Below the pieces are notes generated by a model, which searched no databases, was not told the origin of the DNA, and saw only the letters and a program-made list of their open reading frames with translations. A stretch of DNA of 64,000 nt from a virus. Location: IMG/VR virus record IMGVR_UViG_3300007754_000008, positions 1 through 64,000 of that record; one strand, written 5' to 3'. Below are positions 1 through 64,000 of this stretch, in pieces (the stretch's first letter is position 1; each line of letters begins with the position of its first letter). The position numbers and the translations under genes were made by a program.

Positions 1-3
1 TTC

Positions 4-69
4 CTGATCCCAGATCCAACACACATCACTCGAGATTATTCCTGACTAGCATATTGGATCAGGGATCAG
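4..69. repeat. Hairpin 1 of a covarying family
   Basis: The left arm 4-19 (CTGATCCCAGATCCAA) pairs with the right arm 54-69 (TTGGATCAGGGATCAG). Fifteen of sixteen positions pair, with one A opposite A at the ninth position. The loop is 34 bases. Confidence 0.85.
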
Positions 70-156
70 TACCTGTGGATACCAGCCTCTCGATTGAATA
101 CGATCTAGCCACGCCGGTGGGTTTATTCAGGTTTCACCCACTATTATTTTTCCTTA

Positions 157-224
157 CTGATCCCAGGTCCAGCAGTTGCCCCGCGGGAGCTTATCCGGCA
201 CGTAGCTACTGGACCAGGGATCAG
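157..224. repeat. Hairpin 2 of a covarying family
   Basis: The left arm 157-172 (CTGATCCCAGGTCCAG) pairs with 209-224 (CTGGACCAGGGATCAG). The outer half equals hairpin 1. The inner half differs but the changes are compensated, and the same A-A mismatch is kept. A156 and T225 add one more pair. The loop holds a palindromic CCCGCGGG. Confidence 0.85.
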
Positions 225-326
225 TTGTTGTCCTGTGCAGGCGGACTACTCATTCTAGCTTTGTAGCCATTGTGTCCATCAATCGCGACCTGTACTATAG
301 CGGTTAAAATCCCGCAGTTACAACAT

Positions 327-377
327 CTGATCCCAGGCCCTACAACCAAGGTTTTTGCGAATAGGGCCAGGGATCAG
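327..377. repeat. Hairpin 3 of a covarying family
   Basis: The left arm 327-342 (CTGATCCCAGGCCCTA) pairs with 362-377 (TAGGGCCAGGGATCAG), again with the single A-A mismatch. The loop is 19 bases. A further perfect 12-bp inverted repeat (378-389 with 419-430) starts at the next base. Confidence 0.85.
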
Positions 378-430
378 TTCTGGTTGTTATATGGAATATT
401 CAATTATATGGGTTGAATTAACAACCAGAA
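378..430. repeat. 12-bp inverted repeat
   Basis: TTCTGGTTGTTA (378-389) is exactly complementary to TAACAACCAGAA (419-430), with a 29-base AT-rich loop. It abuts hairpin 3, so the two could stack in a folded transcript. Confidence 0.7.
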
Positions 431-490
431 GTTGTCCCACTGTTTCCAAATTTATCGACCGGGCTACAGTAAAACGAGGTCATATCCAGA

Positions 491-808
491 TTATAGCTTA
501 ATAGCTATATATTCCGAATCTCTTAATATCTCTTTTTCTTTTTTGTCCCAATATTTTTTGTCTCCTTTCTGTACTAGTCTTATATAAGGATTAAATTTTA
601 TTTTGCCATTGTTTTTGTTTTTTTTCAATGGAGTAGTACTTAAGTTCCAAGTACAACATTTATCCATTAGGTATTTTTTAAGTTCTTTTAACTCAAACCC
701 ATCAGCACGACATGTTGAATAAGCAAGATTGCCGGTAAAATAAGTATATTGGTCTCCGGATTTTGCGTCATTGAACCATGTATTAAATTGTTTTATTTTT
801 TCGTTCAT
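491..808 (-). CDS. Hypothetical protein, 105 aa
   Basis: The start is well supported: on the minus strand AAAGGAG precedes the ATG by six bases. The protein is basic and hydrophilic, with two adjacent cysteines mid-chain (KCCTW) and a Lys/Asp-rich C-terminus. There is no signal peptide or membrane segment. It reads away from the rightward gene at 897 across a shared promoter region, a typical position for an early or regulatory phage gene. I do not recognise the family. Confidence 0.65.
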   Translation of the reverse strand: MNEKIKQFNTWFNDAKSGDQYTYFTGNLAYSTCRADGFELKELKKYLMDKCCTWNLSTTPLKKNKNNGKIKFNPYIRLVQKGDKKYWDKKEKEILRDSEYIAIKL

Positions 809-832
809 TATTTCTCCTTTATTAATTATTCC

Positions 833-873
833 TACATACTCCTATTGACAAGTAATGTCAAGTAGTATATAAA
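833..873. promoter_or_regulatory. Divergent sigma-70-type promoter with palindromic -35
   Basis: On the plus strand TTGACA (845-850) and TATAAA (868-873) are 17 bp apart, giving a start near 880, before the gene at 897. The -35 is half of a palindrome, TTGACA-agtaa-TGTCAA (845-861), whose other half is a TTGACA on the minus strand. Seventeen bp further on the minus strand lies TATGTA (833-838), a weaker -10 for the leftward gene. The two promoters therefore share one short element, which a repressor could cover. Confidence 0.6.
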
Positions 874-896
874 TTTATTTTAACAGAAAGGAAAAA

Positions 897-1895
897 ATGT
901 CAAGAATAAGACTAAACCAAGAGTACAGAAATAAAATCGCAAATCGTATGCGAGTACACTTGGAGTGTGAAAACACACAAGAGAAAGAGAAGTTTTTTGA
1001 GTTAAGAGAAAACTTTAAAAACTTACAAGATAAGACATGGGAACTTGCAGAACAATGTGTGAGACGACAATATCCACAAGAAGATGTTGATACTTGTCAT
1101 TATCTTGAAAAAAAATATCCGAATGTTGATACTGTATCAAAGGACAGTTGTTTTCATTTTGGATATATGGGAAACCCAGAAGAAAAAGATGAAGAAGATA
1201 AATATATCTCAAAGCATTTTGATTTTAGATTGGGTGGTGATATTGATGGAATAGACCGACAATCAAATCAAGATGAAGATGATAATTGGGGTAGGAAAGA
1301 CCATAGAGACTTTGCTTATGCTTATTTTCGTGATGAGTTGAAAGCGAAAGAGGGTTGCAATCCTGATATAAATATTGAAATGTCAGGTAAAGAAAGCAAT
1401 CCACATTGGACAAAATATTCTGACGCTAACGCTAGGGTGTTGGGATTTAATTCTGGTAGAAATAATCTGACAAGTTATTCTGATGAATGGAATAAAGAAT
1501 ACGAGTTGGATTTAATTGGTCGTGAGTATTGTCGTGATAGACAAATCCCAGTTGCAAGAGAGGAGTTTCAAACTTTTTTAATATGGCAACAGGCTAAAGG
1601 TCAATTATCTATCGCACATCATAAATGGATTGAGAGTATTTTAAATCAGATGAAAGAAATTAAAATCGGTTTAAAAGGCTATCGCTATTTAGACGAGGCG
1701 ATTGAGTTATGTACTGAACTTGGATTAGATGTTCAAGAGGCAGAAATCATACGAACAAACTCAACCGGACTTGTTATCTATAATCCTAAAAATCTAGCGG
1801 ATAGGATTAAAGGTATGAAAAACAAAAACACAAGTAGAAAGGATAAAATACTCGCTAGAATGGAGTATGAAAAACAACAACAAAGTGTAAACTAA
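897..1895 (+). CDS. Hypothetical early protein, 332 aa
   Basis: The ATG follows an AAAGGA SD and a good upstream promoter. The product is charged, with an N-terminal Arg/Glu-rich helical stretch (residues 1-70), an acidic mid-section rich in Asp and His (about 95-160, including GGDIDGIDR), and a basic C-terminal tail. No nucleotide-binding loop, zinc cluster or membrane segment is visible. It is the largest gene of the leftmost cluster and is followed by a 12-bp hairpin. I do not recognise the family. Confidence 0.7.
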   Translation: MSRIRLNQEYRNKIANRMRVHLECENTQEKEKFFELRENFKNLQDKTWELAEQCVRRQYPQEDVDTCHYLEKKYPNVDTVSKDSCFHFGYMGNPEEKDEEDKYISKHFDFRLGGDIDGIDRQSNQDEDDNWGRKDHRDFAYAYFRDELKAKEGCNPDINIEMSGKESNPHWTKYSDANARVLGFNSGRNNLTSYSDEWNKEYELDLIGREYCRDRQIPVAREEFQTFLIWQQAKGQLSIAHHKWIESILNQMKEIKIGLKGYRYLDEAIELCTELGLDVQEAEIIRTNSTGLVIYNPKNLADRIKGMKNKNTSRKDKILARMEYEKQQQSVN

Positions 1896-1903
1896 CACTT
1901 GAC

Positions 1904-1934
1904 GAGGCTATCCTACTTATGATAGGATAGCCTC
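1904..1934 (+). terminator. Terminator-like hairpin
   Basis: A perfect 12-bp stem (GAGGCTATCCTA with TAGGATAGCCTC) closes a 7-base loop, nine bases after the stop of the 332-residue gene. It is followed by AATTAATA rather than a T run, so it could be an intrinsic terminator, an RNA-processing site or a 3'-end stabiliser. Confidence 0.55.
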
Positions 1935-1954
1935 AATTAATAGAAAGGAATAAA

Positions 1955-2167
1955 ATGGAAAACAATAAAACATTTACAATCACATTTACAAAACAAAATG
2001 GCGAGAGTACAACTAGAAAGGCAAAATGGACAGATAAGTGTCAAGAGTTTGTTGCACAAGCGGGACATAGATGTTTAACTTTTTTAGATTTAGACGCAAC
2101 TGAAAGATATGGCAAAGACCAATATAGAATGGCGACTGATAAAATAACTACATGGAGTATTAAATGA
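1955..2167 (+). CDS. Hypothetical protein, 70 aa
   Basis: An AGAAAGGA SD precedes the ATG. The product is soluble and Lys/Thr-rich with two cysteines. It starts a run of four genes joined by ATGA overlaps (1955, 2164, 2247, 2408), which suggests translational coupling. Family not recognised. Confidence 0.6.
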   Translation: MENNKTFTITFTKQNGESTTRKAKWTDKCQEFVAQAGHRCLTFLDLDATERYGKDQYRMATDKITTWSIK

Positions 2168-2250
2168 CAAAAATAGATGTAGCAATTATTTGTGCTTTTT
2201 ATATTTTTATTATGACTTGTTGTGGTTTAATTGAGTGGGGGATATTATGA
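2164..2250 (+). CDS. Small membrane peptide, 28 aa
   Basis: This short frame starts at an ATGA overlapping the stop of the preceding gene and ends in an ATGA shared with the next. After MTKID comes a continuous hydrophobic stretch (residues 6-22) with two cysteines, enough for one membrane span. No separate SD is needed if translation is coupled. It is below usual ORF cut-offs; the double overlap is the main support. Confidence 0.5.
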   Translation: MTKIDVAIICAFYIFIMTCCGLIEWGIL

Positions 2251-2411
2251 GTGAGAGAATAAATAAAAAAATCAAATTGCTTTGGAATGAAATTAGAGAG
2301 CATTTAAAATATAAAAGAAATAATAGTCCTAATAACTATTGGTATCCAATGCATAACGAGTTATTTAAACAAAAATGCTTTGCAATTAAAGTATTAAAGG
2401 GGGTTAAATGA
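2247..2411 (+). CDS. Hypothetical basic protein, 54 aa
   Basis: It overlaps both neighbours by four bases (ATGA) and has a GTGGGGG stretch just upstream that can act as SD. The product is Lys/Asn-rich with an amphipathic N-terminal helix and an aromatic cluster (NYWYP) at residues 30-34. No family recognised. Confidence 0.5.
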   Translation: MSERINKKIKLLWNEIREHLKYKRNNSPNNYWYPMHNELFKQKCFAIKVLKGVK

Positions 2412-2779
2412 GTGATTATAATTGGTGTCATGGTCCGGAGTGTCATACTCAGGAAACTCAATCAAGAGTAAGAGGTTCCGGCGAGAATAAAGTTTTAAGA
2501 ACTATTAGAATTAAATGGGGCAGATATAACTACTCCGGCGATGAACAGCCTAATATTTGGGATTATTTTTGTAATACTAGATGTTTACATGATTATTTAA
2601 ATAAACATGCAACAGCTATCGCCAACATTGCGCCATGTACCGAGGCTCTTGAAACACCTATTAAAGTTGAAAAAACAAAGTATGAAAGTCATAGAACACA
2701 GTGGAATGATAATGGAGATTATCAACGAGTACCATATCAAGCAACAAAGACTACAATTAGTAGGGTTGACAATGATTGA
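2408..2779 (+). CDS. Cys/His-rich putative zinc-binding protein, 123 aa
   Basis: The start lies in an ATGA overlap, preceded by AAAGGGGG. Two Cys/His groups are visible: CHGPECH near residues 7-13 and FCNTRCLHDYLNKH near 54-67. Their spacing suggests one zinc site of the treble-clef or MYND-like kind, though I cannot assign a family. It is downstream in a coupled string of small early genes, consistent with a host-interaction or nucleic-acid-binding role. Confidence 0.6.
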   Translation: MSDYNWCHGPECHTQETQSRVRGSGENKVLRTIRIKWGRYNYSGDEQPNIWDYFCNTRCLHDYLNKHATAIANIAPCTEALETPIKVEKTKYESHRTQWNDNGDYQRVPYQATKTTISRVDND

Positions 2780-3041
2780 TCTTTCCTATATTCTCCCAGA
2801 TATGAAAACAAATACAGATAATAAAACACACAAAAGAAGTAATAGATTTACAGGACAATCTATTATGTTAACTAAACAAGAGGCTAGCAAACATGATGCA
2901 ATCTTTATCAATGAACTAGCAGCAACACTAGATGATAAGACACTTGGTTATGGTGCATCTAAACTATGGAACAAAGTTCGTAAGGACTTGGATTGGTTTA
3001 GACAACACAACGCCGAGGCTTATATGGTTTTATTAGATTAG
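2772..3041 (+). CDS. Hypothetical protein, 89 aa
   Basis: I chose the ATG at 2772, which overlaps the end of the previous gene by eight bases. An upstream start at 2607 would bury 55 residues inside that gene. The product is soluble and helical, with a C-terminal segment rich in Trp, Lys and Asp (residues 65-80). It ends the early cluster. No family recognised. Confidence 0.55.
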   Translation: MIDLSYILPDMKTNTDNKTHKRSNRFTGQSIMLTKQEASKHDAIFINELAATLDDKTLGYGASKLWNKVRKDLDWFRQHNAEAYMVLLD

Positions 3042-3265
3042 CCATCAACCAACAGCACGGGCGAGCAATCGCCCCTGCTTCCCACCCATATCAATAGAGG
3101 TACCAAACCCAATTCCAAAAAACTTCGAGAATAAAGGTCGACCCCAGAAATAAATAAAAAGGGGTCCCACTACTCTGGGTTGAATTGCTTGATTTAGAGA
3201 GTTAATCCTGTTAAAAACATGTTCAACATCTTATAAAGGTGCGAAAAATTTTTTAAAAATTTTGT
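3042..3265 (+). other. Leader of the packaging operon
   Basis: These 224 bases hold no gene. A short hairpin at 3059-3074 (GGGCGA-GCAA-TCGCCC) has a GNRA-type tetraloop and could end the early transcript, although no T run follows. The last 35 bases before terL are an AT palindrome (AAATTTTTTAAAAATTTTG) instead of an SD. I see no clear -35/-10 pair. Confidence 0.45.
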
Positions 3266-4744
3266 ATGGATTTAAATAATATAGATATAAGCAAGCTACC
3301 TTCAGACGTTCGTAAAACTTTTCGACAACTGCAAGTAATGCATGCAGAGAAAAAAATTCAAAATAAAGCCAAAGATGATTTTTTAAGCTTTGTCAAATGT
3401 GTTTGGCCCGAGTTCATTGAAGGGGCGCACCATAGACATATAGCAAAAAAGTTTAATGACCTTGCAGAAGGTAAAATTAACAGACTAATTGTTAACATGC
3501 CACCTCGACACACTAAGTCGGAGTTTGCATCTTACTTGTTACCAGCATGGATGGTGGGCCGTAATCCAAAATTAAAGATTATTCAAGCAACTCACACCGG
3601 AGAGCTTGCAATAAGATTTGGTCGTAAGGCCAAGCACTTAATTGACTCTCCAGATTATCACAAAATTTTTAAAACTAGACTACAAGAAGACTCTCAAGCT
3701 GCAGGTAGGTGGGAAACTGCGCAAGGTGGAGAGTATTTTGCAGCTGGTGTTGGTGGTGCAATCACGGGTCGTGGTGCTGATTTACTAATTATTGATGATC
3801 CGCACTCGGAACAAGATGCACTTTCACCAACAGCCATGGAAAATGCGTATGAATGGTACACGTCAGGACCAAGACAACGTTTACAACCTGGTGCAAAAAT
3901 AGTTTTAGTCATGACAAGGTGGTCAAAAAAAGATTTAACAGGAATTTTATTAAAAAATCAAACTGAAATTAAAGGAGATCAGTGGGAAGTGGTCGAATTT
4001 CCAGCGATCTTGGATGATGGACCTAAACCTGAAGCAGTTTGGCCAGAATATTGGAAATTAGACGAATTAGAGAAGGTAAAAGCAACGTTACCGGTTGGAA
4101 AATGGAATGCACAGTGGATGCAACGTCCAACTTCTGAAGAAGGAGCGTTAATTAAGCGAGAATGGTGGCGAGTATGGGATCATGACGAACCACCTAACCT
4201 TCATTATGTAATTCAATCTTACGATACTGCGTATCTTAAGAAAGAAACAGCCGATTTTAGTGCAATTACGACTTGGGGAGTATTTTATCCTAACGAAGAT
4301 TCACCTGCTAACCTCATTTTAGTAGATGCGATCAAAGGAAGATATGAATTCCCGGAATTAAGGCGTATTGCACTGGATCAGTATAAATATTGGAATCCAG
4401 AATCAGTTATCATCGAAGCAAAGGCCGCAGGACTGCCTTTGACCTATGAATTGAGACAGATGGATATACCAGTTCAGAACTTTACACCAAGCAAAGGAAA
4501 TGATAAACATGTCAGAGTAAATACATGCGCTCCGCTGTTTGAATCTGGCATGATTTGGGCGCCTGACCAGAAATTTGCGGAGGAAGTGATTGAGGAATGT
4601 GCAGCATTCCCGCATGGTGATCATGACGACTTAGTTGATAGTATGACTCAAGCTGTTATGCGCTTTAGACAAGGTGGTTTTTTAAAGCACCCTGAAGACT
4701 ATGTAGATGAAAAACGAGCGCCTAGGAAGTTTGTGTATTATTAA
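3266..4744 (+). CDS. terL: Terminase large subunit
   Basis: This is the ATPase-nuclease that pumps DNA through the portal and cuts it. The ATPase domain has Walker A in NMPPRHTKSE (residues 77-86) and Walker B in LLIIDDPH (173-180). The C-terminal RNase H-like nuclease carries the acidic residues D320, E384 and D455/D456 (HGDHDDLVD). At 492 residues its length is normal for the family. No SD precedes the ATG, but the N-terminus matches what marine phage TerL proteins usually look like. Its partner TerS lies far away on the other strand (62428-63012). A 2-bp gap separates it from the next gene. Confidence 0.93.
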   Translation: MDLNNIDISKLPSDVRKTFRQLQVMHAEKKIQNKAKDDFLSFVKCVWPEFIEGAHHRHIAKKFNDLAEGKINRLIVNMPPRHTKSEFASYLLPAWMVGRNPKLKIIQATHTGELAIRFGRKAKHLIDSPDYHKIFKTRLQEDSQAAGRWETAQGGEYFAAGVGGAITGRGADLLIIDDPHSEQDALSPTAMENAYEWYTSGPRQRLQPGAKIVLVMTRWSKKDLTGILLKNQTEIKGDQWEVVEFPAILDDGPKPEAVWPEYWKLDELEKVKATLPVGKWNAQWMQRPTSEEGALIKREWWRVWDHDEPPNLHYVIQSYDTAYLKKETADFSAITTWGVFYPNEDSPANLILVDAIKGRYEFPELRRIALDQYKYWNPESVIIEAKAAGLPLTYELRQMDIPVQNFTPSKGNDKHVRVNTCAPLFESGMIWAPDQKFAEEVIEECAAFPHGDHDDLVDSMTQAVMRFRQGGFLKHPEDYVDEKRAPRKFVYY

Positions 4745-4746
4745 TT

Positions 4747-7700
4747 ATGGCAGGAATATTTTCACTTAGAAATTGGGTTATGAAACAACTCATGAAAACC
4801 GATAAATCCGGAATCATGAAAATACCTCCTAAAGGTAAAATTGATTTTGGTGAAATGCTTTTAAAAGAACAGTTATTTCAAAAAGGCATTAATCCAGGAA
4901 TGATTAAAAATGAAAAACAACTAGACAATATTATAAATACTCCCGTCGTTTCAAAAAGTGAAAGAGCTAAACCTAAAAAATCTGGAAAAGTTATTGAAGT
5001 AGATTTTGATAAAGGTAGATGGAACAAAGCTAGTGGTGGAAGAACCGGTTTAAGTTATTTACTTGCAGAAGATACAAATGAAAGAATGCCTTATGCAGAA
5101 GGAAACGGCGTATATGATGAAGATGTAGCTAAGAAAAAATTTGGTGAAAGAGTAAGACGATTAATGGATGAAGGTTATGATTTTGCTGAAGCTGTTAAAG
5201 AAGCTATGAAAGAAGAAGGTTTTGCAGAAGGCGGCCGTGTTCCGTATTTTGAAGGAGCAATAGTTGATCCTGAAGGATATAATATTACTAGAAGAGAGAT
5301 GGGAATACTTGCAAATGCAAATCCAAGTATGAGAGAAATGATACGTGAATTTCTTACTAGCAGAAGAAAACATAAATTCGTTTATCCTGATAGAATCTTA
5401 GAGATGAAAGCTGGTAGAAGAACGGGTGAAGCATCAGGTGGCCGTGCAGGATTACTGGGTGAGAGACCGGGATATCAATTAGGTGGGGTTTTAAATATAG
5501 GATATCATGGAACAAGTCCTGCAAATTTAAGATCTATAGCAACGTCAGGATTTACAGGGGGTACAGTTCCAACATGGGCAGGGACAGGTAAAACATTTAC
5601 AACACCAAATATAAATGTTGCTTCAACATATGGACCAAGACAAATCCCTATAGTTCAATCTGCTCAACATTTTAAACTTCCTGGAGGAGGAATCCCAGGT
5701 CAGACACTTACAGAGGCTTTTAAAAATATTGGTAAAACAAAATTTGGTTTTGAAACGGCACTTAAACCTGATCAAGCAACTAAAGGAATGACAGCTTTTG
5801 AAAGAATGAAGGTAAAATACCCCCATTCTCAAACATTAAAAAGATTATTAGAAACTGGAACAACAGCAGTTACAAAACCTACTAATTGGTTAAAATTAGC
5901 AGGTATTCCACTTTCAGCTCTTACAGGAATATTATCTTCTACACCAGTAGGCAGTGCAGAAATGCCCGCATATGGCAGCGAAGAATATAAAGCTCTTATG
6001 GCAAAAGAAGCACTATTTAAGAAAAAACAAGAACAAGCAAATATTTTTAAAAAAATAAAAGAAAAACGATTAGCAGAAGAAGCAGCAGCGGCAGCGTCAA
6101 AAGCAAAATGGCAAAAGGATTATTCTAATTGGAGAAGTCCTTCAGGACGTGACCATGAAAGCACAGCAGGGATTGGTAGTAAAGAATCTAAAAAAGGTCC
6201 GGCAGGAGGATCTATAGGAGCTAGTCGATTTAGAGCCAATGGTGGATTAATGATGGCAGACGGCGGTATCGCAGGCATGTTAGGTGAAAGAACAGGATAT
6301 CAAAACGGCCTTCTTGCAAATATTCCCCCTGAATATAGATTATATGCTGGTACAATGTTACCAGGAAATCAAACTGGAACAATTGATGAAAGTTATTTTA
6401 ACCAAGATTTTAAAGATCAAGTTAAAGATCAAGTTTTAAGTAAAATGGATCGGGGTATGGAATTTGAAGGTTATAAGCATCCTAAAGCATTTCCTAGCGG
6501 AACTGTTAGGAAAGGACAAATTTTTCCACGCGATTATGTAACAGAAAAAAATCCTTTTGGATATACTTCTCCACAATACGGAATAGGAAGAACTAATCCT
6601 ACTGGTTATTCTTCTGTTTTTAATACATTAGGAACTTATGATTATAAATATAACATGCCTAATGCACCAGACTTTAGTAATGCCAGTATAGATATTACGG
6701 ATAAATATGATTGGAATCCAAATTATGGAACTGTGGGTGATTTTACAGGTTATATAGGTCAAGGATATGGAAGAGAAGATGATGAAGATTATGTCAAAGG
6801 AACAGATGTTGATGCAAAAATGTTAAAAGAATATGTGTTTAATCAAATTAAAAATAGAAAATTAAACGTAGGTGCTGGGCTAGAATTATTAGGAAATTAT
6901 TTCGGACCAAGAGCTTCTGAAGGAAAAGGAAAAGATATCGAAATAAATATCCCTGTTAAAAAGAAAAAGAAATATGTATCACCTGCTTCTCCACATGGAA
7001 ATGGCGGTGGCGGTGGCAGAAGACCAGATAACCCAGGTGGTTTTACAAATCCTGGTAAAGGAAGCTACGGACCACATATGGCATTAGGCGGTCGTGCAGG
7101 ATTTGCAGAAGGCAAAGGACCAAAAATGTCTAGAAGAAATTTTTTAAAAATAATGGGAGGCCTTGCAGCATTACCAGTTGTTGGTAAATTTTTTAAATGG
7201 GCAAAACCTCTTGCTAAGACTGCTAAAGTTGCAGATCTAACTTCAGTCCCAATTAAAAATATTGAAGGCATGCCATCATGGTTCAAGCCCCTTGTAAATA
7301 GAGTTATTAAAGAAGGTAAAGAAGCTAAAGTAACAGAATATGATAGACTTATTACTCATACAGCTAAATTACCAGAATCCAAAACACCTATTTCTGTCAG
7401 TCAAGATTTAAACACAGGAGATGTATGGGTTGATATTGGTGAACAGACTAAACATGGTTGGGCTGATGGTCATTATGGTCAACCGGTTAGATTAGAATAT
7501 AAAGCAGCTGAAGATATAATAAGTGGTCCTTCAGATGAACCATTTAAAGTTGGGGTAAGAGATCCACTCTTAAGAGAAAAAGTATCGATACATAAAGATT
7601 TAGTGAAGGACATAAAACCTGGCAAGGAGGGTCTACGTCTTAAACCAGGAAAAACCAAAGAAGAGTTTTGGATTGAAGAAGCAGAATTTACTGGAGGACA

Positions 7701-7932
7701 TCCAGAAAACGTTAAGTTTGAAGAGTCAACTTTTGAAAAATTTGGTGATCATGGATCAAACTTTGATGAAGTAGAAAAGTTTGCAACAGGCAAAGTTAAA
7801 AAATCTAAACCAACTAAGAAAAGATCACAAACTGAATGGGAACAAGAAAAAGCACAGGCTGATGCTGAAGCATATTGGGAAGAGCATGGTGACTATGCAT
7901 CCGGTGGTCTTGCTAGGTTGTTAGGAGAATAA
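4747..7932 (+). CDS. Giant GGRxGY-tagged protein with ART-like motif and internal twin-Arg segment, 1061 aa
   Basis: This unusual multi-segment protein lies between terL and portal. Gly-Gly-Arg tags occur near residues 97, 162, 231 and 781, with related GGxxGxLGE forms near 505 and at the C-terminus. Residues 252-296 (YHGTS at 253-257, then SGF, GTGKTFTTP and STYG) look like the start of a PARP/ART-type ADP-ribosyltransferase fold, with candidate His254 and Tyr295. At 794-815 an internal Met begins SRRNFLK plus a hydrophobic run, a consensus Tat-signal pattern. The first half has an Ala/Glu/Lys coiled segment (about 420-455). A role as an ejected, host-acting virion protein is inference. It could also be a fusion of small proteins that are separate in relatives. 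Confidence 0.75.
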   Translation: MAGIFSLRNWVMKQLMKTDKSGIMKIPPKGKIDFGEMLLKEQLFQKGINPGMIKNEKQLDNIINTPVVSKSERAKPKKSGKVIEVDFDKGRWNKASGGRTGLSYLLAEDTNERMPYAEGNGVYDEDVAKKKFGERVRRLMDEGYDFAEAVKEAMKEEGFAEGGRVPYFEGAIVDPEGYNITRREMGILANANPSMREMIREFLTSRRKHKFVYPDRILEMKAGRRTGEASGGRAGLLGERPGYQLGGVLNIGYHGTSPANLRSIATSGFTGGTVPTWAGTGKTFTTPNINVASTYGPRQIPIVQSAQHFKLPGGGIPGQTLTEAFKNIGKTKFGFETALKPDQATKGMTAFERMKVKYPHSQTLKRLLETGTTAVTKPTNWLKLAGIPLSALTGILSSTPVGSAEMPAYGSEEYKALMAKEALFKKKQEQANIFKKIKEKRLAEEAAAAASKAKWQKDYSNWRSPSGRDHESTAGIGSKESKKGPAGGSIGASRFRANGGLMMADGGIAGMLGERTGYQNGLLANIPPEYRLYAGTMLPGNQTGTIDESYFNQDFKDQVKDQVLSKMDRGMEFEGYKHPKAFPSGTVRKGQIFPRDYVTEKNPFGYTSPQYGIGRTNPTGYSSVFNTLGTYDYKYNMPNAPDFSNASIDITDKYDWNPNYGTVGDFTGYIGQGYGREDDEDYVKGTDVDAKMLKEYVFNQIKNRKLNVGAGLELLGNYFGPRASEGKGKDIEINIPVKKKKKYVSPASPHGNGGGGGRRPDNPGGFTNPGKGSYGPHMALGGRAGFAEGKGPKMSRRNFLKIMGGLAALPVVGKFFKWAKPLAKTAKVADLTSVPIKNIEGMPSWFKPLVNRVIKEGKEAKVTEYDRLITHTAKLPESKTPISVSQDLNTGDVWVDIGEQTKHGWADGHYGQPVRLEYKAAEDIISGPSDEPFKVGVRDPLLREKVSIHKDLVKDIKPGKEGLRLKPGKTKEEFWIEEAEFTGGHPENVKFEESTFEKFGDHGSNFDEVEKFATGKVKKSKPTKKRSQTEWEQEKAQADAEAYWEEHGDYASGGLARLLGE

Positions 7933-10097
7933 TGAAAATAGGACAATGGAAAATGGCTAAAGCTTGGGAATTGTCTCCCACTTTAAAACACGAACGTGGT
8001 GCGTGGAAAGCGTTTGTTGATTTTGAAAAACAAATGGACAAGGCCCAAGATCCACGAACCGTGGACCAGGGACCACGGAACATGGCTGATGGTGGACGGA
8101 TCGGGTATGCTGATAAAAATGCCGGTAAATTAGTTAAACCTTATCCAGATCGAATTAAAACTTTAGCTGTCCCAGATGGGTACGTAACTGCAAAACAATT
8201 AGCTGAAGAGTTAGGTATTGCTAAAGAAACTTTAAAAAAATATAGACTTAAAAATTTACCAGTAGATAAATATCCTTTAAAAGGATTTATAAATGAAACT
8301 TTTAAACCTATCAGAGGACCAGGAAATTATACTTATTATTTAAAACCAACAGAAGCAATGTTGGATAATTTTTCTATTTTTAGAAATAAAACGACCATTA
8401 GTCGTGATCTTCTTAAAGATGTAAAAACACTACATAATAGTGATTTAATGAAAAAGCTTAGAAAAAGTAAAAAGAAAGTACTTCCTACTTTAGAAGAGGT
8501 TGTAAAAGTTTTAGGTAAAGACGTAAAATCTCATGGACGAGCGGCAAACGCCATGGCTACTTTATCAAAAATGTATAAAGGAGAAGAATATAAACTTTTA
8601 AAACTACCTAAGAACGAAAAGCTAGGAGATTTTATGTTTAAAGCATTGAGACAAGGTGGAAAACATAACCCTTATAAACAAGCTTTTTATCAGTTAGCAA
8701 TTGGAGAAATAGATAAAACTTTAGGAAATGAAGTTGGAACTCTTAAAAATTTTAAAAGATATTTTAAAGATAACTTAACTAAATATTTAGGAAAAGGTCA
8801 TGGTGTTAGTTTAAATGAAGTAGCAAGTATAAGTGGTATGGTGAGAAACGATATGGCGGCTTATGGAGCGTTTGTAGATTTAACTAAAACAAAAATTAAT
8901 GATGGGCTGTTAGCAAATTTTCAAGGAATATTATCTAATTCTTTAAAAGAAATTGACAAGTTAAAAGGAAGAGAAAAAGTAGAGGCAATTAAAGCTTTTA
9001 ATAAAACACATATACCAAGTTTTAAAAAACAAATAGCTGCTAAATATGGAGATGAGATTGCAGAAAGCATTCGTTTCACAGAAATAGTGCCGGGTACAAA
9101 AATTCAATCGAAACACTATGCCAAAGAAGATCTACTTACATGGAAAAAGAAACATAGTATTGATTTAAAAGCTCTTGCAAAACAAAAAGGTTATTATTTA
9201 GATGTTAAAGGTGCACGTCCTTTTACAGAATTTATAGAAGCAGGAAAGATAAGCAAAGCAGGGGCCTCAAAATTCCTAACCACTTTCTCAGACAGTTTCG
9301 ACGCCTTAAGTCCACGATCTATAGCGCAACTGTCAAAAATACACGGTTGTGGAAAAAAAGCAGAAGGTGGAAGTATCATGAGTTGTTTAAAGGAAAAGTT
9401 TAACGCTAAACCTGAAAAATTTTTACAACGTTCCGCTCCTCTAGCTAAAGACAATGTAAATTTATTTAAATGGTTTAAAAATGGTAGAAAAATTGCAAGA
9501 GGAACAGGTATAGCTCTTGCATGGGAAGCAGCGTTTGCCCCGATCATAGCAGGTTGGGGAGCACTTGAAGGACAAAGTGGTCAACGAATATTAAATGACA
9601 TTGCTTATGGAATTCCATTTATAGGTGAAACTGAAAAAGAAGAATGGAAGAGAGAATCGGGTGGTGATGAATTAGCTTATAAGATGAAACGAATGGGTGA
9701 ATTAGAGCAAGAATTAGCGTACCTTGATCAAGAAAGAGATGCTGCTATTAATAAACTAGCACATGTCCCGAAACTTCCTGGCCGTGAAGGAAAGGGTTAC
9801 CAGCAACTTTTAATTGAAAGAGCTATAAAAGAAAAAGAATTAGAACTTCAAGGATTAAAAAACACTCCTGAATTTTATGAAGGTCCTGTTGGTTCTTATT
9901 ATAATGAACCAGTTATACAAGATGCTTATGCCTTAGAACAACAGACTACAGCAAAAATAGCAGCTGATACAGCAGAACGAAAAAAAGCTGCTTTTGATTG
10001 GTTAAAAAAAAATAAAATTTATGCTAATCAAAACTGGCAATCACAAGTTCAAGGAAGAGCACATGGAGGCATAATGGGGTTAAAAAAGAAATGGTAA
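7932..10097 (+). CDS. GGRxGY-tagged putative virion protein, 721 aa
   Basis: The start overlaps the stop of the preceding gene (TAATG). The N-terminal 60 residues include an insertion of the 15-bp dispersed repeat (reading GPRNM) followed by MADGGRIGY. Residues 85-115 (YVTAKQLAEELGIAKETL) resemble a small helix-turn-helix. The middle is long, basic and helical. A KAEGGS tag, a hydrophobic segment near 530-545 (GIALAWEAAFAPIIAGWG) and a helical C-terminus ending GRAHGGIMGLKKKW follow. Its tags link it to the 1061- and 733-residue proteins, suggesting a shared location in the virion. No enzyme family recognised. Confidence 0.7.
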   Translation: MKIGQWKMAKAWELSPTLKHERGAWKAFVDFEKQMDKAQDPRTVDQGPRNMADGGRIGYADKNAGKLVKPYPDRIKTLAVPDGYVTAKQLAEELGIAKETLKKYRLKNLPVDKYPLKGFINETFKPIRGPGNYTYYLKPTEAMLDNFSIFRNKTTISRDLLKDVKTLHNSDLMKKLRKSKKKVLPTLEEVVKVLGKDVKSHGRAANAMATLSKMYKGEEYKLLKLPKNEKLGDFMFKALRQGGKHNPYKQAFYQLAIGEIDKTLGNEVGTLKNFKRYFKDNLTKYLGKGHGVSLNEVASISGMVRNDMAAYGAFVDLTKTKINDGLLANFQGILSNSLKEIDKLKGREKVEAIKAFNKTHIPSFKKQIAAKYGDEIAESIRFTEIVPGTKIQSKHYAKEDLLTWKKKHSIDLKALAKQKGYYLDVKGARPFTEFIEAGKISKAGASKFLTTFSDSFDALSPRSIAQLSKIHGCGKKAEGGSIMSCLKEKFNAKPEKFLQRSAPLAKDNVNLFKWFKNGRKIARGTGIALAWEAAFAPIIAGWGALEGQSGQRILNDIAYGIPFIGETEKEEWKRESGGDELAYKMKRMGELEQELAYLDQERDAAINKLAHVPKLPGREGKGYQQLLIERAIKEKELELQGLKNTPEFYEGPVGSYYNEPVIQDAYALEQQTTAKIAADTAERKKAAFDWLKKNKIYANQNWQSQVQGRAHGGIMGLKKKW
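8071..8085 (+). repeat. Dispersed 15-bp repeat, copy 1
   Basis: GACCACGGAACATGG lies inside the 721-residue gene and reads GPRNM. The same 15-mer recurs at 35583 and 46211. Here it is flanked by related palindromic sequence (8048-8080, CCGTGG and CCACGG arms). Confidence 0.85.
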
Positions 10098-10240
10098 AAA
10101 ACCCAACCTTAGTTAAAAACATGAAGCACGTTAAATGGAAGGAAATACCACCATTAAGAGGACCTAGTTCGCAGGGGTTGATTAAAGATAAAAAACAAGA
10201 TAAGAAGAAGCAGGAGAATTTAAATGGCAGAAATAGATAA
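10091..10240 (+). CDS. Small conserved phage protein, 49 aa
   Basis: The ATG lies seven bases before the preceding stop, and the end overlaps the portal start by 17 bases. The product is Lys-rich with a central KWKEIPPLRGPSSQG motif (residues 15-29). I have seen this kind of motif in uncultured marine phages next to the portal gene. Function unknown. The strong motif makes a chance frame unlikely. Confidence 0.55.
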   Translation: MVKNPTLVKNMKHVKWKEIPPLRGPSSQGLIKDKKQDKKKQENLNGRNR

Positions 10241-12710
10241 GACTCTCCCAAACATTAAACGACCGGAAGATATCGAAGAAGAAACGATAGCAGAGGTTGA
10301 TGTTGCGGAGGAATTAGGAAAAGGTCCCGTTGAAGTTATAGAAGACGAAGAAGGGGCAACAATTGATTTTGATCCAACAGCAATGCCTTTACCTGAACAA
10401 GGCGATCACTTTGCAAATTTAAACGATTTATTACCAGAAGATATTACTGATCCAATAGCCAATAGACTTGAAGGAGATTATAGAGAATATAAATTATCTC
10501 GTGCTGATTGGGAAAGAGCTTACACTGTAGGCTTAGATCTGTTAGGATTTAAATATGAAAATAGAACCGAACCTTTCCAAGGCGCGTCGGGGGCGACTCA
10601 CCCGGTACTTGCTGAAGCTGTTACTCAGTTTCAGGCGCTCGCTTATAAAGAGTTACTCCCAGCTGATGGACCAGTAAGAACTCAAATCATGGGAGCGAGT
10701 AATCCTATGAAAGAACAACAGTCTCAGCGTGTTAAAGATTTCATGAACTATCAACTTATGGATCAAATGAAAGAATATGAACCTGAGTTTGATCAAATGT
10801 TATTTTACCTGCCACTTGCAGGTTCAACATTTAAAAAAGTTTATTACGATGATTTATTAGGAAGAGCTGTATCTAAATTTGTACCAGCTGATGATTTAAT
10901 CGTGCCATACACTGCAACATCACTACAAGATGCAACATCTGTTTGTCATGTAATTAAAATGTCTGAAAATGATTTACGTAAACAACAAGTAAATGGTTTT
11001 TATTCTGATATAGAATTAAACAGACCACAAGATGTAACTACAAATGAATTAAAGAAAAAAGAAAGAGAATTAGAAGGTATGACTAAATCACAAAGAGTCG
11101 AACCTTTATATACATTATTAGAATTCCACGTAGACCTTGATTTAGAAGGTTTCGAAGATGTTGGTCCTAACGGTGAACCAACAGGAATAAAATTACCTTA
11201 TATCGTTACAATCGAGCAAGGTAGTCGGAAAGTTTTGTCGATAAGACGAAACTTCGCGCCCAATGATCCAAAGAGAAATAAAATCCAATATTTCGTCCAT
11301 TTCAAATTTCTGCCAGGACTAGGATTTTATGGACTTGGACTCATTCATATGATTGGCGGATTGAGTCGTACTGCAACTGCGGCTCTCCGTCAATTGTTAG
11401 ACGCGGGAACATTATCAAATCTTCCGGCAGGATTTAAACAAAGAGGTGTCAGAGTAAAAGATGATGCCGCAAACATACAACCAGGTGAATTTAAAGATGT
11501 AGATACACCAGGAGGAAACTTAAAAGATGCATTTGTATTCTTACCTTACAAGGAACCTTCTGCTACATTATTGCAATTGATGGGAATTGTCGTTCAGGCA
11601 GGACAGAGGTTCGCGTCGATTGCTGACATGCAGGTCGGTGACGGGAACCAATCAGCAGCTGTTGGTACGACTGTAGCCCTATTAGAGCGTGGCTCACGGG
11701 TAATGTCAGCAATCCATAAAAGACTGTATGTATCGTTAAAGCAAGAATTTAAATTACTTGCTAATATCTTTAAAACTTATTTACCTCCGGAATATCCATA
11801 TGATGTTGTAGGTGGACAGAGAAATGTTAAAGTTACAGATTTTGACGATAGAGTAGATATTCTACCTGTTGCTGATCCAAATATATTTTCAATGTCACAA
11901 AGAATTTCATTAGCACAATCTGAATTGCAATTAGCTATGTCTAATCCACAAATGCATAATTTATATATGTGTTATAGAAAAATGTATGAAGCATTAGGTG
12001 TAAAGGATATTGATAGAATATTACCACCACCTCCACCGAATCAACCTAAAGATCCGGCGATCGAACATATTGATGCAATGGGCATGAAACCTTTTCAAGC
12101 GTTTCCAGGTCAAGATCATAGAGCACACGTTACAGCTCACTTAAATTTTATGGCAAGTAACTTTGTTAGAAATAATCCTAGTATTACTGCAGCATTAGAA
12201 AAAAATATTATGGAGCACATATCATTGATGGCACAAGAACAGGTACAATTAGAATTTGCTCAAGAATTTCAAATTTTACCACAAATGCAGCAACAAGCTG
12301 TTCAAGACCCACAAGTGCAACAACAGTTTCAACAAATATCTCAAAAGATTGAAGCAAGAAAAGCTGTATTGATTGCAGATATGACTGAAGAATTTTTAAA
12401 TGAGGAAAAAGCTATTACTAGCAGATTTGATCATGATCCATTATTGAAACTTAAAGAGAGAGAAGTTGATCTTAAAGCAATAGATGCTGAAAGAAAACAA
12501 CAAGAGGTAGATGCAAGAATTAATTTAGATAAAGCTAAAATGGTTCAAAACAGAGAAATCACTGATGATAAACTGGAACAGAACGAAGAATTAGCTGAAT
12601 TAAGAGCAGATACAGCAATTGAAAAATCATTGATATCTGCTGATGTTAAACTGACTTCAGATAGAATGAAGGCTAAAGATGTTAAGACCTTGAAAGGTCC
12701 TAAATCTTAG
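10224..12710 (+). CDS. Portal protein
   Basis: An 828-residue portal of the large podovirus (P22-like) kind. It should form the dodecameric ring at the packaging vertex where TerL docks. An AGGAG SD precedes the ATG. After an acidic N-terminus (1-70) comes the crown/wing/stem region, including the segment LPLAGSTFKKVYYDD (about residues 191-205) and PADDLIVPY. The C-terminal third (650-800) is Gln/Glu/Lys-rich coiled coil, as expected of a barrel extension. Position directly after TerL and before scaffold and capsid supports the call. Confidence 0.88.
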   Translation: MAEIDKTLPNIKRPEDIEEETIAEVDVAEELGKGPVEVIEDEEGATIDFDPTAMPLPEQGDHFANLNDLLPEDITDPIANRLEGDYREYKLSRADWERAYTVGLDLLGFKYENRTEPFQGASGATHPVLAEAVTQFQALAYKELLPADGPVRTQIMGASNPMKEQQSQRVKDFMNYQLMDQMKEYEPEFDQMLFYLPLAGSTFKKVYYDDLLGRAVSKFVPADDLIVPYTATSLQDATSVCHVIKMSENDLRKQQVNGFYSDIELNRPQDVTTNELKKKERELEGMTKSQRVEPLYTLLEFHVDLDLEGFEDVGPNGEPTGIKLPYIVTIEQGSRKVLSIRRNFAPNDPKRNKIQYFVHFKFLPGLGFYGLGLIHMIGGLSRTATAALRQLLDAGTLSNLPAGFKQRGVRVKDDAANIQPGEFKDVDTPGGNLKDAFVFLPYKEPSATLLQLMGIVVQAGQRFASIADMQVGDGNQSAAVGTTVALLERGSRVMSAIHKRLYVSLKQEFKLLANIFKTYLPPEYPYDVVGGQRNVKVTDFDDRVDILPVADPNIFSMSQRISLAQSELQLAMSNPQMHNLYMCYRKMYEALGVKDIDRILPPPPPNQPKDPAIEHIDAMGMKPFQAFPGQDHRAHVTAHLNFMASNFVRNNPSITAALEKNIMEHISLMAQEQVQLEFAQEFQILPQMQQQAVQDPQVQQQFQQISQKIEARKAVLIADMTEEFLNEEKAITSRFDHDPLLKLKEREVDLKAIDAERKQQEVDARINLDKAKMVQNREITDDKLEQNEELAELRADTAIEKSLISADVKLTSDRMKAKDVKTLKGPKS

Positions 12711-12735
12711 TATATACAAACCCTAGGAGAAAAAT

Positions 12736-12972
12736 ATGGCAAAAGAAGGCAAAGGATACAATCAGTCAATGTTTACTAACAAAGACGGTTACTTAAAAGG
12801 CGGAAATAAAATTTCTATTCCACCGCAGAATTTAATAAGAGATCCAAGAGCTAAATCTAGCATTAGAGGATCAAGCGCTAGAATTGCAACTGGTGATAAA
12901 GTAACTGTTCGAAGTACAGGTGGCAAAGGTTCATCTACTAAAGCTAGAAAACAGACAGCAACTTGGTATTAG
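12736..12972 (+). CDS. Small basic structural-type protein, 78 aa
   Basis: A CTAGGAG SD precedes the ATG. The product is Gly/Ser/Lys-rich and probably disordered, with no membrane segment or cysteine. It sits between portal and the holin-like gene. Such short basic proteins are common in this module of marine podoviruses. Function unknown. Confidence 0.65.
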   Translation: MAKEGKGYNQSMFTNKDGYLKGGNKISIPPQNLIRDPRAKSSIRGSSARIATGDKVTVRSTGGKGSSTKARKQTATWY

Positions 12973-12973
12973 T

Positions 12974-13357
12974 ATGTGGTTATCGGCAATTAAATTAGCC
13001 GTTTCTGCTGGAAGTAAAATTTACGCTAACCGACAGAAGACGAAAATGGCAATGTCAGATGCACAGTTAATGCATGCTGAACGACAAGCTCGTGGTGAGG
13101 AAGCTTACCAGGGAAAATTGTTAGAAGCTCGTCAAGCAGATTATAAGGACGAGGTGGTTCTCGCGATATTGACACTTCCAATTTTGGTGCTCGCATATGG
13201 GGTCTGGTCGGACGATCCGGCGGCCATGGATAAGATAAAAGTGTTCTTTGAGCATTTCCAGGCGCTTCCATCATGGTTCACTAATTTATGGATACTTGTA
13301 TGTGCGTCAATTTTTGGTATAAAGGGTACACAAATTTTCAGAAATGGAAAAAAATAA
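12974..13357 (+). CDS. Putative holin (GTA-holin-like, 127 aa)
   Basis: I use the ATG at 12974, directly after the previous stop. A GTA-type holin is expected to open the inner membrane to let the endolysin or virions out. After a helical, Gln/Ala-rich N-terminal half comes KDEVVLAILTLPILVLAYG, a membrane span preceded by the acidic DE seen in that family. Then follow ALPSWFTNLWILVCASIFG and a basic tail. The layout fits the three-segment holins of gene-transfer-agent type (Pfam GTA_holin_3TM). The family match is by pattern only. Confidence 0.6.
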   Translation: MWLSAIKLAVSAGSKIYANRQKTKMAMSDAQLMHAERQARGEEAYQGKLLEARQADYKDEVVLAILTLPILVLAYGVWSDDPAAMDKIKVFFEHFQALPSWFTNLWILVCASIFGIKGTQIFRNGKK

Positions 13358-13366
13358 GGAGTAAAT

Positions 13367-13588
13367 ATGAGAAATGATTTTGGAACAAGACCTTACAAAT
13401 CTAGATTCCCGTACAAAGGTGGCAAAAGTGTTTCTAAGAAAAAGAAACAAGGCTACAAAGATAGAGAAGATGAGTCTCTAGGTATGAGAACTGGAAAAGA
13501 ATCCACTAAGAAACAATCTATGAAAGATCGTAGAGATGAATCTTATGGAGCTTGGGGTAAAAGAAAATCTGGTAAAATTAATAAGTAG
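13367..13588 (+). CDS. Basic repeat protein, 73 aa
   Basis: AAGGAG precedes the ATG. The chain is very Lys/Arg-rich and contains an internal duplication: KDREDESLGMRTGK and KDRRDESYGAWGKR are about 24 residues apart. It may neutralise packaged DNA or bind nucleic acid (inference). Confidence 0.6.
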   Translation: MRNDFGTRPYKSRFPYKGGKSVSKKKKQGYKDREDESLGMRTGKESTKKQSMKDRRDESYGAWGKRKSGKINK

Positions 13589-13594
13589 GTAGTT

Positions 13595-14035
13595 ATGTCA
13601 ATAGTTGGAGCAGCTCTGAGAGGATTTGGTAGAGCTTTAAAAAATAAAAAAAGAAGTGGAACAATTAAATCTATCAAACCTGCAAAAGATTTAACAGGAC
13701 GAAGAAAAAGTTATGAGTCAATGGTTGACACTGTAAATAAGCAGTACACAACTAAAGGTGTTAAACCAGGACAAAGTGGTTCTAAAATTAAAAAAGAAGC
13801 TACTTCAAAAGCTTCTGCACTTCATGATAAATATGAAAAAGCTTCAAGCGATGTAAAAAAATATAATAAAAGACTGAAACAAAAAGCTTTTGGTGGCGCT
13901 AGTGCCACAGTTGCTGGAGGAGTTGGTGCACACTTAGCCGCTAAAAAGAAATTTCCAAAATATAAAAAATTTATAGAACAGGATATTGCAGTTAAAGACG
14001 GCAAATTAAAATTAGTTACTAAAAAGAAAAAATAA
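13595..14035 (+). CDS. Basic protein with one hydrophobic segment, 146 aa
   Basis: A GTAGGTAG sequence stands in for a weak SD. The protein is strongly basic. One small-residue segment (GGASATVAGGVGAHLAA, near 105-121) could lie in a membrane or pack as a Gly-zipper. It is part of a run of short Lys-rich genes between portal and scaffold. Possibly an ejected internal protein; family not recognised. Confidence 0.6.
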   Translation: MSIVGAALRGFGRALKNKKRSGTIKSIKPAKDLTGRRKSYESMVDTVNKQYTTKGVKPGQSGSKIKKEATSKASALHDKYEKASSDVKKYNKRLKQKAFGGASATVAGGVGAHLAAKKKFPKYKKFIEQDIAVKDGKLKLVTKKKK

Positions 14036-14325
14036 TGAGAAGTTTTAGATCACCAAACTCTGGACAAACATCTTTAACGTTGCAACATGCAACAAATCCT
14101 AGATCAGGATATAGACCACCAGCAGGCCATAACGCTGATGGATATATGATGCCTGAAAGAGTTGGATTTAAAAAAGGTGGCTGGATTCAAGACGTAAATA
14201 AATCAATTAAAAAACGTGGAACTAAAGGAAAGTGTACACCTATTACAAAAAAAGGTTGCACTGGACGAGCAAAAGCTTTAGCAAAGACATTTAAGAAAAT
14301 GGCTAAGAAAAGAAAAGGAAAATAA
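14035..14325 (+). CDS. Small basic conserved protein, 96 aa
   Basis: The ATG overlaps the previous stop (TAATG). The N-terminal half is Ser/Pro-rich. The centre carries RVGFKKGGWIQ, a variant of the Gly-Gly tag. The C-terminus (residues 50-96) is extremely basic with two cysteines in a KGKCTPITKKGCTGRAKA pattern that I have seen in other marine podovirus proteins. A DNA-binding, virion-internal role is inference. Confidence 0.65.
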   Translation: MRSFRSPNSGQTSLTLQHATNPRSGYRPPAGHNADGYMMPERVGFKKGGWIQDVNKSIKKRGTKGKCTPITKKGCTGRAKALAKTFKKMAKKRKGK

Positions 14326-14326
14326 T

Positions 14327-14812
14327 ATGCCTTTAAGAAAAATAAAAGAAAAACCTAAAAGTTGGATTACTAAAAAAGTAAAACCAACAAAGTGGATTAC
14401 TAAAAAAGAAAAATCTAAAAGTACTCTTACGGGCACTGACACAACACGTGGTGGTGGACCAGATGAAGGTAATGTAGGTTATAACAAAGATATGATTTAC
14501 AGACATGGAGAACGCAGAAAAAATTTGAGAGAAGCAGTGGAAAAATTAAAAAAAAGACCGGAAAGAACACTTAAACCCTATCGTGCTAAAAAATCTGTGG
14601 GTGGTATAACGAAAATTTTAAGGAGACTTGGAAAAGAAATAAAAAAACAACCACTACCAAAAAAAACAAAAGATTTAGATAAAAAATTTAAAAAAGCTTT
14701 TCCACATCATGATTCAGCAGGAAAGTTAAAAAAAGCTGGAGGTGGAAGAGCCATTTATAAATCAGGTGGTGCAGTCATGACTGGTAAAAAAGTAGGCTGC
14801 CAAATAAAATAA
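14327..14812 (+). CDS. Basic tag-bearing protein, 161 aa
   Basis: It begins one base after the previous stop. The chain is Lys-rich throughout, with a repeated SWITKKVKP/KWITKKEKS motif (residues 12-30) and a C-terminal AGGGRAIYKSGGAV, the GGR tag in another setting. It is likely soluble and internal to the particle (inference). Confidence 0.6.
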   Translation: MPLRKIKEKPKSWITKKVKPTKWITKKEKSKSTLTGTDTTRGGGPDEGNVGYNKDMIYRHGERRKNLREAVEKLKKRPERTLKPYRAKKSVGGITKILRRLGKEIKKQPLPKKTKDLDKKFKKAFPHHDSAGKLKKAGGGRAIYKSGGAVMTGKKVGCQIK

Positions 14813-14982
14813 TGATTAAACATTTTATAAATTGGGTGAAAGGTTTATTTACACCTAAAAAAGAAGAACCAGTAGTTTTGGAAGAAGCTCCTGCAGAAAA
14901 AAAAACTATTAATCATTGTGGAAGTCACAACAGATTTAGAAAGAATTGCCCTGACTGCTTAAGAGTAATAGCACTTATATAA
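14812..14982 (+). CDS. Small zinc-ribbon-like protein, 56 aa
   Basis: The start and the end are both TAATG overlaps with neighbours. An amphipathic N-terminus (MIKHFINWVKGLF) and an acidic linker lead to a Cys/His cluster, HCGSHNRFRKNCPDC (residues 35-49), which can hold one zinc. Function unknown. Continuity with the operon and the metal motif support a real gene. Confidence 0.6.
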   Translation: MIKHFINWVKGLFTPKKEEPVVLEEAPAEKKTINHCGSHNRFRKNCPDCLRVIALI

Positions 14983-15233
14983 TGGATTTAGAAAACGTAA
15001 TATATAAATTAAGACGAGCTTTAGATAATAGAGTTAAAACATTAGCAATCTCTGTAACGTCCGGAGGGGTTGACAGTATGGAAACATATAAGTATATAAT
15101 AGGACAAATAAACGCCCTAGAGGCAACTAAACAGGAACTCTCTAACCTGCTAGACAATAAGGAGCAAAATGAAAACAGAGGCACAGTCATCAAAATCAAC
15201 GGCGCAAAGCCAAAAGATAATCACACCAAATAA
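14982..15233 (+). CDS. Helical hypothetical protein, 83 aa
   Basis: It starts in a TAATG overlap. The chain is predicted helical (residues 1-62), with no cysteine. Its last 65 bases overlap the GroES gene in another frame. No family recognised. Confidence 0.6.
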   Translation: MDLENVIYKLRRALDNRVKTLAISVTSGGVDSMETYKYIIGQINALEATKQELSNLLDNKEQNENRGTVIKINGAKPKDNHTK

Positions 15234-15621
15234 AGAATTAGTCGGAGTTAAAAAATCCGAACCTAAAAAAGAAATTACAAACGAAAAAGATAAACTACCA
15301 CAACCAACTGGTTGGAGAATGTTAGTTCTTCCATTTAGAATGAGTGAAAAATCTAAAGGTGGAGTTTTATTTTCACATGAAACTATAGATAAACAACAAA
15401 TTGCATCACAGTGCGGAAACGTATTAGCGATGGGTCCACAATGTTATAAGGATAAAGAACGTTATCCTCATGGCCCATGGTGCAAGGTCGGTGATTGGGT
15501 GGTCTTTGCTCGTTATGCAGGATCACGTATACAAATTGAAGGTGGGGAAGTAAGGTTGTTAAATGAAGATGAAGTTTTAGCAACTGTCAAGAATCCAGAG
15601 GATATCTTGCATCAATACTAA
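15169..15621 (+). CDS. GroES-like co-chaperonin
   Basis: The product should cap a GroEL-type chaperonin, presumably the host's, helping capsid or tail proteins fold. Residues 45-150 match the Cpn10 fold: WRMLVLPF, then GGVLFS, a mobile-loop region, GNVLAMGP, and a second half with KVGDWVVFARYAG and RLLNEDEVLATV. The first 40 residues are a Lys/Ser-rich extension not seen in bacterial GroES. AGGAGC precedes the ATG. It lies just upstream of scaffold and capsid, as phage-encoded co-chaperonins often do. No GroEL gene is present. Confidence 0.85.
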   Translation: MKTEAQSSKSTAQSQKIITPNKELVGVKKSEPKKEITNEKDKLPQPTGWRMLVLPFRMSEKSKGGVLFSHETIDKQQIASQCGNVLAMGPQCYKDKERYPHGPWCKVGDWVVFARYAGSRIQIEGGEVRLLNEDEVLATVKNPEDILHQY

Positions 15622-15638
15622 CATAGAAGGAGAAAACT

Positions 15639-16589
15639 ATGCCAGAAGACAAAAAAACAGTAGATATAGATACTTCAGGACCTGAAGTAGATGTAGATAT
15701 TGAAGAAAAAAAGGATGAAGCCGTTATTGAAACGGAAGCACCTAAAGAGGAAACCCCGGAACAAGAAACAGTAAAAGATGAAACAGCAAAAGAAATAAAA
15801 AAGGAACAAAAACAAGAAGACTCTAAGTTAGAGGATTATAGTAAAGGTGTTCAATCTCGTATTGCTAAACTTACTCGTAAGATGAGAGAAGCAGAACGAA
15901 GAGAAGACGCAGCTATACAATATGCTCAAGCTTTAGAGAAAAAAAGGCAACTTGATCAGGAAAGATTTCAAAAAGTCGATGCTGATTATAGTAAAAAAGT
16001 TGAGGAGCATGTAAAAACTGGAATGGAATCTGCGCAAAAAAGTTTAGCGCAAGCCATTGAAGCAGGTGATGCAGCTGCTCAAGTCGAAGCAAATAAACGT
16101 ATTGCCGAACTAGCGTTCGAAAATGCGAAAATACAACAACAACAAAGAGTTGTACAGGACGAGAAACCTGCACAGCTTTCTGACGGTGGAAAACTACCAG
16201 AAAGAACTCCACAATCATTACCTGAAGCTGATCCTATGGCTGAAGATTGGGCTGCTAAAAATAGATGGTTCGGAACTAACCGAGCTATGACATTTACAGC
16301 GTTTGAGATTCACAAAGATCTAGTGGAAAAAGAAGGTTATGATCCTAAATCAAATGAATATTATGAAGAAATAGACAAACGTATAAGAGTTGACTTTCCT
16401 AATAAATTTGATAATAGTGGAGATATACAAACGACTAGACCCGTTCAGTCGGTGGCTTCTGCGAATAGAAGTGCAAAAACTGGTCGCAAACAAATGAGAC
16501 TCACATCATCTCAAGTAGCAATAGCTAAAAAATTAGGTGTGCCACTCGAAGAATATGCAAAACAATTAAAACTCACGAAGGAGGCATAA
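15639..16589 (+). CDS. Capsid scaffolding protein
   Basis: The product should guide assembly of the procapsid and then leave. Residues 1-65 are extremely acidic (Glu/Asp/Lys runs). Residues 70-175 form a long Ala/Glu/Lys/Gln coiled coil. The C-terminus (about 270-316) is basic and helical, the usual capsid-binding end of scaffolds. The AGAAGGAG SD is strong. Position two genes before MCP supports the call, although scaffold proteins are recognised by composition and place rather than sequence. Confidence 0.75.
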   Translation: MPEDKKTVDIDTSGPEVDVDIEEKKDEAVIETEAPKEETPEQETVKDETAKEIKKEQKQEDSKLEDYSKGVQSRIAKLTRKMREAERREDAAIQYAQALEKKRQLDQERFQKVDADYSKKVEEHVKTGMESAQKSLAQAIEAGDAAAQVEANKRIAELAFENAKIQQQQRVVQDEKPAQLSDGGKLPERTPQSLPEADPMAEDWAAKNRWFGTNRAMTFTAFEIHKDLVEKEGYDPKSNEYYEEIDKRIRVDFPNKFDNSGDIQTTRPVQSVASANRSAKTGRKQMRLTSSQVAIAKKLGVPLEEYAKQLKLTKEA

Positions 16590-16593
16590 GCAT

Positions 16594-17055
16594 ATGACAA
16601 AAGATAAGAAAACAACTTCTCGTGCGGCTGATACACGGTCAAAAACTGAAAGGCCAAAAGTGTACAAGCCACCATCCTCTCTGGATGCACCACCAGCGCC
16701 TAATGGCTTTAGGCACAGATGGATCAGAGCCGAATCTGTAGGATTCCAAGATAGTAAAAACATTTTTGGAAGACTTAGAGAAGGATATGAATTAGTGAGA
16801 GCTGATGAATATAAAGATTCTGATTATCCTGTAGTTACTGAAGGCAAATACGCTGGAGTCATTGGAGTAGGAGGCCTATTGTTGGCTAGGATACCCGAAG
16901 AACTCGCGAAGCAACGTGTTGAGTATCAGAAGAAACTTACTGAAGGTCAAGACGAAGCAGTTGAAACCGACTTGCTAAGGGAACAACATAAGAGTATGCC
17001 GATCGATGTTGATCGACAGTCTCGTGTAACCTTCGGTGGTACAAAGAAAAGTTAA
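16594..17055 (+). CDS. Conserved head-module protein, 153 aa
   Basis: AAGGAGG precedes the ATG. The N-terminus is basic and Pro-rich (KPPSSLDAPPAPNG). The middle contains GFRHRWIRAESVGFQD and GLLLARIPEELAKQR, which look folded. Marine podoviruses often carry a similar gene between scaffold and capsid. It may be a minor head protein, but no function is established here. Confidence 0.6.
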   Translation: MTKDKKTTSRAADTRSKTERPKVYKPPSSLDAPPAPNGFRHRWIRAESVGFQDSKNIFGRLREGYELVRADEYKDSDYPVVTEGKYAGVIGVGGLLLARIPEELAKQRVEYQKKLTEGQDEAVETDLLREQHKSMPIDVDRQSRVTFGGTKKS

Positions 17056-17103
17056 TTTTCTCGGGATAACAACCAATTCCCTACTATCGATTTAAATAAA
17101 CCC

Positions 17104-17121
17104 GTCTATAGAGATATAGAC
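17104..17121 (+). promoter_or_regulatory. GNRA-type hairpin before a head gene SD
   Basis: GTCTATA and TATAGAC form a 7-bp stem closed by GAGA, directly before the AAAAGGAG SD of the gene at 17138. It could stabilise the 5' end of a processed message for the very highly expressed head proteins. Confidence 0.45.
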
Positions 17122-17137
17122 AAAAGGAGTAATAACT

Positions 17138-17719
17138 ATGGCAAATAGTAACACAGCTGGTGACGGTTTGAATGCTACAAGTATGCTTGGAAATACTCCT
17201 GCTCCGCAAGGTCAATCTGCTTATAAGATTGACGCTGGATACGGAACTGCTATTTATAATGGCGCTCCCGTTGTCAGTGCAGCAGGATATATGACTGAGG
17301 GTACAGTAGTAACAACTGGAACCACTTCAATGTGCGGCGTGCTAAATGGTGTTTTCTACAACGCGGCTACAACTTTAAAGCCAACTTGGGATAACTACTA
17401 TGCAGGCAGCATTACTCCGGCTAACAGTGAAGATATTACAGCGTTCGTTAATGATGCGCCGTGGCAAAACTACGAAATCTTTACAGATGATACTGTAACT
17501 CAAGCAGGTTTTATGGAAACATATAACATGAATGCAGCATCTGGAAGTACAACCACAGGTAAATCAACTAACACGTTGGATATTGGATCTACACATGCTA
17601 CTAACTACTCATGGAGATTATTAAGGGTCGCTGACGATCCTGAAAATAATGACATAACTGCAGCTTACTGCAAAGTTGTTGTTATTTCTAATTTAAATGA
17701 GTTTGTTGATAGCGCATAA
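17138..17719 (+). CDS. Head decoration or minor capsid protein, 193 aa
   Basis: AAAAGGAG precedes the ATG. The product is Gly/Ala/Thr/Asn-rich and beta-type, with few charges and no long helix, typical of exposed virion proteins. Its place directly before MCP is that of a decoration or stabilising protein. Both genes have strong SDs, and the pair is followed by a hairpin at 18658. The decoration role is inferred from position. Confidence 0.55.
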   Translation: MANSNTAGDGLNATSMLGNTPAPQGQSAYKIDAGYGTAIYNGAPVVSAAGYMTEGTVVTTGTTSMCGVLNGVFYNAATTLKPTWDNYYAGSITPANSEDITAFVNDAPWQNYEIFTDDTVTQAGFMETYNMNAASGSTTTGKSTNTLDIGSTHATNYSWRLLRVADDPENNDITAAYCKVVVISNLNEFVDSA

Positions 17720-17734
17720 TAGGAGCATATAGAC

Positions 17735-18646
17735 ATGGCAATATCAAGAGCACAGCTAGTTAAAGAACTAGAACCAGGCCTAAATGCACTATTTGGGCTG
17801 GAGTACAAACGGTATGACAATGAGTCTGCCGAAATATACGTTACTGAATCTAGTGACAGGGCTTTCGAAGAGGAAGTTATGTTATCAGGATTCGCTAACG
17901 CTGATGTAAAAGCAGAAGGTCAAGGCGTATCTTACGATACAGCACAAGAGACTTACACTGCTCGTTACACTATGGAAACGATCGCTTTAGCTTTCTCAAT
18001 TACTGAAGAAGCAATTGAAGATAACTTGTATGATAGACTTGCGTCTAGATATACAAAAGCTTTAGCAAGATCTATGTCAAACGCTAAACAAGTGAAAGCG
18101 GCTGTCCCATTAAATAATGGTCTACCTTCAGTAGGCACATATAAAACTGGTGACACTGTTTCTTTGTTCTCAACAAACCACACTACAATAGCTGGGGCTT
18201 GTTCGAACACACTTACTACTCAAGCGGACTTAAACGAAACTTCATTAGAACAAGCACTGATCGATATCGCTGCAATGACTGATGAAAGAGGTTTAAAAAT
18301 CGCTGCGAGAGGCGTGAAGATGATAGTTCCGTCTGCTAATCAGTTTAACGCTGAGAGATTATTAAAATCTCAAGGTAGAACTGCTACAGCAGATAATGAC
18401 ATCAATGCAGTCAACTCTATGGGAATGATTCCTCAAGGATACAGAGTGAACCATTTCTTAAATGATTCTGACTCATGGTACGTCATTACGGACGTTCCAA
18501 ATGGTATGAAACACTTTGAAAGAACTCCATTGACAACTTCAATGGAAGGTGATTTCGATACTGGTAACGTTAGATACAAAGCTAGGGAAAGATACGTCTT
18601 CGGCGCATCTGACTATAGAGGTATCTTCGGCGTTGAAGGTGCGTAA
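17735..18646 (+). CDS. Major capsid protein
   Basis: This 303-residue protein should form the head shell with the HK97 fold. The N-terminal arm (1-30) is followed by an E-loop-like region, a helical stretch (SITEEAIEDNLYDRLASRYTK read in parts, about residues 88-110) and an A-domain with MIVPSANQFNAERLL (near 190-205). The middle resembles Mu gpT-type major head subunits. ATAGGAGC is the SD. Codons are unusually clean. A GC-rich hairpin follows. Position after scaffold is classical. Confidence 0.85.
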   Translation: MAISRAQLVKELEPGLNALFGLEYKRYDNESAEIYVTESSDRAFEEEVMLSGFANADVKAEGQGVSYDTAQETYTARYTMETIALAFSITEEAIEDNLYDRLASRYTKALARSMSNAKQVKAAVPLNNGLPSVGTYKTGDTVSLFSTNHTTIAGACSNTLTTQADLNETSLEQALIDIAAMTDERGLKIAARGVKMIVPSANQFNAERLLKSQGRTATADNDINAVNSMGMIPQGYRVNHFLNDSDSWYVITDVPNGMKHFERTPLTTSMEGDFDTGNVRYKARERYVFGASDYRGIFGVEGA

Positions 18647-18657
18647 TAACTAAAATT

Positions 18658-18683
18658 TTGTGGCGGCCTTAAAACCGCCACAA
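18658..18683 (+). terminator. Hairpin after the capsid gene
   Basis: TTGTGGCGG and CCGCCACAA form a perfect 9-bp GC-rich stem with an 8-base loop, 12 bases after the MCP stop. No T run follows on the plus strand, so it may act as a partial terminator or as a 3'-end stabiliser of the capsid message. Confidence 0.6.
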
Positions 18684-18706
18684 TCTACATATAAAAGGTG
18701 AGATTC

Positions 18707-18955
18707 ATGAAAAAATTTACAGTAAAAATATGGGCTTATGATCACTACGCTTCTTTTAATGTAGAAGCTGAGGATACTGCTGAGTCTATTGAAAATTCTA
18801 TCCTTGACAAAATTGGAGAAAAAAGTATAAAGTGGGAATCAACAGGAATGTTTTCGGACACTCCTAACCGAATAACCTATGAGGAGGTTATAGATGATAC
18901 AAGACCTATACAAACAGAAAAGGTCCTTGGAGTTGAGGTGGCAGTTAGAGTATGA
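18707..18955 (+). CDS. Hypothetical protein, 82 aa
   Basis: I use the ATG at 18707 because AAAGGTGA just upstream is its SD. An alternative GTG at 18698 lies inside that SD. The product is a small alpha/beta protein with FTVKIWAYDHYASFNVEAED at its start. It follows the capsid hairpin. Function unknown. Confidence 0.55.
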   Translation: MKKFTVKIWAYDHYASFNVEAEDTAESIENSILDKIGEKSIKWESTGMFSDTPNRITYEEVIDDTRPIQTEKVLGVEVAVRV

Positions 18956-19103
18956 GCAAAGTGGCAAATATACTCTTGATATGGTCAGAATTGATAATGC
19001 TATTAAAGACACTATCAATGAGATTAAAGCCGAAGAATCTAAAATTGCAGATCGAGAAAATGCAATTAATAGTGCTGCCCCCGAAGTTTCTGTGGCTACT
19101 TAA
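18894..19103 (+). CDS. Coiled-coil protein, 69 aa
   Basis: A strong GAGGAGG SD inside the previous gene drives this overlapping frame; the two share 62 bases. The chain is Glu/Lys/Asp-rich and helical through residue 58. Function unknown. Confidence 0.55.
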   Translation: MIQDLYKQKRSLELRWQLEYEQSGKYTLDMVRIDNAIKDTINEIKAEESKIADRENAINSAAPEVSVAT

Positions 19104-19206
19104 ATAAACGCCACATCGCTGAAATCGTATATTTCTGTAAGGATCTCTTGCACTCTACTAAAATCTCATATATAAAATAATTACTATACAATTAATAATA
19201 ACTATT

Positions 19207-19250
19207 AAATGTAGACGCGTATAGTCGACATGCCCCTGGGGACTACATTT
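19207..19250 (+). promoter_or_regulatory. Inverted repeat upstream of a structural gene
   Basis: AAATGTAG (19207-19214) and CTACATTT (19243-19250) pair around a CCCCTGGGG palindrome (19233-19241). The element lies between the last head-module gene and the TAGGAGG SD at 19260. It may be a 5' leader structure of the next transcript. AT-rich DNA at 19150-19200 could hold the promoter, but I cannot pick a clear pair. Confidence 0.4.
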
Positions 19251-19272
19251 AAGATATTCTAGGAGGAATATT

Positions 19273-19827
19273 ATGGCAAACACATCGTTTAATGGTCCGG
19301 TTAGATCCGAAAAAGGATTTCAACAGATCAATAAAGCAGCTAGTACAGGAGTTATAACATCAAGGTTTTTAGGAACGAAACCTGATTTAACTAGTTTAAC
19401 TGCAACTGTAGTAGCAACATCAGCAACATTAACTTATGCGGCTAATGTAATTACGGTCAACAACTACACAGGAGCAGCTGCACAAGCGGTAACATTACCG
19501 GCAGCAACAGTAGGAACTTATGTAGTTCATGCTCAATCAGATGATACAACTGGTGGAGTACTTACTTTGACTTTTACATGTGCAGGAAGTGATGTTTTTA
19601 GAACTGGATCAAAAGTGGAAAGTAGAGCCACTGGAACAGTTCAAACTATAGATACATCGATAGCAGATGAAACGGTATTAACGTACACACCTGCGAATGC
19701 AGCAACCAATAGTTTAACTCATGGTTGTTATCTGTATTTTACTTGTTTTGAAAAAGGCATTTGGAATTTTGCTCATGACTTGTCAACAAGCAATACTGCA
19801 GATACAGGCGCAGCTGCTTGGAGTTAA
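19273..19827 (+). CDS. Putative virion surface protein, 184 aa
   Basis: TAGGAGG precedes the ATG. The protein is Thr/Ala/Val/Ser-rich and beta-type, starting SFNGPVRSEKGFQ and ending in a Trp-containing segment. It is flanked by the inverted repeat upstream and a strong UUCG hairpin downstream, so it may be expressed as its own unit at high level. It looks like a decoration or fibre-type structural protein; no family assigned. Confidence 0.6.
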   Translation: MANTSFNGPVRSEKGFQQINKAASTGVITSRFLGTKPDLTSLTATVVATSATLTYAANVITVNNYTGAAAQAVTLPAATVGTYVVHAQSDDTTGGVLTLTFTCAGSDVFRTGSKVESRATGTVQTIDTSIADETVLTYTPANAATNSLTHGCYLYFTCFEKGIWNFAHDLSTSNTADTGAAAWS

Positions 19828-19840
19828 TAAATAAATAATT

Positions 19841-19862
19841 AAGTGCTCCTTCGGGAGCACTT
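19841..19862 (+). terminator. UUCG-tetraloop terminator
   Basis: AAGTGCTCC and GGAGCACTT form a perfect 9-bp stem closed by TTCG, the most stable tetraloop known. It is flanked by AT-rich sequence and followed by TATTAAGGAG, the next SD. Of the hairpins here, this one and 45331 are the best intrinsic-terminator candidates. Confidence 0.75.
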
Positions 19863-19877
19863 TATTAAGGAGAAAAA

Positions 19878-20180
19878 ATGGGAACATATATAAGTAACGT
19901 AAAAACTACTCGAGGAACAACTTCTTTTACAGTTTTTGCTGGACCTTGTAGAATTTTAGGAATTTGGTACGTAAGTGATGGAACCGCTGGCAGTATTACA
20001 ATTAAAGATGGCGGTGGATCTGGAACTTCACTTGCTGTTTTTGATATTGGAATTGGCGGAACAAGTGCGGGAGAACCATTATCGGGTAATATTATAATTC
20101 CAGGAAATGGTCTTTATTGTGCAACAAGTGGATATGCAACTTTAAGTGGCGTAGATAAAGTTACCGTATTTTATGGATAG
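19878..20180 (+). CDS. Small beta-rich structural protein, 100 aa
   Basis: AAGGAG precedes the ATG. The chain is Gly/Ser/Thr-rich with alternating hydrophobic residues (ITIKDGGGSGTSLAVFDI, GLYCATSGYATLSG). It resembles the 111-residue protein at 34781 in composition and size. Probably a minor virion component; function unknown. Confidence 0.55.
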   Translation: MGTYISNVKTTRGTTSFTVFAGPCRILGIWYVSDGTAGSITIKDGGGSGTSLAVFDIGIGGTSAGEPLSGNIIIPGNGLYCATSGYATLSGVDKVTVFYG

Positions 20181-20188
20181 GAGTTTAG

Positions 20189-20950
20189 ATGGCAAATACA
20201 ACATCGGGCTCTTATACATTTGAAAAGAATTTTGCAATTGACGATATCATTGCAGAAGCGTACGAGCGTATTGGTCTAGTAGGAACTGCTGGACATCAAA
20301 TACATAGCGCTCGAAGATCTTTAAATATTTTATTTCAAGAATGGGGAAATAGAGGAATTCATTTTTGGGAAGTAGGTGATACTAATATTGACTTAATTGA
20401 AGGTCAAGCTGAATATACTTTTTATAGATCAACAGGTGATGGAACATCTTCTGTTACAGTAGGTGGAACTTCCGGTGCTTCTACTTATGGATTATCAGAT
20501 ATTTTATCTGCTCAATATAGAACAGATAGAACCTCTACAGATCAAACAGATTTACCAATGACAAAAGTTGCAAGATCAACCTATGCAGCTTTCTCTAATA
20601 AATTAACTAAAGGAACTCCAAGTCAATTCTGGGTTCAAAGATTCGTGGACAAAGTTACGGTAACCATTTACCCAACACCTAATTCTACAGCTGCATCTAA
20701 AGATATGCACATTTATTTTGTTAAAAGAATTCAAGACGCAGGAGCTTATACTAATGCAACTGATGCTCCTTATAGATTTGTTCCTTCTATGACGGCAGGT
20801 CTAGCATTTTATTTATCACAAAAATATGCACCACAAAGATCTCAAGAATTAAAACTATATTATGAAGATGAATTAGCAAGAGCACTAGCGGAGGATGGAT
20901 CAGCGGCGAGTACGTATATTACACCGAAAACTTATTATCCAAATATATAA
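20189..20950 (+). CDS. Head-tail adaptor (P22 gp4-like)
   Basis: This 253-residue protein should bind under the portal and extend the DNA channel. The N-terminal helix region, NFAIDDIIAEAYERIG, then ARRSLNILFQEWGNRG and WEVG, is characteristic of the P22 gp4-type tail accessory factor family. The C-terminal part is helical, ending in a run of Tyr/Glu/Ala helices (AFYLSQKYAPQRSQ). It heads a cluster of adaptor-like genes, as expected after the capsid module. Confidence 0.72.
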   Translation: MANTTSGSYTFEKNFAIDDIIAEAYERIGLVGTAGHQIHSARRSLNILFQEWGNRGIHFWEVGDTNIDLIEGQAEYTFYRSTGDGTSSVTVGGTSGASTYGLSDILSAQYRTDRTSTDQTDLPMTKVARSTYAAFSNKLTKGTPSQFWVQRFVDKVTVTIYPTPNSTAASKDMHIYFVKRIQDAGAYTNATDAPYRFVPSMTAGLAFYLSQKYAPQRSQELKLYYEDELARALAEDGSAASTYITPKTYYPNI

Positions 20951-21216
20951 TGACATTATTAACTAAAGGAATGGGAGTTGTTAAAAAAATAATGGCTAAG
21001 ACTAAGGCTGGAAGAAAAGATCAAGTATTAGATACTATAAGAAAAAGCAGAAATAAAAGGCTTCCAAAAAAACTTAGAAATAAAAAAGTAAAAATAGAAG
21101 GCAAAGAATATAAGAGTGATCAACATGTTATGGATCCAGATACTCATGCTAATGTTTCTTCCGCACCAGATAAGGAAGTGAAAGCATGGTTAAAACATAA
21201 AGGGTTTAAAGAATAA
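20950..21216 (+). CDS. Basic hypothetical protein, 88 aa
   Basis: The start overlaps the adaptor stop (TAATG), and the end does the same with the next gene. Nearly one residue in three is Lys or Arg. The C-terminal SAPDKEVKAWLKHKGF may be helical. Function unknown. Confidence 0.55.
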   Translation: MTLLTKGMGVVKKIMAKTKAGRKDQVLDTIRKSRNKRLPKKLRNKKVKIEGKEYKSDQHVMDPDTHANVSSAPDKEVKAWLKHKGFKE

Positions 21217-21797
21217 TGGGACAATTTTCAAAAGGTAGATATGCATTAATGATTTCAGATAGATCAGGTGCAGCATTTCCATATAGAGAAATGGTTCAAG
21301 AATGGACTGGTGCCTGGGTACATAGATCTGAATATGAACCTAAACAACCTCAAGTTTCACCAAGACCACATGGTTCCGACCCACAAGCTTTACAACATGC
21401 AAAACCTGCAAGAACAGAGTTTGCAGTAACTGATTTATTAGAAAATGATCCTTTAGAAACATATCAAGTAGGTTCTGCAATTATAAATGTTAATTTACCA
21501 GGTCACGGTTATACTACTGGAAATACAAAAAGATTTAGAGGTCCTTTAGGAGCTGGTGGAACATATGGTAATCCAGAAGAAGTTGGTGGTATTACAGGAG
21601 CAACGATTGCAAAAGCTGCAGGATATACTATAACTGTAGGTAAATACGTCAGCGGTGCAACTGATACAGATGGACCAAATGGTACGGGAATTTATGGAAC
21701 AGATTGGTTTTATTTTAGCGCTGATACAAACGCGACAAGTGTCGCAACAGGAGGAGGTTACCCGATGTCCGTTGGACCGGTAACTATACAAAAATAA
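21216..21797 (+). CDS. Conserved tail-module protein, 193 aa
   Basis: TAATG overlaps occur at both ends. The N-terminus contains ISDRSGAAFPYREMVQEW and HRSEYEPKQPQ. This pairing I associate with a protein encoded beside head-tail adaptors in marine podoviruses and cyanophages. The second half is Gly/Thr-rich and beta-type. It is likely a virion component at the head-tail connection, but its role is not established. Confidence 0.62.
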   Translation: MGQFSKGRYALMISDRSGAAFPYREMVQEWTGAWVHRSEYEPKQPQVSPRPHGSDPQALQHAKPARTEFAVTDLLENDPLETYQVGSAIINVNLPGHGYTTGNTKRFRGPLGAGGTYGNPEEVGGITGATIAKAAGYTITVGKYVSGATDTDGPNGTGIYGTDWFYFSADTNATSVATGGGYPMSVGPVTIQK

Positions 21798-22528
21798 TGG
21801 CTGGATACACTTTATCAAACTTACAAACAGATATTAGAAACTATACTGAAGTAGACAGTACTGTTTTTACTGCTGCTGTGTTAAATAGATTTATAGAAAA
21901 TGCAGAATATAGAATTTTTTATGATATTCCTATGGATTCAGATAGAGTTGAATATGAAGGAACACTAGCTGCAGATGTGCAAACTGTTAGAGTTCCTGCA
22001 GGTATGGTTTTTGTAAGAGGTATTGAACTTTTTAATTCTACTTCTTCTAGAACAGGTAGAACATATTGGCTTCAAAAAAGAGACAGAACTTTTATAAGTG
22101 AGTATGTTGGAGAATTAACTGGTCCTGAAGGTGGATCTACAGGGCAAGATACTACAGGATTACCTAAATATTATGCTATGTTTGGAGGAGCGACTGGAAC
22201 TGGCTCAACTACATCAGGAAATATTATAATGGCTCCTACACCTGACGCTAATTATTTAATAAATATTCATGGAAATATAGTACCAACAGGATTAGAAACA
22301 GAGACTGCGGGCACATATATTAGTAAATATTTTCCTCAAGGTCTACTATATGCCACCCTGGTGGAAGCTTATGCATTTTTAAAAGGTCCAACGGATATGT
22401 TGACACTATATGAAAATAAGTATAAAATTGAACTACAAAAATTTGCAAGTGTGCAAATTGGGAGACGAAGAAGAGACGACTATACGGATGGTACTGTTCG
22501 TATACCAATCGAATCGCCGCCTCAATAA
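21797..22528 (+). CDS. Head-tail adaptor-like protein (SU10-adaptor type), 243 aa
   Basis: It starts in a TAATG overlap. The N-terminal LSNLQTDIRNYTEVD followed by LNRFIENAEYRIFYDI is the helical pattern of phage adaptor proteins (SU10-type) that join portal to tail. The C-terminal helix (ATLVEAYAFLKGPTD and KYKIELQKF) also fits. Together with the gp4-like gene this gives two ring-forming candidates. The call is from pattern and position. Confidence 0.6.
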   Translation: MAGYTLSNLQTDIRNYTEVDSTVFTAAVLNRFIENAEYRIFYDIPMDSDRVEYEGTLAADVQTVRVPAGMVFVRGIELFNSTSSRTGRTYWLQKRDRTFISEYVGELTGPEGGSTGQDTTGLPKYYAMFGGATGTGSTTSGNIIMAPTPDANYLINIHGNIVPTGLETETAGTYISKYFPQGLLYATLVEAYAFLKGPTDMLTLYENKYKIELQKFASVQIGRRRRDDYTDGTVRIPIESPPQ

Positions 22529-22539
22529 GGGAGATAATT

Positions 22540-22980
22540 ATGGCAATAACATCGGCAATTTGTAATAGCTTTAAACAAGAAATCCTAGAAGCAGAACATA
22601 ATTTTACAGCTTCTACTGGAAACACTTTTAATTTAGCTTTATACACTAGCTCTGCAACTTTAGGAGCATCAACGACTGCTTACACAAGTACTGAAGAAAT
22701 AACAAATACTTCAGGAACTGCTTATACTGCAAAAGGAGCAGCTCTAACAAGTGTTACACCAACATTAGATTCATCAACTGCCGTTTGTGATTTTTCTGAT
22801 GTCTCTTGGACATCAGCTTCATTCACAGCAAGAGGATGTTTAATTTTTAATGATTCACATGCTACAGATGCTTCAGTTTGTGCGATAGATTTCGGTGGAG
22901 ATAAAACAGCCACTAGTGGAACTTTTACAATTCAATTTCCAGCAGCGGCAGCAACTACAGCAATTATCAGAATAGCATAG
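22540..22980 (+). CDS. Conserved virion protein, 146 aa
   Basis: An AAGGGAG SD precedes the ATG. The pattern NSFKQEILEAEHNF, then LALYTSSATLGASTTAY and ARGCLIFND, matches a small beta-rich protein found in many marine phages at this point of the tail module. Function unknown; likely structural. Confidence 0.65.
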   Translation: MAITSAICNSFKQEILEAEHNFTASTGNTFNLALYTSSATLGASTTAYTSTEEITNTSGTAYTAKGAALTSVTPTLDSSTAVCDFSDVSWTSASFTARGCLIFNDSHATDASVCAIDFGGDKTATSGTFTIQFPAAAATTAIIRIA

Positions 22981-22989
22981 GAGTAAAAC

Positions 22990-24120
22990 ATGGCTGACGT
23001 TACAGTTTCGGTAACGGGTCTTCAGGCCATTGTTAACCCAACGGAGTGGAATGCCTCTCGTATGGGATGGGGCCAAGGTACATATAACATTGGTGGCTAT
23101 GTTGATGAAAATATTTTACAAGGTTGGGGTCACCCGGCATGGGGCCAAGCTGATTGGGGTGATGCTGATTACTACGATACAGGTTGGGGTCGTGATACAT
23201 GGGGATCTCAAGTTTGGGGTGGTACATATAATGTTACCGTTCTTCCAACGGGGCTAAGTGCAACTTCTGCAAATGGTTCGTTATCAGCTATTACATCTGT
23301 TTCACTTTCTTTAACAGGTTTAGGTGCTACTTCTTCTTTAGGAACACCAACTATTGATGTTTCGGTTAGTTTATCTTTAACAGGTCAAGGCGCAACTGCT
23401 TCTGTAGGTGCTATCACACCAGCAAATCAAGTGATGGGCTTAACAGGTCAAAGTGCAACTTCTTCTGTAGGTGCAATTACACCAGTAGATCAAGTAATGG
23501 GATTAACAGGTTTAGAAGCTACCTCTTCAACTGGAGAAGTAGTAATACCAAACGTAGGTGTTCCATTAACAGGCCAAGGTGCAACTTCTTCTGTTGGAGA
23601 ATTTGTTATTGAATCAGGAGTAGTAGTTGCTCCATCAGGAGTAAATGCTACTTCTTCTTTAGGTACAGTTGTTGTTCCAAATGAAGATGTAAGTTTAACA
23701 GGTTTAGGGGCTACAGCATCAGTTGGAGAGCTTTCTCCAGCTACTGTAACAGGAATAACAGGTGTATCTGCAAGCACTGGTGTAGGTAGTGTTATATGTG
23801 AATCTAAATACCCTATCACTGGAGTAGGAGCAACTTCTTCTGTAGGTGCAATTACACCAGCAGATCAAGTTATGGGATTAACAGGACAATCTGCAACAAC
23901 TACTTTAGGTCAAATTGGTGGTCCAATAGCCTGGGAAAAATATACTCCTACACAAGATGGAAGTTGGAGTAAAAAAACAGCTACACAAGGCGGTAGCTGG
24001 AGTAAAAAAACAGCTACACAAGGCGGTAGCTGGAGTAAAAAAACGGCTACACAAGGCGGAAGTTGGAGTAAAAAAACAGCTACACAAGGTGGTAGTTGGA
24101 GTAAAGTTACACCACCATAA
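22990..24120 (+). CDS. Repetitive tail fibre-like protein, 376 aa
   Basis: ATAGGAG precedes the ATG. Three zones are visible. Residues 18-80 are rich in Trp-Gly (GWGQ, GWGHPAWGQADWG). Residues 85-315 repeat a unit of about 20 residues around LTGxGATSSVGAI. Residues 321-375 repeat the 11-residue GGSWSKKTATQ about five times. This is a surface-exposed fibre or adhesin layout with high turnover by repeat number. No chaperone or peptidase domain is seen. Confidence 0.7.
   Translation: MADVTVSVTGLQAIVNPTEWNASRMGWGQGTYNIGGYVDENILQGWGHPAWGQADWGDADYYDTGWGRDTWGSQVWGGTYNVTVLPTGLSATSANGSLSAITSVSLSLTGLGATSSLGTPTIDVSVSLSLTGQGATASVGAITPANQVMGLTGQSATSSVGAITPVDQVMGLTGLEATSSTGEVVIPNVGVPLTGQGATSSVGEFVIESGVVVAPSGVNATSSLGTVVVPNEDVSLTGLGATASVGELSPATVTGITGVSASTGVGSVICESKYPITGVGATSSVGAITPADQVMGLTGQSATTTLGQIGGPIAWEKYTPTQDGSWSKKTATQGGSWSKKTATQGGSWSKKTATQGGSWSKKTATQGGSWSKVTPP
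23950..24114 (+). repeat. 33-bp in-frame tandem repeat
   Basis: Five copies of a 33-bp unit starting ACACAAG encode the 11-residue repeat at the fibre's C-terminus. Copies differ only at a few third codon positions and in the first and last unit, so the expansion is recent. Confidence 0.9.
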
Positions 24121-24186
24121 TAATATATAATGTTGACATTATGTATAAAACAAAATAAAAATGAAGAATTAAGCAGGAGATAAATT

Positions 24187-24870
24187 ATGGCTTCAACGTA
24201 CACACCTTTAGGTGTTGAAAAAATGGCTACTGGTGAAAACGCCGGTACATGGGGAACAAAAACTAATACAAACTTAGAAATTATAGAACAAATTGCAGGT
24301 GGTTATACTACACAAGCTATAACATCAACTCCTACTACTTTATCTGTTTCAGACGGATCAACTGGTGCAACTCTTGCACACAGAACTATAGAATTTACAG
24401 GAACAATTGCGGAAGCTACTACGGTAACAATTCCTCTAGATGTTCAAGATTGGTATATAATTAAAAATAACTCATCAGGTGCATACACAGTCACATTTAA
24501 ATATGTTTCAGGTTCAGGATCCACGGTACAATGGTCTGCTACAGATAAAGGAACTAAAATTATTTATGCCACTGCTAATGATGGCACTAATCCTGATATG
24601 GTGGATGTATTAGCTACATCTTCAGAGATAACTTTAGTTAATAATAATGCTCTTGTATTCAATGACGCTGATAACTCAGCAGCTGTTACTGTAGATGTCC
24701 CTACAACAGTTAGTGGTTCTTATACTCTTACTTTACCCGCAGCAGTGGGAGCAGCAGCAGATTATGCTTTAACTACTTCAGATGGGTCTGGAAATACTCA
24801 GTGGACAGCAACCTCAACTTTTGGTATATCAACAGGGAAAGCTATTGCAATGGCAATGATTTTCGGATAA
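24187..24870 (+). CDS. Tail fibre-like structural protein, 227 aa
   Basis: CAGGAG precedes the ATG. The N-terminal YTPLGVEKMATGENAGTWG is a strong signature of fibre-associated proteins in cyanophages and pelagic phages. It probably attaches to the tail or binds a repeat. The remainder is Thr/Ser/Ala-rich beta structure. A TATAAT (24126-24131) and a TTGACA (24133-24138) lie upstream but do not form a good promoter pair. Confidence 0.65.
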   Translation: MASTYTPLGVEKMATGENAGTWGTKTNTNLEIIEQIAGGYTTQAITSTPTTLSVSDGSTGATLAHRTIEFTGTIAEATTVTIPLDVQDWYIIKNNSSGAYTVTFKYVSGSGSTVQWSATDKGTKIIYATANDGTNPDMVDVLATSSEITLVNNNALVFNDADNSAAVTVDVPTTVSGSYTLTLPAAVGAAADYALTTSDGSGNTQWTATSTFGISTGKAIAMAMIFG

Positions 24871-24890
24871 AAAACAAAAGGAATTAAATT

Positions 24891-25286
24891 ATGGCAAATC
24901 CAAATATAGTATCAGTTACAAGTATTTATGGTGGTAATTATGGTTGGGCTTTAACCAACACTTTAACAACAACTTTATTAACAGTTGATGCAGAAAAACT
25001 ATTAAAAATTAATAGAATAGTATGTTCAAATGTTGATGGAACAAATGCAGCAGATTTAAATTTATATGTTGACGGTATGGGTACAGCAGCTGCAAATGGT
25101 CTAACACCAACAGGTGCATCAGCCACAACATATTTAGCAAAAACAATTTCAGTGCCCGCAGATGCATCTTTAGTAGTATCTGACACTCCCATTTATTTAA
25201 TGGAAGGTGATATTCTCAAAGGTGGAGCGAGTGCTGCATCTGATTTAGAACTATTCATATCATATGAAGTCTTAGACGACGCTTAG
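24891..25286 (+). CDS. Small structural protein, 131 aa
   Basis: AAAGGAA precedes the ATG. The chain is beta-type, with IVCSNVDGTNAADLNLYVDG in the middle, like the small virion proteins flanking fibres in related phages. Function unknown. Confidence 0.55.
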   Translation: MANPNIVSVTSIYGGNYGWALTNTLTTTLLTVDAEKLLKINRIVCSNVDGTNAADLNLYVDGMGTAAANGLTPTGASATTYLAKTISVPADASLVVSDTPIYLMEGDILKGGASAASDLELFISYEVLDDA

Positions 25287-25298
25287 GAGGTTTAAATT

Positions 25299-27215
25299 AT
25301 GGCTGGCAATGGCGGAATAATCGGACCCCCTAATACTGTAACTAACGGCTGTGCAGCGTGTGGCAGTGCACCAGGTGTTTGGCAAATGAACACCGTATAT
25401 TCTTATGTAAAAAATTCAGATTGGGTTTATAATTTCGCAACTCAAGATTACATGGTAGTCGCTGGTGGTGGGTCTGGTGGTGCAGCACAATATAATGGAG
25501 CAGGTGGTGGTGGAGCTGGAGGTTATCGTGCATCAGGGTATGGACCAAGTCCATTACAAGGATGCTCTATATCTACAAAATGGGGAACTTATCCAATTAC
25601 AGTTGGAGCTGGAGGCGCTGCGGCAGGAGGAAATCCTGGTTCAGGAACTCATAATAATGGTAATGCAGGAACTAATTCAATTTTTTCAACTATCACATCA
25701 GCAGGTGGTGGTTATGGTAGTGCAGGAAACCCAGCTGGTGTTGGTGGACCTGGAGGTTCAGGTGGCGGAGCTGGTGGAGGTGCAAGAAGCACAGCTGGAG
25801 GTTCAGGTAATACGCCCCCTACAGCTCCACCTCAAGGTTTTGATGGTGGAACTTCTCCTACACCTGGCCCAACTTATGATAACGCCGCTGGAGGAGGTGG
25901 TGGAGCTACTGCTGTTGGAGAAAAAGGATCAAACGGAGATAATAATTCAGGAGCAGGAGGTGCTGGAGCTCCAAATACAATTACAGGCTCTGACGTAACA
26001 TACGCAGGTGGTGGTGGAGGTTCAGACATACCTACAGGATCTGCTGGAGCTGGTGGAGCTGGCGGCGGTGGAGCTGGAGGTTGTTGCTCAGCAACAAATG
26101 GTACAAATAACACTGGAGGAGGTGGAGGTGGATCAGGTCCTGCTGGTAGTCCAGGTCCTGCTGGAGCAAGTGGAGCAGGTGGATCAGGAATTGTAGTTGT
26201 AAAAACAACTACTCCTTTCACAACATGTAGTGCATGTGCCCCTGTAGCATATGACGGAACAAATTATATAGGAACATTTAAAGCATCAACAAACATAAAT
26301 TTAGGTACAACCAATCCATTTATAGCATTCGATTATCTAGTAGTTGGTGCTGGTGGAGCTGGTGGTAGACATAAAGGTGGTGGAGGTGGAGCTGGTGGAT
26401 TCAGAACATCTTTTCCAGGTGGAACAAAATTATATTTAAGTCCGGGATCTAATACGGTTCAGGTAGGAGCCGGTGGAACGGCAACTCCAGCTCCTTCAGG
26501 AGGACCAGTTGCATGTGCAAGTGGAGAGCCTTCATATGTAGGAATGATTACATCAACTGGTGGTGGTGGAGGCGGAACACCTGGACCAACTGATTCTCCT
26601 ACAGCAGGAGCAGGAGCAGGTCATCCAGGAGGATCAGGTGGTGGTGTTTCAGATATGAGAACGGATGCATCTTACAAAGGAGCAGGTAATACTCCTCCTG
26701 TAAGTCCTCCACAAGGAAATCCAGGAGGACTGGGAGTTGACTTTCCACCATCAGGTGGTGGTGGAGGTGGTGGAGCTTCATGTGCAGGAGCAAATGCAAC
26801 TACACCAGGAAGTGGACCAAGTCCGTCTAATGCTGGTGGTGCTGGTGGAGCAGGAACAGCAAACTCAATATCAGGAGCTTCAGTCACTTACGCAGGTGGT
26901 GGTGGAGGTGGGCTTGAACCAGGTGGATCTGGTGCAGGTTCTGGTGGAGCTGGCGGTGGTGGAGCCGGTAATTCAAGTGGTGGAGCAGGTACAGCAGGAT
27001 CAGTTAATACTGGTGGTGGTGGAGGAGGTGGTGGAACACCTAACTCAGGTGGAGGTAATGGAGGTTCAGGAATTGTTATTCTTAGAATTGCAGCAGCTTG
27101 TGCGCCAGCATGTTTAGCAGCCGCTCCGGGAACTAATACAATAACAACTTTGCCGGCACCCGCAGGTGGTTGTAAAGTAGCTACATTTACGGTAGACGGA
27201 ACTATAACATTATAG
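25299..27215 (+). CDS. Glycine-rich tail fibre with two domains, 638 aa
   Basis: GGAGG precedes the ATG. Two homologous Gly-rich domains are visible. The first runs from YMVVAGGGSGG to GGSGIVVVK, the second from DYLVVGAGGAGG to GGSGIVILR. Each has many GGGG and GGAGG runs that can form stacked polyglycine-II helices, as known for the gp38-type adhesins of T4-like phages. Extra cysteines sit in CSACAP and at the C-terminus. It is the likely receptor-binding protein, paralogous to the protein at 28326. Confidence 0.75.
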   Translation: MAGNGGIIGPPNTVTNGCAACGSAPGVWQMNTVYSYVKNSDWVYNFATQDYMVVAGGGSGGAAQYNGAGGGGAGGYRASGYGPSPLQGCSISTKWGTYPITVGAGGAAAGGNPGSGTHNNGNAGTNSIFSTITSAGGGYGSAGNPAGVGGPGGSGGGAGGGARSTAGGSGNTPPTAPPQGFDGGTSPTPGPTYDNAAGGGGGATAVGEKGSNGDNNSGAGGAGAPNTITGSDVTYAGGGGGSDIPTGSAGAGGAGGGGAGGCCSATNGTNNTGGGGGGSGPAGSPGPAGASGAGGSGIVVVKTTTPFTTCSACAPVAYDGTNYIGTFKASTNINLGTTNPFIAFDYLVVGAGGAGGRHKGGGGGAGGFRTSFPGGTKLYLSPGSNTVQVGAGGTATPAPSGGPVACASGEPSYVGMITSTGGGGGGTPGPTDSPTAGAGAGHPGGSGGGVSDMRTDASYKGAGNTPPVSPPQGNPGGLGVDFPPSGGGGGGGASCAGANATTPGSGPSPSNAGGAGGAGTANSISGASVTYAGGGGGGLEPGGSGAGSGGAGGGGAGNSSGGAGTAGSVNTGGGGGGGGTPNSGGGNGGSGIVILRIAAACAPACLAAAPGTNTITTLPAPAGGCKVATFTVDGTITL

Positions 27216-27232
27216 TATAGTAAAAAGTCCTA

Positions 27233-27811
27233 ATGAAAGAAATAGACAGTCTTTTTCCTGTTCCTCTATATAAAACTTCTTTAAATGTAGATTTAAAATC
27301 TATTAAAAAACACATTTCTAAAATAGCTAAACAATATAAATTAAATAGAAACGAAATTTTAAATGTAGACACATCACATAATGTCTATGATTTAGTTAAA
27401 GATGATTTTTTTAAACCTTTATTGAATGAGTTTTTGAATCATTCTAAAGTATTTCTTAAAGAATTAGGGTATGATCAAGCCTTTCTTAATCAATGTTTTG
27501 TCGAAAGTTCTTGGTTTAATTTAAGTTTTAAGAATGATAATCTAGCTAAACATATCCATCCTGGGTCCTTTGTCTCAGGAGCTTTTTATGTAGAATCTGA
27601 CCCATTAGACCATATATACTTTTATAGAGAAGATGATATGACCTTACCTCCCTCTAATCCTACCTATCTTTCCAATAGGTACATACAATATCCTTGCAAA
27701 AAAAGTCAATTATTGATATTTAAAAGCAATTTAAATCATAATACAGGAACCAAGAAAAAAGGTAAAAAAACTGTAATATCATTTAATATAGGCAAGTTGA
27801 CAATAAGTTAA
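27233..27811 (+). CDS. Putative 2OG-Fe(II) oxygenase, 192 aa
   Basis: The pattern H107-x-H109-PGSFVSG, distal H169 (NLNHNTG) and ISFNIG matches the putative 2OG-Fe(II) oxygenase family (2OG-FeII_5). There KHIHP-type motifs bind iron and a distal His completes the site. The family's usual Arg after the distal His is replaced by Lys. The substrate is unknown. It lies between two glycine-rich fibre genes, so a fibre or host-surface residue is a guess. Confidence 0.6.
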   Translation: MKEIDSLFPVPLYKTSLNVDLKSIKKHISKIAKQYKLNRNEILNVDTSHNVYDLVKDDFFKPLLNEFLNHSKVFLKELGYDQAFLNQCFVESSWFNLSFKNDNLAKHIHPGSFVSGAFYVESDPLDHIYFYREDDMTLPPSNPTYLSNRYIQYPCKKSQLLIFKSNLNHNTGTKKKGKKTVISFNIGKLTIS

Positions 27812-27847
27812 AATTTTAATATAAAATAACTTTTAAGGAGTATAAAT

Positions 27848-28315
27848 ATGGCACATTTCGCAGAACTAAAATCAATGACAGATCCTACTGGATTTACGTC
27901 AGATTCACATCAAGTAGTACAAAAAGTTGTCGTTGTAGGCAATGATGTTTCTACAGCAGCAGGTCCTTTAGGAGATAATGACATGCATGTTGATGGAGAA
28001 ACATGGTGCGTTAATTTTTTTAAAGGTGGAACTTGGAAACAAACTTCTTACAATCATAATTTTAGAAAACAATATTGCGGTAAAGGTTATGTATATGACG
28101 CTGCAAAAGATAAATTTTTAAGTCCTCAACCTTTTGCATCTTGGTCTTTAGATGGTAATGATGATTGGCAAGCACCAGTCACATATCCAACTGATACTAC
28201 AGATAAAAATATAACGTGGGACGAAGACAATCTAAGATGGACTGCAACGGATAATTCAGATCCAGTCAATAATTTCAATTGGGATGCATCAACATTAGCT
28301 TGGGTATCCGCATAA
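27848..28315 (+). CDS. Conserved structural protein, 155 aa
   Basis: AAGGAG precedes the ATG. The middle has YNHNFRKQYCGKGYVYD and the C-terminus is Trp- and Asp-rich (WDEDNLRW, NWDAS). It is a pattern widespread in marine phages beside fibre genes, with no assigned role. Likely a fibre or baseplate accessory. Confidence 0.62.
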   Translation: MAHFAELKSMTDPTGFTSDSHQVVQKVVVVGNDVSTAAGPLGDNDMHVDGETWCVNFFKGGTWKQTSYNHNFRKQYCGKGYVYDAAKDKFLSPQPFASWSLDGNDDWQAPVTYPTDTTDKNITWDEDNLRWTATDNSDPVNNFNWDASTLAWVSA

Positions 28316-28325
28316 GGAGACTCAA

Positions 28326-30107
28326 ATGGCACAGCCAGTAGGATCAACAAACGGCGGCATAATCGGAGCAAGTAATAAAACTTCTTTCGGTAAAGATACT
28401 GTTACATCAATCACAGCTACAGGTTGTTTTACAACACAATCAGGAACTAGAGTTATTGATTATTCAATAGTCGCTGGTGGCGGGGGTGGTGGCGGACGAT
28501 ATTATTCAGGTGGCGGCGGAGCAGGCGGAATGCAGTCGGGCACTAATCTTTCAGTTTGTGGATCAACAGCCTATCCTGTCACAGTAGGTGGAGGAGGAGC
28601 TAAAGGTGGAGCAACTTGCGAAGGTACTCCAGGTGCACAAGGCACTACTGGAACTAATTCAACTGGATTTTGTGTTACATCTTGTGGAGGTGGTGGTGGA
28701 GCAAGTGATGGAGCTAGTCCAGGTATTGCTGACGGAAAACCAGGTGGGTCTGGCGGAGGTGGAACTTCTAATAGTGGGTGTGGTGGAACAGGTGTGGCCT
28801 GTCAAGGAAATGACGGAGGCGATCAATCACAACCAGCAACAAATGACGCAGCAGGCGCAGGCGGTGGAGGTGCCGGAGCAGTCGGAGCAAATAATCCTTC
28901 CCAATCAACAGGGGGAGCTGGAGGTGCTGGAGCAACAAGTCCAATAAATTGTACACTTTATGCAGGTGGTGGCGGAGGTGGAGCTTGGAATTGTGGAACT
29001 GCAGCAGTGGGTGGACCAGGCGGCGGTGGAGCAGGAGGAGCAAATAATGTTTCTTGTGCTGTAGCTGGAACTGTAAATACTGGAGGCGGCGGTGGTGGTG
29101 CAAGCGGCTATTCAGGAAACTATTGTCTTGGTGCTGCAGGTGGTTCAGGAATAGTTATCGTAAAAGAATTAAACAAAGCAAGTGGTATGTGGTCAATGGA
29201 CTCTCAATTTCAAAATCAATCAGCAGGGACATGGCCAGAAACCCCACCTAATTTTGTAACTGCTACAGGTGGATGTATAAGTTATTCAGGGGATTACAAA
29301 ATTCATACATTTTTAGCTTCAGCTGACTTTATAGTTTCTGCAGCAGGAACTCCTGCTGGTTCAACAACAGTTGATTACTTAGTAGTAGGTGGTGGTGGAG
29401 GCGGTGGACATGCAAGTAGCTCAGGTGGTGGTGGAGCTGGTGGATATAGAGAATCTTCTGGTGTAGCTTCTGGTTGTTATACAAGATCACCTTTAGGAGC
29501 ATGTGTTGCTGCATTAGCAGTTTCTAAACAAACTTATGCTATAACTGTTGGTGGTGGTGGACCAAATGGACCCGGAACTTCTTCCTCTAAAAATGGTTCT
29601 CTTTCAACATTTAGTACAATTACATCAGCAGGTGGTGGAGGTGGTGGAACATTTTGTGGTGGTGCAGGTACACCAATTTATAATGGAGCTGCCGGTGGAT
29701 CCGGAGGTGGAGGAGCTGCGCCAGCACCACCGACAGGACCAGGAGCCGGTGGAGCTGGAGATACACCTAATACAACACCAGATCAAGGTTTTCCTGGTGG
29801 TGGTGGTGTTCACCCAGGGGGATATTTCTCAGCTGGTGGTGGAGGTGGTGCAACTGCGGCTGGTGCTACAGGTGGCGCTCCTGGTTCTGGAAAAGGTGGA
29901 GCAGGTGCAACTTCTTGTATTACAGCAAGTCCTGTTGGAAGAGCAGGTGGAGGAAATGGAAATGGTTGTGGTGGTCCAGCTGGACCTCCTGTAGGTTTTG
30001 GTGGTGGAGCAAGTGGAGTAGCTGGAGGAACAAACACTGGAGGTGGTGGTGGTGCATGTGCAGCAGGTGGTCCAGGTGTTGTTATTCTTAGATATAAATA
30101 TCAATAA
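28326..30107 (+). CDS. Second glycine-rich tail fibre, 593 aa
   Basis: AAGGAG precedes the ATG. It is a paralogue of the protein at 25299, again with two Gly-rich domains. The first ends GGSGIVIVKELNKASG, the second runs from VDYLVVGGGGGGG to GGPGVVILRYKYQ. A Trp/Met linker (GMWSMDSQFQNQSAG) joins them. Two adhesins could broaden host range, or form a heteromeric tip. The DNA is unusually rich in GGT/GGA codons. Confidence 0.72.
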   Translation: MAQPVGSTNGGIIGASNKTSFGKDTVTSITATGCFTTQSGTRVIDYSIVAGGGGGGGRYYSGGGGAGGMQSGTNLSVCGSTAYPVTVGGGGAKGGATCEGTPGAQGTTGTNSTGFCVTSCGGGGGASDGASPGIADGKPGGSGGGGTSNSGCGGTGVACQGNDGGDQSQPATNDAAGAGGGGAGAVGANNPSQSTGGAGGAGATSPINCTLYAGGGGGGAWNCGTAAVGGPGGGGAGGANNVSCAVAGTVNTGGGGGGASGYSGNYCLGAAGGSGIVIVKELNKASGMWSMDSQFQNQSAGTWPETPPNFVTATGGCISYSGDYKIHTFLASADFIVSAAGTPAGSTTVDYLVVGGGGGGGHASSSGGGGAGGYRESSGVASGCYTRSPLGACVAALAVSKQTYAITVGGGGPNGPGTSSSKNGSLSTFSTITSAGGGGGGTFCGGAGTPIYNGAAGGSGGGGAAPAPPTGPGAGGAGDTPNTTPDQGFPGGGGVHPGGYFSAGGGGGATAAGATGGAPGSGKGGAGATSCITASPVGRAGGGNGNGCGGPAGPPVGFGGGASGVAGGTNTGGGGGACAAGGPGVVILRYKYQ

Positions 30108-30122
30108 TTGACAGTTTCATAA

Positions 30123-30171
30123 TTGATCCAGATCAATGCTTTGTATTATACTTTACATTATAATATATTTA
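30123..30171 (+). promoter_or_regulatory. Candidate FNR-type activator site with -10 box
   Basis: TTGATCCAGATCAA (30123-30136) is an exact match to the FNR consensus TTGAT-N4-ATCAA. A perfect TATAAT lies at 30159-30164, putting transcription start near 30171. The centre of the site is then at -41.5, the class II activator position. It drives three oxygenase genes. AT-rich DNA makes the 10-base match alone possible by chance; the spacing is the stronger evidence. Confidence 0.6.
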
Positions 30172-30197
30172 AAGTATAAACTAATATACGAAAGCTT

Positions 30198-30827
30198 ATG
30201 AATTTAACAAACTATTTTTGGTATTTTCAATCAGCAATTCCTCACAGAATTTGTGATGATATTGTTAAGTATGGAAAATCTTTACAAGATCAATTAGCCA
30301 CTACAGGTGGGTATGGTGATCCTAAAAGATTAAATCAAAAACAACTTAAAGATTTAAAAAAGAAAAGAGATTCAGATATTGTATGGATGAACGATAGATG
30401 GATATATAAAGAAATACAACCTTATGTCCATCAAGCTAATACATCTGCAGGTTGGAATTTTCAATGGGATTTTTCTGAGTCTTGTCAATTTACAAAATAT
30501 AATAAAGGCCAATACTATGATTGGCATTGTGATGGTTGGGATAAATCTTATCATGCTCCTAATACTCCTACTCATGGTAAAATTAGAAAATTATCGGTAA
30601 CTGTGTCTTTATCAGAAGGAGGTAAAGATTATACGGGAGGCGAATTAGAATTTGATTTTAGAAATTTAGATCCAGATAAAAAACCAAACATTAGAAAATG
30701 TAAAGAGGTACTCCCTAAAGGATCTTTAGTGGTGTTCCCTGGATTTGTTTGGCATAGAGTATGTCCAGTTAAAAAAGGATCAAGACATAGTTTAGTAATC
30801 TGGAATTTAGGGTGGCCATATAAATGA
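30198..30827 (+). CDS. 2OG-Fe(II) oxygenase (prolyl-4-hydroxylase-like), 209 aa
   Basis: The protein should use oxygen, 2-oxoglutarate and Fe(II) to hydroxylate a protein or small molecule. The iron triad is H110-x-D112 (YDWHCDG) and H186 (FVWHRV). R196 can bind 2-oxoglutarate (SRHSLV). GKIRKLSVTVSLS and GELEF are typical core strands of P4H-type enzymes. The gene follows the FNR-type promoter and overlaps the next oxygenase by four bases. Substrate unknown. Confidence 0.82.
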   Translation: MNLTNYFWYFQSAIPHRICDDIVKYGKSLQDQLATTGGYGDPKRLNQKQLKDLKKKRDSDIVWMNDRWIYKEIQPYVHQANTSAGWNFQWDFSESCQFTKYNKGQYYDWHCDGWDKSYHAPNTPTHGKIRKLSVTVSLSEGGKDYTGGELEFDFRNLDPDKKPNIRKCKEVLPKGSLVVFPGFVWHRVCPVKKGSRHSLVIWNLGWPYK

Positions 30828-31570
30828 AAAAGAAACAAAAAAAAGCAAGAAAAGTAAAAACTCAAAAAGAATTGGATAAGATATCCTGTGGAAGTGCAAA
30901 ATCATTTCCACAACAATTAAATAGAGAAGACCTTTTTAAATGTCCTGTATGGTTTGCTGATGAACCTGCATTTGTAGATGATTTAAATAGAGCTTCAGAT
31001 AAATATATTGAAGTAGCTAAAAATAATTTAAAAAAAGATATAGATAAAAGAAATAAAAAATTTGGAGATAAAGGAGATATGGGTAACGTATTTCATTCAA
31101 CTACTTTAGTGGGAGATCCTAATTTTTTAGAACTTACAAATTATATAGGGGCAACCGCAAATAATTTATTATTAGAAATGGGTTTTGACTTAACTAATTA
31201 TCAAGTATTTATTACAGAAATGTGGGTACAAGAATTTGCTAAAAAAGGAGGAGGTCATCATACATTACACACACATTGGAATGGTCATATATCCGGTTTT
31301 TATTTTTTAAAATGCAGTGAAAAAACATCACGACCTTTATTTGAAGACCCTAGAGCAGGGAATATAATGAATCTTTTACCCGAAAAAGATAAAACAAAAG
31401 TAACTTATGCTAGTCATCAAATTAATTATGAAGTAAAACCAGGAAGAATGATTTTTTTCCCCTCTTACATGCCTCATCAATATATAGTAGATATGGGGTA
31501 TGAACCATTTAGGTTTATTCATTGGAACTGTCAAGCTATACCGAAAGGAGTATTAAATGTCCAAAAATAA
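30824..31570 (+). CDS. Putative 2OG-Fe(II) oxygenase, 248 aa
   Basis: ATGA overlap with the previous gene. After a very basic N-terminus (MKKKQKKARKVK) comes the 2OG-FeII_5-type core: H149-T-H151-WNGHISGFYF, then a FFPSYMPHQ with H218, and R230 in EPFRFIHWN. The C-terminal third is compact. It is a distinct subfamily from the upstream enzyme, and substrate unknown. Confidence 0.75.
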   Translation: MKKKQKKARKVKTQKELDKISCGSAKSFPQQLNREDLFKCPVWFADEPAFVDDLNRASDKYIEVAKNNLKKDIDKRNKKFGDKGDMGNVFHSTTLVGDPNFLELTNYIGATANNLLLEMGFDLTNYQVFITEMWVQEFAKKGGGHHTLHTHWNGHISGFYFLKCSEKTSRPLFEDPRAGNIMNLLPEKDKTKVTYASHQINYEVKPGRMIFFPSYMPHQYIVDMGYEPFRFIHWNCQAIPKGVLNVQK

Positions 31571-31730
31571 AATGATTCAACTTACTCATTTAAAAAATAC
31601 ATGTGCTTCACAAGTAGCATACGTTCAAAATTTATTGGGTCACCACCCTAGAAAATATTCTAATGATTTTGTAGAACAAATCATAGAAAATAAAAGAAAG
31701 GAGACAAAAAATGTCGTTCAAAAAAAATAA
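31557..31730 (+). CDS. Small hypothetical protein, 57 aa
   Basis: An excellent AAAGGAG SD sits eight bases before the ATG. The chain is helical and basic with a His pair (GHHPRKY). It overlaps the previous gene by 14 bases and the next by 20. No family recognised. Confidence 0.6.
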   Translation: MSKNKMIQLTHLKNTCASQVAYVQNLLGHHPRKYSNDFVEQIIENKRKETKNVVQKK

Positions 31731-32346
31731 ATATACAGTGTTAAAAGGAGCTATTAATAGAGAAATGGCTGATTTTTGTTTTGCTTATTTCTTAAATAAA
31801 AGAAAGGCAGCAAGATTTTTATTTGATCAAAAATATATATCCCCTTTTACTGAGTACTGGGGTGTATGGAATGATGACCAAGTTCCTAATACTTATTCTC
31901 ATTACGCAGATTTAGTCATGGAAACTTTATTACAAAAAGTTCAACCTGTTATGGAAAAACATACCTCACTTAAATTAAGTCCTACATATTCCTATGCAAG
32001 AATTTATAAAAAAGGAGATGTGCTTGCTAGACATAAAGATAGATATTCTTGTGAAATATCTACTACTTTAAATCTAGGAGGAGATGATTGGCCAATTTAT
32101 CTTGATCCTACAACTAAGACAGGTCAAGCAGGTATTAAAGTAGATTTAAAACCAGGAGATATGCTTATATACTCTGGCTGTGAACTTGAACACTGGAGAG
32201 AAGAATTTACTGGTAAAGACTGTGGACAAGTATTTTTACATTATAATAAAAAAGGTTCTAAAGTAGCTAAAGAAAATGAATTTGATAAACGTCCATTTCT
32301 AGGACTTCCTGCGTGGTATAAAGGCTTTACATTACCTAAAAAATAG
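31711..32346 (+). CDS. 2OG-Fe(II) oxygenase, cyanophage-like, 211 aa
   Basis: AAAGGAG precedes the ATG. The iron triad reads H108-x-D110 (RHKDR) and H161 (ELEHWRE). The segment YSYARIYKKGD before it and LKPGDMLIYSG before the distal His are typical of phage-encoded oxygenases that I know from cyanophages. The usual 2OG-binding Arg position is less clear (QVFLHYN follows). It ends an oxygenase operon. Substrate unknown. Confidence 0.75.
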   Translation: MSFKKNKYTVLKGAINREMADFCFAYFLNKRKAARFLFDQKYISPFTEYWGVWNDDQVPNTYSHYADLVMETLLQKVQPVMEKHTSLKLSPTYSYARIYKKGDVLARHKDRYSCEISTTLNLGGDDWPIYLDPTTKTGQAGIKVDLKPGDMLIYSGCELEHWREEFTGKDCGQVFLHYNKKGSKVAKENEFDKRPFLGLPAWYKGFTLPKK

Positions 32347-32356
32347 TTTATACATT

Positions 32357-32397
32357 AAGCTTGCAGGGGGAAACTCCACCACAGATTCCCCTTGCTT
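32357..32397 (+). terminator. Terminator-like hairpin
   Basis: The stem pairs AAGC and GGGGGAA with TTCCCC and GCTT across a 13-base loop, 10 bases after the oxygenase stop. It is followed by AAATCTATT rather than a T run. It separates the oxygenase operon from the tail-hub operon. Confidence 0.5.
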
Positions 32398-32404
32398 AAA
32401 TCTA

Positions 32405-32431
32405 TTGATTATCCCTAAAATCTGCTATAGT
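32405..32431 (+). promoter_or_regulatory. Weak promoter candidate
   Basis: TTGATT (32405-32410) and TATAGT (32426-32431) are 15 bp apart, short for sigma-70. They lie 20-40 bases before the tail-hub ATG, and the hairpin upstream makes a start here sensible. Confidence 0.3.
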
Positions 32432-32448
32432 TATAAAAAAGGATTTTT

Positions 32449-34617
32449 ATGCTACAAAAAATAGGTTTTCTACCAGGATTTAATAAACAGATTACCCCTA
32501 CAGGAGCAGAAGCTCAATGGACAGAGGGGGAAAATGTACGTTTTAGATATGGTACTCCTGAAAAAATAGGAGGATGGTCACAGCTAGGAGACACAGCTTT
32601 AACAGGCTCGGCTCGAGCTATTCATCAAATGGTCAACAAAAATGGAATTAAATATTCCATTATTGGAACCAATAGAATTTTATATGCTTATACTGGGGAA
32701 GCCCATTATGACATACACCCTATTAAAACTGATTTCGGAGCCTTAACAGATAAGCTCGCATCTACTTCAGGCTCTGCTATTCTTACAATTACTTTATCCT
32801 CTACAGATGGAATGACGGCAGGAGATATTTTATATCTTGAAAATGTTACACCACCAACGGGTTCAGGTTATTCTGCATCTGATTTTGACAATAAAACTTT
32901 TATGATAACTGAGGTTGTAAACACTACTTCAGTTACAATTACTATGGCCTCTAATGCTAGTGGAACCGCTACGGATGGAGATCTTTCTGTTAAATGGTAT
33001 TATCCTGTAGGACCGGCTGAACAGGTGGGAGTTTTTGGATGGGGTATATCTCAATGGAGTGGAACAGTAACCGCTCCTCAAACGACAACTTTAAATGGAG
33101 CCATCACCGATGCTGCTGCAACGACTGGTATTACATTAACTAGTTCATTAGGTTTTCCTACCAGTGGAACTAGTACAATAAGAATAGGCACAGAGGATCT
33201 TACTTATACTGGAATTAGTTCAAATGTATTAACTGGAGTAGCTCGAGGAGTTAATGGAACAACAGCTGCTCTTCACTCAGATGGAGCAACCATTACAAAT
33301 ATTACTGACTATAGTGGATGGGGACAAGCCTCTTCGACAACTGACAAAGTTGCTGAACCTGGACTATGGTCCTTGGATAATTTAGGAAGTAATTTATTAG
33401 CTTTAATTTTTAATGGTCCTGTTTTTGAATGGGACGCAGATTTAACTACTGCTACTTCTACCAGAGCAACTATTGTTAGTGGTGCACCAACCGCGTCTCG
33501 TGATATGTTAGTTTCAACACCCGATCGTCACTTAGTTTTATTTGGAACTGAAACAACAATTGGTGATACTACAACACAAGATGACATGTTTATAAGATTC
33601 TCTTCTCAAGAGGATATCAACACTTGGACACCTACTGCAATCAATACCGCTGGCACACAAAGACTGGCTGCCGGATCACGGATCATGGGTGCAAAACTAG
33701 GTAGAAATACTATTTACGTATGGACAGATACCTCATTATTTACCATGCGTTTTGTAGGTCAACCTTTTACTTTCGCTTATGAGCAAGTAGGTACCAACTG
33801 TGGTTTAATTGGAAAAAATGCAGCGGCGGAAGTGGATGGTTCTGCTTATTGGATGTCTGAAAATGGTTTCTTTAGATTTACTGGTAAACTAGAATCAATG
33901 GACTGTTTGGTAGAAGATTATGTTTATGATGATCTTAATAAAACTTCTAATCAAATGATTTACTGTGGATTAAATAACTTGTTTGGAGAAGTAATGTGGT
34001 TTTATCCTACATCAGGTTCTAATGTAATAGATAGATGTGTTGTATATAGTTATTTAGATTCTACTATTAATAGACCTATATGGTATACAAACGCTAATTC
34101 TCTTTTTCCTAGAACAACTTGGGTGGACTCAGCTATCTTTGGTTTACCTCATGCTACATCTTATGATGCAGATACGGATACCTGTGATACCGTAGGAAAT
34201 ACAGATGGAGTTTCAACTTACTATGAGCATGAGACTGGCATCAATCAAGTTAAGGGTGGAACAACCACTGCTATTCCAGCTAACATTACTTCAGGAGATT
34301 TTGACATTACTCAAGATCAAAGACAAGGAATTACGTTTAGAGGAGACGGAGAATTTATGATGAGAGTCAGTAGATTTTTACCAGACTTTATAACCCAATC
34401 AGGAAACACAACTGTTACATTAAACCTTAGAAATTTTCCAAATGACACAGCAGCTAGTTCAACATTAGGACCGTTTACCATTACATCTTCTACTCAATAT
34501 AAATCTTGTAGAGCTAGAGGTAGAGCTGTTGCTGTTAAGATAGCAAATACAGCAGTAGATTCCAATTGGAAATTAGGAACTTTTAGATTAGATGTACATG
34601 CAGGAGGAAGAAGATAA
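32449..34617 (+). CDS. Tail hub protein (P22 gp10-like DNA stabilisation), 722 aa
   Basis: A long beta-rich protein with the features of P22 gp10-type hubs, which seal the exit of the DNA channel below the adaptor. An N-terminal LPGFNKQITPTGAEAQW leads into repeated beta blades. The middle has HLVLFGTET and LAAGSRIMGAKLGRNTIYVWTD (read in parts), typical of the gp10 propeller. An Ig-like insertion lies near residues 100-290. The C-terminus ends FRLDVHAGGRR. AAAGGA stands upstream of the ATG, with a short spacer. Position before the internal proteins agrees. Confidence 0.7.
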   Translation: MLQKIGFLPGFNKQITPTGAEAQWTEGENVRFRYGTPEKIGGWSQLGDTALTGSARAIHQMVNKNGIKYSIIGTNRILYAYTGEAHYDIHPIKTDFGALTDKLASTSGSAILTITLSSTDGMTAGDILYLENVTPPTGSGYSASDFDNKTFMITEVVNTTSVTITMASNASGTATDGDLSVKWYYPVGPAEQVGVFGWGISQWSGTVTAPQTTTLNGAITDAAATTGITLTSSLGFPTSGTSTIRIGTEDLTYTGISSNVLTGVARGVNGTTAALHSDGATITNITDYSGWGQASSTTDKVAEPGLWSLDNLGSNLLALIFNGPVFEWDADLTTATSTRATIVSGAPTASRDMLVSTPDRHLVLFGTETTIGDTTTQDDMFIRFSSQEDINTWTPTAINTAGTQRLAAGSRIMGAKLGRNTIYVWTDTSLFTMRFVGQPFTFAYEQVGTNCGLIGKNAAAEVDGSAYWMSENGFFRFTGKLESMDCLVEDYVYDDLNKTSNQMIYCGLNNLFGEVMWFYPTSGSNVIDRCVVYSYLDSTINRPIWYTNANSLFPRTTWVDSAIFGLPHATSYDADTDTCDTVGNTDGVSTYYEHETGINQVKGGTTTAIPANITSGDFDITQDQRQGITFRGDGEFMMRVSRFLPDFITQSGNTTVTLNLRNFPNDTAASSTLGPFTITSSTQYKSCRARGRAVAVKIANTAVDSNWKLGTFRLDVHAGGRR

Positions 34618-34781
34618 TGGCAAAGATAGTACAAACATTAACTAGAGCTAGTGAAGATTATAGGCAAGATGTAGCTCAATCACTTGTGCGAGACTTAGAC
34701 GCCGTGTTAGAGAAATTAAACTCAACTTTTCAAGAAGAATTAAAACAGGAGATAGAAGCTAGAAGTTTCTTTTTAGATTAA
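34617..34781 (+). CDS. Coiled-coil peptide, 54 aa
   Basis: TAATG overlaps at both ends. The chain is a single amphipathic helix: TRASEDYRQDVAQ then LVRDLDAVLEKLNST, ending SFFLD. Trimeric coiled coils of this sort occur in tail spikes and injection needles. Known to me only as a small gene beside tail hub in marine phages. Confidence 0.55.
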   Translation: MAKIVQTLTRASEDYRQDVAQSLVRDLDAVLEKLNSTFQEELKQEIEARSFFLD

Positions 34782-35116
34782 TGGCAGTAGTAAATATATA
34801 TAAATTTGCAGGATTAAATGCTAATACAGATAACACAGAAAAAAATCCTTTTGGAAGTGGTAATCCTTTGGTAACTGAGACTTATCTTATTAAGTCTATC
34901 ATTGTTAAATCTGCAGGAACTCCTGCACCTACTGTGACAAACGATGGTATTGTGGTTATTCAATCAGCAGCATTAACAGCTAATGAAAGTAAAGAATTAT
35001 TGACTCAACCGTTAATAGTTGAGGGTGGAAATACCCTTACAATTAAAGCAGGTAGTGCAGACGCTTTTACATTTGGTGTAAGCTATCTAAACATTAAAAA
35101 AGAGGTAACAACATAA
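34781..35116 (+). CDS. Beta-rich structural protein, 111 aa
   Basis: TAATG overlaps at both ends. The composition and length resemble the 100-residue protein at 19878; both may be copies of one virion accessory family. Contains IVKSAGTPAPTVTND. Function unknown. Confidence 0.55.
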   Translation: MAVVNIYKFAGLNANTDNTEKNPFGSGNPLVTETYLIKSIIVKSAGTPAPTVTNDGIVVIQSAALTANESKELLTQPLIVEGGNTLTIKAGSADAFTFGVSYLNIKKEVTT

Positions 35117-35286
35117 TGAGAGTAATAGAACCAGAAGAAATAATAACTACTATTTCTAACCTTAAAACCGGGGAAGTATATAAAAATGAAGAGGAATGGA
35201 AAGCCAAAGGAGTTGAGGAAAAGGACATTCGAAGAGACGTAAAAGTAATTATGCCAAGCCTTGATTTGTTTGGAAAAACACAGTAG
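35116..35286 (+). CDS. Small conserved protein, 56 aa
   Basis: The ATG overlaps the previous stop. The chain EEIITTISNLKTGEVYKNEE, then DIRRDVKVIMPSLDLFG, is a compact alpha/beta pattern that I associate with marine phage tail modules. Function unknown; its ends are well fixed by neighbouring genes. Confidence 0.58.
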   Translation: MRVIEPEEIITTISNLKTGEVYKNEEEWKAKGVEEKDIRRDVKVIMPSLDLFGKTQ

Positions 35287-35317
35287 TATAATAAACCCTA
35301 GGAAATAAGACAAAATT

Positions 35318-35866
35318 ATGGCAATAACAGATATTAATATTTCAGAACAATTAGAAACAGGAGCACCTTCTATTAAGTACGAAGGTAAAGAAGGGCCAAG
35401 ACCACCAGCACAATCACAAGAAGAAATGATGATAGCTAAACAAGTATGGGATGCTATGGGTCCAGAGGAAAAAGGTCAGTTTTCTAATTTTGATGAATTT
35501 TTTAGAAGTGGCGTTTGGAAACAAATACTACAACAAGCACAACAAGATGAGATGCAAGAACAAGGAGGCATCGGGAGCCTTGGACCACGGAACATGGAAC
35601 AAGGACCTGGTAGAATTCCTGCAAGATTCGGTGGTGACATGGAAGAATTAAGTATGAGAGAAACAATAGATACTCCACAAGGAATTGAAACGTTAGATGA
35701 AACTATGAAGATGGCAGGTGGTGGAGACAGGGGTTGGAAAGCTCAAATGCTAGCTGAAGATTTAGCACAGGAAGAATATGGAAAAGACTTTTATGATCTT
35801 TCTCAAGACAAACAAATAGAAATTTATACTATTGCTCTCGACATGATTGATAGTAGAGGAGAATAA
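35318..35866 (+). CDS. Hypothetical virion-type protein with repeat insertion, 182 aa
   Basis: CTAGGAAA serves as a weak SD. The chain is Glu/Gln/Met-rich and helical. Copy 2 of the dispersed 15-bp repeat lies inside it, at residues 89-93 (GPRNM), in the same frame as in the 721-residue gene. The downstream GGGDRGW segment is a weak Gly tag. Function unknown. Confidence 0.58.
   Translation: MAITDINISEQLETGAPSIKYEGKEGPRPPAQSQEEMMIAKQVWDAMGPEEKGQFSNFDEFFRSGVWKQILQQAQQDEMQEQGGIGSLGPRNMEQGPGRIPARFGGDMEELSMRETIDTPQGIETLDETMKMAGGGDRGWKAQMLAEDLAQEEYGKDFYDLSQDKQIEIYTIALDMIDSRGE
35583..35597 (+). repeat. Dispersed 15-bp repeat, copy 2
   Basis: GACCACGGAACATGG, identical to copies 1 and 3. Here it is enclosed by CCTTG and CAAGG arms (35578-35606) that can form a small hairpin. 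It reads GPRNM. Confidence 0.85.
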
Positions 35867-38067
35867 TGCCATTCAAATCAGAAAAACAAAGAAGATATTT
35901 ATGGGCTAACGAGCCAGAGATTGCAAGAGACTGGACGGATACCTATGGAAGTAGAATTGAAAAAAATAGTGGTGGGATATCACAGCTAGTTAAAAATAAG
36001 CCAGATGGTTCTAGACCAGGATATTATGGAGCTGACGAAGGTCATATGGGTGATACAATTGGTGGAAAAAAAACTAGTATGGGAACCTATACTCCAACTG
36101 AGGTAGATCGTGGAGGTGATGGACAACAAATTTCTGACGCTGATGCGCGCAGAGTTTTTCAATCACGACCAGATTTAAAAAAAGCTGCCGAAGATGCAAA
36201 AAGAGCTGAAGCTAAAGCAAGGAAAAAAAGACACAAAGAACGTATTAAAAAAGATACCAAAAAGAAAAAAGAAAAATTTTCTTATAAAAAATGGCACGAT
36301 GCTCAAACAAAAAAAGCAATAAACAAATCTGCTTTGGATATGTATGGAAGAATAGAACAATACGTTGATCCGATGGATGATTATGGTTTATCAGCAGAAG
36401 AGATTGCTGGCTTGGTATCAAAAAATCCAAGCTATGGTTATGATTTTAGTGAGTTAGACAAAGGAAAAGCAAACTTAAGAAGTAATATTGGAACTAGTAT
36501 AGAATCATCTAGACCAAATAAATACACAGTGAATCCTACTACTTCTTACGGTCTGTTAAATTCTCTTTTAAATTCAACTAGAAAAGACACACAAGTGACA
36601 GCACAAAATACTTTAGATGCAGCTAGAACTTATGTTGACATGGCTAACAGAGGAGCTTCACACAAAGAATACACAGATTTTAGAGATAGATTTAAAACAC
36701 CAACTACAGGGGGCGATGGCGATCAACCTTTATGGATGCAACTAGGTTATCCTAGTTACGCAGCATGGCAAGCGGCACAAGGTGGCGGCGGAGGCGGCAC
36801 TACTGTTGCTGAAAAAGTTGTAGAAACTGAATCCCCTTTTCAAAAATCATTGAATACTGGAACAGCACAGGCACTTTCTCCTTATTATGTTGGAGCTAAT
36901 CCAACAGCTGCTAACATAGCATGGGGACAAAAATATGGAGTCGACCCAAGAACTATGTACATGGCAGAAGGTGGACCAATCAGACAAAGATATTTCTTAG
37001 GTAAATTAGTTAAGAAGATAGGAAGAGCTGCGAAAAAAGTTATTAAGAGTCCTATTGGTAAAGCTGCTTTAATGTATGGTTTAGGAACTGGAATAGGATC
37101 CTTTATGCCTAGTGGAACAGGAACAGGATTAGGAAGATTTGCTTTGGGTAATGCTAAACAAAATTTAGGAGCTTTATTCCTTAGAAGCAAAGCACCCAAA
37201 AGTTGGGACATGACAGAAACAGCATTTAAAGCTTTGCCATGGTACAAAAAAATAAATCCATGGACAGGAATCGCTGCAGCTTCAACTCTACCTTTCTTCA
37301 TGGGTGGTCAAGAAGATGACGATCAAGACAAAGCTTTCGATTATGAGGGAGCTAAGAATGCATACATGAATGAACTTATGAGAATTAAAAGAGGTGCTTT
37401 AGCTGGTAGTTTAGATCCAAATCAATTTGTTTATCAAGGAATTAAAGATGGTGGAAGAATAGGTTATGCTGGTGGTGGATCAGAAGATCCAATGTTAGTA
37501 GATGAATATAAAAAGTATGTATTTGAAATGGAAGAAATGGGATTACAACCTATGTCTTTTGAAGAATTTAGAGCTCAAGCTATAGCCGGTATGGCAAGTG
37601 GTGGAAGAGCAGGATACTATGCAGGTGGTCAATCTATTCCATCAGAAAACTCAATGGAAGATGCTAGAAAAACAGCGATGCAAGATAGATTAGGTGGCAT
37701 TACAGAAGTAATGAAACAAGCAGATTTATATCGTCAAGGAGACGTAGGTCAAATGTACATGGCTGAAGGTGGACCCACTCAAGAAGCAGGAATCATGGAC
37801 CTTGGTGGTGTAGAAAAAGATTACAGAGAAACTGGTGGGTTTGTTCCTATTGGTAAAGAAGAAAAAGCTGATGACGTTCCAGCAAGATTAAGCCTTAACG
37901 AATTTGTAATGACAGCGGATGCAGTTCGTGGTATGGGTGATGGAAATATAGATCAAGGTGCAGAACGTATGGAAGATCTTATGGAAACATTAGAAGTAAA
38001 AGGTAAAAAAAATCAAGGAGCTCAAGATATGTTTGAAGTTTCGGAAAGGCTAAGCGCGGTAGTGTAA
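35866..38067 (+). CDS. GGRxGY-tagged internal virion protein, 733 aa
   Basis: TAATG overlap. The N-terminal PFKSEKQRRYLWANEPEIA is a well-known opening of phage proteins. Then come SRPGYYGADEG, a Lys-rich coiled stretch, and a hydrophobic segment at about 394-415 (GKAALMYGLGTGIGSFMP). GG tags cluster in the C-terminal half: MAEGGPIRQRY, DGGRIGYAGGG, SGGRAGYYAGG and MAEGGPTQEAG. The end has ARLSLNEFVMTADAVRGMG, a conserved terminal motif of tail-associated proteins. A role in the ejected set of internal proteins is inference. Confidence 0.7.
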   Translation: MPFKSEKQRRYLWANEPEIARDWTDTYGSRIEKNSGGISQLVKNKPDGSRPGYYGADEGHMGDTIGGKKTSMGTYTPTEVDRGGDGQQISDADARRVFQSRPDLKKAAEDAKRAEAKARKKRHKERIKKDTKKKKEKFSYKKWHDAQTKKAINKSALDMYGRIEQYVDPMDDYGLSAEEIAGLVSKNPSYGYDFSELDKGKANLRSNIGTSIESSRPNKYTVNPTTSYGLLNSLLNSTRKDTQVTAQNTLDAARTYVDMANRGASHKEYTDFRDRFKTPTTGGDGDQPLWMQLGYPSYAAWQAAQGGGGGGTTVAEKVVETESPFQKSLNTGTAQALSPYYVGANPTAANIAWGQKYGVDPRTMYMAEGGPIRQRYFLGKLVKKIGRAAKKVIKSPIGKAALMYGLGTGIGSFMPSGTGTGLGRFALGNAKQNLGALFLRSKAPKSWDMTETAFKALPWYKKINPWTGIAAASTLPFFMGGQEDDDQDKAFDYEGAKNAYMNELMRIKRGALAGSLDPNQFVYQGIKDGGRIGYAGGGSEDPMLVDEYKKYVFEMEEMGLQPMSFEEFRAQAIAGMASGGRAGYYAGGQSIPSENSMEDARKTAMQDRLGGITEVMKQADLYRQGDVGQMYMAEGGPTQEAGIMDLGGVEKDYRETGGFVPIGKEEKADDVPARLSLNEFVMTADAVRGMGDGNIDQGAERMEDLMETLEVKGKKNQGAQDMFEVSERLSAVV

Positions 38068-38378
38068 TGGGAGACAAAGCATTAAGAGGAAATAAACTTA
38101 CACGTGTAGGTTTTAAAGAAGGTCTATCTGTAAAACAGATTGATCCATTAGCCGCTCGTTTAACTGAAGCAGGCCACACTGGTGGGGCTAGTAAAAAGTT
38201 AACAAATTTAACATTTAAAAAATTTAAAAAAACGATTAGTAAAACACCAAATAAAATAATACCTAAAACTCAGAAAAAAAAGATAATAAAAGAACAAAAA
38301 AGTAAAAAAGATAAATTTGAACAAAAAGGACATAAATGGATGTCTCCAATTAAATTAAGAAAAGGTGGAAAAGTATAA
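38067..38378 (+). CDS. Very basic hypothetical protein, 103 aa
   Basis: The ATG overlaps the previous stop (TAATG), and the end overlaps the next start the same way. More than a third of residues are Lys or Arg. The end, SPIKLRKGGKV, is a Gly-Gly basic tail. Probably nucleic-acid-binding and internal to the particle (inference). Confidence 0.58.
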   Translation: MGDKALRGNKLTRVGFKEGLSVKQIDPLAARLTEAGHTGGASKKLTNLTFKKFKKTISKTPNKIIPKTQKKKIIKEQKSKKDKFEQKGHKWMSPIKLRKGGKV

Positions 38379-39241
38379 TGGCAACAGAAACATCGATAAC
38401 TAGACAGGCCCCCTATATTGAGGCCCTAGGTGAACAGTACGGAAAAGATTTAACGGCATTAACTGCCAAGAAAATGCCAACGGCAACCTATGCGCCAACG
38501 GTTGCAGGTCAAGATCCAGCTCAACAAGCAGCATATCAAATGGCTACAACACAAGGCCAAGGTATTGGAGCTTATCAACCGTACATAACACAAGCTGGAG
38601 CATATCAACAACAAGCTGCAGGGTTAACGGGACCGGGAGCAGGAACTGGAGTAGGATCAATTGCTTCTTATATGTCTCCTTATCAACAACAAGTTATAAA
38701 TACAACATTAGCAGAATACGATAAGCAAGCACAAAAAGGTATGACTGGAATTGGAACTCTTGCAGCTAAGTCTGGAAACTTAGGTGGAGGACGTGAAGGT
38801 GTAATGAGATCAGAATATCAAACACAATCAGATTTAAATAGAGCAATGTTAAATGCTCAAATGTTACAACAAGGTTTTGGCCAAGCTCAACAAGCAAGAG
38901 GAACAGCATTCGGTCAAGCAAGACAGTTAGGAGCAGATCAAATGCAAATGGCTGGCTTTGTACCAGGATTATATGGTCAAGATATTTCTAGATTAGGATC
39001 AGCGGGCGCGATCCAACAGGCTCAGACTCAAGCTACCCTAGATGCACAAAGAGAAGCAAATAGAATGGCAGCTTATGATCCTTATGAAAGACTAGGATAT
39101 ATGGGAGCAGGACTTGGAAATATTCTAGGAGGAATGGGCGGCCAATATCAAACAACAATAAGACCTGACCCGACACCGTTGCAGAGTGCGTTAGGTATTT
39201 TATCAACAGGACTAGGAGCATATCAAGCTTTTAAAAACTAA
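38378..39241 (+). CDS. Internal virion protein, Ala/Gln-rich, 287 aa
   Basis: Starts and ends in TAATG overlaps. The chain is rich in Ala, Gln, Gly and Thr, with long helical Gln segments (ANRMAAYDP, QLGADQMQMAG) and the conserved SGNLGGGREGVMRSEY. It has the composition of ejection proteins from the P22/T7 internal core, which form a channel for DNA. No enzyme motif is visible. Confidence 0.6.
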   Translation: MATETSITRQAPYIEALGEQYGKDLTALTAKKMPTATYAPTVAGQDPAQQAAYQMATTQGQGIGAYQPYITQAGAYQQQAAGLTGPGAGTGVGSIASYMSPYQQQVINTTLAEYDKQAQKGMTGIGTLAAKSGNLGGGREGVMRSEYQTQSDLNRAMLNAQMLQQGFGQAQQARGTAFGQARQLGADQMQMAGFVPGLYGQDISRLGSAGAIQQAQTQATLDAQREANRMAAYDPYERLGYMGAGLGNILGGMGGQYQTTIRPDPTPLQSALGILSTGLGAYQAFKN

Positions 39242-40161
39242 TGAGTAGAATATTTTACAGACCTATGTTTAGAACTGGAGGAAGCTCCAATGAAGGTATT
39301 ACATCTGGATTAAGATCTGGATATAATAGTGGAGGTCCAGCTAAACTTCAAAAAATTTTATCACTTATGGATTCGTATGCACCTGAACCAGAACTTCCTA
39401 AAAGTACAGCAGGTTCAGATTTTTTAATTGATTTTGGTTTAGATTTAGCAAGCAGAAGTCCGCAAGGAAACATAATTCAAACTGCAGCTATGTCAGCAAG
39501 AGAACCTTTTGACAGAATGCGAAAAACAAGAATGACAGAGAAAGCTATGGAGTATCAACAAGGAGCAGACCGAAGAAAATTAATAGGGGATTTAGCTTCT
39601 GATTTGTTTGATGATAAAACTTTAAGTGAGATAGATAGAAAAGTTGATCTATGGAAAAATTCTCATAAACCTTTAGAGGGTGAATCTGATAGCGATTATA
39701 ATGATAGAGCTTACAAAGAAGTGTGGGAAACATTTGAATTTAGTAAGTCAGGACATGTAAGACCTGAAGAAAAATATCAAAATGAAATAGACATGCAAGT
39801 CAATATATTAGCTGACAGTATTAGAAAACCTCCAGGTGAAGTAATTAGAAAAGTTGCTGAACATAAACATAAGATATCACAGAGTCTATATCCTGAATCT
39901 ATACAAGCTCAAATTGTAACTGGAAGAAACAGTTGGATAAATCATAGTCCAACGGCAGGAGACATAGATATCAGTGCTAAACCTGTAACAAATGACGAAG
40001 GTCAAATTACTATGTACAAAATAAAAGATGAAATGATTCCATTCTGGAAAATGGATAATGGTGGTCTTACATATGATTATAAAACAGGTAATCTATATAG
40101 AATTAGAATTACAGAAACAGATGCATTTTTTGAATTAGTACCGGATCCTGATAAAGAGTAG
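39241..40161 (+). CDS. Internal virion protein, 306 aa
   Basis: TAATG overlap with the preceding gene. The N-terminus carries a tag variant (FRTGGSSNEGITSGLRSGYNSGGP). Residues 60-125 are helical and basic. It precedes the 1543-residue protein by eight bases and shares the tag and context of ejection proteins. Family not recognised. Confidence 0.58.
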   Translation: MSRIFYRPMFRTGGSSNEGITSGLRSGYNSGGPAKLQKILSLMDSYAPEPELPKSTAGSDFLIDFGLDLASRSPQGNIIQTAAMSAREPFDRMRKTRMTEKAMEYQQGADRRKLIGDLASDLFDDKTLSEIDRKVDLWKNSHKPLEGESDSDYNDRAYKEVWETFEFSKSGHVRPEEKYQNEIDMQVNILADSIRKPPGEVIRKVAEHKHKISQSLYPESIQAQIVTGRNSWINHSPTAGDIDISAKPVTNDEGQITMYKIKDEMIPFWKMDNGGLTYDYKTGNLYRIRITETDAFFELVPDPDKE

Positions 40162-40169
40162 GAGGTACC

Positions 40170-43100
40170 ATGGTATTTGGATTTGACCCTAGAAAACTTG
40201 TCGAAGAGCAAAAAAAACTAGAGCAAGAAAAAGAAAATGATGCTGTTAAGAAACAACAGTTGGAAGATCAAAAACGTATTGATAAAGAAAATAGTTTAAG
40301 AAGAAATAGTAATTTAAAAGACGGTTTAGACTCTGCTACTAGAGCCATTCGTGAATTTAGATTTTTAAAAAATCATGGTGAAGATGCATACTATGATGCT
40401 AAAAAATCTGTAGATCCGAACTATAGAGATCCTAGAGACTATACTGACGCAGAAAATAAAGAATACTATCGAGGTGAATTTAAAAAAATGGAAGGCCTTT
40501 TCGAAGGTGTTACCATGGATTGGAAAACTTTAGATACCATATGGCCAGAAGATTTAAATGAAAATCAAAAAAGATTATTAAGTAAAAAATATAAAACTGT
40601 AGGACAGGAATATGGAGAGACTGATAAATCAGAAGATCATTATTCAAATCAAATTGTTCTAGCCAGCACTAAATCACAACCAGAAGATTTAAAACCAAAA
40701 ATAAAATGGGAAAGCTCAGGAAGAGCAGATGATCCTTTTGAAAATGAAGTAGGTATTTCTGAATCTATTTTAGGAGCCGTAGTATCAGGGGGAATAAAAA
40801 TTCCTTATGGATGGGCGAACTTAAGTGCAATGTTAATGGACTGGGCAGATAAAGAGGATGTACCTTTTGATCAAAGTCGAGTTGCTAAATTAGAAAGATG
40901 GTTTGACAATACGATGTTTGGTACTGTTATGGCGTGGGGAGAAGACAGAGCAAGAGAAAGTGCTATTGGACACATCACAGAAGCTATGGTTCAAATGTAC
41001 GGAAACTGGAAAGCAGTGGGAAAAAATGCTGTAAATGTTACTGATAAAGCTATTCAAATGGCTACTAAAGCTATTAAAGGAGTTAAAAGTGGTAAGTATG
41101 TAAGAACTGCCAAAAATGGAAACTTATATGAAGCTGCTAAAACAACTAAGAGATTAAATAGTATTGGAACTGGAGCAAGAAAATTTACTGCAGTAGCTAT
41201 AGGTGGTGGAGTAGCCGGAGCTTTAGTTTATGACACAGAAGATATTGGAACTTTTGGAGATTGGTTTTTTGATAAAGGAGAATACACAGCTTTAGATAGA
41301 AAAAAAAGAGGAGGTTCTAAAGAAGAAGCAACTCGTATGCTTTATAATAAACTAAAGTTTGGAGGAGAAATGGGATTTCCGATTATTCCAGCTATCTTTG
41401 GGTTAGGTAAACTAGGAAAGATTATTTATTATGGAGATAAATATAATGCTTACAGTAATAAATGGACTGAAAGATTTATTGATAAACATTTAGCTAAAAG
41501 ATTTAGAGCAAGAAATCAAAACCCCTCAGAAATATTTGAAGCAGGTCAAAGAATGACAGGAAAAGAAATGTCTTCTCAATTATTAGCTAATGATTATTTA
41601 AAATCTTTAGATCAAGTAACCAAAAGAATTTCTAAGTATACTCAAAAGGCATCTAATGCTTCTGGAATGACAGATGAATTATCTTCATGGATTGTTAACA
41701 CAATTAGAAGTGGTAACTTAGGAGTTAAAAATGGAAAAGTTGTAGTAACCGGTTATAAAAAAGAAACATTAAATAAAATGATGAAGTCTTTAACTAAAGA
41801 CTTAAAAGTAAAACCAGATGATGCAGTTGCTTTAATCGATGAACTTATAAAAGTTAATGGAAGCTGGGCTGAATTTCTAAACACTATTTTTAAAGGTGGT
41901 AATGTTACTACTAAAACTTTAACAGAGTTTGTAGAGCATATGTCTAGTAGAATAAGAAATAATTTAACTACTCAATATAGAATTTTTAATGACAAAGGAG
42001 TCAGAGTTTTAAACGAATATGCACCATCTGCTGACGTTAAAAAAGAAGTAGCTCAAATCTTTATGAAGAATGCATCTAATAGTAAAACACTTCATAAATT
42101 AACAAAAAATCAAGCTGATGAAATTGTTAATCTTATTATTAAAAACGTAGAGTTAGATCCTATGACCGCTAAACCTGTGTTTAAGTGGCCAACTTATGAT
42201 CCTTTATCCGATAAGAAAATGATTACTAAAAATTTATCTGAAAATATTACAGGCGGAGGAAAATTTAAACCAGATAAAGAAGGTGGATTAATACAAACTA
42301 AATCAGATCTTGCAGCATTTAATAAATTGTTTGGTAGTTATGAACAAGCAAATAATGTAATTGCCAATGTAACCACGGACCTTGCGGGAATTGCCGCTAG
42401 AGATAGATTTTATAATAAACTTGCAGATGACTCTAGAAGATTAGAAAAAATGGGAGAGCCCGCTTTAGTTTATGACGATCCTTTAAAAGCTAGTAAAGCA
42501 TTTAATAGTGCAGTCTCGGGTGAAAAAATTATAAACACTCCTTTAAAACTTCCTCAAAGTTTAGCTGAAGAAGTATACACTGTTCCATTAAATGGAATGT
42601 GGACTACAGAAAATATTGCACATGGATTAAAATATGGAGCAGAAGTTTCTTTATCAAGAAAGAATATGCCTATGTGGTATCAGATAGGAGTAATGATTCC
42701 GAAAGGATTAGTTCAAGCAGGTAAAACAGTCTTCGGTCCTTTTACTCACACAAGAAACTTTACATCAGGAGCAGTTACAACTATTGCAACAGGTAATATT
42801 GCTATCCCGCCTACTGAAATAATTAAAGCATGGCGAACAGCTTATAGATCTATTCAACCACAAATATTAGGAAAGAATAGACCTGGATTAAAGGTAGCTG
42901 TCGATACGTCCATGTCAGGTAAATTTAGACCAGGAGCTAACACTACTGACCCAAATAAATTAATACCGGCCACTGAATTTGTAGAAGAAGGGGGTCAATC
43001 TTTATATAGATTTTTACTTGACGAAGGAATGGTTAACGCCAGTGCAACTTACAGAGACTTAATGGGTCTAATTGATGACACATCTAAAGCAGGATTCTTT

Positions 43101-44801
43101 GACAAGGTTGGTAAAGTTATGGATGCTAAACTTCTTAAATACTTTAAAAAATTTGGAAGAAAGATGCAAGAATTGTACGTAGCAGAAGATGATGTCTGGA
43201 AAATATTTAACTTTGCGGCAGAATCTTATCGTATAAGAAGAGCTTATTCTAATGCATTAAAAGCAGGTAAAATTAAAATTAAAGATGTACCAGGTGGTAG
43301 TTTAGAGTCGGTAGATATATTAAAGATGGCAACTAAAAATGTTAGAGATATGTTGCCTAACTATAACTACGTATCAGAATTTGTACAAGGTTTTAGAAGA
43401 GCACCTTTATCTAATTTCGTATCTTGGCCTTCAGAAATTATAAGGGGTAGCACTAACATGTTACTTAAAGCTAGATCGGAAATTAAAGATCCAATTTTAA
43501 GAAGAATGGGTTGGGAAAGAATGGGCGGAATGATTACCGCTTGGGCAACCTTACCTCCTCTTGCAGTGTGGGGATTCTCACAGCTATATGGATTTACTAA
43601 AGAAAAAATGAATGCTTTAAGAGAATTTTTACCATGGTTCTCAGAAGACTCTACCATTTTACCTGTCTATGTAGATGGTCAATATAAATATATAGATTTT
43701 AGTAGAGCTTATTTCTATGACACTATCATTAATCCGGCTCAAGCAATTCTTACTGAAGTAGGAAGAGACACGGACCACGAAGCTTTAATTCCTAAACTAA
43801 TTGATGGTTTTGGAAAAGCTTCAGCAAGAATGGTAGAACCTTATATTGCTCCAGCAATTTGGGTAGAAGGTATACTAGATATATTTGCAAGAGGTGGTGA
43901 AACAGAAGGTGGCTCACAAGTTTTTAACCCAAGAGATACTTTTGGAAATCAACTTCAAGATACTATTATGTATTTATCTAAAAAATATTCACCAGGTTCT
44001 ATTCAACAGGTTAACAGACTTTATTCAGCTGTAATGGATAAAACATTAGATGGTATACAATATGAAATACCAGATGAAGTATTAGGATTTATAGGAGGAA
44101 GACCTGCACCTTTAAATCTTAGAAAATCTATGAACGTTTTTATTAATGAATTTTTATTAGGAAATACTAGAAATGAAAGAAATTTATTTTTAAAAACAGA
44201 ATACAGAACAGGAGATCCGGTTAATCAAGATGATTTAATTAGATCTTTTATGTTAGCTAACCAACAAAAGTATGAAAGTATGAGTACAATGAGAAGAAAA
44301 ATAGATGCATTAAAATTATTAGGTTGGAACGATGAAAAAATTGAAGAACTGTTTGATCGAAGAGGAAAAAGAAAAATTTATCAATCATTAATGAACAATG
44401 AATTTATTCCGTTTGCTGTAACTGATAATGCTATAAAAGGATTTGAAAATTTAGTATTAGATCAGATGGAAAAAGGATTAGAATTTAAAAATCCTATTGA
44501 TGATCGTTTACTAGAACAAATAGATTTAATGAGACAAATGATGTCGGGTAAAGCTTTAAATCAAGATTGGAATTTAAAAGTAGATCCATTCTTATTTAAT
44601 AAACCAAAAAAAGAAGATAAACCTACAGGTACTATAAAATGGGAACAGGCTAAAATTAAAACGCCACCATTACCACAAACACCTCAACCCGTGGTAAATA
44701 ATGCACAAATGGCAAGCGCAAAAGATCCAATTACTAACTTGACACGGACAGAACAGGCACTACTATCACCATCAGAAAAAATTATTGCTGGGAGAACATA
44801 A
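40170..44801 (+). CDS. Giant internal/ejection protein, 1543 aa
   Basis: AGGAGG precedes the ATG. This is the largest gene in the window. The N-terminus is a charged coil; long helical segments follow throughout (about 300-1000), with hydrophobic stretches near 215-235, 400-430 and 1125-1140 (ITAWATLPPLAVWGF). The C-terminus is Pro/Gln-rich. By size and place between tail hub and endolysin it corresponds to T7 gp16-type ejection proteins. I see no transglycosylase ESG-type catalytic motif. Confidence 0.65.
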   Translation: MVFGFDPRKLVEEQKKLEQEKENDAVKKQQLEDQKRIDKENSLRRNSNLKDGLDSATRAIREFRFLKNHGEDAYYDAKKSVDPNYRDPRDYTDAENKEYYRGEFKKMEGLFEGVTMDWKTLDTIWPEDLNENQKRLLSKKYKTVGQEYGETDKSEDHYSNQIVLASTKSQPEDLKPKIKWESSGRADDPFENEVGISESILGAVVSGGIKIPYGWANLSAMLMDWADKEDVPFDQSRVAKLERWFDNTMFGTVMAWGEDRARESAIGHITEAMVQMYGNWKAVGKNAVNVTDKAIQMATKAIKGVKSGKYVRTAKNGNLYEAAKTTKRLNSIGTGARKFTAVAIGGGVAGALVYDTEDIGTFGDWFFDKGEYTALDRKKRGGSKEEATRMLYNKLKFGGEMGFPIIPAIFGLGKLGKIIYYGDKYNAYSNKWTERFIDKHLAKRFRARNQNPSEIFEAGQRMTGKEMSSQLLANDYLKSLDQVTKRISKYTQKASNASGMTDELSSWIVNTIRSGNLGVKNGKVVVTGYKKETLNKMMKSLTKDLKVKPDDAVALIDELIKVNGSWAEFLNTIFKGGNVTTKTLTEFVEHMSSRIRNNLTTQYRIFNDKGVRVLNEYAPSADVKKEVAQIFMKNASNSKTLHKLTKNQADEIVNLIIKNVELDPMTAKPVFKWPTYDPLSDKKMITKNLSENITGGGKFKPDKEGGLIQTKSDLAAFNKLFGSYEQANNVIANVTTDLAGIAARDRFYNKLADDSRRLEKMGEPALVYDDPLKASKAFNSAVSGEKIINTPLKLPQSLAEEVYTVPLNGMWTTENIAHGLKYGAEVSLSRKNMPMWYQIGVMIPKGLVQAGKTVFGPFTHTRNFTSGAVTTIATGNIAIPPTEIIKAWRTAYRSIQPQILGKNRPGLKVAVDTSMSGKFRPGANTTDPNKLIPATEFVEEGGQSLYRFLLDEGMVNASATYRDLMGLIDDTSKAGFFDKVGKVMDAKLLKYFKKFGRKMQELYVAEDDVWKIFNFAAESYRIRRAYSNALKAGKIKIKDVPGGSLESVDILKMATKNVRDMLPNYNYVSEFVQGFRRAPLSNFVSWPSEIIRGSTNMLLKARSEIKDPILRRMGWERMGGMITAWATLPPLAVWGFSQLYGFTKEKMNALREFLPWFSEDSTILPVYVDGQYKYIDFSRAYFYDTIINPAQAILTEVGRDTDHEALIPKLIDGFGKASARMVEPYIAPAIWVEGILDIFARGGETEGGSQVFNPRDTFGNQLQDTIMYLSKKYSPGSIQQVNRLYSAVMDKTLDGIQYEIPDEVLGFIGGRPAPLNLRKSMNVFINEFLLGNTRNERNLFLKTEYRTGDPVNQDDLIRSFMLANQQKYESMSTMRRKIDALKLLGWNDEKIEELFDRRGKRKIYQSLMNNEFIPFAVTDNAIKGFENLVLDQMEKGLEFKNPIDDRLLEQIDLMRQMMSGKALNQDWNLKVDPFLFNKPKKEDKPTGTIKWEQAKIKTPPLPQTPQPVVNNAQMASAKDPITNLTRTEQALLSPSEKIIAGRT

Positions 44802-44806
44802 TAATC

Positions 44807-45292
44807 ATGCAACTAAGTAAACACTTCAAACTTGAAGAGATGACCAAGTCAATGACCGCCACTCGTAAGGGGATAGATAATTCTCCAGGAGCTGGTGATA
44901 TTAAAAATTTAGAGAACGTATGTTATGAAATATTGGAACCGGTTCGTGCCCATTTTGACCGCCCAATTACGGTGACCTCGGGATATCGCAGCGAGGCGCT
45001 GTGTGAGGCGATCGGCAGCAAAAAAACGTCGCAACATGCAAAAGGCCAAGCGGTTGACTTTGAAATTGGTGGTGTTCCAAACATTAAGATTGCTTATTGG
45101 CTACAAAATAACGTAGATTTTGATCAATTGATACTCGAGTTTTACAAAAAAGATGATCCAGCAGGCGGCTGGGTGCATGTCAGCTATAATGAAAAAGGAT
45201 CTAACAGAAAACAAGTTCTTACTTATGACGGTAAATCTTACGAAAATGGCCTTCCAGACATGAAATGGTCAGGTGGAAAAGTTGTAGGGTAA
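44807..45292 (+). CDS. Endolysin, M15-type zinc peptidase
   Basis: The product should cut the peptide cross-links of the host wall (D-Ala-D-Ala carboxypeptidase or L-Ala-D-Glu type). The zinc ligands are H77 and D84 in SQHAKGQAVDFE, and H124 in GWVHVSY. R61 in TSGYRS is the usual catalytic-pocket residue. At 161 residues it is the peptidase domain alone, without a wall-binding module or signal peptide, so it needs the holin. It is locally richer in GC (44960-45030) than its neighbours, a sign of separate origin. Confidence 0.85.
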   Translation: MQLSKHFKLEEMTKSMTATRKGIDNSPGAGDIKNLENVCYEILEPVRAHFDRPITVTSGYRSEALCEAIGSKKTSQHAKGQAVDFEIGGVPNIKIAYWLQNNVDFDQLILEFYKKDDPAGGWVHVSYNEKGSNRKQVLTYDGKSYENGLPDMKWSGGKVVG

Positions 45293-45330
45293 GTATTGCA
45301 TTTCTTATAAAAACCATTATATAAGGCTTA

Positions 45331-45354
45331 TAGGTGCCTTTACGGGCCTATTTT
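45331..45354 (+). terminator. Terminator after the endolysin
   Basis: TAGGTGCC and GGGCCTA pair as a short stem with one bulge, then TTTTATTAA. It ends the late structural operon, 40 bases past the endolysin stop. Confidence 0.65.
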
Positions 45355-45380
45355 ATTAACTGTCTAAACAAGGAGGTTAC

Positions 45381-45833
45381 ATGACACTCAATAAATTACC
45401 ATCAATCTTTAATCAATTAAGACCTGTCTCGATAGGCTTCGATAATATCTTCGATCATTTTGAAAGAATGTTTGACGATAGTGACGAATTCTTTCGTAAA
45501 CCTACAGCTGCATTTCCTTTTTACAATATTGTAAAAACTGGAGACACAACTTACAATATAGAAGTTGCACTTGCGGGTTATACTAAAAAGGATATCCAAG
45601 TCGATTATGCAGACAACTTATTGACTATTAAATCCGTTAAGGAAGAGAAAGATAGCGAAGAATCTAATGGAGTAATCCATAAAGGTATTGCTAAAAGATA
45701 TTTCTCTAAGGTATTTACCATCGCCGATGATGTAGAAATCAAAGGTGCTGAGTTAAAAGACGGATTACTGAAAGTATCTTTAAATAAGATTCTTCCAGAG
45801 TCTAAAAAGTCAAGATCAATCGAAGTAAAATAG
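45381..45833 (+). CDS. Small heat-shock protein (Hsp20 family)
   Basis: AAGGAGG precedes the ATG. The protein should hold unfolded proteins. The alpha-crystallin domain spans residues 47-135: PFYNIVKTGDTTYNIEVALAG, DIQVDYADNLLTIKS, and the ADDVEIKGAELKDGLLKVSL strands. The end, KKSRSIEVK, is shorter than the family's usual IXI tail. Cyanophages and pelagic phages often carry such a gene. The gene is separated from the endolysin by a terminator and faces the helicase gene. Confidence 0.85.
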   Translation: MTLNKLPSIFNQLRPVSIGFDNIFDHFERMFDDSDEFFRKPTAAFPFYNIVKTGDTTYNIEVALAGYTKKDIQVDYADNLLTIKSVKEEKDSEESNGVIHKGIAKRYFSKVFTIADDVEIKGAELKDGLLKVSLNKILPESKKSRSIEVK

Positions 45834-45871
45834 GGATTTAAAATTTCTGCGCGCCTCGCGTGTATATCCTA

Positions 45872-47302
45872 CTAAATCCATGATTTAAGGTCTTCACCGA
45901 GAACTTCTGAAGCTATATTTATCTTCTTTCGCAGAGATTTTACAATCTTTTCATCTACTGTTTCTTCGGCATTAATATCTACATAGGTCACTGATTTTTT
46001 TTGACCAATTCGGTGTGCACGGTCTTCTGACTGTAAACGCTTCTCTAGGTCATATCCGTTAGAATAGTAAATTACAGTGTTTGCAGCCGTTAAAGTAATC
46101 CCATAGCCACCCGTAGCTGGCGTTCCAACGATAAACCGACACTTAGGGTCGTCTTGAAATTTCTTAATATTATCTTGTCTTTCATCTTGTGGCGTTAATC
46201 CATAATAGTCGACCACGGAACATGGACCATGGATCTTAACAACTTCTTTAATAATGTCTTTTATATCCCATTGATAATGGGCCCATATAATAGCTTTGCC
46301 TTCTACTTCATCTAAAATATCCATTAATTCACTAATTCTATTATTAGGAATTCTTTGAGTAGTGCCATCATCTGCAGTAAAATGACCACATGTAATTTGT
46401 TGAAGTCTCATTAATTGAGTTAAAGCATTAACAGTTGTAACTTGTTTTCCATTTAAGGTAGCAAGTGCTTCTTTTCGCATTTGTTCATAAAGTCTTAATT
46501 GCTCACTACTTAATTTAATTTGTCTTTTCATATAAATTTTATCTGGTAAATCCAAGCAGTCTTCTTTTAAAACACGATAAGAAAACGGTTTTAATTTATC
46601 AGATAATTCGCCTAAATTTTTAAATCCATGCACTAATTGTATTTGTCGACCTGAAATATTAGCTGTCTTCATAATGGCATAACGCATTCTAAACGAATAA
46701 TAAGATTCATGCCCTAAATGAAAAGGATCTAAAAAATAACATTGACTAAATAAATCTAATGGGTTTTTAGTAACAGGAGAACCTGTAAGGATTCTTCTAT
46801 ATTTAGATAACATACTTAATGTAATAATATTTTTAGTTCTTTTAGCTTTTGGGTTTTTAATAGTAGTAGATTCATCTATTGCCATTAAAGTATTATGGGA
46901 ATTTAAAAATTTTGTTGCAAATTCAACACCTTTAGCTGTAGATAAAGCTTCAACATTCATAACTAGAATATGAAGTTTTTCTCCTGTTTCAAATAATGTA
47001 TTTAATTTCTCTTGCTGTTTTTTATTAATGTTTGATTGCCATAAAATAGCCACATTTTCTACGTGATCAGGAAGATGAGTAGGAATTTCTTGATTATACC
47101 AAGTTCCTATCACACCTTTAGGTGCAATAATTAAAGCGCCATCTACTTTACCTTTGTCATAAAGCATAGCTAAATTATCTATTAGTACTTTTGTTTTACC
47201 TGTACCCATTTCCATGAAATAAGCATAGGTTTCTCTATTCCATGACTTTTCTAACGCAGTCATTTGATGCGCGTATGGTTTTGTCTTAAATTTATAATTC
47301 AT
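45872..47302 (-). CDS. SNF2-type SF2 DNA helicase/translocase, 476 aa
   Basis: The only large gene on the minus strand. Walker A reads GTGKT (33-37), motif II is DEST (143-146, in place of DEAH), and motif VI is RLQSEDRAHRIGQ. These mark the SNF2-related SF2 group that moves along DNA, removing proteins or restarting forks. Its 3' end faces Hsp20 and it diverges from the replication operon through shared promoter DNA. Copy 3 of the dispersed repeat lies within it, antisense to coding. Confidence 0.85.
   Translation of the reverse strand: MNYKFKTKPYAHQMTALEKSWNRETYAYFMEMGTGKTKVLIDNLAMLYDKGKVDGALIIAPKGVIGTWYNQEIPTHLPDHVENVAILWQSNINKKQQEKLNTLFETGEKLHILVMNVEALSTAKGVEFATKFLNSHNTLMAIDESTTIKNPKAKRTKNIITLSMLSKYRRILTGSPVTKNPLDLFSQCYFLDPFHLGHESYYSFRMRYAIMKTANISGRQIQLVHGFKNLGELSDKLKPFSYRVLKEDCLDLPDKIYMKRQIKLSSEQLRLYEQMRKEALATLNGKQVTTVNALTQLMRLQQITCGHFTADDGTTQRIPNNRISELMDILDEVEGKAIIWAHYQWDIKDIIKEVVKIHGPCSVVDYYGLTPQDERQDNIKKFQDDPKCRFIVGTPATGGYGITLTAANTVIYYSNGYDLEKRLQSEDRAHRIGQKKSVTYVDINAEETVDEKIVKSLRKKINIASEVLGEDLKSWI
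46211..46225 (+). repeat. Dispersed 15-bp repeat, copy 3
   Basis: GACCACGGAACATGG again, extended at its 3' side by ACCATGGATC, giving CATGG-A-CCATG. It lies in the helicase gene in reverse orientation to coding, where it contributes GPCSVV. Confidence 0.85.
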
Positions 47303-47321
47303 AATTTTTATTTTTTCTTTC

Positions 47322-47358
47322 TTGACTTCTATATATACATGACTATATTGTTTGTCAA
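47322..47358. promoter_or_regulatory. Overlapping face-to-face promoters
   Basis: Minus strand: TTGACA (47353-47358) and TATATA (47330-47335) are 17 bp apart, starting near 47323 for the helicase. Plus strand: TTGACT (47322-47327) and TATATT (47344-47349) are 16 bp apart, starting near 47356, two bases before the ATG at 47358. The boxes interlock, so RNA polymerase can occupy only one at a time. Confidence 0.6.
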
Positions 47359-47777
47359 TGAGAAAGATACAACAAGATGTTTTTAGTAGTTTAAAATGTG
47401 GACCCGCTCCAGATCAATATGATCCGGAGGCAGTAGTTTACGTTATTCAAGAAATACCTGGCACGAAAGAAGGAAGACCTAAAATAAATATTATGGGTGC
47501 AGCAGGATATGGAAAATTAAAATTTTTATTACCCGAGCTTTCACAAATTATTTTTTCTCCTGGTCCTTTAATTTATAAATTAAGACAAGGACTTAAAAAT
47601 TTTTCTAAACAAGATTATTTATTATTGACTGGAGATCCAGCTATAATTGGAGTAGCTTGTTCTATCGTTTCAGAAAATACAAATGGAAAATACAATTTAT
47701 TAAAATGGGATAAACAAGAAAGAAAATATTATCCTATTGAAATTAATTTACATGAGAAAGGAGAAATTGATGAATAG
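47358..47777 (+). CDS. Conserved hypothetical protein, 139 aa
   Basis: I use the ATG at 47358. A TTG at 47352 lies inside the promoter. No SD is visible and the mRNA seems to start at or just before the ATG. The chain includes VVYVIQEIPGTKEGRPKIN and DYLLLTGDPAIIGVACSI. Such proteins precede replication genes in marine podoviruses. Function unknown. Confidence 0.62.
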   Translation: MRKIQQDVFSSLKCGPAPDQYDPEAVVYVIQEIPGTKEGRPKINIMGAAGYGKLKFLLPELSQIIFSPGPLIYKLRQGLKNFSKQDYLLLTGDPAIIGVACSIVSENTNGKYNLLKWDKQERKYYPIEINLHEKGEIDE

Positions 47778-48039
47778 AGGATATATATTAAAAGAAAGAT
47801 TAAAAGCTACAGAAAAATGGATTGAATATTTTTTAGATGTAGAAAAAAACAGATCAATTTCTAGAAGAGCTCTTAAAGCTCTTAACAAAGATAAGCCTTT
47901 TTTAGGATTTATTTTTGGAACTGTATACCTGCCTACTAGAATTTGGAATTTTATTTCTGATATAATTTGGTGGAATAGATATCGTAAAGCATGTAAAGAA
48001 ATAGAAATTATAAGAAAGGAATTAAAAAGTTATGAGTAA
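47770..48039 (+). CDS. Hypothetical protein, 89 aa
   Basis: GAAAGGAG lies six bases before the ATG at 47770, so the upstream ATG at 47737 is rejected. The chain is basic and helical, with a Trp/Phe/Ile-rich segment (GFIFGTVYLPTRIWNFISD, near 46-64) that may sit on a membrane. Function unknown. Confidence 0.55.
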   Translation: MNRGYILKERLKATEKWIEYFLDVEKNRSISRRALKALNKDKPFLGFIFGTVYLPTRIWNFISDIIWWNRYRKACKEIEIIRKELKSYE

Positions 48040-48586
48040 TATTGATTTTGAAAAAGACCAACAAGATGCAATGAAAAAAACTGATAATATTCAGTCACTT
48101 GCAGACCAAGTTGAAAGATTAGAGGCTTTACAAGTTAGACTTGATTTACAAGAAGAGAATATAAAAAATACTAAAAAAGAATTAGAACATTTATCTGGAG
48201 AAGTTGTTCCAACTATGATGGCTGAGATGGGTTTAGCTCATCTTAAACTTATGGATGGATCTTCAATAGATGTTAAGCCGCATTACAGCGCAAATATAAC
48301 TGTAGCAAATAAAGAGGCGGCTTTTAACTGGCTTCGTAATAATGGATTAGGTGATATTATAAAGAATGAAATTTCTGTATCATTTGGTCGTAACGAAGAT
48401 ACAAGGGCGGCAGATTATGCTGACCTTGCGAAGAGTCATGGGTTTCAACCGACACAAAAGTTGAAGGTGGAACCTATGACTCTGAAAGCGCTAGTCCGTG
48501 AGCGTATTGAGGCAGGTAAAGACATGCCAACGGAACTTTTCAACATATTTGTTGGAAATAAAACAACAATAAAAAGGAAACAATAA
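48032..48586 (+). CDS. Conserved replication-module protein, 184 aa
   Basis: An AGAAAGGA site stands upstream of the ATG with 17 bases between. Residues 20-60 form a Leu/Glu/Lys coiled coil. The second half, with VKPHYSANITVANKEAAFNWL and LKVEPMTLKALVRERIEAG, is a compact alpha/beta domain. The combination occurs before a putative ssDNA-binding gene in marine phages. Function unknown, possibly recombination or replication. Confidence 0.58.
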   Translation: MSNIDFEKDQQDAMKKTDNIQSLADQVERLEALQVRLDLQEENIKNTKKELEHLSGEVVPTMMAEMGLAHLKLMDGSSIDVKPHYSANITVANKEAAFNWLRNNGLGDIIKNEISVSFGRNEDTRAADYADLAKSHGFQPTQKLKVEPMTLKALVRERIEAGKDMPTELFNIFVGNKTTIKRKQ

Positions 48587-48588
48587 CT

Positions 48589-49341
48589 ATGAACCAAGTA
48601 GCAGAAAAAAAGAATGGAGCATTAGCAACAAATCTATTTGAAGCTGATGCTAATAAAGGTGCTCAAAACATTTCGCAGGAAGATCTTGCGTTGCCTTTCT
48701 TAAAAATTTTGGGCCAACTATCTCCAGAGGTAAACAAAAGAGATGGTAAATATGTCGAAGGCGCAGAGCCAGGCAAAATCATAAACACTGTAACCAATAA
48801 GTTGTACGACACACTACAAGTTGTACCGGTCTTTTACAAAAGACAATACATTGAATGGCAGGACAGAGGTGCCAGCACTGGTGCACCTGTTGCAATTCAC
48901 GAGGCAGACAGTGATATAGTAAGTCAAACCACAAGAGGTAAAGACTATAAAGACAGATTACCAAACGGTAATTATCTTGAGAATACTGCAAGTCACTTTG
49001 TATTAACTGTTGGTGATAATCCATCTACAGCTTTGATTTCTATGAAATCTACTCAACTTAAAGTTAGTAGAAAATGGAACTCAATGATGATGGGTATCAA
49101 AATGCAGGGTAAAAATGGTTTGTTTACTCCGCCAACTTACAGCCACATTTATAAACTATCTACTGTTCAGATGTCTAACGACAAAGGAACATGGTTTGGT
49201 TGGGATGTAGCAAAAGTAGGCCTAGTTAAAGACAAAAATGTCTACGACATGGCAAAAGCTTTTGCAGAATCTGTAGGTAAAGGTGAGATTCAAACAAAAC
49301 ATGAAAACCAAGAAGTAAAAAAAGCTTCAGTAAATTTATAA
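48589..49341 (+). CDS. Possible ssDNA-binding protein, 250 aa
   Basis: The gene starts two bases after the previous stop, with AAAGGAAAC upstream. The chain contains DLALPFLKILGQLSPEVN, the core LQVVPVFYKRQYIEWQDRG and TQLKVSRKWNSMMMGIK. These match a protein family of marine podoviruses often placed in the replication module and suspected of binding single-stranded DNA. I cannot show this from motifs. It lacks an acidic SSB tail. Confidence 0.5.
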   Translation: MNQVAEKKNGALATNLFEADANKGAQNISQEDLALPFLKILGQLSPEVNKRDGKYVEGAEPGKIINTVTNKLYDTLQVVPVFYKRQYIEWQDRGASTGAPVAIHEADSDIVSQTTRGKDYKDRLPNGNYLENTASHFVLTVGDNPSTALISMKSTQLKVSRKWNSMMMGIKMQGKNGLFTPPTYSHIYKLSTVQMSNDKGTWFGWDVAKVGLVKDKNVYDMAKAFAESVGKGEIQTKHENQEVKKASVNL

Positions 49342-49352
49342 TATCCTAGGTA

Positions 49353-49384
49353 GTGGGCGTCTAAGCGAGAGTGGAAACGCCCAC
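49353..49384 (+). promoter_or_regulatory. Hairpin before primase gene
   Basis: GTGGGCGT (49353-49360) pairs exactly with ACGCCCAC (49377-49384); the loop is 16 bases. The stem ends seven bases before the ATG of the primase, which has no SD. It may be a terminator of the previous unit or a translational control element. Confidence 0.55.
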
Positions 49385-49391
49385 GTTTATT

Positions 49392-51050
49392 ATGATAGAG
49401 AAATTTATAAATATATTTGAAGGTTTAGAACGAGCTTACGGTCAATTTAAAAAGAACGATAAAAAACTTGCTGTTAAAGTTGAAGGTAAGCCTTGGATAG
49501 AACATAAACCCCTTACAAAACAACTTTGGGAGAACCATCTCAACGGCATAGGTAATAGACTCGGTATTTTTCCATTAAAAGATGATGGCACATGTAAATG
49601 GGGTGCAATAGATATTGACATAAATAATTACGATTACGAAAATTTATTAAAAAAAATAAGAGAACTTAAACTACCACTGATAATGTTTAGATCAAAAAGT
49701 GGAAGAGCGCACGTTTATATGTTTATGAAAGAATTTAGTAGCGCTGAAGAAGTACAATTAGTTATGAAAAAGTTTGCAGGTAAGTTGGGTCTTGCAGATA
49801 TTTTAGATAGAGTCTATCCAATGCAAACTTCTTTAGCGGATAAGAAAGATGGCTCTTGGCTTAACATGCCATACTTTAATCATGAAGAAGGAAGCACTTA
49901 CGCATATACAGATGATTTTGAAGATGCTTCTATTGAACAGTTTTTTGAAATGTATGATCAGTATGCACAAACAGATTTAATAGATTATTTACAAGAAGAA
50001 GTTCCAGAAGTTGTTAAGAAAGTAAAAAAGCCAAAAGAAAAGACACTAGAAGATTTTTTATTACCATGCACAAAAAATTGTTTAAAGTTAAATAATAATA
50101 AAATACCAGATGAAAATCGAAATGATTATTTATTACATATGTATACCTGGTCTATGCGTGCAGTTGAAAAGGGTGTTAAAAAAATTACTGAATATAGTAA
50201 AATGGATGCTGTAACTTTGCTCAAATATTTTAATCAAGAATATATGGCCAGGCCGTTAGAAGAGAAAGAAATACAGGACACAATACTTAAATCAAAAGAT
50301 AAAGAATACAAATACCTTTGCAAAAGACCTTTAATAAAAAAACACTGCGATGCCTCTGCATGTGTCAGACATCTTTGTGGAATAACTCCTGAGCAAGCCG
50401 CAGATTTGATAAAAGCAGAACAGGCTGTTGGTGATATTACAGAGTATACAAGTAAGCCTCCGATATTTTATGAATCTGTTGATGTAAAAAAAAGAGTAGG
50501 TGATGGTTACATTAGAATAAATGTTCCTATGCAAGGATCTGACATAATAGATAAGCAAAAATGGATAAACATATTAGCTAATGCAGGAAACTTTCCTCAT
50601 CCAGCAATATTAAAAATGAAACCAGGAGAATTTCACGCCTTTCAATATGCAAGACTAGATAAAAGAGTTTATGAAGAAGCAGATGAAGAGGCAAGTGATG
50701 ATAACGAATTTAAAATAATGGTTTATTCTTTTATTAGAAAATCCACAGTTTCTTTTGATGATGGTGTTTTGTTAGAGGGGGGATGTTATGTAAATCAGAA
50801 AACTCATGATCTTGAGTTTAGATTAAATAGATTAGTAGAATATTTTAGATCTCAAAGAGACAACACGTCAGTAAAAAAAATATGTTTTAATCTTAAACAT
50901 ATTATGAAAGCTAAGAAAAAAAATGGAAAGATATACAACTCAATATCTAAAAAAGAAATATCTTGTCCAACATGGCATTTTATTTCTGACCCTGGACAGT
51001 ATTCAGTATTAGGCGACGTCGCAAAAAAGATAGAACATGATAAAAATTAG
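49392..51050 (+). CDS. AEP-type primase (TOTE/PrimPol-like), 552 aa
   Basis: The product should make primers, possibly also extending them. The archaeo-eukaryotic primase core shows DID (74-76, AIDIDIN) as metal ligands, and the SGRAH (103-107) motif of the second catalytic site. A PriCT-like helical part (about 230-330) is followed by a Cys cluster (CKRPLIKKHCDASACVRHLCG) near residues 310-331 that could hold zinc or Fe-S. The GTG at 49371 is rejected as it lies in the hairpin. Overlaps the helicase gene by 14 bases. Confidence 0.75.
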   Translation: MIEKFINIFEGLERAYGQFKKNDKKLAVKVEGKPWIEHKPLTKQLWENHLNGIGNRLGIFPLKDDGTCKWGAIDIDINNYDYENLLKKIRELKLPLIMFRSKSGRAHVYMFMKEFSSAEEVQLVMKKFAGKLGLADILDRVYPMQTSLADKKDGSWLNMPYFNHEEGSTYAYTDDFEDASIEQFFEMYDQYAQTDLIDYLQEEVPEVVKKVKKPKEKTLEDFLLPCTKNCLKLNNNKIPDENRNDYLLHMYTWSMRAVEKGVKKITEYSKMDAVTLLKYFNQEYMARPLEEKEIQDTILKSKDKEYKYLCKRPLIKKHCDASACVRHLCGITPEQAADLIKAEQAVGDITEYTSKPPIFYESVDVKKRVGDGYIRINVPMQGSDIIDKQKWINILANAGNFPHPAILKMKPGEFHAFQYARLDKRVYEEADEEASDDNEFKIMVYSFIRKSTVSFDDGVLLEGGCYVNQKTHDLEFRLNRLVEYFRSQRDNTSVKKICFNLKHIMKAKKKNGKIYNSISKKEISCPTWHFISDPGQYSVLGDVAKKIEHDKN

Positions 51051-52740
51051 AATAGCAGGACCACCAGGTACAGGTAAGACAACTAAATTAGTTGAAATAT
51101 ATTATAAACATTTAGTAGAAAAATACTCTCCTACAGATATGATAGTTATATCTCACACTAATACGGCAGCAGATCATATTAGAAGTAAAATATATGATGA
51201 TGAAAGTATTGATGACTTTCAAAAGAAAACAGGTCATGAAATTTTTCATTTAGTAAAACAATCAAAAGCATCTTTGGAAGAAAATGTAACTACAGTTCAT
51301 AAGTTTTGTAAGAATCGTATAAAAGGAAAAGCTTTCTTAATTGAAGATTATGACATTTTAAAAACTTTGTATCCAATGTTTGATAAATACACATCAAATA
51401 AAAAATTTAACAGCGTACAAGGTTTGTTTGCAGCACATCCTTTTTTTAAATTTAAAAGTTATGCAAAAGATAATGGTCGAGAAGTATTAGATTACTATAG
51501 AAGTTTAACTTTTGAAGAAAAAGAAGACTATCAGTATACCGCTGAAGAATTAATTAAAATGCAAGAGTATTATATTAAATTTAAAGCTAATGAAAAAATT
51601 AATGGAAGAACTACAAAAATAATTGACTTTCAAGACATGGTAGAGGACTTTTATAATAACAAAGAAGAATCAGAAAAATTATGTAAGGATATAAAAATAT
51701 TAATAGTCGATGAGGCACAAGACTCAAGTGTAATACAGAGAAAAGCTGAAGAAGTAATGTCAAAGAATGTAGATTACTTCTACAAAGCAGGAGATCCAGA
51801 CCAGTCTATATTTGAGTTTGCAGGAGCTGATCCTGATTCTTTTCATAAGGAGTTTGCTAATCCAGAAACAGAACTAGAAGATGGTTATCGATGTCCAAGA
51901 GTTATAAACGAATACTGTAAAAAGATAATACAAGATATCTGGCGAGAATATAATTATACCAGAGTATGGAAACCACGAGAAGAATTAGATGAAAACGGAA
52001 ACAGAACAGGTGTGGTTGTAGAGGGAGAAATGTATTATTTATCAGATTTGGCGCAAGACCCTTTTGCGTCAGAATTAAAAAATAGAATATTAAATACAGA
52101 TGAAAACTTTATGTTTACTTATAGAGGTGGTGAACCAAGAGATATGATAAACTATATCATGCAGATAGGAATTCCTGTTAAAATACCAGATAAGGAAAAA
52201 AGTAAATTTAAATTTAAATATCCAACCAGCGACGTTAAAAACCAAAGAGAATTCTTGGGTTTTTCAAAAGGCGAACACAAATCTTTAACTAAAATTAAAG
52301 CGATGTTTAAAGGTATGGACCCACAATATCAATTAAAAACAATTGAACAATTAGAAGCTGTAGACAGTGGTAGCTATGATCTTAAGTGGTTAGTCGACAA
52401 AGGGTTTGTCGTCCCTGGTGTAAAAAATATAGATGACTTTCAAAAGATTAGTAAAGTTCCAACAATTCAAATGAAAAATTACATTAGAGAAATTGTCAAC
52501 AACAATAGAGACTTAGAAAAGAAAAGAGTGTTTTTAGAAAACATACATACAATTAAAGGTAAAGAATTCGATAACGTGGTATTTGATTTTAAATTAACAA
52601 GACAAGAAAAACCGTTTTCAAAAAAGAGAATGAAGTTTGTTGCATGTTCTCGTGCAAGGAAAACTTTATGGTTATTAAAAAGTACAGCTAATTTAACATT
52701 TGCAGGAAAGGAGGATACTTATGAGCAAAGTTTGGGATAA
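51037..52740 (+). CDS. UvrD/Rep-type SF1 helicase, 567 aa
   Basis: A 3'-5' DNA helicase, presumably for the phage fork. Walker A is GPPGTGKTTK (residues 6-15), motif Ia ISHTNTAADHIR, motif II LIVDEAQDSS, motif III GDPDQSIFEFAG, motif IV/V GYRCPRVI and NIHTIKGKEFDNVV, and motif VI FVACSRARKTLWLL. All hallmarks of the UvrD/Rep family are present. Its 567 residues are shorter than UvrD (720) because the 2B region is compact. It overlaps the DUF3310 gene by 20 bases. Confidence 0.88.
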   Translation: MIKIRIAGPPGTGKTTKLVEIYYKHLVEKYSPTDMIVISHTNTAADHIRSKIYDDESIDDFQKKTGHEIFHLVKQSKASLEENVTTVHKFCKNRIKGKAFLIEDYDILKTLYPMFDKYTSNKKFNSVQGLFAAHPFFKFKSYAKDNGREVLDYYRSLTFEEKEDYQYTAEELIKMQEYYIKFKANEKINGRTTKIIDFQDMVEDFYNNKEESEKLCKDIKILIVDEAQDSSVIQRKAEEVMSKNVDYFYKAGDPDQSIFEFAGADPDSFHKEFANPETELEDGYRCPRVINEYCKKIIQDIWREYNYTRVWKPREELDENGNRTGVVVEGEMYYLSDLAQDPFASELKNRILNTDENFMFTYRGGEPRDMINYIMQIGIPVKIPDKEKSKFKFKYPTSDVKNQREFLGFSKGEHKSLTKIKAMFKGMDPQYQLKTIEQLEAVDSGSYDLKWLVDKGFVVPGVKNIDDFQKISKVPTIQMKNYIREIVNNNRDLEKKRVFLENIHTIKGKEFDNVVFDFKLTRQEKPFSKKRMKFVACSRARKTLWLLKSTANLTFAGKEDTYEQSLG

Positions 52741-52966
52741 ACAACACGGAGGATCACATTATCAAAAATTTAAAATTCAACCAAGTAAATTTGTTGTGGA
52801 AAACGAATTGCTTTTTCCAGAAGGGTGCGCTATAAAATATATCTGTCGTCACAGATTGAAAGGAAAAAGAGAGGATATATTGAAGGCTATACACTTTTTA
52901 GAAATGATACTTGAAAGAGATTATAAAGAAGTAGAAAAATCAAACACATGGGGGATAGTTAAATGA
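52721..52966 (+). CDS. DUF3310 protein, 81 aa
   Basis: GGAGG lies before the ATG at 52721; the upstream ATG at 52700 is rejected. The chain GGSHYQKFKIQPSKFVVEN, CAIKYICRH and DILKAIHFLEMIL is the typical DUF3310 helical signature. The same domain occurs in T7 gp1.7, known as a nucleotide kinase, though kinase activity here is not implied. It overlaps polA by four bases. Confidence 0.85.
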   Translation: MSKVWDKQHGGSHYQKFKIQPSKFVVENELLFPEGCAIKYICRHRLKGKREDILKAIHFLEMILERDYKEVEKSNTWGIVK

Positions 52967-54954
52967 TACCAGAATTAGACGAATTAGATGCAATAACAAA
53001 TGGTGATGTTGTTGCTGTCGACTTAGAGACGCACGATCCATACCTCAAGACTCACGGATCAGGGGCCATAATAGGTAAAGGTAAAGTATGTGGTATTGCT
53101 GTAGCATTTAAAGATGTGAAATTATATTACCCGATAGCACACAAAGGAGACAACCATGGTGTAAATAGAGTCTGGAAAAAATTAAATAAAACAATCTTTC
53201 AAAACGAAAATATAACTAAAGTATTTCACAATGCTATGTACGACGTTTGTTGGATACGTGCAGCTACACGTATGATGTTAAAAGGACCTATATACGATAC
53301 CATGATCGCGGCATCTATTATTGATGAAAACAGACAAAAATACAGTCTAGATTCCTTAGCAAAAGATTATTTAAATGATAATAAATATAAATATGATTTA
53401 ACAGATAAATCAAAAAGAGATCACGGTATATCCGATCCAATGACTAACATGCATGAACTACCATATGATTTAGTTGCAGAATATGCAGAACAGGACGTGT
53501 CACTTACACTACGACTTTGGAACAAATTTGAAAAGATAATTAAAACTCCTATAGGAACAGAATCAAAAAATAAAAAAACTTTAGAAAATATATTTGATAT
53601 TGAAACAAGATTGTTTCCGTGTCTTGTTGATATGAGATTTTTAGGAGTAAGAGTTGATGAAGAGAAAGCAAAAACATTTGGCGACACTCTTAAAAAAGAA
53701 CAAGCAGAAATATTAAAAACAATAAAAAGAGAAACTAATCTTAATATAGATATTTGGGCTGCAGATTCTATTCAGCCTTTACTAGATCATCAAAAAATTA
53801 CAGATTATAAAGTTACGCCTAAAACAGGACGAGCTAGTATAACAAAACTATATTTAGAATCACACACAAATAAGTATTTAAAAATGATTGCAAAAGCCAG
53901 ACAGTTAGATAAACTATTCAACACTTTTGTAATCGGTATTTTAAAATTTATACACAAAGGCAGAATACACGCAGACATAAATCAAATAAGATCAGACCAA
54001 GGGGGAACAGTTACCGGTAGATTTTCTATGCGTAATCCGAACCTACAACAGATTCCAGCACGAAGTGAGTTAGGTAGTAAAATAAGAGAATTATTTCTGC
54101 CAGAAAAAGGTCACAAGTGGGGATCATTTGACTACTCACAACAAGAGCCTAGACTGGTCGTGCACTATGCTTTGAAGAATGGCTTCCATGGAGCCGAGGA
54201 AATGGCCGAAGAATATAATGAGAACCCGAGCACTGATTTTCACAAAATCGTTGCTAGAATGGCTAAAATCACCAGGAAACAGGCAAAAACGATTAACTTA
54301 GGCTTATTCTATGGAATGGGTAAGAATAAACTAGCTAGATCTTTAGAATTAGAAAACGACGAAGCAAAAGAATTATTTGAAAAATACCACAGTCAAGTGC
54401 CTTTTGTGCGTAAATTATCACAAGGGCTACAAGATTTTGCAGAAAGAAATAAAAACATATACACTTTAGAAGACAGATTCTGTAGGTTTGATAAATGGGA
54501 ACCCATAAATAAGGAATGGAACGCTGAGAAAGGTATATTTGAAATAAGTGAATACAAAGAAGTTGATGGCGTAAAACAGATAGTTAAATCACCTGTGCCT
54601 ATTCTAAAAAAAGAAGAAGCAGAACACAGGTATCTTGCAGAGCTTACTAAAAATTCTCAACCAGGGGATGCTAATCTTAAATACTTTGATAAACACTATA
54701 GACCAGCATTTACTTACAAAGCTTTAAACAGATTGATACAAGGATCAGCAGCAGATATGACAAAAAAGGCTATGGTAAAGCTTTATGAACAAGGTATAGT
54801 GCCTCATATACAAATTCATGATGAACTTTGTTTTTCAATAAGTAATGACGATCAAGCTGTAAAAATAAAAAATATTATGAAGAATGTTATAAAATTAAAA
54901 GTTCCTAATAAAGTGGACTATGAATCTGGACCTAATTGGGGTAATATAAAATAG
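52963..54954 (+). CDS. DNA polymerase I-type (family A) replicative polymerase
   Basis: 663 residues. The 3'-5' exonuclease has D20/E22 (AVDLETHDP), N90/D94 (HNAMYD) and Y174/D178 (YAEQD). The polymerase has motif A GSFDYSQQEPR with D390, the O-helix RKQAKTINLGLFYG (438-451), and motif C HDE (619-621). The residue aligning with E. coli Phe762 is Leu446. An insertion of about 70 residues (505-585, CRFDKWEP onward) precedes ALNRLIQGSAADM; the same insertion marks HMO-2011/SIO1-like enzymes. No 5'-3' exonuclease domain is present. Confidence 0.93.
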   Translation: MIPELDELDAITNGDVVAVDLETHDPYLKTHGSGAIIGKGKVCGIAVAFKDVKLYYPIAHKGDNHGVNRVWKKLNKTIFQNENITKVFHNAMYDVCWIRAATRMMLKGPIYDTMIAASIIDENRQKYSLDSLAKDYLNDNKYKYDLTDKSKRDHGISDPMTNMHELPYDLVAEYAEQDVSLTLRLWNKFEKIIKTPIGTESKNKKTLENIFDIETRLFPCLVDMRFLGVRVDEEKAKTFGDTLKKEQAEILKTIKRETNLNIDIWAADSIQPLLDHQKITDYKVTPKTGRASITKLYLESHTNKYLKMIAKARQLDKLFNTFVIGILKFIHKGRIHADINQIRSDQGGTVTGRFSMRNPNLQQIPARSELGSKIRELFLPEKGHKWGSFDYSQQEPRLVVHYALKNGFHGAEEMAEEYNENPSTDFHKIVARMAKITRKQAKTINLGLFYGMGKNKLARSLELENDEAKELFEKYHSQVPFVRKLSQGLQDFAERNKNIYTLEDRFCRFDKWEPINKEWNAEKGIFEISEYKEVDGVKQIVKSPVPILKKEEAEHRYLAELTKNSQPGDANLKYFDKHYRPAFTYKALNRLIQGSAADMTKKAMVKLYEQGIVPHIQIHDELCFSISNDDQAVKIKNIMKNVIKLKVPNKVDYESGPNWGNIK

Positions 54955-54963
54955 GAGGAAAAT

Positions 54964-55059
54964 ATGGAAAAAGTAAAACAAGTATGGGCACTAGCTGTAG
55001 CTAATAAAAAAATAGCTATTGGTGTGGTTGTTGCTATTATCATAATAATCTTAATATAA
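54964..55059 (+). CDS. Single-span membrane peptide, 31 aa
   Basis: TAGGAGG lies before the ATG. Residues 17-31 form one hydrophobic helix (KIAIGVVVAIIIIILI) after a basic N-terminus with VWALAVANKK. This type of short membrane peptide follows polA in pelagic phages. It may act at the host membrane. Confidence 0.62.
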   Translation: MEKVKQVWALAVANKKIAIGVVVAIIIIILI

Positions 55060-55072
55060 TATTTTATGATAC

Positions 55073-55723
55073 ATGGCCTATTTAAATGCAAACATTCCTG
55101 TGACTTATGCACAGATCAGGAGAGAATATCTCTATGACCTTACCGGACATCATGGAGAAGCTGAAGACTGTATTATCTTTGGCTTGGCATCGATTACAGG
55201 GCGGCCTATACTCTTTCATGCAATTATGGAAAATGGTGCTGTCTTCTATCGTCTCCCTATTTCAGCCTTCATTCAAAGAGGATTTGATGTCCAGGAAGTA
55301 CCTAGGTATAGACTTGATGAGTTGGAGCTCTGGAATTGCTTTAGTTACTATCCTGCTGTTACTTCTTATGATCTCTTAGACGGACAATCAGGAAAATTTT
55401 TAGGTAAAGATAAAAAATGGCGCAAAGGTGCTTATTTATTTACTGTTGACTGGGCACATCCAGAGAGTAATATAGTAGATACAGATCATTCTGAAATTCC
55501 GCACGAACACAAGTGCGCACACATAATGGCCTTGGAAGATGGCAATTATGCTGCCCAACCCAACAATAGAATTATATGGAATATTCCATCTTTTACTGTT
55601 AAAGATGAAGTTCCGTTTGATTGGAAGGTCCAAACTTCCGATTGGAATGTTGAAGATAGTGGTAAATGGAAAACAGAAGACACCGATAAGTTCTTCTATG
55701 ATGTGGAGGAAAAAGATGGTTAA
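55073..55723 (+). CDS. Conserved phage protein, 216 aa
   Basis: The N-terminal MAYLNANIPVTYAQIRREYLY and the GHHGEAEDCIIFGLASI segment match a family present in many marine phages, including T4-like cyanophages. The C-terminus is Asp/Trp-rich. No function is known. The ATG at 55073 has no clear SD; translation might start by coupling or on a leaderless message. Confidence 0.65.
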   Translation: MAYLNANIPVTYAQIRREYLYDLTGHHGEAEDCIIFGLASITGRPILFHAIMENGAVFYRLPISAFIQRGFDVQEVPRYRLDELELWNCFSYYPAVTSYDLLDGQSGKFLGKDKKWRKGAYLFTVDWAHPESNIVDTDHSEIPHEHKCAHIMALEDGNYAAQPNNRIIWNIPSFTVKDEVPFDWKVQTSDWNVEDSGKWKTEDTDKFFYDVEEKDG

Positions 55724-55772
55724 AAAATTATGGAAAAAATTTATAAACTGGCTTTTTGACTGGCAAAAATGA
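55716..55772 (+). CDS. Micro-ORF, 18 aa
   Basis: GTGGAGG is placed seven bases before the ATG, better than most genes here. The ATG overlaps the previous frame by eight bases and the stop overlaps the next ATG. The peptide (MVKKLWKKFINWLFDWQK) is an amphipathic helix with three Trp and six Lys: a membrane-surface peptide is likely. It is short but the signals are strong. Confidence 0.5.
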   Translation: MVKKLWKKFINWLFDWQK

Positions 55773-55951
55773 ATAAATGTAAACGATGCAATCATGACTG
55801 CCATTGTGGAGGCAGAGAACATATTGATGAATATAGAGATATTTGTCAATGTGGACAATGTGATTGTCAACAAGGTAAAGCTGAAGATTCAACATATGAA
55901 AACAACGGTGTTGTTGTCGATGACACTGGAGAATGTGATAGCTGTCAATGA
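55769..55951 (+). CDS. Cys-rich metal-binding protein, 60 aa
   Basis: ATGA overlap. Ten of the 60 residues are Cys (KCKRCNHDCHC, then CQCGQCDC, then CDSC), with acidic residues between, giving a metallothionein-like pattern. It may bind two zinc ions or another metal. It ends in a four-base overlap with the next gene. Family not recognised. Confidence 0.6.
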   Translation: MNKCKRCNHDCHCGGREHIDEYRDICQCGQCDCQQGKAEDSTYENNGVVVDDTGECDSCQ

Positions 55952-56202
55952 TTGAAAAATTAATGACAATGCTGGTAGGAATTTTATTGGCTCTAGCTGG
56001 CTGGAGTCTATCTAGAACATTTGAACTTTCAACTATTCAGGCAGTCCACGAAGATAAAGTACACAAACTAGAAAGACACGTAGAAAAATTACAAGATAAA
56101 ATGGATCAGATGATGGATTCAGATGAAGAAATTATGGAGCAACATAAAAAATTATTTGAAGCTTTAGAAAATCAACCATCAACAGGGTATAATTATAACT
56201 AA
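55948..56202 (+). CDS. Membrane-anchored coiled-coil protein, 84 aa
   Basis: ATGA overlap. Residues 1-22 form a membrane span (LVGILLALAGWSL). Residues 28-75 are a Glu/Lys/Met coiled coil. The layout fits inner-membrane spanin or an anchored regulator. No function can be assigned. Confidence 0.58.
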   Translation: MIEKLMTMLVGILLALAGWSLSRTFELSTIQAVHEDKVHKLERHVEKLQDKMDQMMDSDEEIMEQHKKLFEALENQPSTGYNYN

Positions 56203-56615
56203 TGGCACTTAAAATTTCTGAAGAAGCCGCCGTACAAATGCCGATGAAAACGGTAGCCTCGCTGATCGCGATGGTCGCGATTGGTACCTGGGCATATTTT
56301 GGAATCATTGAGACTCAAAACAAAATTTTAACACAAGTAGAACTAATGGCTAAAGATTTAACTGAAAATACAGAATTTAGAATCAAATGGCCGCGGGGTC
56401 AACTTGGTTCGCTTCCGGCAGATTCCGAACAATTTATGATGATCGAGGATTTATACAAGACCACGGAGAAGATAAATGCACACATAGAGAATATGGCTTT
56501 AAACAAGGTCAACATAGAATTTTTAAGAAAACAAATGGATAAAGTTTTAGAAGATATAGAAGAATTAAAAGACGCTAATAGAGAAATCCATTATAAAAAT
56601 GGAGGCCAACAATGA
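56202..56615 (+). CDS. Membrane-anchored coiled-coil protein, 137 aa
   Basis: TAATG overlap. A membrane span at residues 17-36 (KTVASLIAMVAIGTWAYFG) is followed by a helical domain with SLPADSEQFMMIEDLYKT and KVLEDIEELKDA. The family occurs in cyanophages and pelagic phages. A spanin or holin-partner role is possible. The following gene overlaps by four bases. Confidence 0.6.
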   Translation: MALKISEEAAVQMPMKTVASLIAMVAIGTWAYFGIIETQNKILTQVELMAKDLTENTEFRIKWPRGQLGSLPADSEQFMMIEDLYKTTEKINAHIENMALNKVNIEFLRKQMDKVLEDIEELKDANREIHYKNGGQQ

Positions 56616-56824
56616 TTGAAGCTGTTATAGGATTATTAATGTTTGTAGGAGGAGAGATCAAGGAGGCACGTATTCAAGACTCGATGGGAGTTTGTCTTCG
56701 ACATAAACGTGAAGCTGAAAGGACCTATTCTGAATCAGTAACCTACAAATGTTGGAAAGGTAAAGCTGAATTAGAAGATAATATTGATGGCTCTAAATCA
56801 ATTAAAAAATTAATTATTGAATAA
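56612..56824 (+). CDS. Small conserved protein with hydrophobic N-terminus, 70 aa
   Basis: ATGA overlap. The N-terminal MIEAVIGLLMFVGGEIKEARI is a short signal-like helix. Two Cys (VCLRHKRE and KCWKGK) could form a disulphide after export. The end IDGSKSIKKLIIE is conserved in marine phages. Function unknown. Confidence 0.6.
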   Translation: MIEAVIGLLMFVGGEIKEARIQDSMGVCLRHKREAERTYSESVTYKCWKGKAELEDNIDGSKSIKKLIIE

Positions 56825-56826
56825 TC

Positions 56827-57018
56827 ATGGCTAAACAAAACGCATTACAACGAATAGACTCTCACGAAAAATTATGCAGAATTATGCAGAAACAAACTTA
56901 CGAAAAAATGCACAAACTAGAAAAACAAATTAATAGAATAGAAAGTATTCTATTAGTATCTGTAGGGGCTTTAATTACTGGTATGGCCTACGTTATATTT
57001 ACTCTGCTAACAAAATAG
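56827..57018 (+). CDS. Small protein with C-terminal membrane span, 63 aa
   Basis: The N-terminal 40 residues are a basic coiled coil, followed by one span (SILLVSVGALITGMAYVIFTLL). This resembles XhlA/haemolysin-type phage proteins only in layout. A lysis or holin-partner role is inferred. Confidence 0.55.
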   Translation: MAKQNALQRIDSHEKLCRIMQKQTYEKMHKLEKQINRIESILLVSVGALITGMAYVIFTLLTK

Positions 57019-57140
57019 TGAATCAAAAAAAGAACCCGATTGCAAAGATTTTAAGAAATAGACGTTATCGTCAACTTGTGGTAAAAAATAAGAAAATATA
57101 TAATAGAAAAAAAAACAATGACAAGATTCGACAAGATTAA
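57018..57140 (+). CDS. Basic conserved peptide, 40 aa
   Basis: A GTG start overlaps the preceding stop (TAGTG). The chain, NQKKNPIAKILRNRRYRQLV then KKIYNRKKK, has an arrangement of KNPIAKILR plus RKKK that I have seen in many pelagic phage small proteins. It is highly basic and probably binds nucleic acid. The C-terminus overlaps the next gene by 23 bases. Confidence 0.5.
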   Translation: MNQKKNPIAKILRNRRYRQLVVKNKKIYNRKKNNDKIRQD

Positions 57141-57333
57141 TATTCCAACACAAGTTGTAAATGGAAACTGTCCGTACTGTGGTGAAGAAAGTATATTTGT
57201 TTCTATATACAAAACTATTTTTAGATGCATAACATGTGGCTCAGACATTGAACAAAAAATAAATGGTAAAATTAGTTATATGCCTCACGTTACAGGCAAA
57301 GATGAAATTAATATAAGACAATTTAATGAGTAA
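57118..57333 (+). CDS. Zinc-ribbon protein, 71 aa
   Basis: Two CxxC knuckles (NCPYCGEES and RCITCGSD) 20 residues apart form a zinc ribbon, followed by the conserved KINGKISYMP. The ATG lies in the preceding frame with AAAAAAAA upstream and no SD. Probably nucleic-acid-binding. Confidence 0.65.
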   Translation: MTRFDKINIPTQVVNGNCPYCGEESIFVSIYKTIFRCITCGSDIEQKINGKISYMPHVTGKDEINIRQFNE

Positions 57334-57469
57334 AAAAAGCTCTTTTGGTAAAATAACTAAACCTCAACGCGATAAACCTAGAAAAAGACCTGGACGTCAC
57401 AAGAAAAACCGTAATAAACACGAAAAAAGAATGGGAAAATATCGTGGAAAAGGTAAAAAAGGGCATTGA
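57326..57469 (+). CDS. Very basic peptide, 47 aa
   Basis: Begins in an eight-base overlap with the zinc-ribbon gene. More than 40 percent of residues are Lys, Arg or His, with KPRKRPGRHKKNRNKHEKR in the centre, a motif common in marine phages. A DNA- or RNA-binding role is likely. Its TTGA stop overlaps the -35 of the following promoter. Confidence 0.58.
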   Translation: MSKKSSFGKITKPQRDKPRKRPGRHKKNRNKHEKRMGKYRGKGKKGH

Positions 57470-57500
57470 CAAACATCCCTAGATATCCTATATATAGGAC
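57466..57500 (+). promoter_or_regulatory. Sigma-70 promoter producing a leaderless message
   Basis: TTGACA (57466-57471), 17 bp and TATATA (57489-57494). Seven bases on, at 57501, is the ATG of the next gene. So the transcript would have no leader. It is the cleanest -35/-10 pair in the window. Confidence 0.68.
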
Positions 57501-57737
57501 ATGAAAGACAGAGAAATAAATATAAACGTAACTAATATAACACCTAAACAATGGACTAATTTAGTTATAGAATTAAATCTTATGGCAAATGCCTGGAAAC
57601 CATATGGTCCTAAAATAAAACTAAAAACTAGAAATTTTGAAAGGATTATTAAATGGGGAAGGGTCACAGGTGACACTACTCGACCAAATAAACGAAGCCG
57701 CAAAAAATTGGGACAGGACGAAGAATTCGAAGTATAA
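57501..57737 (+). CDS. Conserved phage protein, 78 aa
   Basis: The chain EININVTNITPKQWTNLVIELNLMANAWKPYG matches a family widespread in marine phages; it usually ends near IIKWG. Here it goes on by 25 basic residues (RPNKRSRKKLGQDEE) in a region where another frame also appears coding. No SD; the start lies at the predicted transcription start. Function unknown. Confidence 0.62.
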   Translation: MKDREININVTNITPKQWTNLVIELNLMANAWKPYGPKIKLKTRNFERIIKWGRVTGDTTRPNKRSRKKLGQDEEFEV

Positions 57738-57822
57738 TGGACCTAATAATTTGGAACGACGAACTGTATCAACTGATTCCAGTGACAAAGAAGATGTTAG
57801 AGGGAATTGTAATAACAGCTGA
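57670..57822 (+). CDS. Possible small overlapping protein, 50 aa
   Basis: A GTG at 57670, with GGGAAGGG upstream, opens a frame reading TLLDQINEAAKNWDRTKNSKY. That opening resembles a short phage protein family that I know (LIDQINEA, WDxT). After SKYNG the frame goes on into sequence unlike the family, and overlaps the genes on both sides. It may be real, broken by a frameshift, or a remnant. Confidence 0.35.
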   Translation: MTLLDQINEAAKNWDRTKNSKYNGPNNLERRTVSTDSSDKEDVRGNCNNS

Positions 57823-57943
57823 GACAGATTGTTTTGAACTGTGTGATATATTGAGATTAAAATTAACGGGTTATGTAACTGAATTAAATTTACATATCAT
57901 GAATGATGGTAGTGGAAACTGGATTGGTTGTATGTGTAAATGA
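57737..57943 (+). CDS. Hypothetical protein, 68 aa
   Basis: The ATG overlaps the previous stop (TAATG). The chain has three Cys, an N-terminal beta strand (LIIWNDELYQLI) and a compact C-terminal region. Family not recognised. Confidence 0.5.
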   Translation: MDLIIWNDELYQLIPVTKKMLEGIVITAETDCFELCDILRLKLTGYVTELNLHIMNDGSGNWIGCMCK

Positions 57944-58044
57944 AAAAAAATAAAACATTACATGGATATTACTATGACGGTAAAACCGCATGGGAACTGT
58001 GGATAGACGATGATGGTAATATTACTCAAAAGAAAATGAAATAA
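57940..58044 (+). CDS. Small hypothetical protein, 34 aa
   Basis: ATGA overlap. The chain HGYYYDGKTAWELWIDDDGNI is a compact aromatic/acidic segment. It ends the plus-strand run just before the bidirectional hairpins. Function unknown. Confidence 0.48.
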   Translation: MKKNKTLHGYYYDGKTAWELWIDDDGNITQKKMK

Positions 58045-58109
58045 ACCTACCCCAAGAGGGATTAAAGGGATAGGTTATTGTGGTGAGAAGTCTTAGCCTT
58101 TACCACAAT
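58045..58109. terminator. Bidirectional hairpin pair between convergent genes
   Basis: Two stems follow the stop of the 34-residue gene: ACCTA with TAGGT (58045-58049, 58071-58075), helped by CCC/GGG, and ATTGTGGT with ACCACAAT (58077-58084, 58102-58109). They lie just before the 3' end of the minus-strand gene at 58126, so they can end transcription from both sides. Confidence 0.55.
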
Positions 58110-58125
58110 TCTGCCACATTGTCAA

Positions 58126-58344
58126 TTACGTATTGGTGTCTGGAACTTGCTGACAATAAAATTTTATAATAGTCCCATACTTATTCACATCTGAGGGTCC
58201 TATTTCTTTAGCCTTTTTTACAGACTCTTCATAGCCCGCCATAATGCATTCATAATGAGTGGGGTAATCCCCTGGCATTTGATGAGGGGCCATGCACTGT
58301 TGATAAACACTCGTGCAAATAATCATACTTAATATAAATTTCAT
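58126..58344 (-). CDS. Small secreted Cys-containing protein, 72 aa
   Basis: On the minus strand, GGAGAT precedes the ATG. The N-terminal 15-20 residues (MKFILSMIICTSVYQQC) form a signal-like helix. The rest has four further Cys-type residues and MPGDYPTHYECIMAGYEE. Exported phage proteins of this size act in the periplasm, for instance in lysis or exclusion, but no family is recognised. It diverges from the promoter at 58346. Confidence 0.58.
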   Translation of the reverse strand: MKFILSMIICTSVYQQCMAPHQMPGDYPTHYECIMAGYEESVKKAKEIGPSDVNKYGTIIKFYCQQVPDTNT

Positions 58345-58345
58345 C

Positions 58346-58373
58346 TTGACAAATCTCCATTCAATCCTATATA
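58346..58373 (+). promoter_or_regulatory. Sigma-70-type promoter
   Basis: TTGACA (58346-58351) and TATATA (58368-58373), with a 16-bp spacer. The start is near 58380, leaving a 20-base leader with AAAGGAA before the ATG at 58401. It lies divergently from the minus-strand gene. Confidence 0.58.
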
Positions 58374-58400
58374 GTCATCAGAAATAAATGAAAGGAACAT

Positions 58401-58574
58401 ATGACCGATATAACTAAATATAGAAATGTTTCGTTAACTCATGATACATACAAGACATTGATTAATTTGTCTAAGGTTTTATTACCAGATGCAAAGTTAT
58501 CAATTAGTAAAACTGTAGAATGTTTAGCAAATGAAAAAGCGAAAAAGTTAAATGGAAAAATTAAAAAAGGGTAG
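58401..58574 (+). CDS. Putative ribbon-helix-helix protein, 57 aa
   Basis: AAAGGAA precedes the ATG. The sequence YRNVSLTHDTYKTLINLSKV then LSISKTVECLANEKAKK fits the beta-helix-helix layout of Arc/CopG-like repressors. The first strand after TKYR would contact DNA. It is directly behind a good promoter and could control the neighbouring divergent genes. Not proven. Confidence 0.55.
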   Translation: MTDITKYRNVSLTHDTYKTLINLSKVLLPDAKLSISKTVECLANEKAKKLNGKIKKG

Positions 58575-58758
58575 AGTAAGAAAACTAATTTGTCCAACCT
58601 GTAAGGGTAATGGATTTGTTAAAGTTGCAAGCTTTAACTCTGATGAAATGATTCATCAGTGTTGGGATTGTGACTCGGAAGGGGAGTTTTATGAGACTTC
58701 AGATAATCATTTTAGTAACTCTGACGGTGATGATAATACTGTTAACAAGTTGCACTAG
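58552..58758 (+). CDS. DnaJ-type zinc-finger peptide, 68 aa
   Basis: Two knuckles, CPTCKGNGFV and CWDCDSEGE, match one zinc site of the DnaJ CxxCxGxG kind. The remainder is acidic. The gene overlaps both the RHH gene and the lipoprotein gene downstream. Likely protein- or RNA-binding. Confidence 0.6.
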   Translation: MEKLKKGRVRKLICPTCKGNGFVKVASFNSDEMIHQCWDCDSEGEFYETSDNHFSNSDGDDNTVNKLH

Positions 58759-58819
58759 AGTAGATTACGACTTAAATCCTTGGACAACAATATTGAAAGT
58801 AATAAAAAATGACAGATAA
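58691..58819 (+). CDS. Small lipoprotein, possible o-spanin, 42 aa
   Basis: AAGGGGAG precedes the ATG, in a different frame within the zinc-finger gene. Signal: MRLQIIILVTLTVMIILLTSC, a basic start, long hydrophobic core and lipobox LTSC with Cys21. The mature chain is only 22 residues (TRVDYDLNPWTTILKVIKN). That is an outer-membrane lipoprotein layout, as for short Rz1-like spanins. No Rz partner is adjacent. Confidence 0.6.
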   Translation: MRLQIIILVTLTVMIILLTSCTRVDYDLNPWTTILKVIKNDR

Positions 58820-59489
58820 AGTTAGTTATCAAGTTTTAACGTGGGGACCCTGTGTAGTTAAGTTAAAAACTACTCCAGAATTTCAAAACTTATTATTAAA
58901 AGAAGGTGAAGCTTCAAGCGTAGCAGCAAATGATTATCAACATAGATTAGCTGGTATCATTCAAAAAGAATTTAAATTTAGGGACTACAAACTTTTACTT
59001 CCATACGTTGATGAATTTTTAAAAATGTACACCGGGATATTTGAAAAGTGGAAAAATCAAAAGTTTAAACAACCTCCTAGTTATTTATTAAGAGCTATGT
59101 GGATTAATTATCAAAGAAAAAATGAATTCAATCCACCTCATGATCATGCAGATGATTTATCTTTTGTAATATATTTAAAAGTACCAGAAGAAATAAAAAA
59201 AGAATTTAAAGAATATAAAGGAAGAAGCGCTGGCCCTGGTGGAATTAGTTTTATATATGGTGAAGGAAATAGACAGGCCATTACATATCAATCATATTTT
59301 CCTGAAGTAGGAGATATGTTTATATTTCCTGCATGGTTAAAACATTATGTGGCTCCTTTTAAATCTGATGTTGAAAGAATTTCTGTGGCTGGGAATGTAT
59401 CATCTCAAGTCCCTCTCAATAGTTTAAAACAAGTCGGTGATAATGAATGGAAACCTGTTAAAAACAAAATCGGGGATTATGACACGTAA
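58809..59489 (+). CDS. 2OG-Fe(II) oxygenase, 226 aa
   Basis: The fifth such enzyme in this phage. The iron site is H111-x-H113 (NPPHDHADD) and H179 (WLKHYVAP); R190 (DVERISVAG) is the 2OG anchor. It belongs to the 2OG-FeII_5-type group. It overlaps the lipoprotein gene by 11 bases. Substrate unknown. Confidence 0.78.
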   Translation: MTDKVSYQVLTWGPCVVKLKTTPEFQNLLLKEGEASSVAANDYQHRLAGIIQKEFKFRDYKLLLPYVDEFLKMYTGIFEKWKNQKFKQPPSYLLRAMWINYQRKNEFNPPHDHADDLSFVIYLKVPEEIKKEFKEYKGRSAGPGGISFIYGEGNRQAITYQSYFPEVGDMFIFPAWLKHYVAPFKSDVERISVAGNVSSQVPLNSLKQVGDNEWKPVKNKIGDYDT

Positions 59490-59679
59490 AAACAAATACT
59501 ACATTAAATATTTTTCAAAGTCGGATGGTAAAAAGATAAGACGTCCTTACAATCCACACCATGAAATGCAGCATGAGTTTATAGCGCGTACTGGAAATTT
59601 ATGTAAAAGATATTGGGACGAGAGCAAGGATGGATTGCGCACGGCTAACGCACCATGGACCATTGAGGTTAGGAAATAA
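59479..59679 (+). CDS. Hypothetical basic protein, 66 aa
   Basis: The ATG at 59479 is chosen over 59437, which lies deep in the oxygenase gene. The chain is rich in Lys, Tyr and Arg with HHEMQHEFIART. Overlaps the next ATG (TAATG). Function unknown. Confidence 0.5.
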   Translation: MTRKNKYYIKYFSKSDGKKIRRPYNPHHEMQHEFIARTGNLCKRYWDESKDGLRTANAPWTIEVRK

Positions 59680-60218
59680 TGCCTGGACCAAAAAGAAATT
59701 TAAATTTAAATACGGTTCCCTATTGGGAAAAAGAAGCATATCGTGTTAAAAAACAAAAATATAAGGACCATGAAAATTTCCACTATAGGGGAGAGACTAA
59801 AATTGTAGGAAAAGAAACCGATATGCAGGAATGTAAAGAATGTCATAAAATTCTTCCCACAATGGCATTTACAACCCAAGTTCTAAGAAGTGATGGGGCC
59901 TGGCATCTTAAGAAAATTTGCCGCCAATGTGTTACCATAAGTAAAAGAGAGAGTTCCGCGGTGAGAAAGAATGCTCCCCCCAAACCTGAGCGTTGTGAAC
60001 GTTGTCATAAAAAAACAAAAAAACTTCAATTAGATCATATTCATGGATCAACTATCTTTAGAGGATGGTTGTGTAGAGCTTGTAATACAGGGATAGGAAA
60101 ACTGGACGATAATTTAGAAGGAGTATTACAGGCTGCAGTTTATTTAGAAAATGATAAAAATAAAATAATAGAAACTTTAGATAAAGTTTATAATGAAATG
60201 TTTGCGAGGACAAGATGA
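59679..60218 (+). CDS. Endonuclease VII-type Holliday-junction nuclease, 179 aa
   Basis: The product should cut branched DNA, so that packaging can proceed. The chain has a zinc site (C52, C55, C81, C84) and a His-Me finger core C106/C109, LQLDHIHG (D119, H120, H122), LCRACNTGIGKLDDN with C132/C135. This matches T4 gp49-type recombination endonuclease VII. Length is about that of gp49 (157), plus a basic N-terminus. Overlaps the next start (ATGA). Confidence 0.85.
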   Translation: MPGPKRNLNLNTVPYWEKEAYRVKKQKYKDHENFHYRGETKIVGKETDMQECKECHKILPTMAFTTQVLRSDGAWHLKKICRQCVTISKRESSAVRKNAPPKPERCERCHKKTKKLQLDHIHGSTIFRGWLCRACNTGIGKLDDNLEGVLQAAVYLENDKNKIIETLDKVYNEMFARTR

Positions 60219-60313
60219 AAAAAAAATTTTTAGAATTTATATACCACTGGTCAAGTAAACTTAACGCCTGGTCGTGGCAGAAATTATACGGTAAAAGAAA
60301 TGAAAAAAAGTAA
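60215..60313 (+). CDS. Small amphipathic peptide, 32 aa
   Basis: GAGGAC is before the ATG, which overlaps the endonuclease stop. The chain FLEFIYHWSSKLNAWSWQKLYG has three Trp in an amphipathic helix. It resembles the Trp-rich peptide at 55716 in type. It overlaps the exonuclease gene by 14 bases. Confidence 0.5.
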   Translation: MKKKFLEFIYHWSSKLNAWSWQKLYGKRNEKK

Positions 60314-61034
60314 TAAATACAAGTATATAGAAGGAAAACAGATCACGGATCATGAATCAGGACATCGAATTTATGACATCATTGGTACTAGACTTCCATC
60401 TGTTACTACGATATTAGGGCGTACCAAAAATCAACAATTTTTAAAAGACTGGAAGGCCAAAGTTGGAGAACAAGAAGCGGAACGAATCAAAAATCTTAGT
60501 AGTAGGCGGGGAACATCCATGCACAAGTTCATCGAGTCTCATGTATCGGGAATTGGTTACGATGATCTTACGCCAATCGGACAAGAGGCGAAGCCCATGG
60601 CCAAAAAAATTATTGAAGAAGGGTTACTCCCTGTGGAAGAGTATTACGGCTCGGAAGTCACGTTGCATTATCCTGGGTTATATGCTGGCAGTACTGACTT
60701 GGTATGTAATCATAACGGTTTAGATACTATTATTGATTTTAAGCAGTCAAATCGCCCGAAGAAATTAGAGTGGATTGAGGATTATTTTTTACAAATCGCC
60801 GCGTATTGTATGGCACATGACTATGTTTATCAATCAGAAATTAGACAGGGTATTATAATGATCTGTACTCCTGACCTATATTACCAAGAATTCAAGTTTC
60901 AAGACGCTGATTTAAGGTCTTGGAAACATAAATGGTTGAAGAGATTAGATATGTATCACGAATTACAATTCGATGAGAAAGAACAAGTCACATTTGATAT
61001 AAAGGAGTTTAAAAAACAATTTGAAAAAGCCTAA
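60300..61034 (+). CDS. PD-(D/E)XK exonuclease (RecB/Cas4-like), 244 aa
   Basis: The nuclease core reads YAGSTDLVC with the metal-binding Asp near residue 139, then TIIDFKQS with D148 and K150. The helix GTSMHKFIESH lies upstream and QIAAYCMAH downstream. The family acts on DNA ends in recombination or degrades host DNA. It is usual beside replication genes of marine podoviruses. Its end overlaps the next frame. Confidence 0.78.
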   Translation: MKKSNKYKYIEGKQITDHESGHRIYDIIGTRLPSVTTILGRTKNQQFLKDWKAKVGEQEAERIKNLSSRRGTSMHKFIESHVSGIGYDDLTPIGQEAKPMAKKIIEEGLLPVEEYYGSEVTLHYPGLYAGSTDLVCNHNGLDTIIDFKQSNRPKKLEWIEDYFLQIAAYCMAHDYVYQSEIRQGIIMICTPDLYYQEFKFQDADLRSWKHKWLKRLDMYHELQFDEKEQVTFDIKEFKKQFEKA

Positions 61035-61740
61035 AGTATTTATAGCTATGCCTTGTTATGATATGATGAAGGTTGAAACATGTGTTTCCATCCTCAACAC
61101 GTACGCAGTATTAGCTAAGTCTGGGGTTGAGTGTATATTTAAGTCGGTTAAATCTTCTCTAGTAACTCATGCAAGAAATTTATTAACTGCAGGATTCATG
61201 GCGTCTGATTATGATTATATGTTATGTGTAGATGCTGATGTAGAGTTTTCTCATGAAACTGCCTTAAGAATGTTAGTGCCTGAAAAAGATATTGTATGTA
61301 CTCCTTATAGATTAAAAGAAAATCCTTTAAAAACTAAATATCCTGTAGAACATATTGATCCTGATAATATTAAAATACTACCTTTTGATTTAGTGGCGTT
61401 AAAATCTGCTCCGGCTGGCTTAATGTTAATTAATAGATCTGTATTTAGAACGTTGATGGACAAGTATCCTGATAAAAAAATTGAATTTAATAAAGAACAC
61501 CAAGATAAGATGGATAAAGAGGTAGGATATAAAGGTGCGATAGATAGATACATGTATAATTTTTGGGATACAAGCTTTAAGGATCATGAATGGAAAGGTG
61601 AAGATTTAGCCTTCTGTGATTTGGCTCGAAAGTGTAATATTAAGATTTACGGGAATCTCGACTCATGGACCACGCATCATGGATCATGGGGCTTTACAGG
61701 CACGTTTGGAGATTCTTTAAAAAAGAAGGAGGATAAATGA
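61021..61740 (+). CDS. GT-A-type glycosyltransferase-like protein, 239 aa
   Basis: A TTG start at 61021 keeps the first beta strand (KKPKVFIAMPCYD); AAAGGAG lies 14 bases ahead. Next comes ARNLLTAGFM, then a DxD metal motif (YMLCVDADVEF, D71/D73), as in GT-A transferases. It may modify DNA, a virion protein or host glycans. The segment DSWTTHHGSWGF carries a relative of the dispersed repeat. Ends in an ATGA overlap. Confidence 0.65.
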   Translation: MKKPKVFIAMPCYDMMKVETCVSILNTYAVLAKSGVECIFKSVKSSLVTHARNLLTAGFMASDYDYMLCVDADVEFSHETALRMLVPEKDIVCTPYRLKENPLKTKYPVEHIDPDNIKILPFDLVALKSAPAGLMLINRSVFRTLMDKYPDKKIEFNKEHQDKMDKEVGYKGAIDRYMYNFWDTSFKDHEWKGEDLAFCDLARKCNIKIYGNLDSWTTHHGSWGFTGTFGDSLKKKEDK

Positions 61741-61946
61741 AAGAGCAAATATATAAAACTTTAATAATGAAATACCAGTATGAGATGGAGGACGCGCTAT
61801 TAAAAATAGATTATCTCCTAAATGGTACACAACCTGTAATTGTAGAACATACTGACGTCACCGGCGAGATTGATAAGCTGTTACATAAAGTTGCAGACGC
61901 TAAAGAGAATATGGCAATATTAAGGCAATATTATGGCACAAATTAG
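61737..61946 (+). CDS. Hypothetical helical protein, 69 aa
   Basis: AAGGAGG precedes the ATG. Helical, with acidic and basic residues alternating (HKVADAKENMAILRQYY). Ends just before the iteron array. Family not recognised. Confidence 0.55.
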   Translation: MKEQIYKTLIMKYQYEMEDALLKIDYLLNGTQPVIVEHTDVTGEIDKLLHKVADAKENMAILRQYYGTN

Positions 61947-62220
61947 GGCTCGGATTAGGTTCTAGGGCTCGCAAAAACCGATTTACCCCTCGCAGCGCGA
62001 GGGGTAAATTAGCGAAAATTTGATCAAGGACACTGAAATCTGTCCAAAATCCAAAATCTGCGAGGGGTAAATGACTTTTGCGAGGGGTCCGCGAGGGGTA
62101 GCGCGAAGGCTAGAAGTGTTGATTTATATAGGCTGCGAAACCTGCGAGGGGTAAATCTGAAAAAAAATTTTTTTTTGAAAATAAAAATAAAATCTGCTTC
62201 TACCCCTCGCAGGGCTCGCA
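61945..62220. repeat. Iteron array with AT tract: candidate replication origin
   Basis: The 13-bp unit GCGAGGGGTAAAT, or its 9-10-bp core, occurs in direct orientation at 61997, 62060, 62080, 62091 and 62144, and inverted at 61981 and 62201. Copies 61981 and 61997 form a perfect 13-bp palindrome with three bases between. A second short word, AGGGCTCG, occurs at 61945, 61964 and 62211. A nearly pure AT block (62157-62196, with A8/T9 runs) sits at the right end. Iterons plus an AT block are typical of initiator-controlled origins; an operator or packaging site is possible. Confidence 0.68.
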
Positions 62221-62240
62221 GAATTGTGTTATAAGATATT

Positions 62241-62531
62241 ATGCCTAAGAAAAGAAGAAAAGCTGTCGCCTCATTTGGAACTCCCGACATACCTTATCCT
62301 AAAGTCAGGGTGGAGTGGATCGATTGTGTGAGTGACTCTGGCTGGGCTACTGATAGGGAGTTTGATAAGATGAGATTAGCAAGACCAATCAATGAAGGTT
62401 GGTTATATTCTAAAGATGATAAAGCTATTAAACTTTTTGCTTCTTTTGATCGGGAAGATGATGGTTCTTTTTCTTTTGGTGATCGGACGATGATACCTCG
62501 TCAGTGGGTTCGGAAGATTCAGAAGATTTAA
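62241..62531 (+). CDS. Small conserved phage protein, 96 aa
   Basis: The ATG lies 20 bases from the iteron array with no SD. The core RVEWIDCVSDSGWATDRE, then GWLYSKDD and IPRQWVRKI, matches a short family common in phages. Its 3' end overlaps TerS (opposite strand) by 104 bases. Function unknown. Confidence 0.6.
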   Translation: MPKKRRKAVASFGTPDIPYPKVRVEWIDCVSDSGWATDREFDKMRLARPINEGWLYSKDDKAIKLFASFDREDDGSFSFGDRTMIPRQWVRKIQKI

Positions 62532-63012
62532 TTTCTAATGCTTCAGCATCAACAGTCTTTACATTTAACAGAGGCGCGTAGTCGTCTAAAATTTGTTTCA
62601 TTTTTGCTTCTAGTTGTTCTTCTGTCATCTCCTCTAATTTACCTGTTTTTATTATTTTTCTGTCTATATATAGTCCCGCTGCTTTTCCTCTATTGGCTTC
62701 AGCATTTACAGCGCTGGAAAAACTTCCTTTCTTTAAAGCGGCTTCTCTCAACCTAGCTAATTCTGCGACGTGTCCTTCATATGTCACTTCATGTTTTCGA
62801 AGTCTTTCTTCTTTTAACTCACCAATATATTTTACTACCAATGGTGAATATCTTGGGTTAGTTAATTCAGATCCTTCCCGCATTGCACGAGCAGGTGAAT
62901 ACCCTGCTGCAACAGCTGCCTCACGTTTAGACATAGGACCATCTGGTCCACCGAATACTAAATGCTCCGCAAATCTCTGTTGCATTTCTGTTAATCTTTT
63001 TGGAACTCCCAT
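62428..63012 (-). CDS. terS: Terminase small subunit
   Basis: The DNA-recognition partner of TerL. The N-terminal LTEMQQRFAEHLV then KREAAVAAGYSPARAMREGS is the helix-turn-helix of the Terminase_2 family. Residues 60-140 are helical for oligomerisation. The C-terminal 45 residues are disordered, Glu/Ser then Lys-rich. GGTAGAGG precedes the ATG. It is far from TerL and on the opposite strand, near the iteron array. Confidence 0.8.
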   Translation of the reverse strand: MGVPKRLTEMQQRFAEHLVFGGPDGPMSKREAAVAAGYSPARAMREGSELTNPRYSPLVVKYIGELKEERLRKHEVTYEGHVAELARLREAALKKGSFSSAVNAEANRGKAAGLYIDRKIIKTGKLEEMTEEQLEAKMKQILDDYAPLLNVKTVDAEALEIKSSESSEPTDEVSSSDHQKKKNHHLPDQKKQKV

Positions 63013-63281
63013 TAATCCGTTGCCTCTACCTTACAGTCAAAACATGTATCTAAACCTGCGTTGTGGGCTTCCCAAGTGTTAAATCCACCACAAGTACCTT
63101 GACACCATTCATCAGGATGGTTCCAAACATCTGCATAAATAGTTTCATCATCATGACCATTTTCTTTCATTTGTTTAGCTCGTTCTATTTTTTCTATTTT
63201 TACTTCTAATATACTTGCACGATCTGGATCATCATAGTTCGCGTATACTAGTTCTTTTTTTAGTTTTTCTAAGTTTTGCAT
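63012..63281 (-). CDS. Hypothetical Cys-containing protein, 89 aa
   Basis: On the minus strand AAAGGAG precedes the ATG and the stop overlaps the TerS start (TAATG), so the two form an operon. Residues 1-40 are a basic/acidic coil. The C-terminal WCQGTCGGF and TCFDCK form a zinc knuckle. Function unknown. Confidence 0.6.
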   Translation of the reverse strand: MQNLEKLKKELVYANYDDPDRASILEVKIEKIERAKQMKENGHDDETIYADVWNHPDEWCQGTCGGFNTWEAHNAGLDTCFDCKVEATD

Positions 63282-63308
63282 AATACTCCTTTATTATGTT
63301 TGTTTGGG

Positions 63309-63337
63309 TTGACAATTTAAGGGAACTATCCTATAAA
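63309..63337 (+). promoter_or_regulatory. Sigma-70-type promoter
   Basis: TTGACA (63309-63314), 17 bp and TATAAA (63332-63337). The start is near 63344, just ahead of an ATG at 63346 that would encode only 11 residues, and of the GTG at 63372. A divergent promoter for the minus-strand operon is not clear. Confidence 0.6.
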
Positions 63338-63371
63338 GTCAAGACATGAAAGATGGACGAGGAGAATTAAA

Positions 63372-63623
63372 GTGTTTGTAAAACATCTACAGGAATTTTT
63401 AGGAAGATTCACAATGGGATCTACTAAGTATCAAGGCAATGCAATTTCAAATGCCAAAATTTATGTTGCTATTGGAGGTCACTTAGAAGAAATTAAAAGA
63501 ATGGAAGTGCAAGAGCATATGATTATAGGTCAGCCTTCATTACGATTAGTTTTAAGACCTCAAGATGAAAAAAAATTAATTATCCCTGACAAGTTAAGAT
63601 CTACTCATTACGATGTTAAATGA
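63372..63623 (+). CDS. Hypothetical protein, 83 aa
   Basis: AGGAG sits before a GTG start. The chain has FLGRF, GNAISNAKIYVAIGG and EEIKRMEVQEH: a mixed alpha/beta fold. The gene precedes the VRR-NUC gene by 25 bases. Family not recognised. Confidence 0.55.
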   Translation: MFVKHLQEFLGRFTMGSTKYQGNAISNAKIYVAIGGHLEEIKRMEVQEHMIIGQPSLRLVLRPQDEKKLIIPDKLRSTHYDVK

Positions 63624-63648
63624 GTGACGATATTCCCTCCAAAACAGT

Positions 63649-64000
63649 ATGGGCCCAGAGGCTAAATTATATAAAAAACTGCGCAAAGTTTCTAAAGACA
63701 TTTCTTGGATTAGGATTGAAAACCTTAGTAGTTTGGGGACTCCTGATTTATTGGGCTACAATACTTCTGGCACATTTTTCACTTTAGAACTAAAGTGCAC
63801 GAAGGGGAATAAAATTAAAATTTCACCACACCAAATTGCGTTTCATAAGACACATCCTAAGAATACATTTATCTTAGTCGAGGCCCTTGGTCAAAGGTCC
63901 TCGAAACTTGTTCAATACTTCTTGATCCCTGGTTCAAGGATCTCGGAGCTTGTAGCTTGTGGCTTGCAGCCTAAGCTTGCTGCTTGTTGCTTGACGCTTG
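63649..64000 (+). CDS. VRR-NUC-type nuclease, partial at window end
   Basis: The product should be a PD-(D/E)XK endonuclease with the VRR-NUC fold. The core reads GTPDLLGYNTSGTFFTLELKC (read in parts): TPD at the first strand, and ExK after. Then ISPHQIAFH and FILVEAL follow. Residues from about 85 on are encoded by the GATCC and GCTTGNN repeats, so the C-terminus is unstable in sequence. The frame is open at base 64000. No SD is visible before the ATG at 63649. Confidence 0.7.
   Translation, partial: MGPEAKLYKKLRKVSKDISWIRIENLSSLGTPDLLGYNTSGTFFTLELKCTKGNKIKISPHQIAFHKTHPKNTFILVEALGQRSSKLVQYFLIPGSRISELVACGLQPKLAACCLTL
63891..64000. repeat. GATCC words and GCTTGNN heptad array
   Basis: After GGTCAAAGGTCCTCG and TTGATCCCTGGTTCAAGGATC (palindromic GATCC/GGATC words), GCTTG occurs at 63948, 63955, 63962, 63975, 63982, 63989 and 63996. 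Spacing is 7, 7, 13, 7, 7, 7. The array runs off the window. A heptad period moves through all three reading frames. Confidence 0.85.

What the first reader, a model, noticed from the sequence alone, without database searches (positions are those of the whole stretch)
4..377. Three covarying hairpins with a conserved A-A mismatch
The three hairpins (4-69, 157-224, 327-377) share an identical outer half, CTGATCCCAG. In the inner half four positions vary: position 11 (A, G, G), 12 (T, T, C), 15 (A, A, T) and 16 (A, G, A). In each copy the opposite arm changes to keep pairing. A single A-A mismatch at position 9 is kept in all three. Compensatory change is direct evidence that pairing is under selection, and a fixed mismatch suggests a recognised bulge. 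No phage element with this layout is known to me. It may be a structured RNA or a protein-binding DNA site.
Basis: partly seen in the sequence, partly recalled or inferred. Interest (0 to 1): 0.85.

Follow-up and report, generated by a model that had tools for sequence, protein, structure and literature searches.

The report
Self-pairing modular RNA of ocean phages
The three hairpins are part of a large, largely undescribed non-coding RNA made by viruses of the ocean's most abundant bacteria (SAR11), and its loops evolve as if copies of the RNA must pair with each other, so it probably assembles into a multi-copy RNA particle.

Summary
In detail: three hairpins at 4-69, 157-224 and 327-377 with compensatory stems and one kept mismatch. 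They are not isolated. The same hairpin occurs in at least 120 marine virus contigs per scan, at one conserved position in HTVC023P-type pelagiphages, including the cultured phage HTVC027P. Wobble asymmetry (126 C.A against 9 G.T read on +) shows that the functional molecule is RNA from the minus strand, so the mismatch is U.U. It is predominant (62 of 84 in an unbiased sample), not fixed. A conserved promoter precedes the RNA in 49 of 51 loci. The hairpins alternate with a second covarying module (window 216-332) and, in some relatives, with Rfam RF02976 'Flavobacterium-1 RNA', the only catalogued piece. Loops are enriched in palindromes, and homologous loops swap one palindrome for another (46 cases; 24 distinct pairs with the central dinucleotide changed, controls 0-2). 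The window's own CTCGAG is ACCGGT in relatives. Adjacent nucleotides cannot pair within one chain, so this points to symmetric kissing loops between RNA copies, as in OLE and GOLLD. Best reading: a modular, homo-oligomerising phage ncRNA. RNA identity is well supported; oligomerisation is inferred and untested; the biological role is unknown.

The parts
327..377 (-). Hairpin A, copy 1 in RNA sense (CUGAUCCCUGGCCC.../...GGGCCUGGGAUCAG, U.U mismatch)
157..224 (-). Hairpin A, copy 2; loop holds CCGCGG palindrome
4..69 (-). Hairpin A, copy 3; loop holds CTCGAG, which is ACCGGT in the homologous loops of L071, L231 and L099
216..332 (-). Module B (CUAUA...NAGGUCGYGA - P3 - P4 - CGCCUN core with closing stem UGUUGU/ACAACA); the covariance-model match overlaps the flanking hairpins by a few bases
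   Evidence: 100 bits, E 7e-23
378..440 (-). 5' module C: GGGACAACUUCUGGUUGU...ACAACCAGAA, directly before the first hairpin; same element in many relatives
70..156 (-). Structured spacer between hairpin copies 2 and 3 (hairpin GUGGGU...ACCCAC); not analysed further
441..490 (-). Probable 5' part of the RNA after the inserted ORF (ACUGU...ACAGU helix); boundary uncertain
833..861 (-). Promoter position by homology (TTGACA, 17 nt, TATGTA; weak -10 here, TATATW in relatives)
491..808 (-). 105-aa ORF lying between promoter and RNA in this phage; no family match
897..1895 (+). Divergent gene 'c2' (332 aa, unknown function) that marks the locus in relatives

Best explanation
The hairpins are modules of a phage-encoded, independently transcribed, non-coding structured RNA, about 0.4 kb in HTVC027P and within non-coding stretches of up to 1-2 kb in other phages. 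It is read from the minus strand, between the divergent gene c2 and the GP88 gene of HTVC023P-type pelagiphages. Shown by sequence: the RNA strand, covarying helices in two module families, and a conserved promoter on the right strand. Inferred: several hairpins end in loops with a self-complementary 6-8 nt sequence. Identical loops of different RNA copies pair with each other (symmetric kissing loops), so that the RNA forms dimers or higher homo-oligomers, in the manner of OLE, GOLLD and ROOL. Further inferred, weakly: expression in the early-middle phase, because gp33 and gp34, which lie downstream with similar promoters, peak then. The end use of the assembly (scaffold, cage, sequestration of host factors) is not known.
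For: RNA strand: stem positions 11-18 hold 126 C.A/A.C against 9 G.T/T.G read on +, although the search favoured G.T on +. Covariation: hairpin A 96.5% paired, covariation score 0.352 against 0.123 +/- 0.009 shuffled and at most 0.088 when slid; module B 95.0%, 0.602 against 0.203 +/- 0.018 shuffled and at most 0.188 slid. Promoter in RNA sense in 49 of 51 loci against about 12.6 in shuffles. GP88 has a promoter of its own in 47 of 72 loci against about 5 in shuffles, so the RNA looks like a separate unit. Loop palindromes: at least 6 nt in 104 of 170 non-redundant loops against 63.2 +/- 5.9, at least 8 nt in 51 against 19.0 +/- 4.0; module B P4 loop 27 of 31 against 9.6 +/- 2.2. Palindrome replaced by palindrome in homologous loops: 22 of 42 with two changes (6.7% expected for random changes, my calculation), 17 of 88 with four (2.2%), 7 of 42 with six (3.7%). 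24 distinct hexamer pairs have the central dinucleotide changed, against 0, 2 and 1 for three control symmetries. Conserved in a cultured lytic phage, unannotated there. Precedent for reading such changes as intermolecular kissing loops: PMC12286853.
Against: No transcript of this region was examined; the published HTVC027P RNA-seq paper reports genes only. No physical evidence of oligomers. About 40% of hairpin A loops, and the window's own module B P4 loop (CTAG only), have no perfect 6-nt palindrome. Many homologous-loop comparisons are not independent. Some long palindromes could also fold back as small hairpins. Module number and identity vary widely between phages. No 3' end or terminator was defined. 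The window's own -10 box is weak.
Confidence: 0.72

Rival explanations
1. A cis-acting leader or antitermination element (in the manner of HK022 put RNA) of the GP88/TerS-strand operon: it acts on the polymerase or on translation of the downstream genes, not as a free RNA.
For: It lies directly behind a promoter and upstream of genes on the same strand; in some contigs the last hairpin abuts GP88 (L014).
Against: GP88 (in most loci) and gp34 have their own promoters between the RNA and the gene. Size and module number vary from one hairpin to many. The palindrome exchange has no role in such a model.
Confidence: 0.12
2. A free RNA whose loops act on host or rival-phage RNAs, or bind a protein; the palindromes are a by-product.
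For: Variable loops on a constant stem with a conserved U.U site look like a display scaffold; RF02976 occurs alone at other loci.
Against: The loops keep self-complementarity, not any sequence, while changing up to 6 of 6 bases.
Confidence: 0.1
3. A DNA element: terminase (pac) site, replication origin or recombination site that works as cruciform or ssDNA hairpins.
For: Near TerS and TerL; repeated in one orientation, mostly 20-120 nt apart; phage DNA often carries such arrays.
Against: One-sided wobble pattern, promoter for that strand, wide variety of interposed RNA-like modules. ssDNA of one strand is not formally excluded.
Confidence: 0.05
4. A packaging RNA, as the pRNA of phi29: an oligomeric ring on the portal.
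For: Oligomer-forming loops and a position within the terminase neighbourhood.
Against: These phages encode ordinary small and large terminases; pRNA works with a packaging ATPase without TerS (general knowledge). Close relatives such as HTVC023P lack the hairpin and module B.
Confidence: 0.03

Closest known systems
Flavobacterium-1 RNA (Rfam RF02976)
   Same: Found as a module on the same strand and in the same non-coding stretch in HTVC027P, L045, L095, L080 and in the Flavobacterium SAG contig L127, in the order A-B-A'-F.
   Different: Absent from the window. It covers 121 nt only; hairpin A and module B are not in Rfam. It also occurs alone at other loci (L115, L040, L028).
GOLLD RNA
   Same: Large structured phage RNA of unknown function; symmetric kissing loops with changing palindromes; homo-oligomer (14-mer) (PMC12286853).
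   Different: No Rfam match; different modules; no tRNA island here; repeated hairpins and far greater palindrome variety.
ROOL RNA
   Same: Large phage/prophage RNA that assembles by intermolecular kissing loops (8-mer) (PMC12286853).
   Different: No Rfam match; no repeated U.U hairpins described.
OLE RNA
   Same: Palindromic loop L9.3 covaries between GGCC, GAUC and AGCU and pairs between chains (PMC12286853).
   Different: A protein-binding bacterial dimer; no sequence or structural match.
Retroviral dimerisation initiation site; phi29 pRNA
   Same: RNA copies joined by loop-loop pairing; the retroviral site uses a 6-nt palindrome (general knowledge).
   Different: Single contact or non-palindromic loops; unrelated sequence and context.

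Membership tests
Flavobacterium-1 RNA (RF02976) | CM match above gathering score in the window | tested here: not met
Flavobacterium-1 RNA (RF02976) | CM match in the same stretch and strand of relatives | tested here: met
   (HTVC027P 90.2 bits, L045 105.8 bits)
GOLLD RNA | Match to its Rfam covariance model | tested here: not met
   no match in window or 35 related loci
GOLLD RNA | Association with tRNA islands | tested here: not met
   no tRNA in the window
ROOL RNA | Match to its Rfam covariance model | tested here: not met
OLE RNA | Match to its Rfam covariance model | tested here: not met
Large ornate homo-oligomeric RNAs (works-like class) | Large structured non-coding RNA with covarying helices | tested here: met
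Large ornate homo-oligomeric RNAs (works-like class) | Covariation of adjacent nucleotides in palindromic loops | tested here: met
Large ornate homo-oligomeric RNAs (works-like class) | Defined stoichiometry by cryo-EM, mass photometry or light scattering | not testable with these tools
   needs RNA in hand
Large ornate homo-oligomeric RNAs (works-like class) | Abundant discrete transcript | not testable with these tools
   promoter evidence only

The most novel reading that the evidence does not exclude
A new class of self-assembling RNA: a modular array of interchangeable domains, each carrying its own private, rapidly changing palindromic kissing loop, so that every phage lineage assembles its own homotypic RNA particle and does not mix with those of co-infecting relatives.
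Probability: 0.3. Interest if true: 0.93.

Novelty: new variant of a known kind. Interest (0 to 1): 0.82.

Why it matters
HTVC023P-type pelagiphages are described as among the most abundant phages in nature (PMC9599517). If they make a self-assembling RNA, it would be among the commonest RNA assemblies in the ocean, and it has gone unannotated even in a cultured phage. It would extend the small set of natural homo-oligomeric RNAs (OLE, GOLLD, ROOL) with a modular family. The very large natural variety of loop palindromes makes RNA homotypic recognition directly testable. It also gives the orphan Rfam family Flavobacterium-1 a context and probably a corrected source: the Flavobacterium single-cell contig L127 has the pelagiphage gene order, so it is most likely phage DNA in that sample.

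Tried and rejected
Rfam at gathering and at E up to 1 on the window: nothing relevant. Blastn of window 1-480 against phages: no match, because the loops diverge too fast; gene-based and pattern-based searches were needed. Integron attC-like arrays: considered because the hairpins are repeated in one orientation; rejected because no coding cassettes lie between them, the context is one fixed locus, and the interposed sequence is structured. Intrinsic terminators: rejected, no T tract after the hairpins. Restriction-site decoys for the palindromes: rejected, 52 different hexamers are used. A first palindrome count included both strands of symmetric hairpins and was redone on the RNA strand only. 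Literature searches for the sequence, for Flavobacterium-1 RNA and for pelagiphage non-coding RNA gave no description. Structure-prediction jobs were not used, since no protein question is decisive.

Full report
What is there. The three hairpins are present exactly as reported. They are the only copies in the 64,920-base record G000. The stems are 5' CTGATCCCAG[A/G]... with one A-A mismatch when written on the + strand, and four inner positions change with their partners. The region folds far below shuffled sequence on either strand. No Rfam family matches the window.

How widespread. A stricter one found a single place in 11.3 million bacterial and archaeal contigs, a 6.5-kb scaffold of a marine single cell filed as Flavobacterium sp. 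SCGC AAA160-P02, whose gene order is that of the phages. All-against-all comparison of neighbouring ORFs showed one conserved place: TerS (-), a + gene, GP88 (-, PF17338), the non-coding stretch, c2 (+), small genes, TerL (+). The large terminase is 71.5% identical to that of Pelagibacter phage HTVC027P, and c2 has relatives only in two pelagiphages among named phages. HTVC027P carries the hairpin at about 18050-18100, and phage 023Pt_psg01 carries one too. HTVC023P, DSL-LC04 and HTVC033P lack the hairpin in the stretches read and lack module B in their whole records. So these are HTVC023P-type pelagiphages, a group described as widespread and highly abundant (PMC9599517).

Which strand and which molecule. 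In 176 distinct hairpins, inner stem positions 11-18 hold 126 C.A or A.C cells and 9 G.T cells on the + strand, although the search counted G.T as paired. C.A on + is G.U on -. The active molecule is therefore single-stranded and of minus sense, and the mismatch is U.U. A promoter of sigma-70 type lies on that strand, typically 30-55 nt from the c2 start (TTGACA, 17 nt, TATATW): 49 of 51 loci against about 12.6 in shuffled sequence. Its -35 region often forms TTGACA...TGTCAA, so that c2 may be served divergently. GP88 has its own promoter in 47 of 72 loci against about 5 in shuffles, which makes the RNA look like a unit of its own. In the window a 105-aa ORF (491-808, -) sits between promoter and RNA, and the -10 box is weak.

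Unbiased sample. 80 loci were fetched through a c2 protein alignment, without regard to hairpins. Of 71 with enough upstream sequence, 51 have the core hairpin; shuffles of the same stretches gave none, reversed sequences four. Two outer stems occur: CUGAU-CCC/GGG-AUCAG (45) and CUUGAG-CCC/GGG-GUCAAG (33). The central mismatch is U.U in 62, A-U in 17 and U-A in 3. Counted on 55 aligned hairpins, 96.5% of cells pair, and the covariation score is about three times that of shuffles and four times that of slid controls.

Other modules. The stretches between hairpins are themselves conserved. Module B (31 aligned copies, including window 216-332) has an invariant CUAUA...AGGUCG.GA...CCU core and three covarying helices; 95% of cells pair, score 0.602 against 0.203 +/- 0.018. 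A covariance model finds it on the RNA strand beside the hairpins, also in HTVC027P. Downstream in HTVC027P, L045, L127, L095 and L080 lies Rfam RF02976, Flavobacterium-1 RNA, at up to 105.8 bits; five sequences align over about 470 nt as A-B-A'-F. GenBank has no feature under this stretch of HTVC027P. RF02976 also occurs alone at other loci of these phages.

The loops. Hairpin A loops are highly variable but hold palindromes far above expectation: at least 6 nt in 104 of 170 non-redundant loops (63.2 +/- 5.9), at least 8 nt in 51 (19.0 +/- 4.0). In module B the palindrome sits at one register of the P4 loop in 27 of 31 copies, with many different sequences. The stronger test compares homologous loops whose flanks agree: when the hexamer differs at 2, 4 or 6 places it is again a palindrome in 22 of 42, 17 of 88 and 7 of 42 cases, against 6.7%, 2.2% and 3.7% expected if changes were random (my calculation). 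24 distinct hexamer pairs have the central dinucleotide changed; mirror symmetry, parallel complement and an arbitrary inverted code give 0, 2 and 1. The window's own loop takes part: AGGAATAAT-CTCGAG-TGATGTG here, ACCGGT in L071, L231 and L099. Neighbouring bases cannot pair within one chain; this is the argument used for symmetric kissing loops in OLE and GOLLD (PMC12286853). I infer pairing between copies of the RNA.

Mechanism. Shown by sequence: RNA strand, helices, modular build, promoter, self-complementary loops under compensatory selection. Inferred: a discrete abundant transcript, homo-oligomers through several symmetric kissing loops, and loop sequences private to each lineage. In HTVC027P the genes gp33 (GP88) and gp34, which lie directly downstream and have similar promoters, form their own temporal cluster with high expression at 6-9 h after infection (PMC12753301), so early-middle expression of the RNA is plausible but not shown. 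What the assembly does is open.

Limits. No transcript or oligomer was observed. Many comparisons between contigs are not independent. Not every loop has a perfect palindrome. The 3' end is undefined. The window's copy is cut by the contig start, and the joining of its two ends is not shown. The paper library searched lacks many journals, so an existing description in a subscription paper or preprint is possible.

Noticed in passing
G000 63970-64150 and 64850-64920 (L133); L128 4890-5250: Dense short repeats of AGCTTG/CAAGCT type (e.g. AAGCTTCAAGCTTGACA) in and around the GP88 gene and directly in front of -35 boxes of gp33 and gp34 in HTVC027P; function unknown.
   Followed up: no
L115 5995-6116, L040 2151-2276, L028 4372-4487: Flavobacterium-1 RNA (RF02976) also stands alone at other intergenic sites, on the other strand and far from the hairpin array, including one directly before TerL.
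   Followed up: partly
L127 (KB911123.1): The Flavobacterium single-cell scaffold carrying hairpin, module B and RF02976 has pelagiphage gene order; the Rfam name Flavobacterium-1 probably rests on phage DNA.
   Followed up: partly
window 491-808 (-): 105-aa ORF of no known family inserted between the RNA's promoter and the RNA; most relatives read have no ORF there.
   Followed up: partly
L128 5395-5453 (-), L045, L127: A second, relaxed hairpin (UUGCUGG[U/A]CC / GG[A/U]CCUGCUAA) keeps the CUGRYC/GRYCUG core with U.U but not the CCC; its loop in HTVC027P holds GCGCGC.
   Followed up: no
L028 4260-4350: Two further strong hairpins precede the lone RF02976 copy in front of TerL, suggesting a second structured RNA locus.
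   Followed up: no
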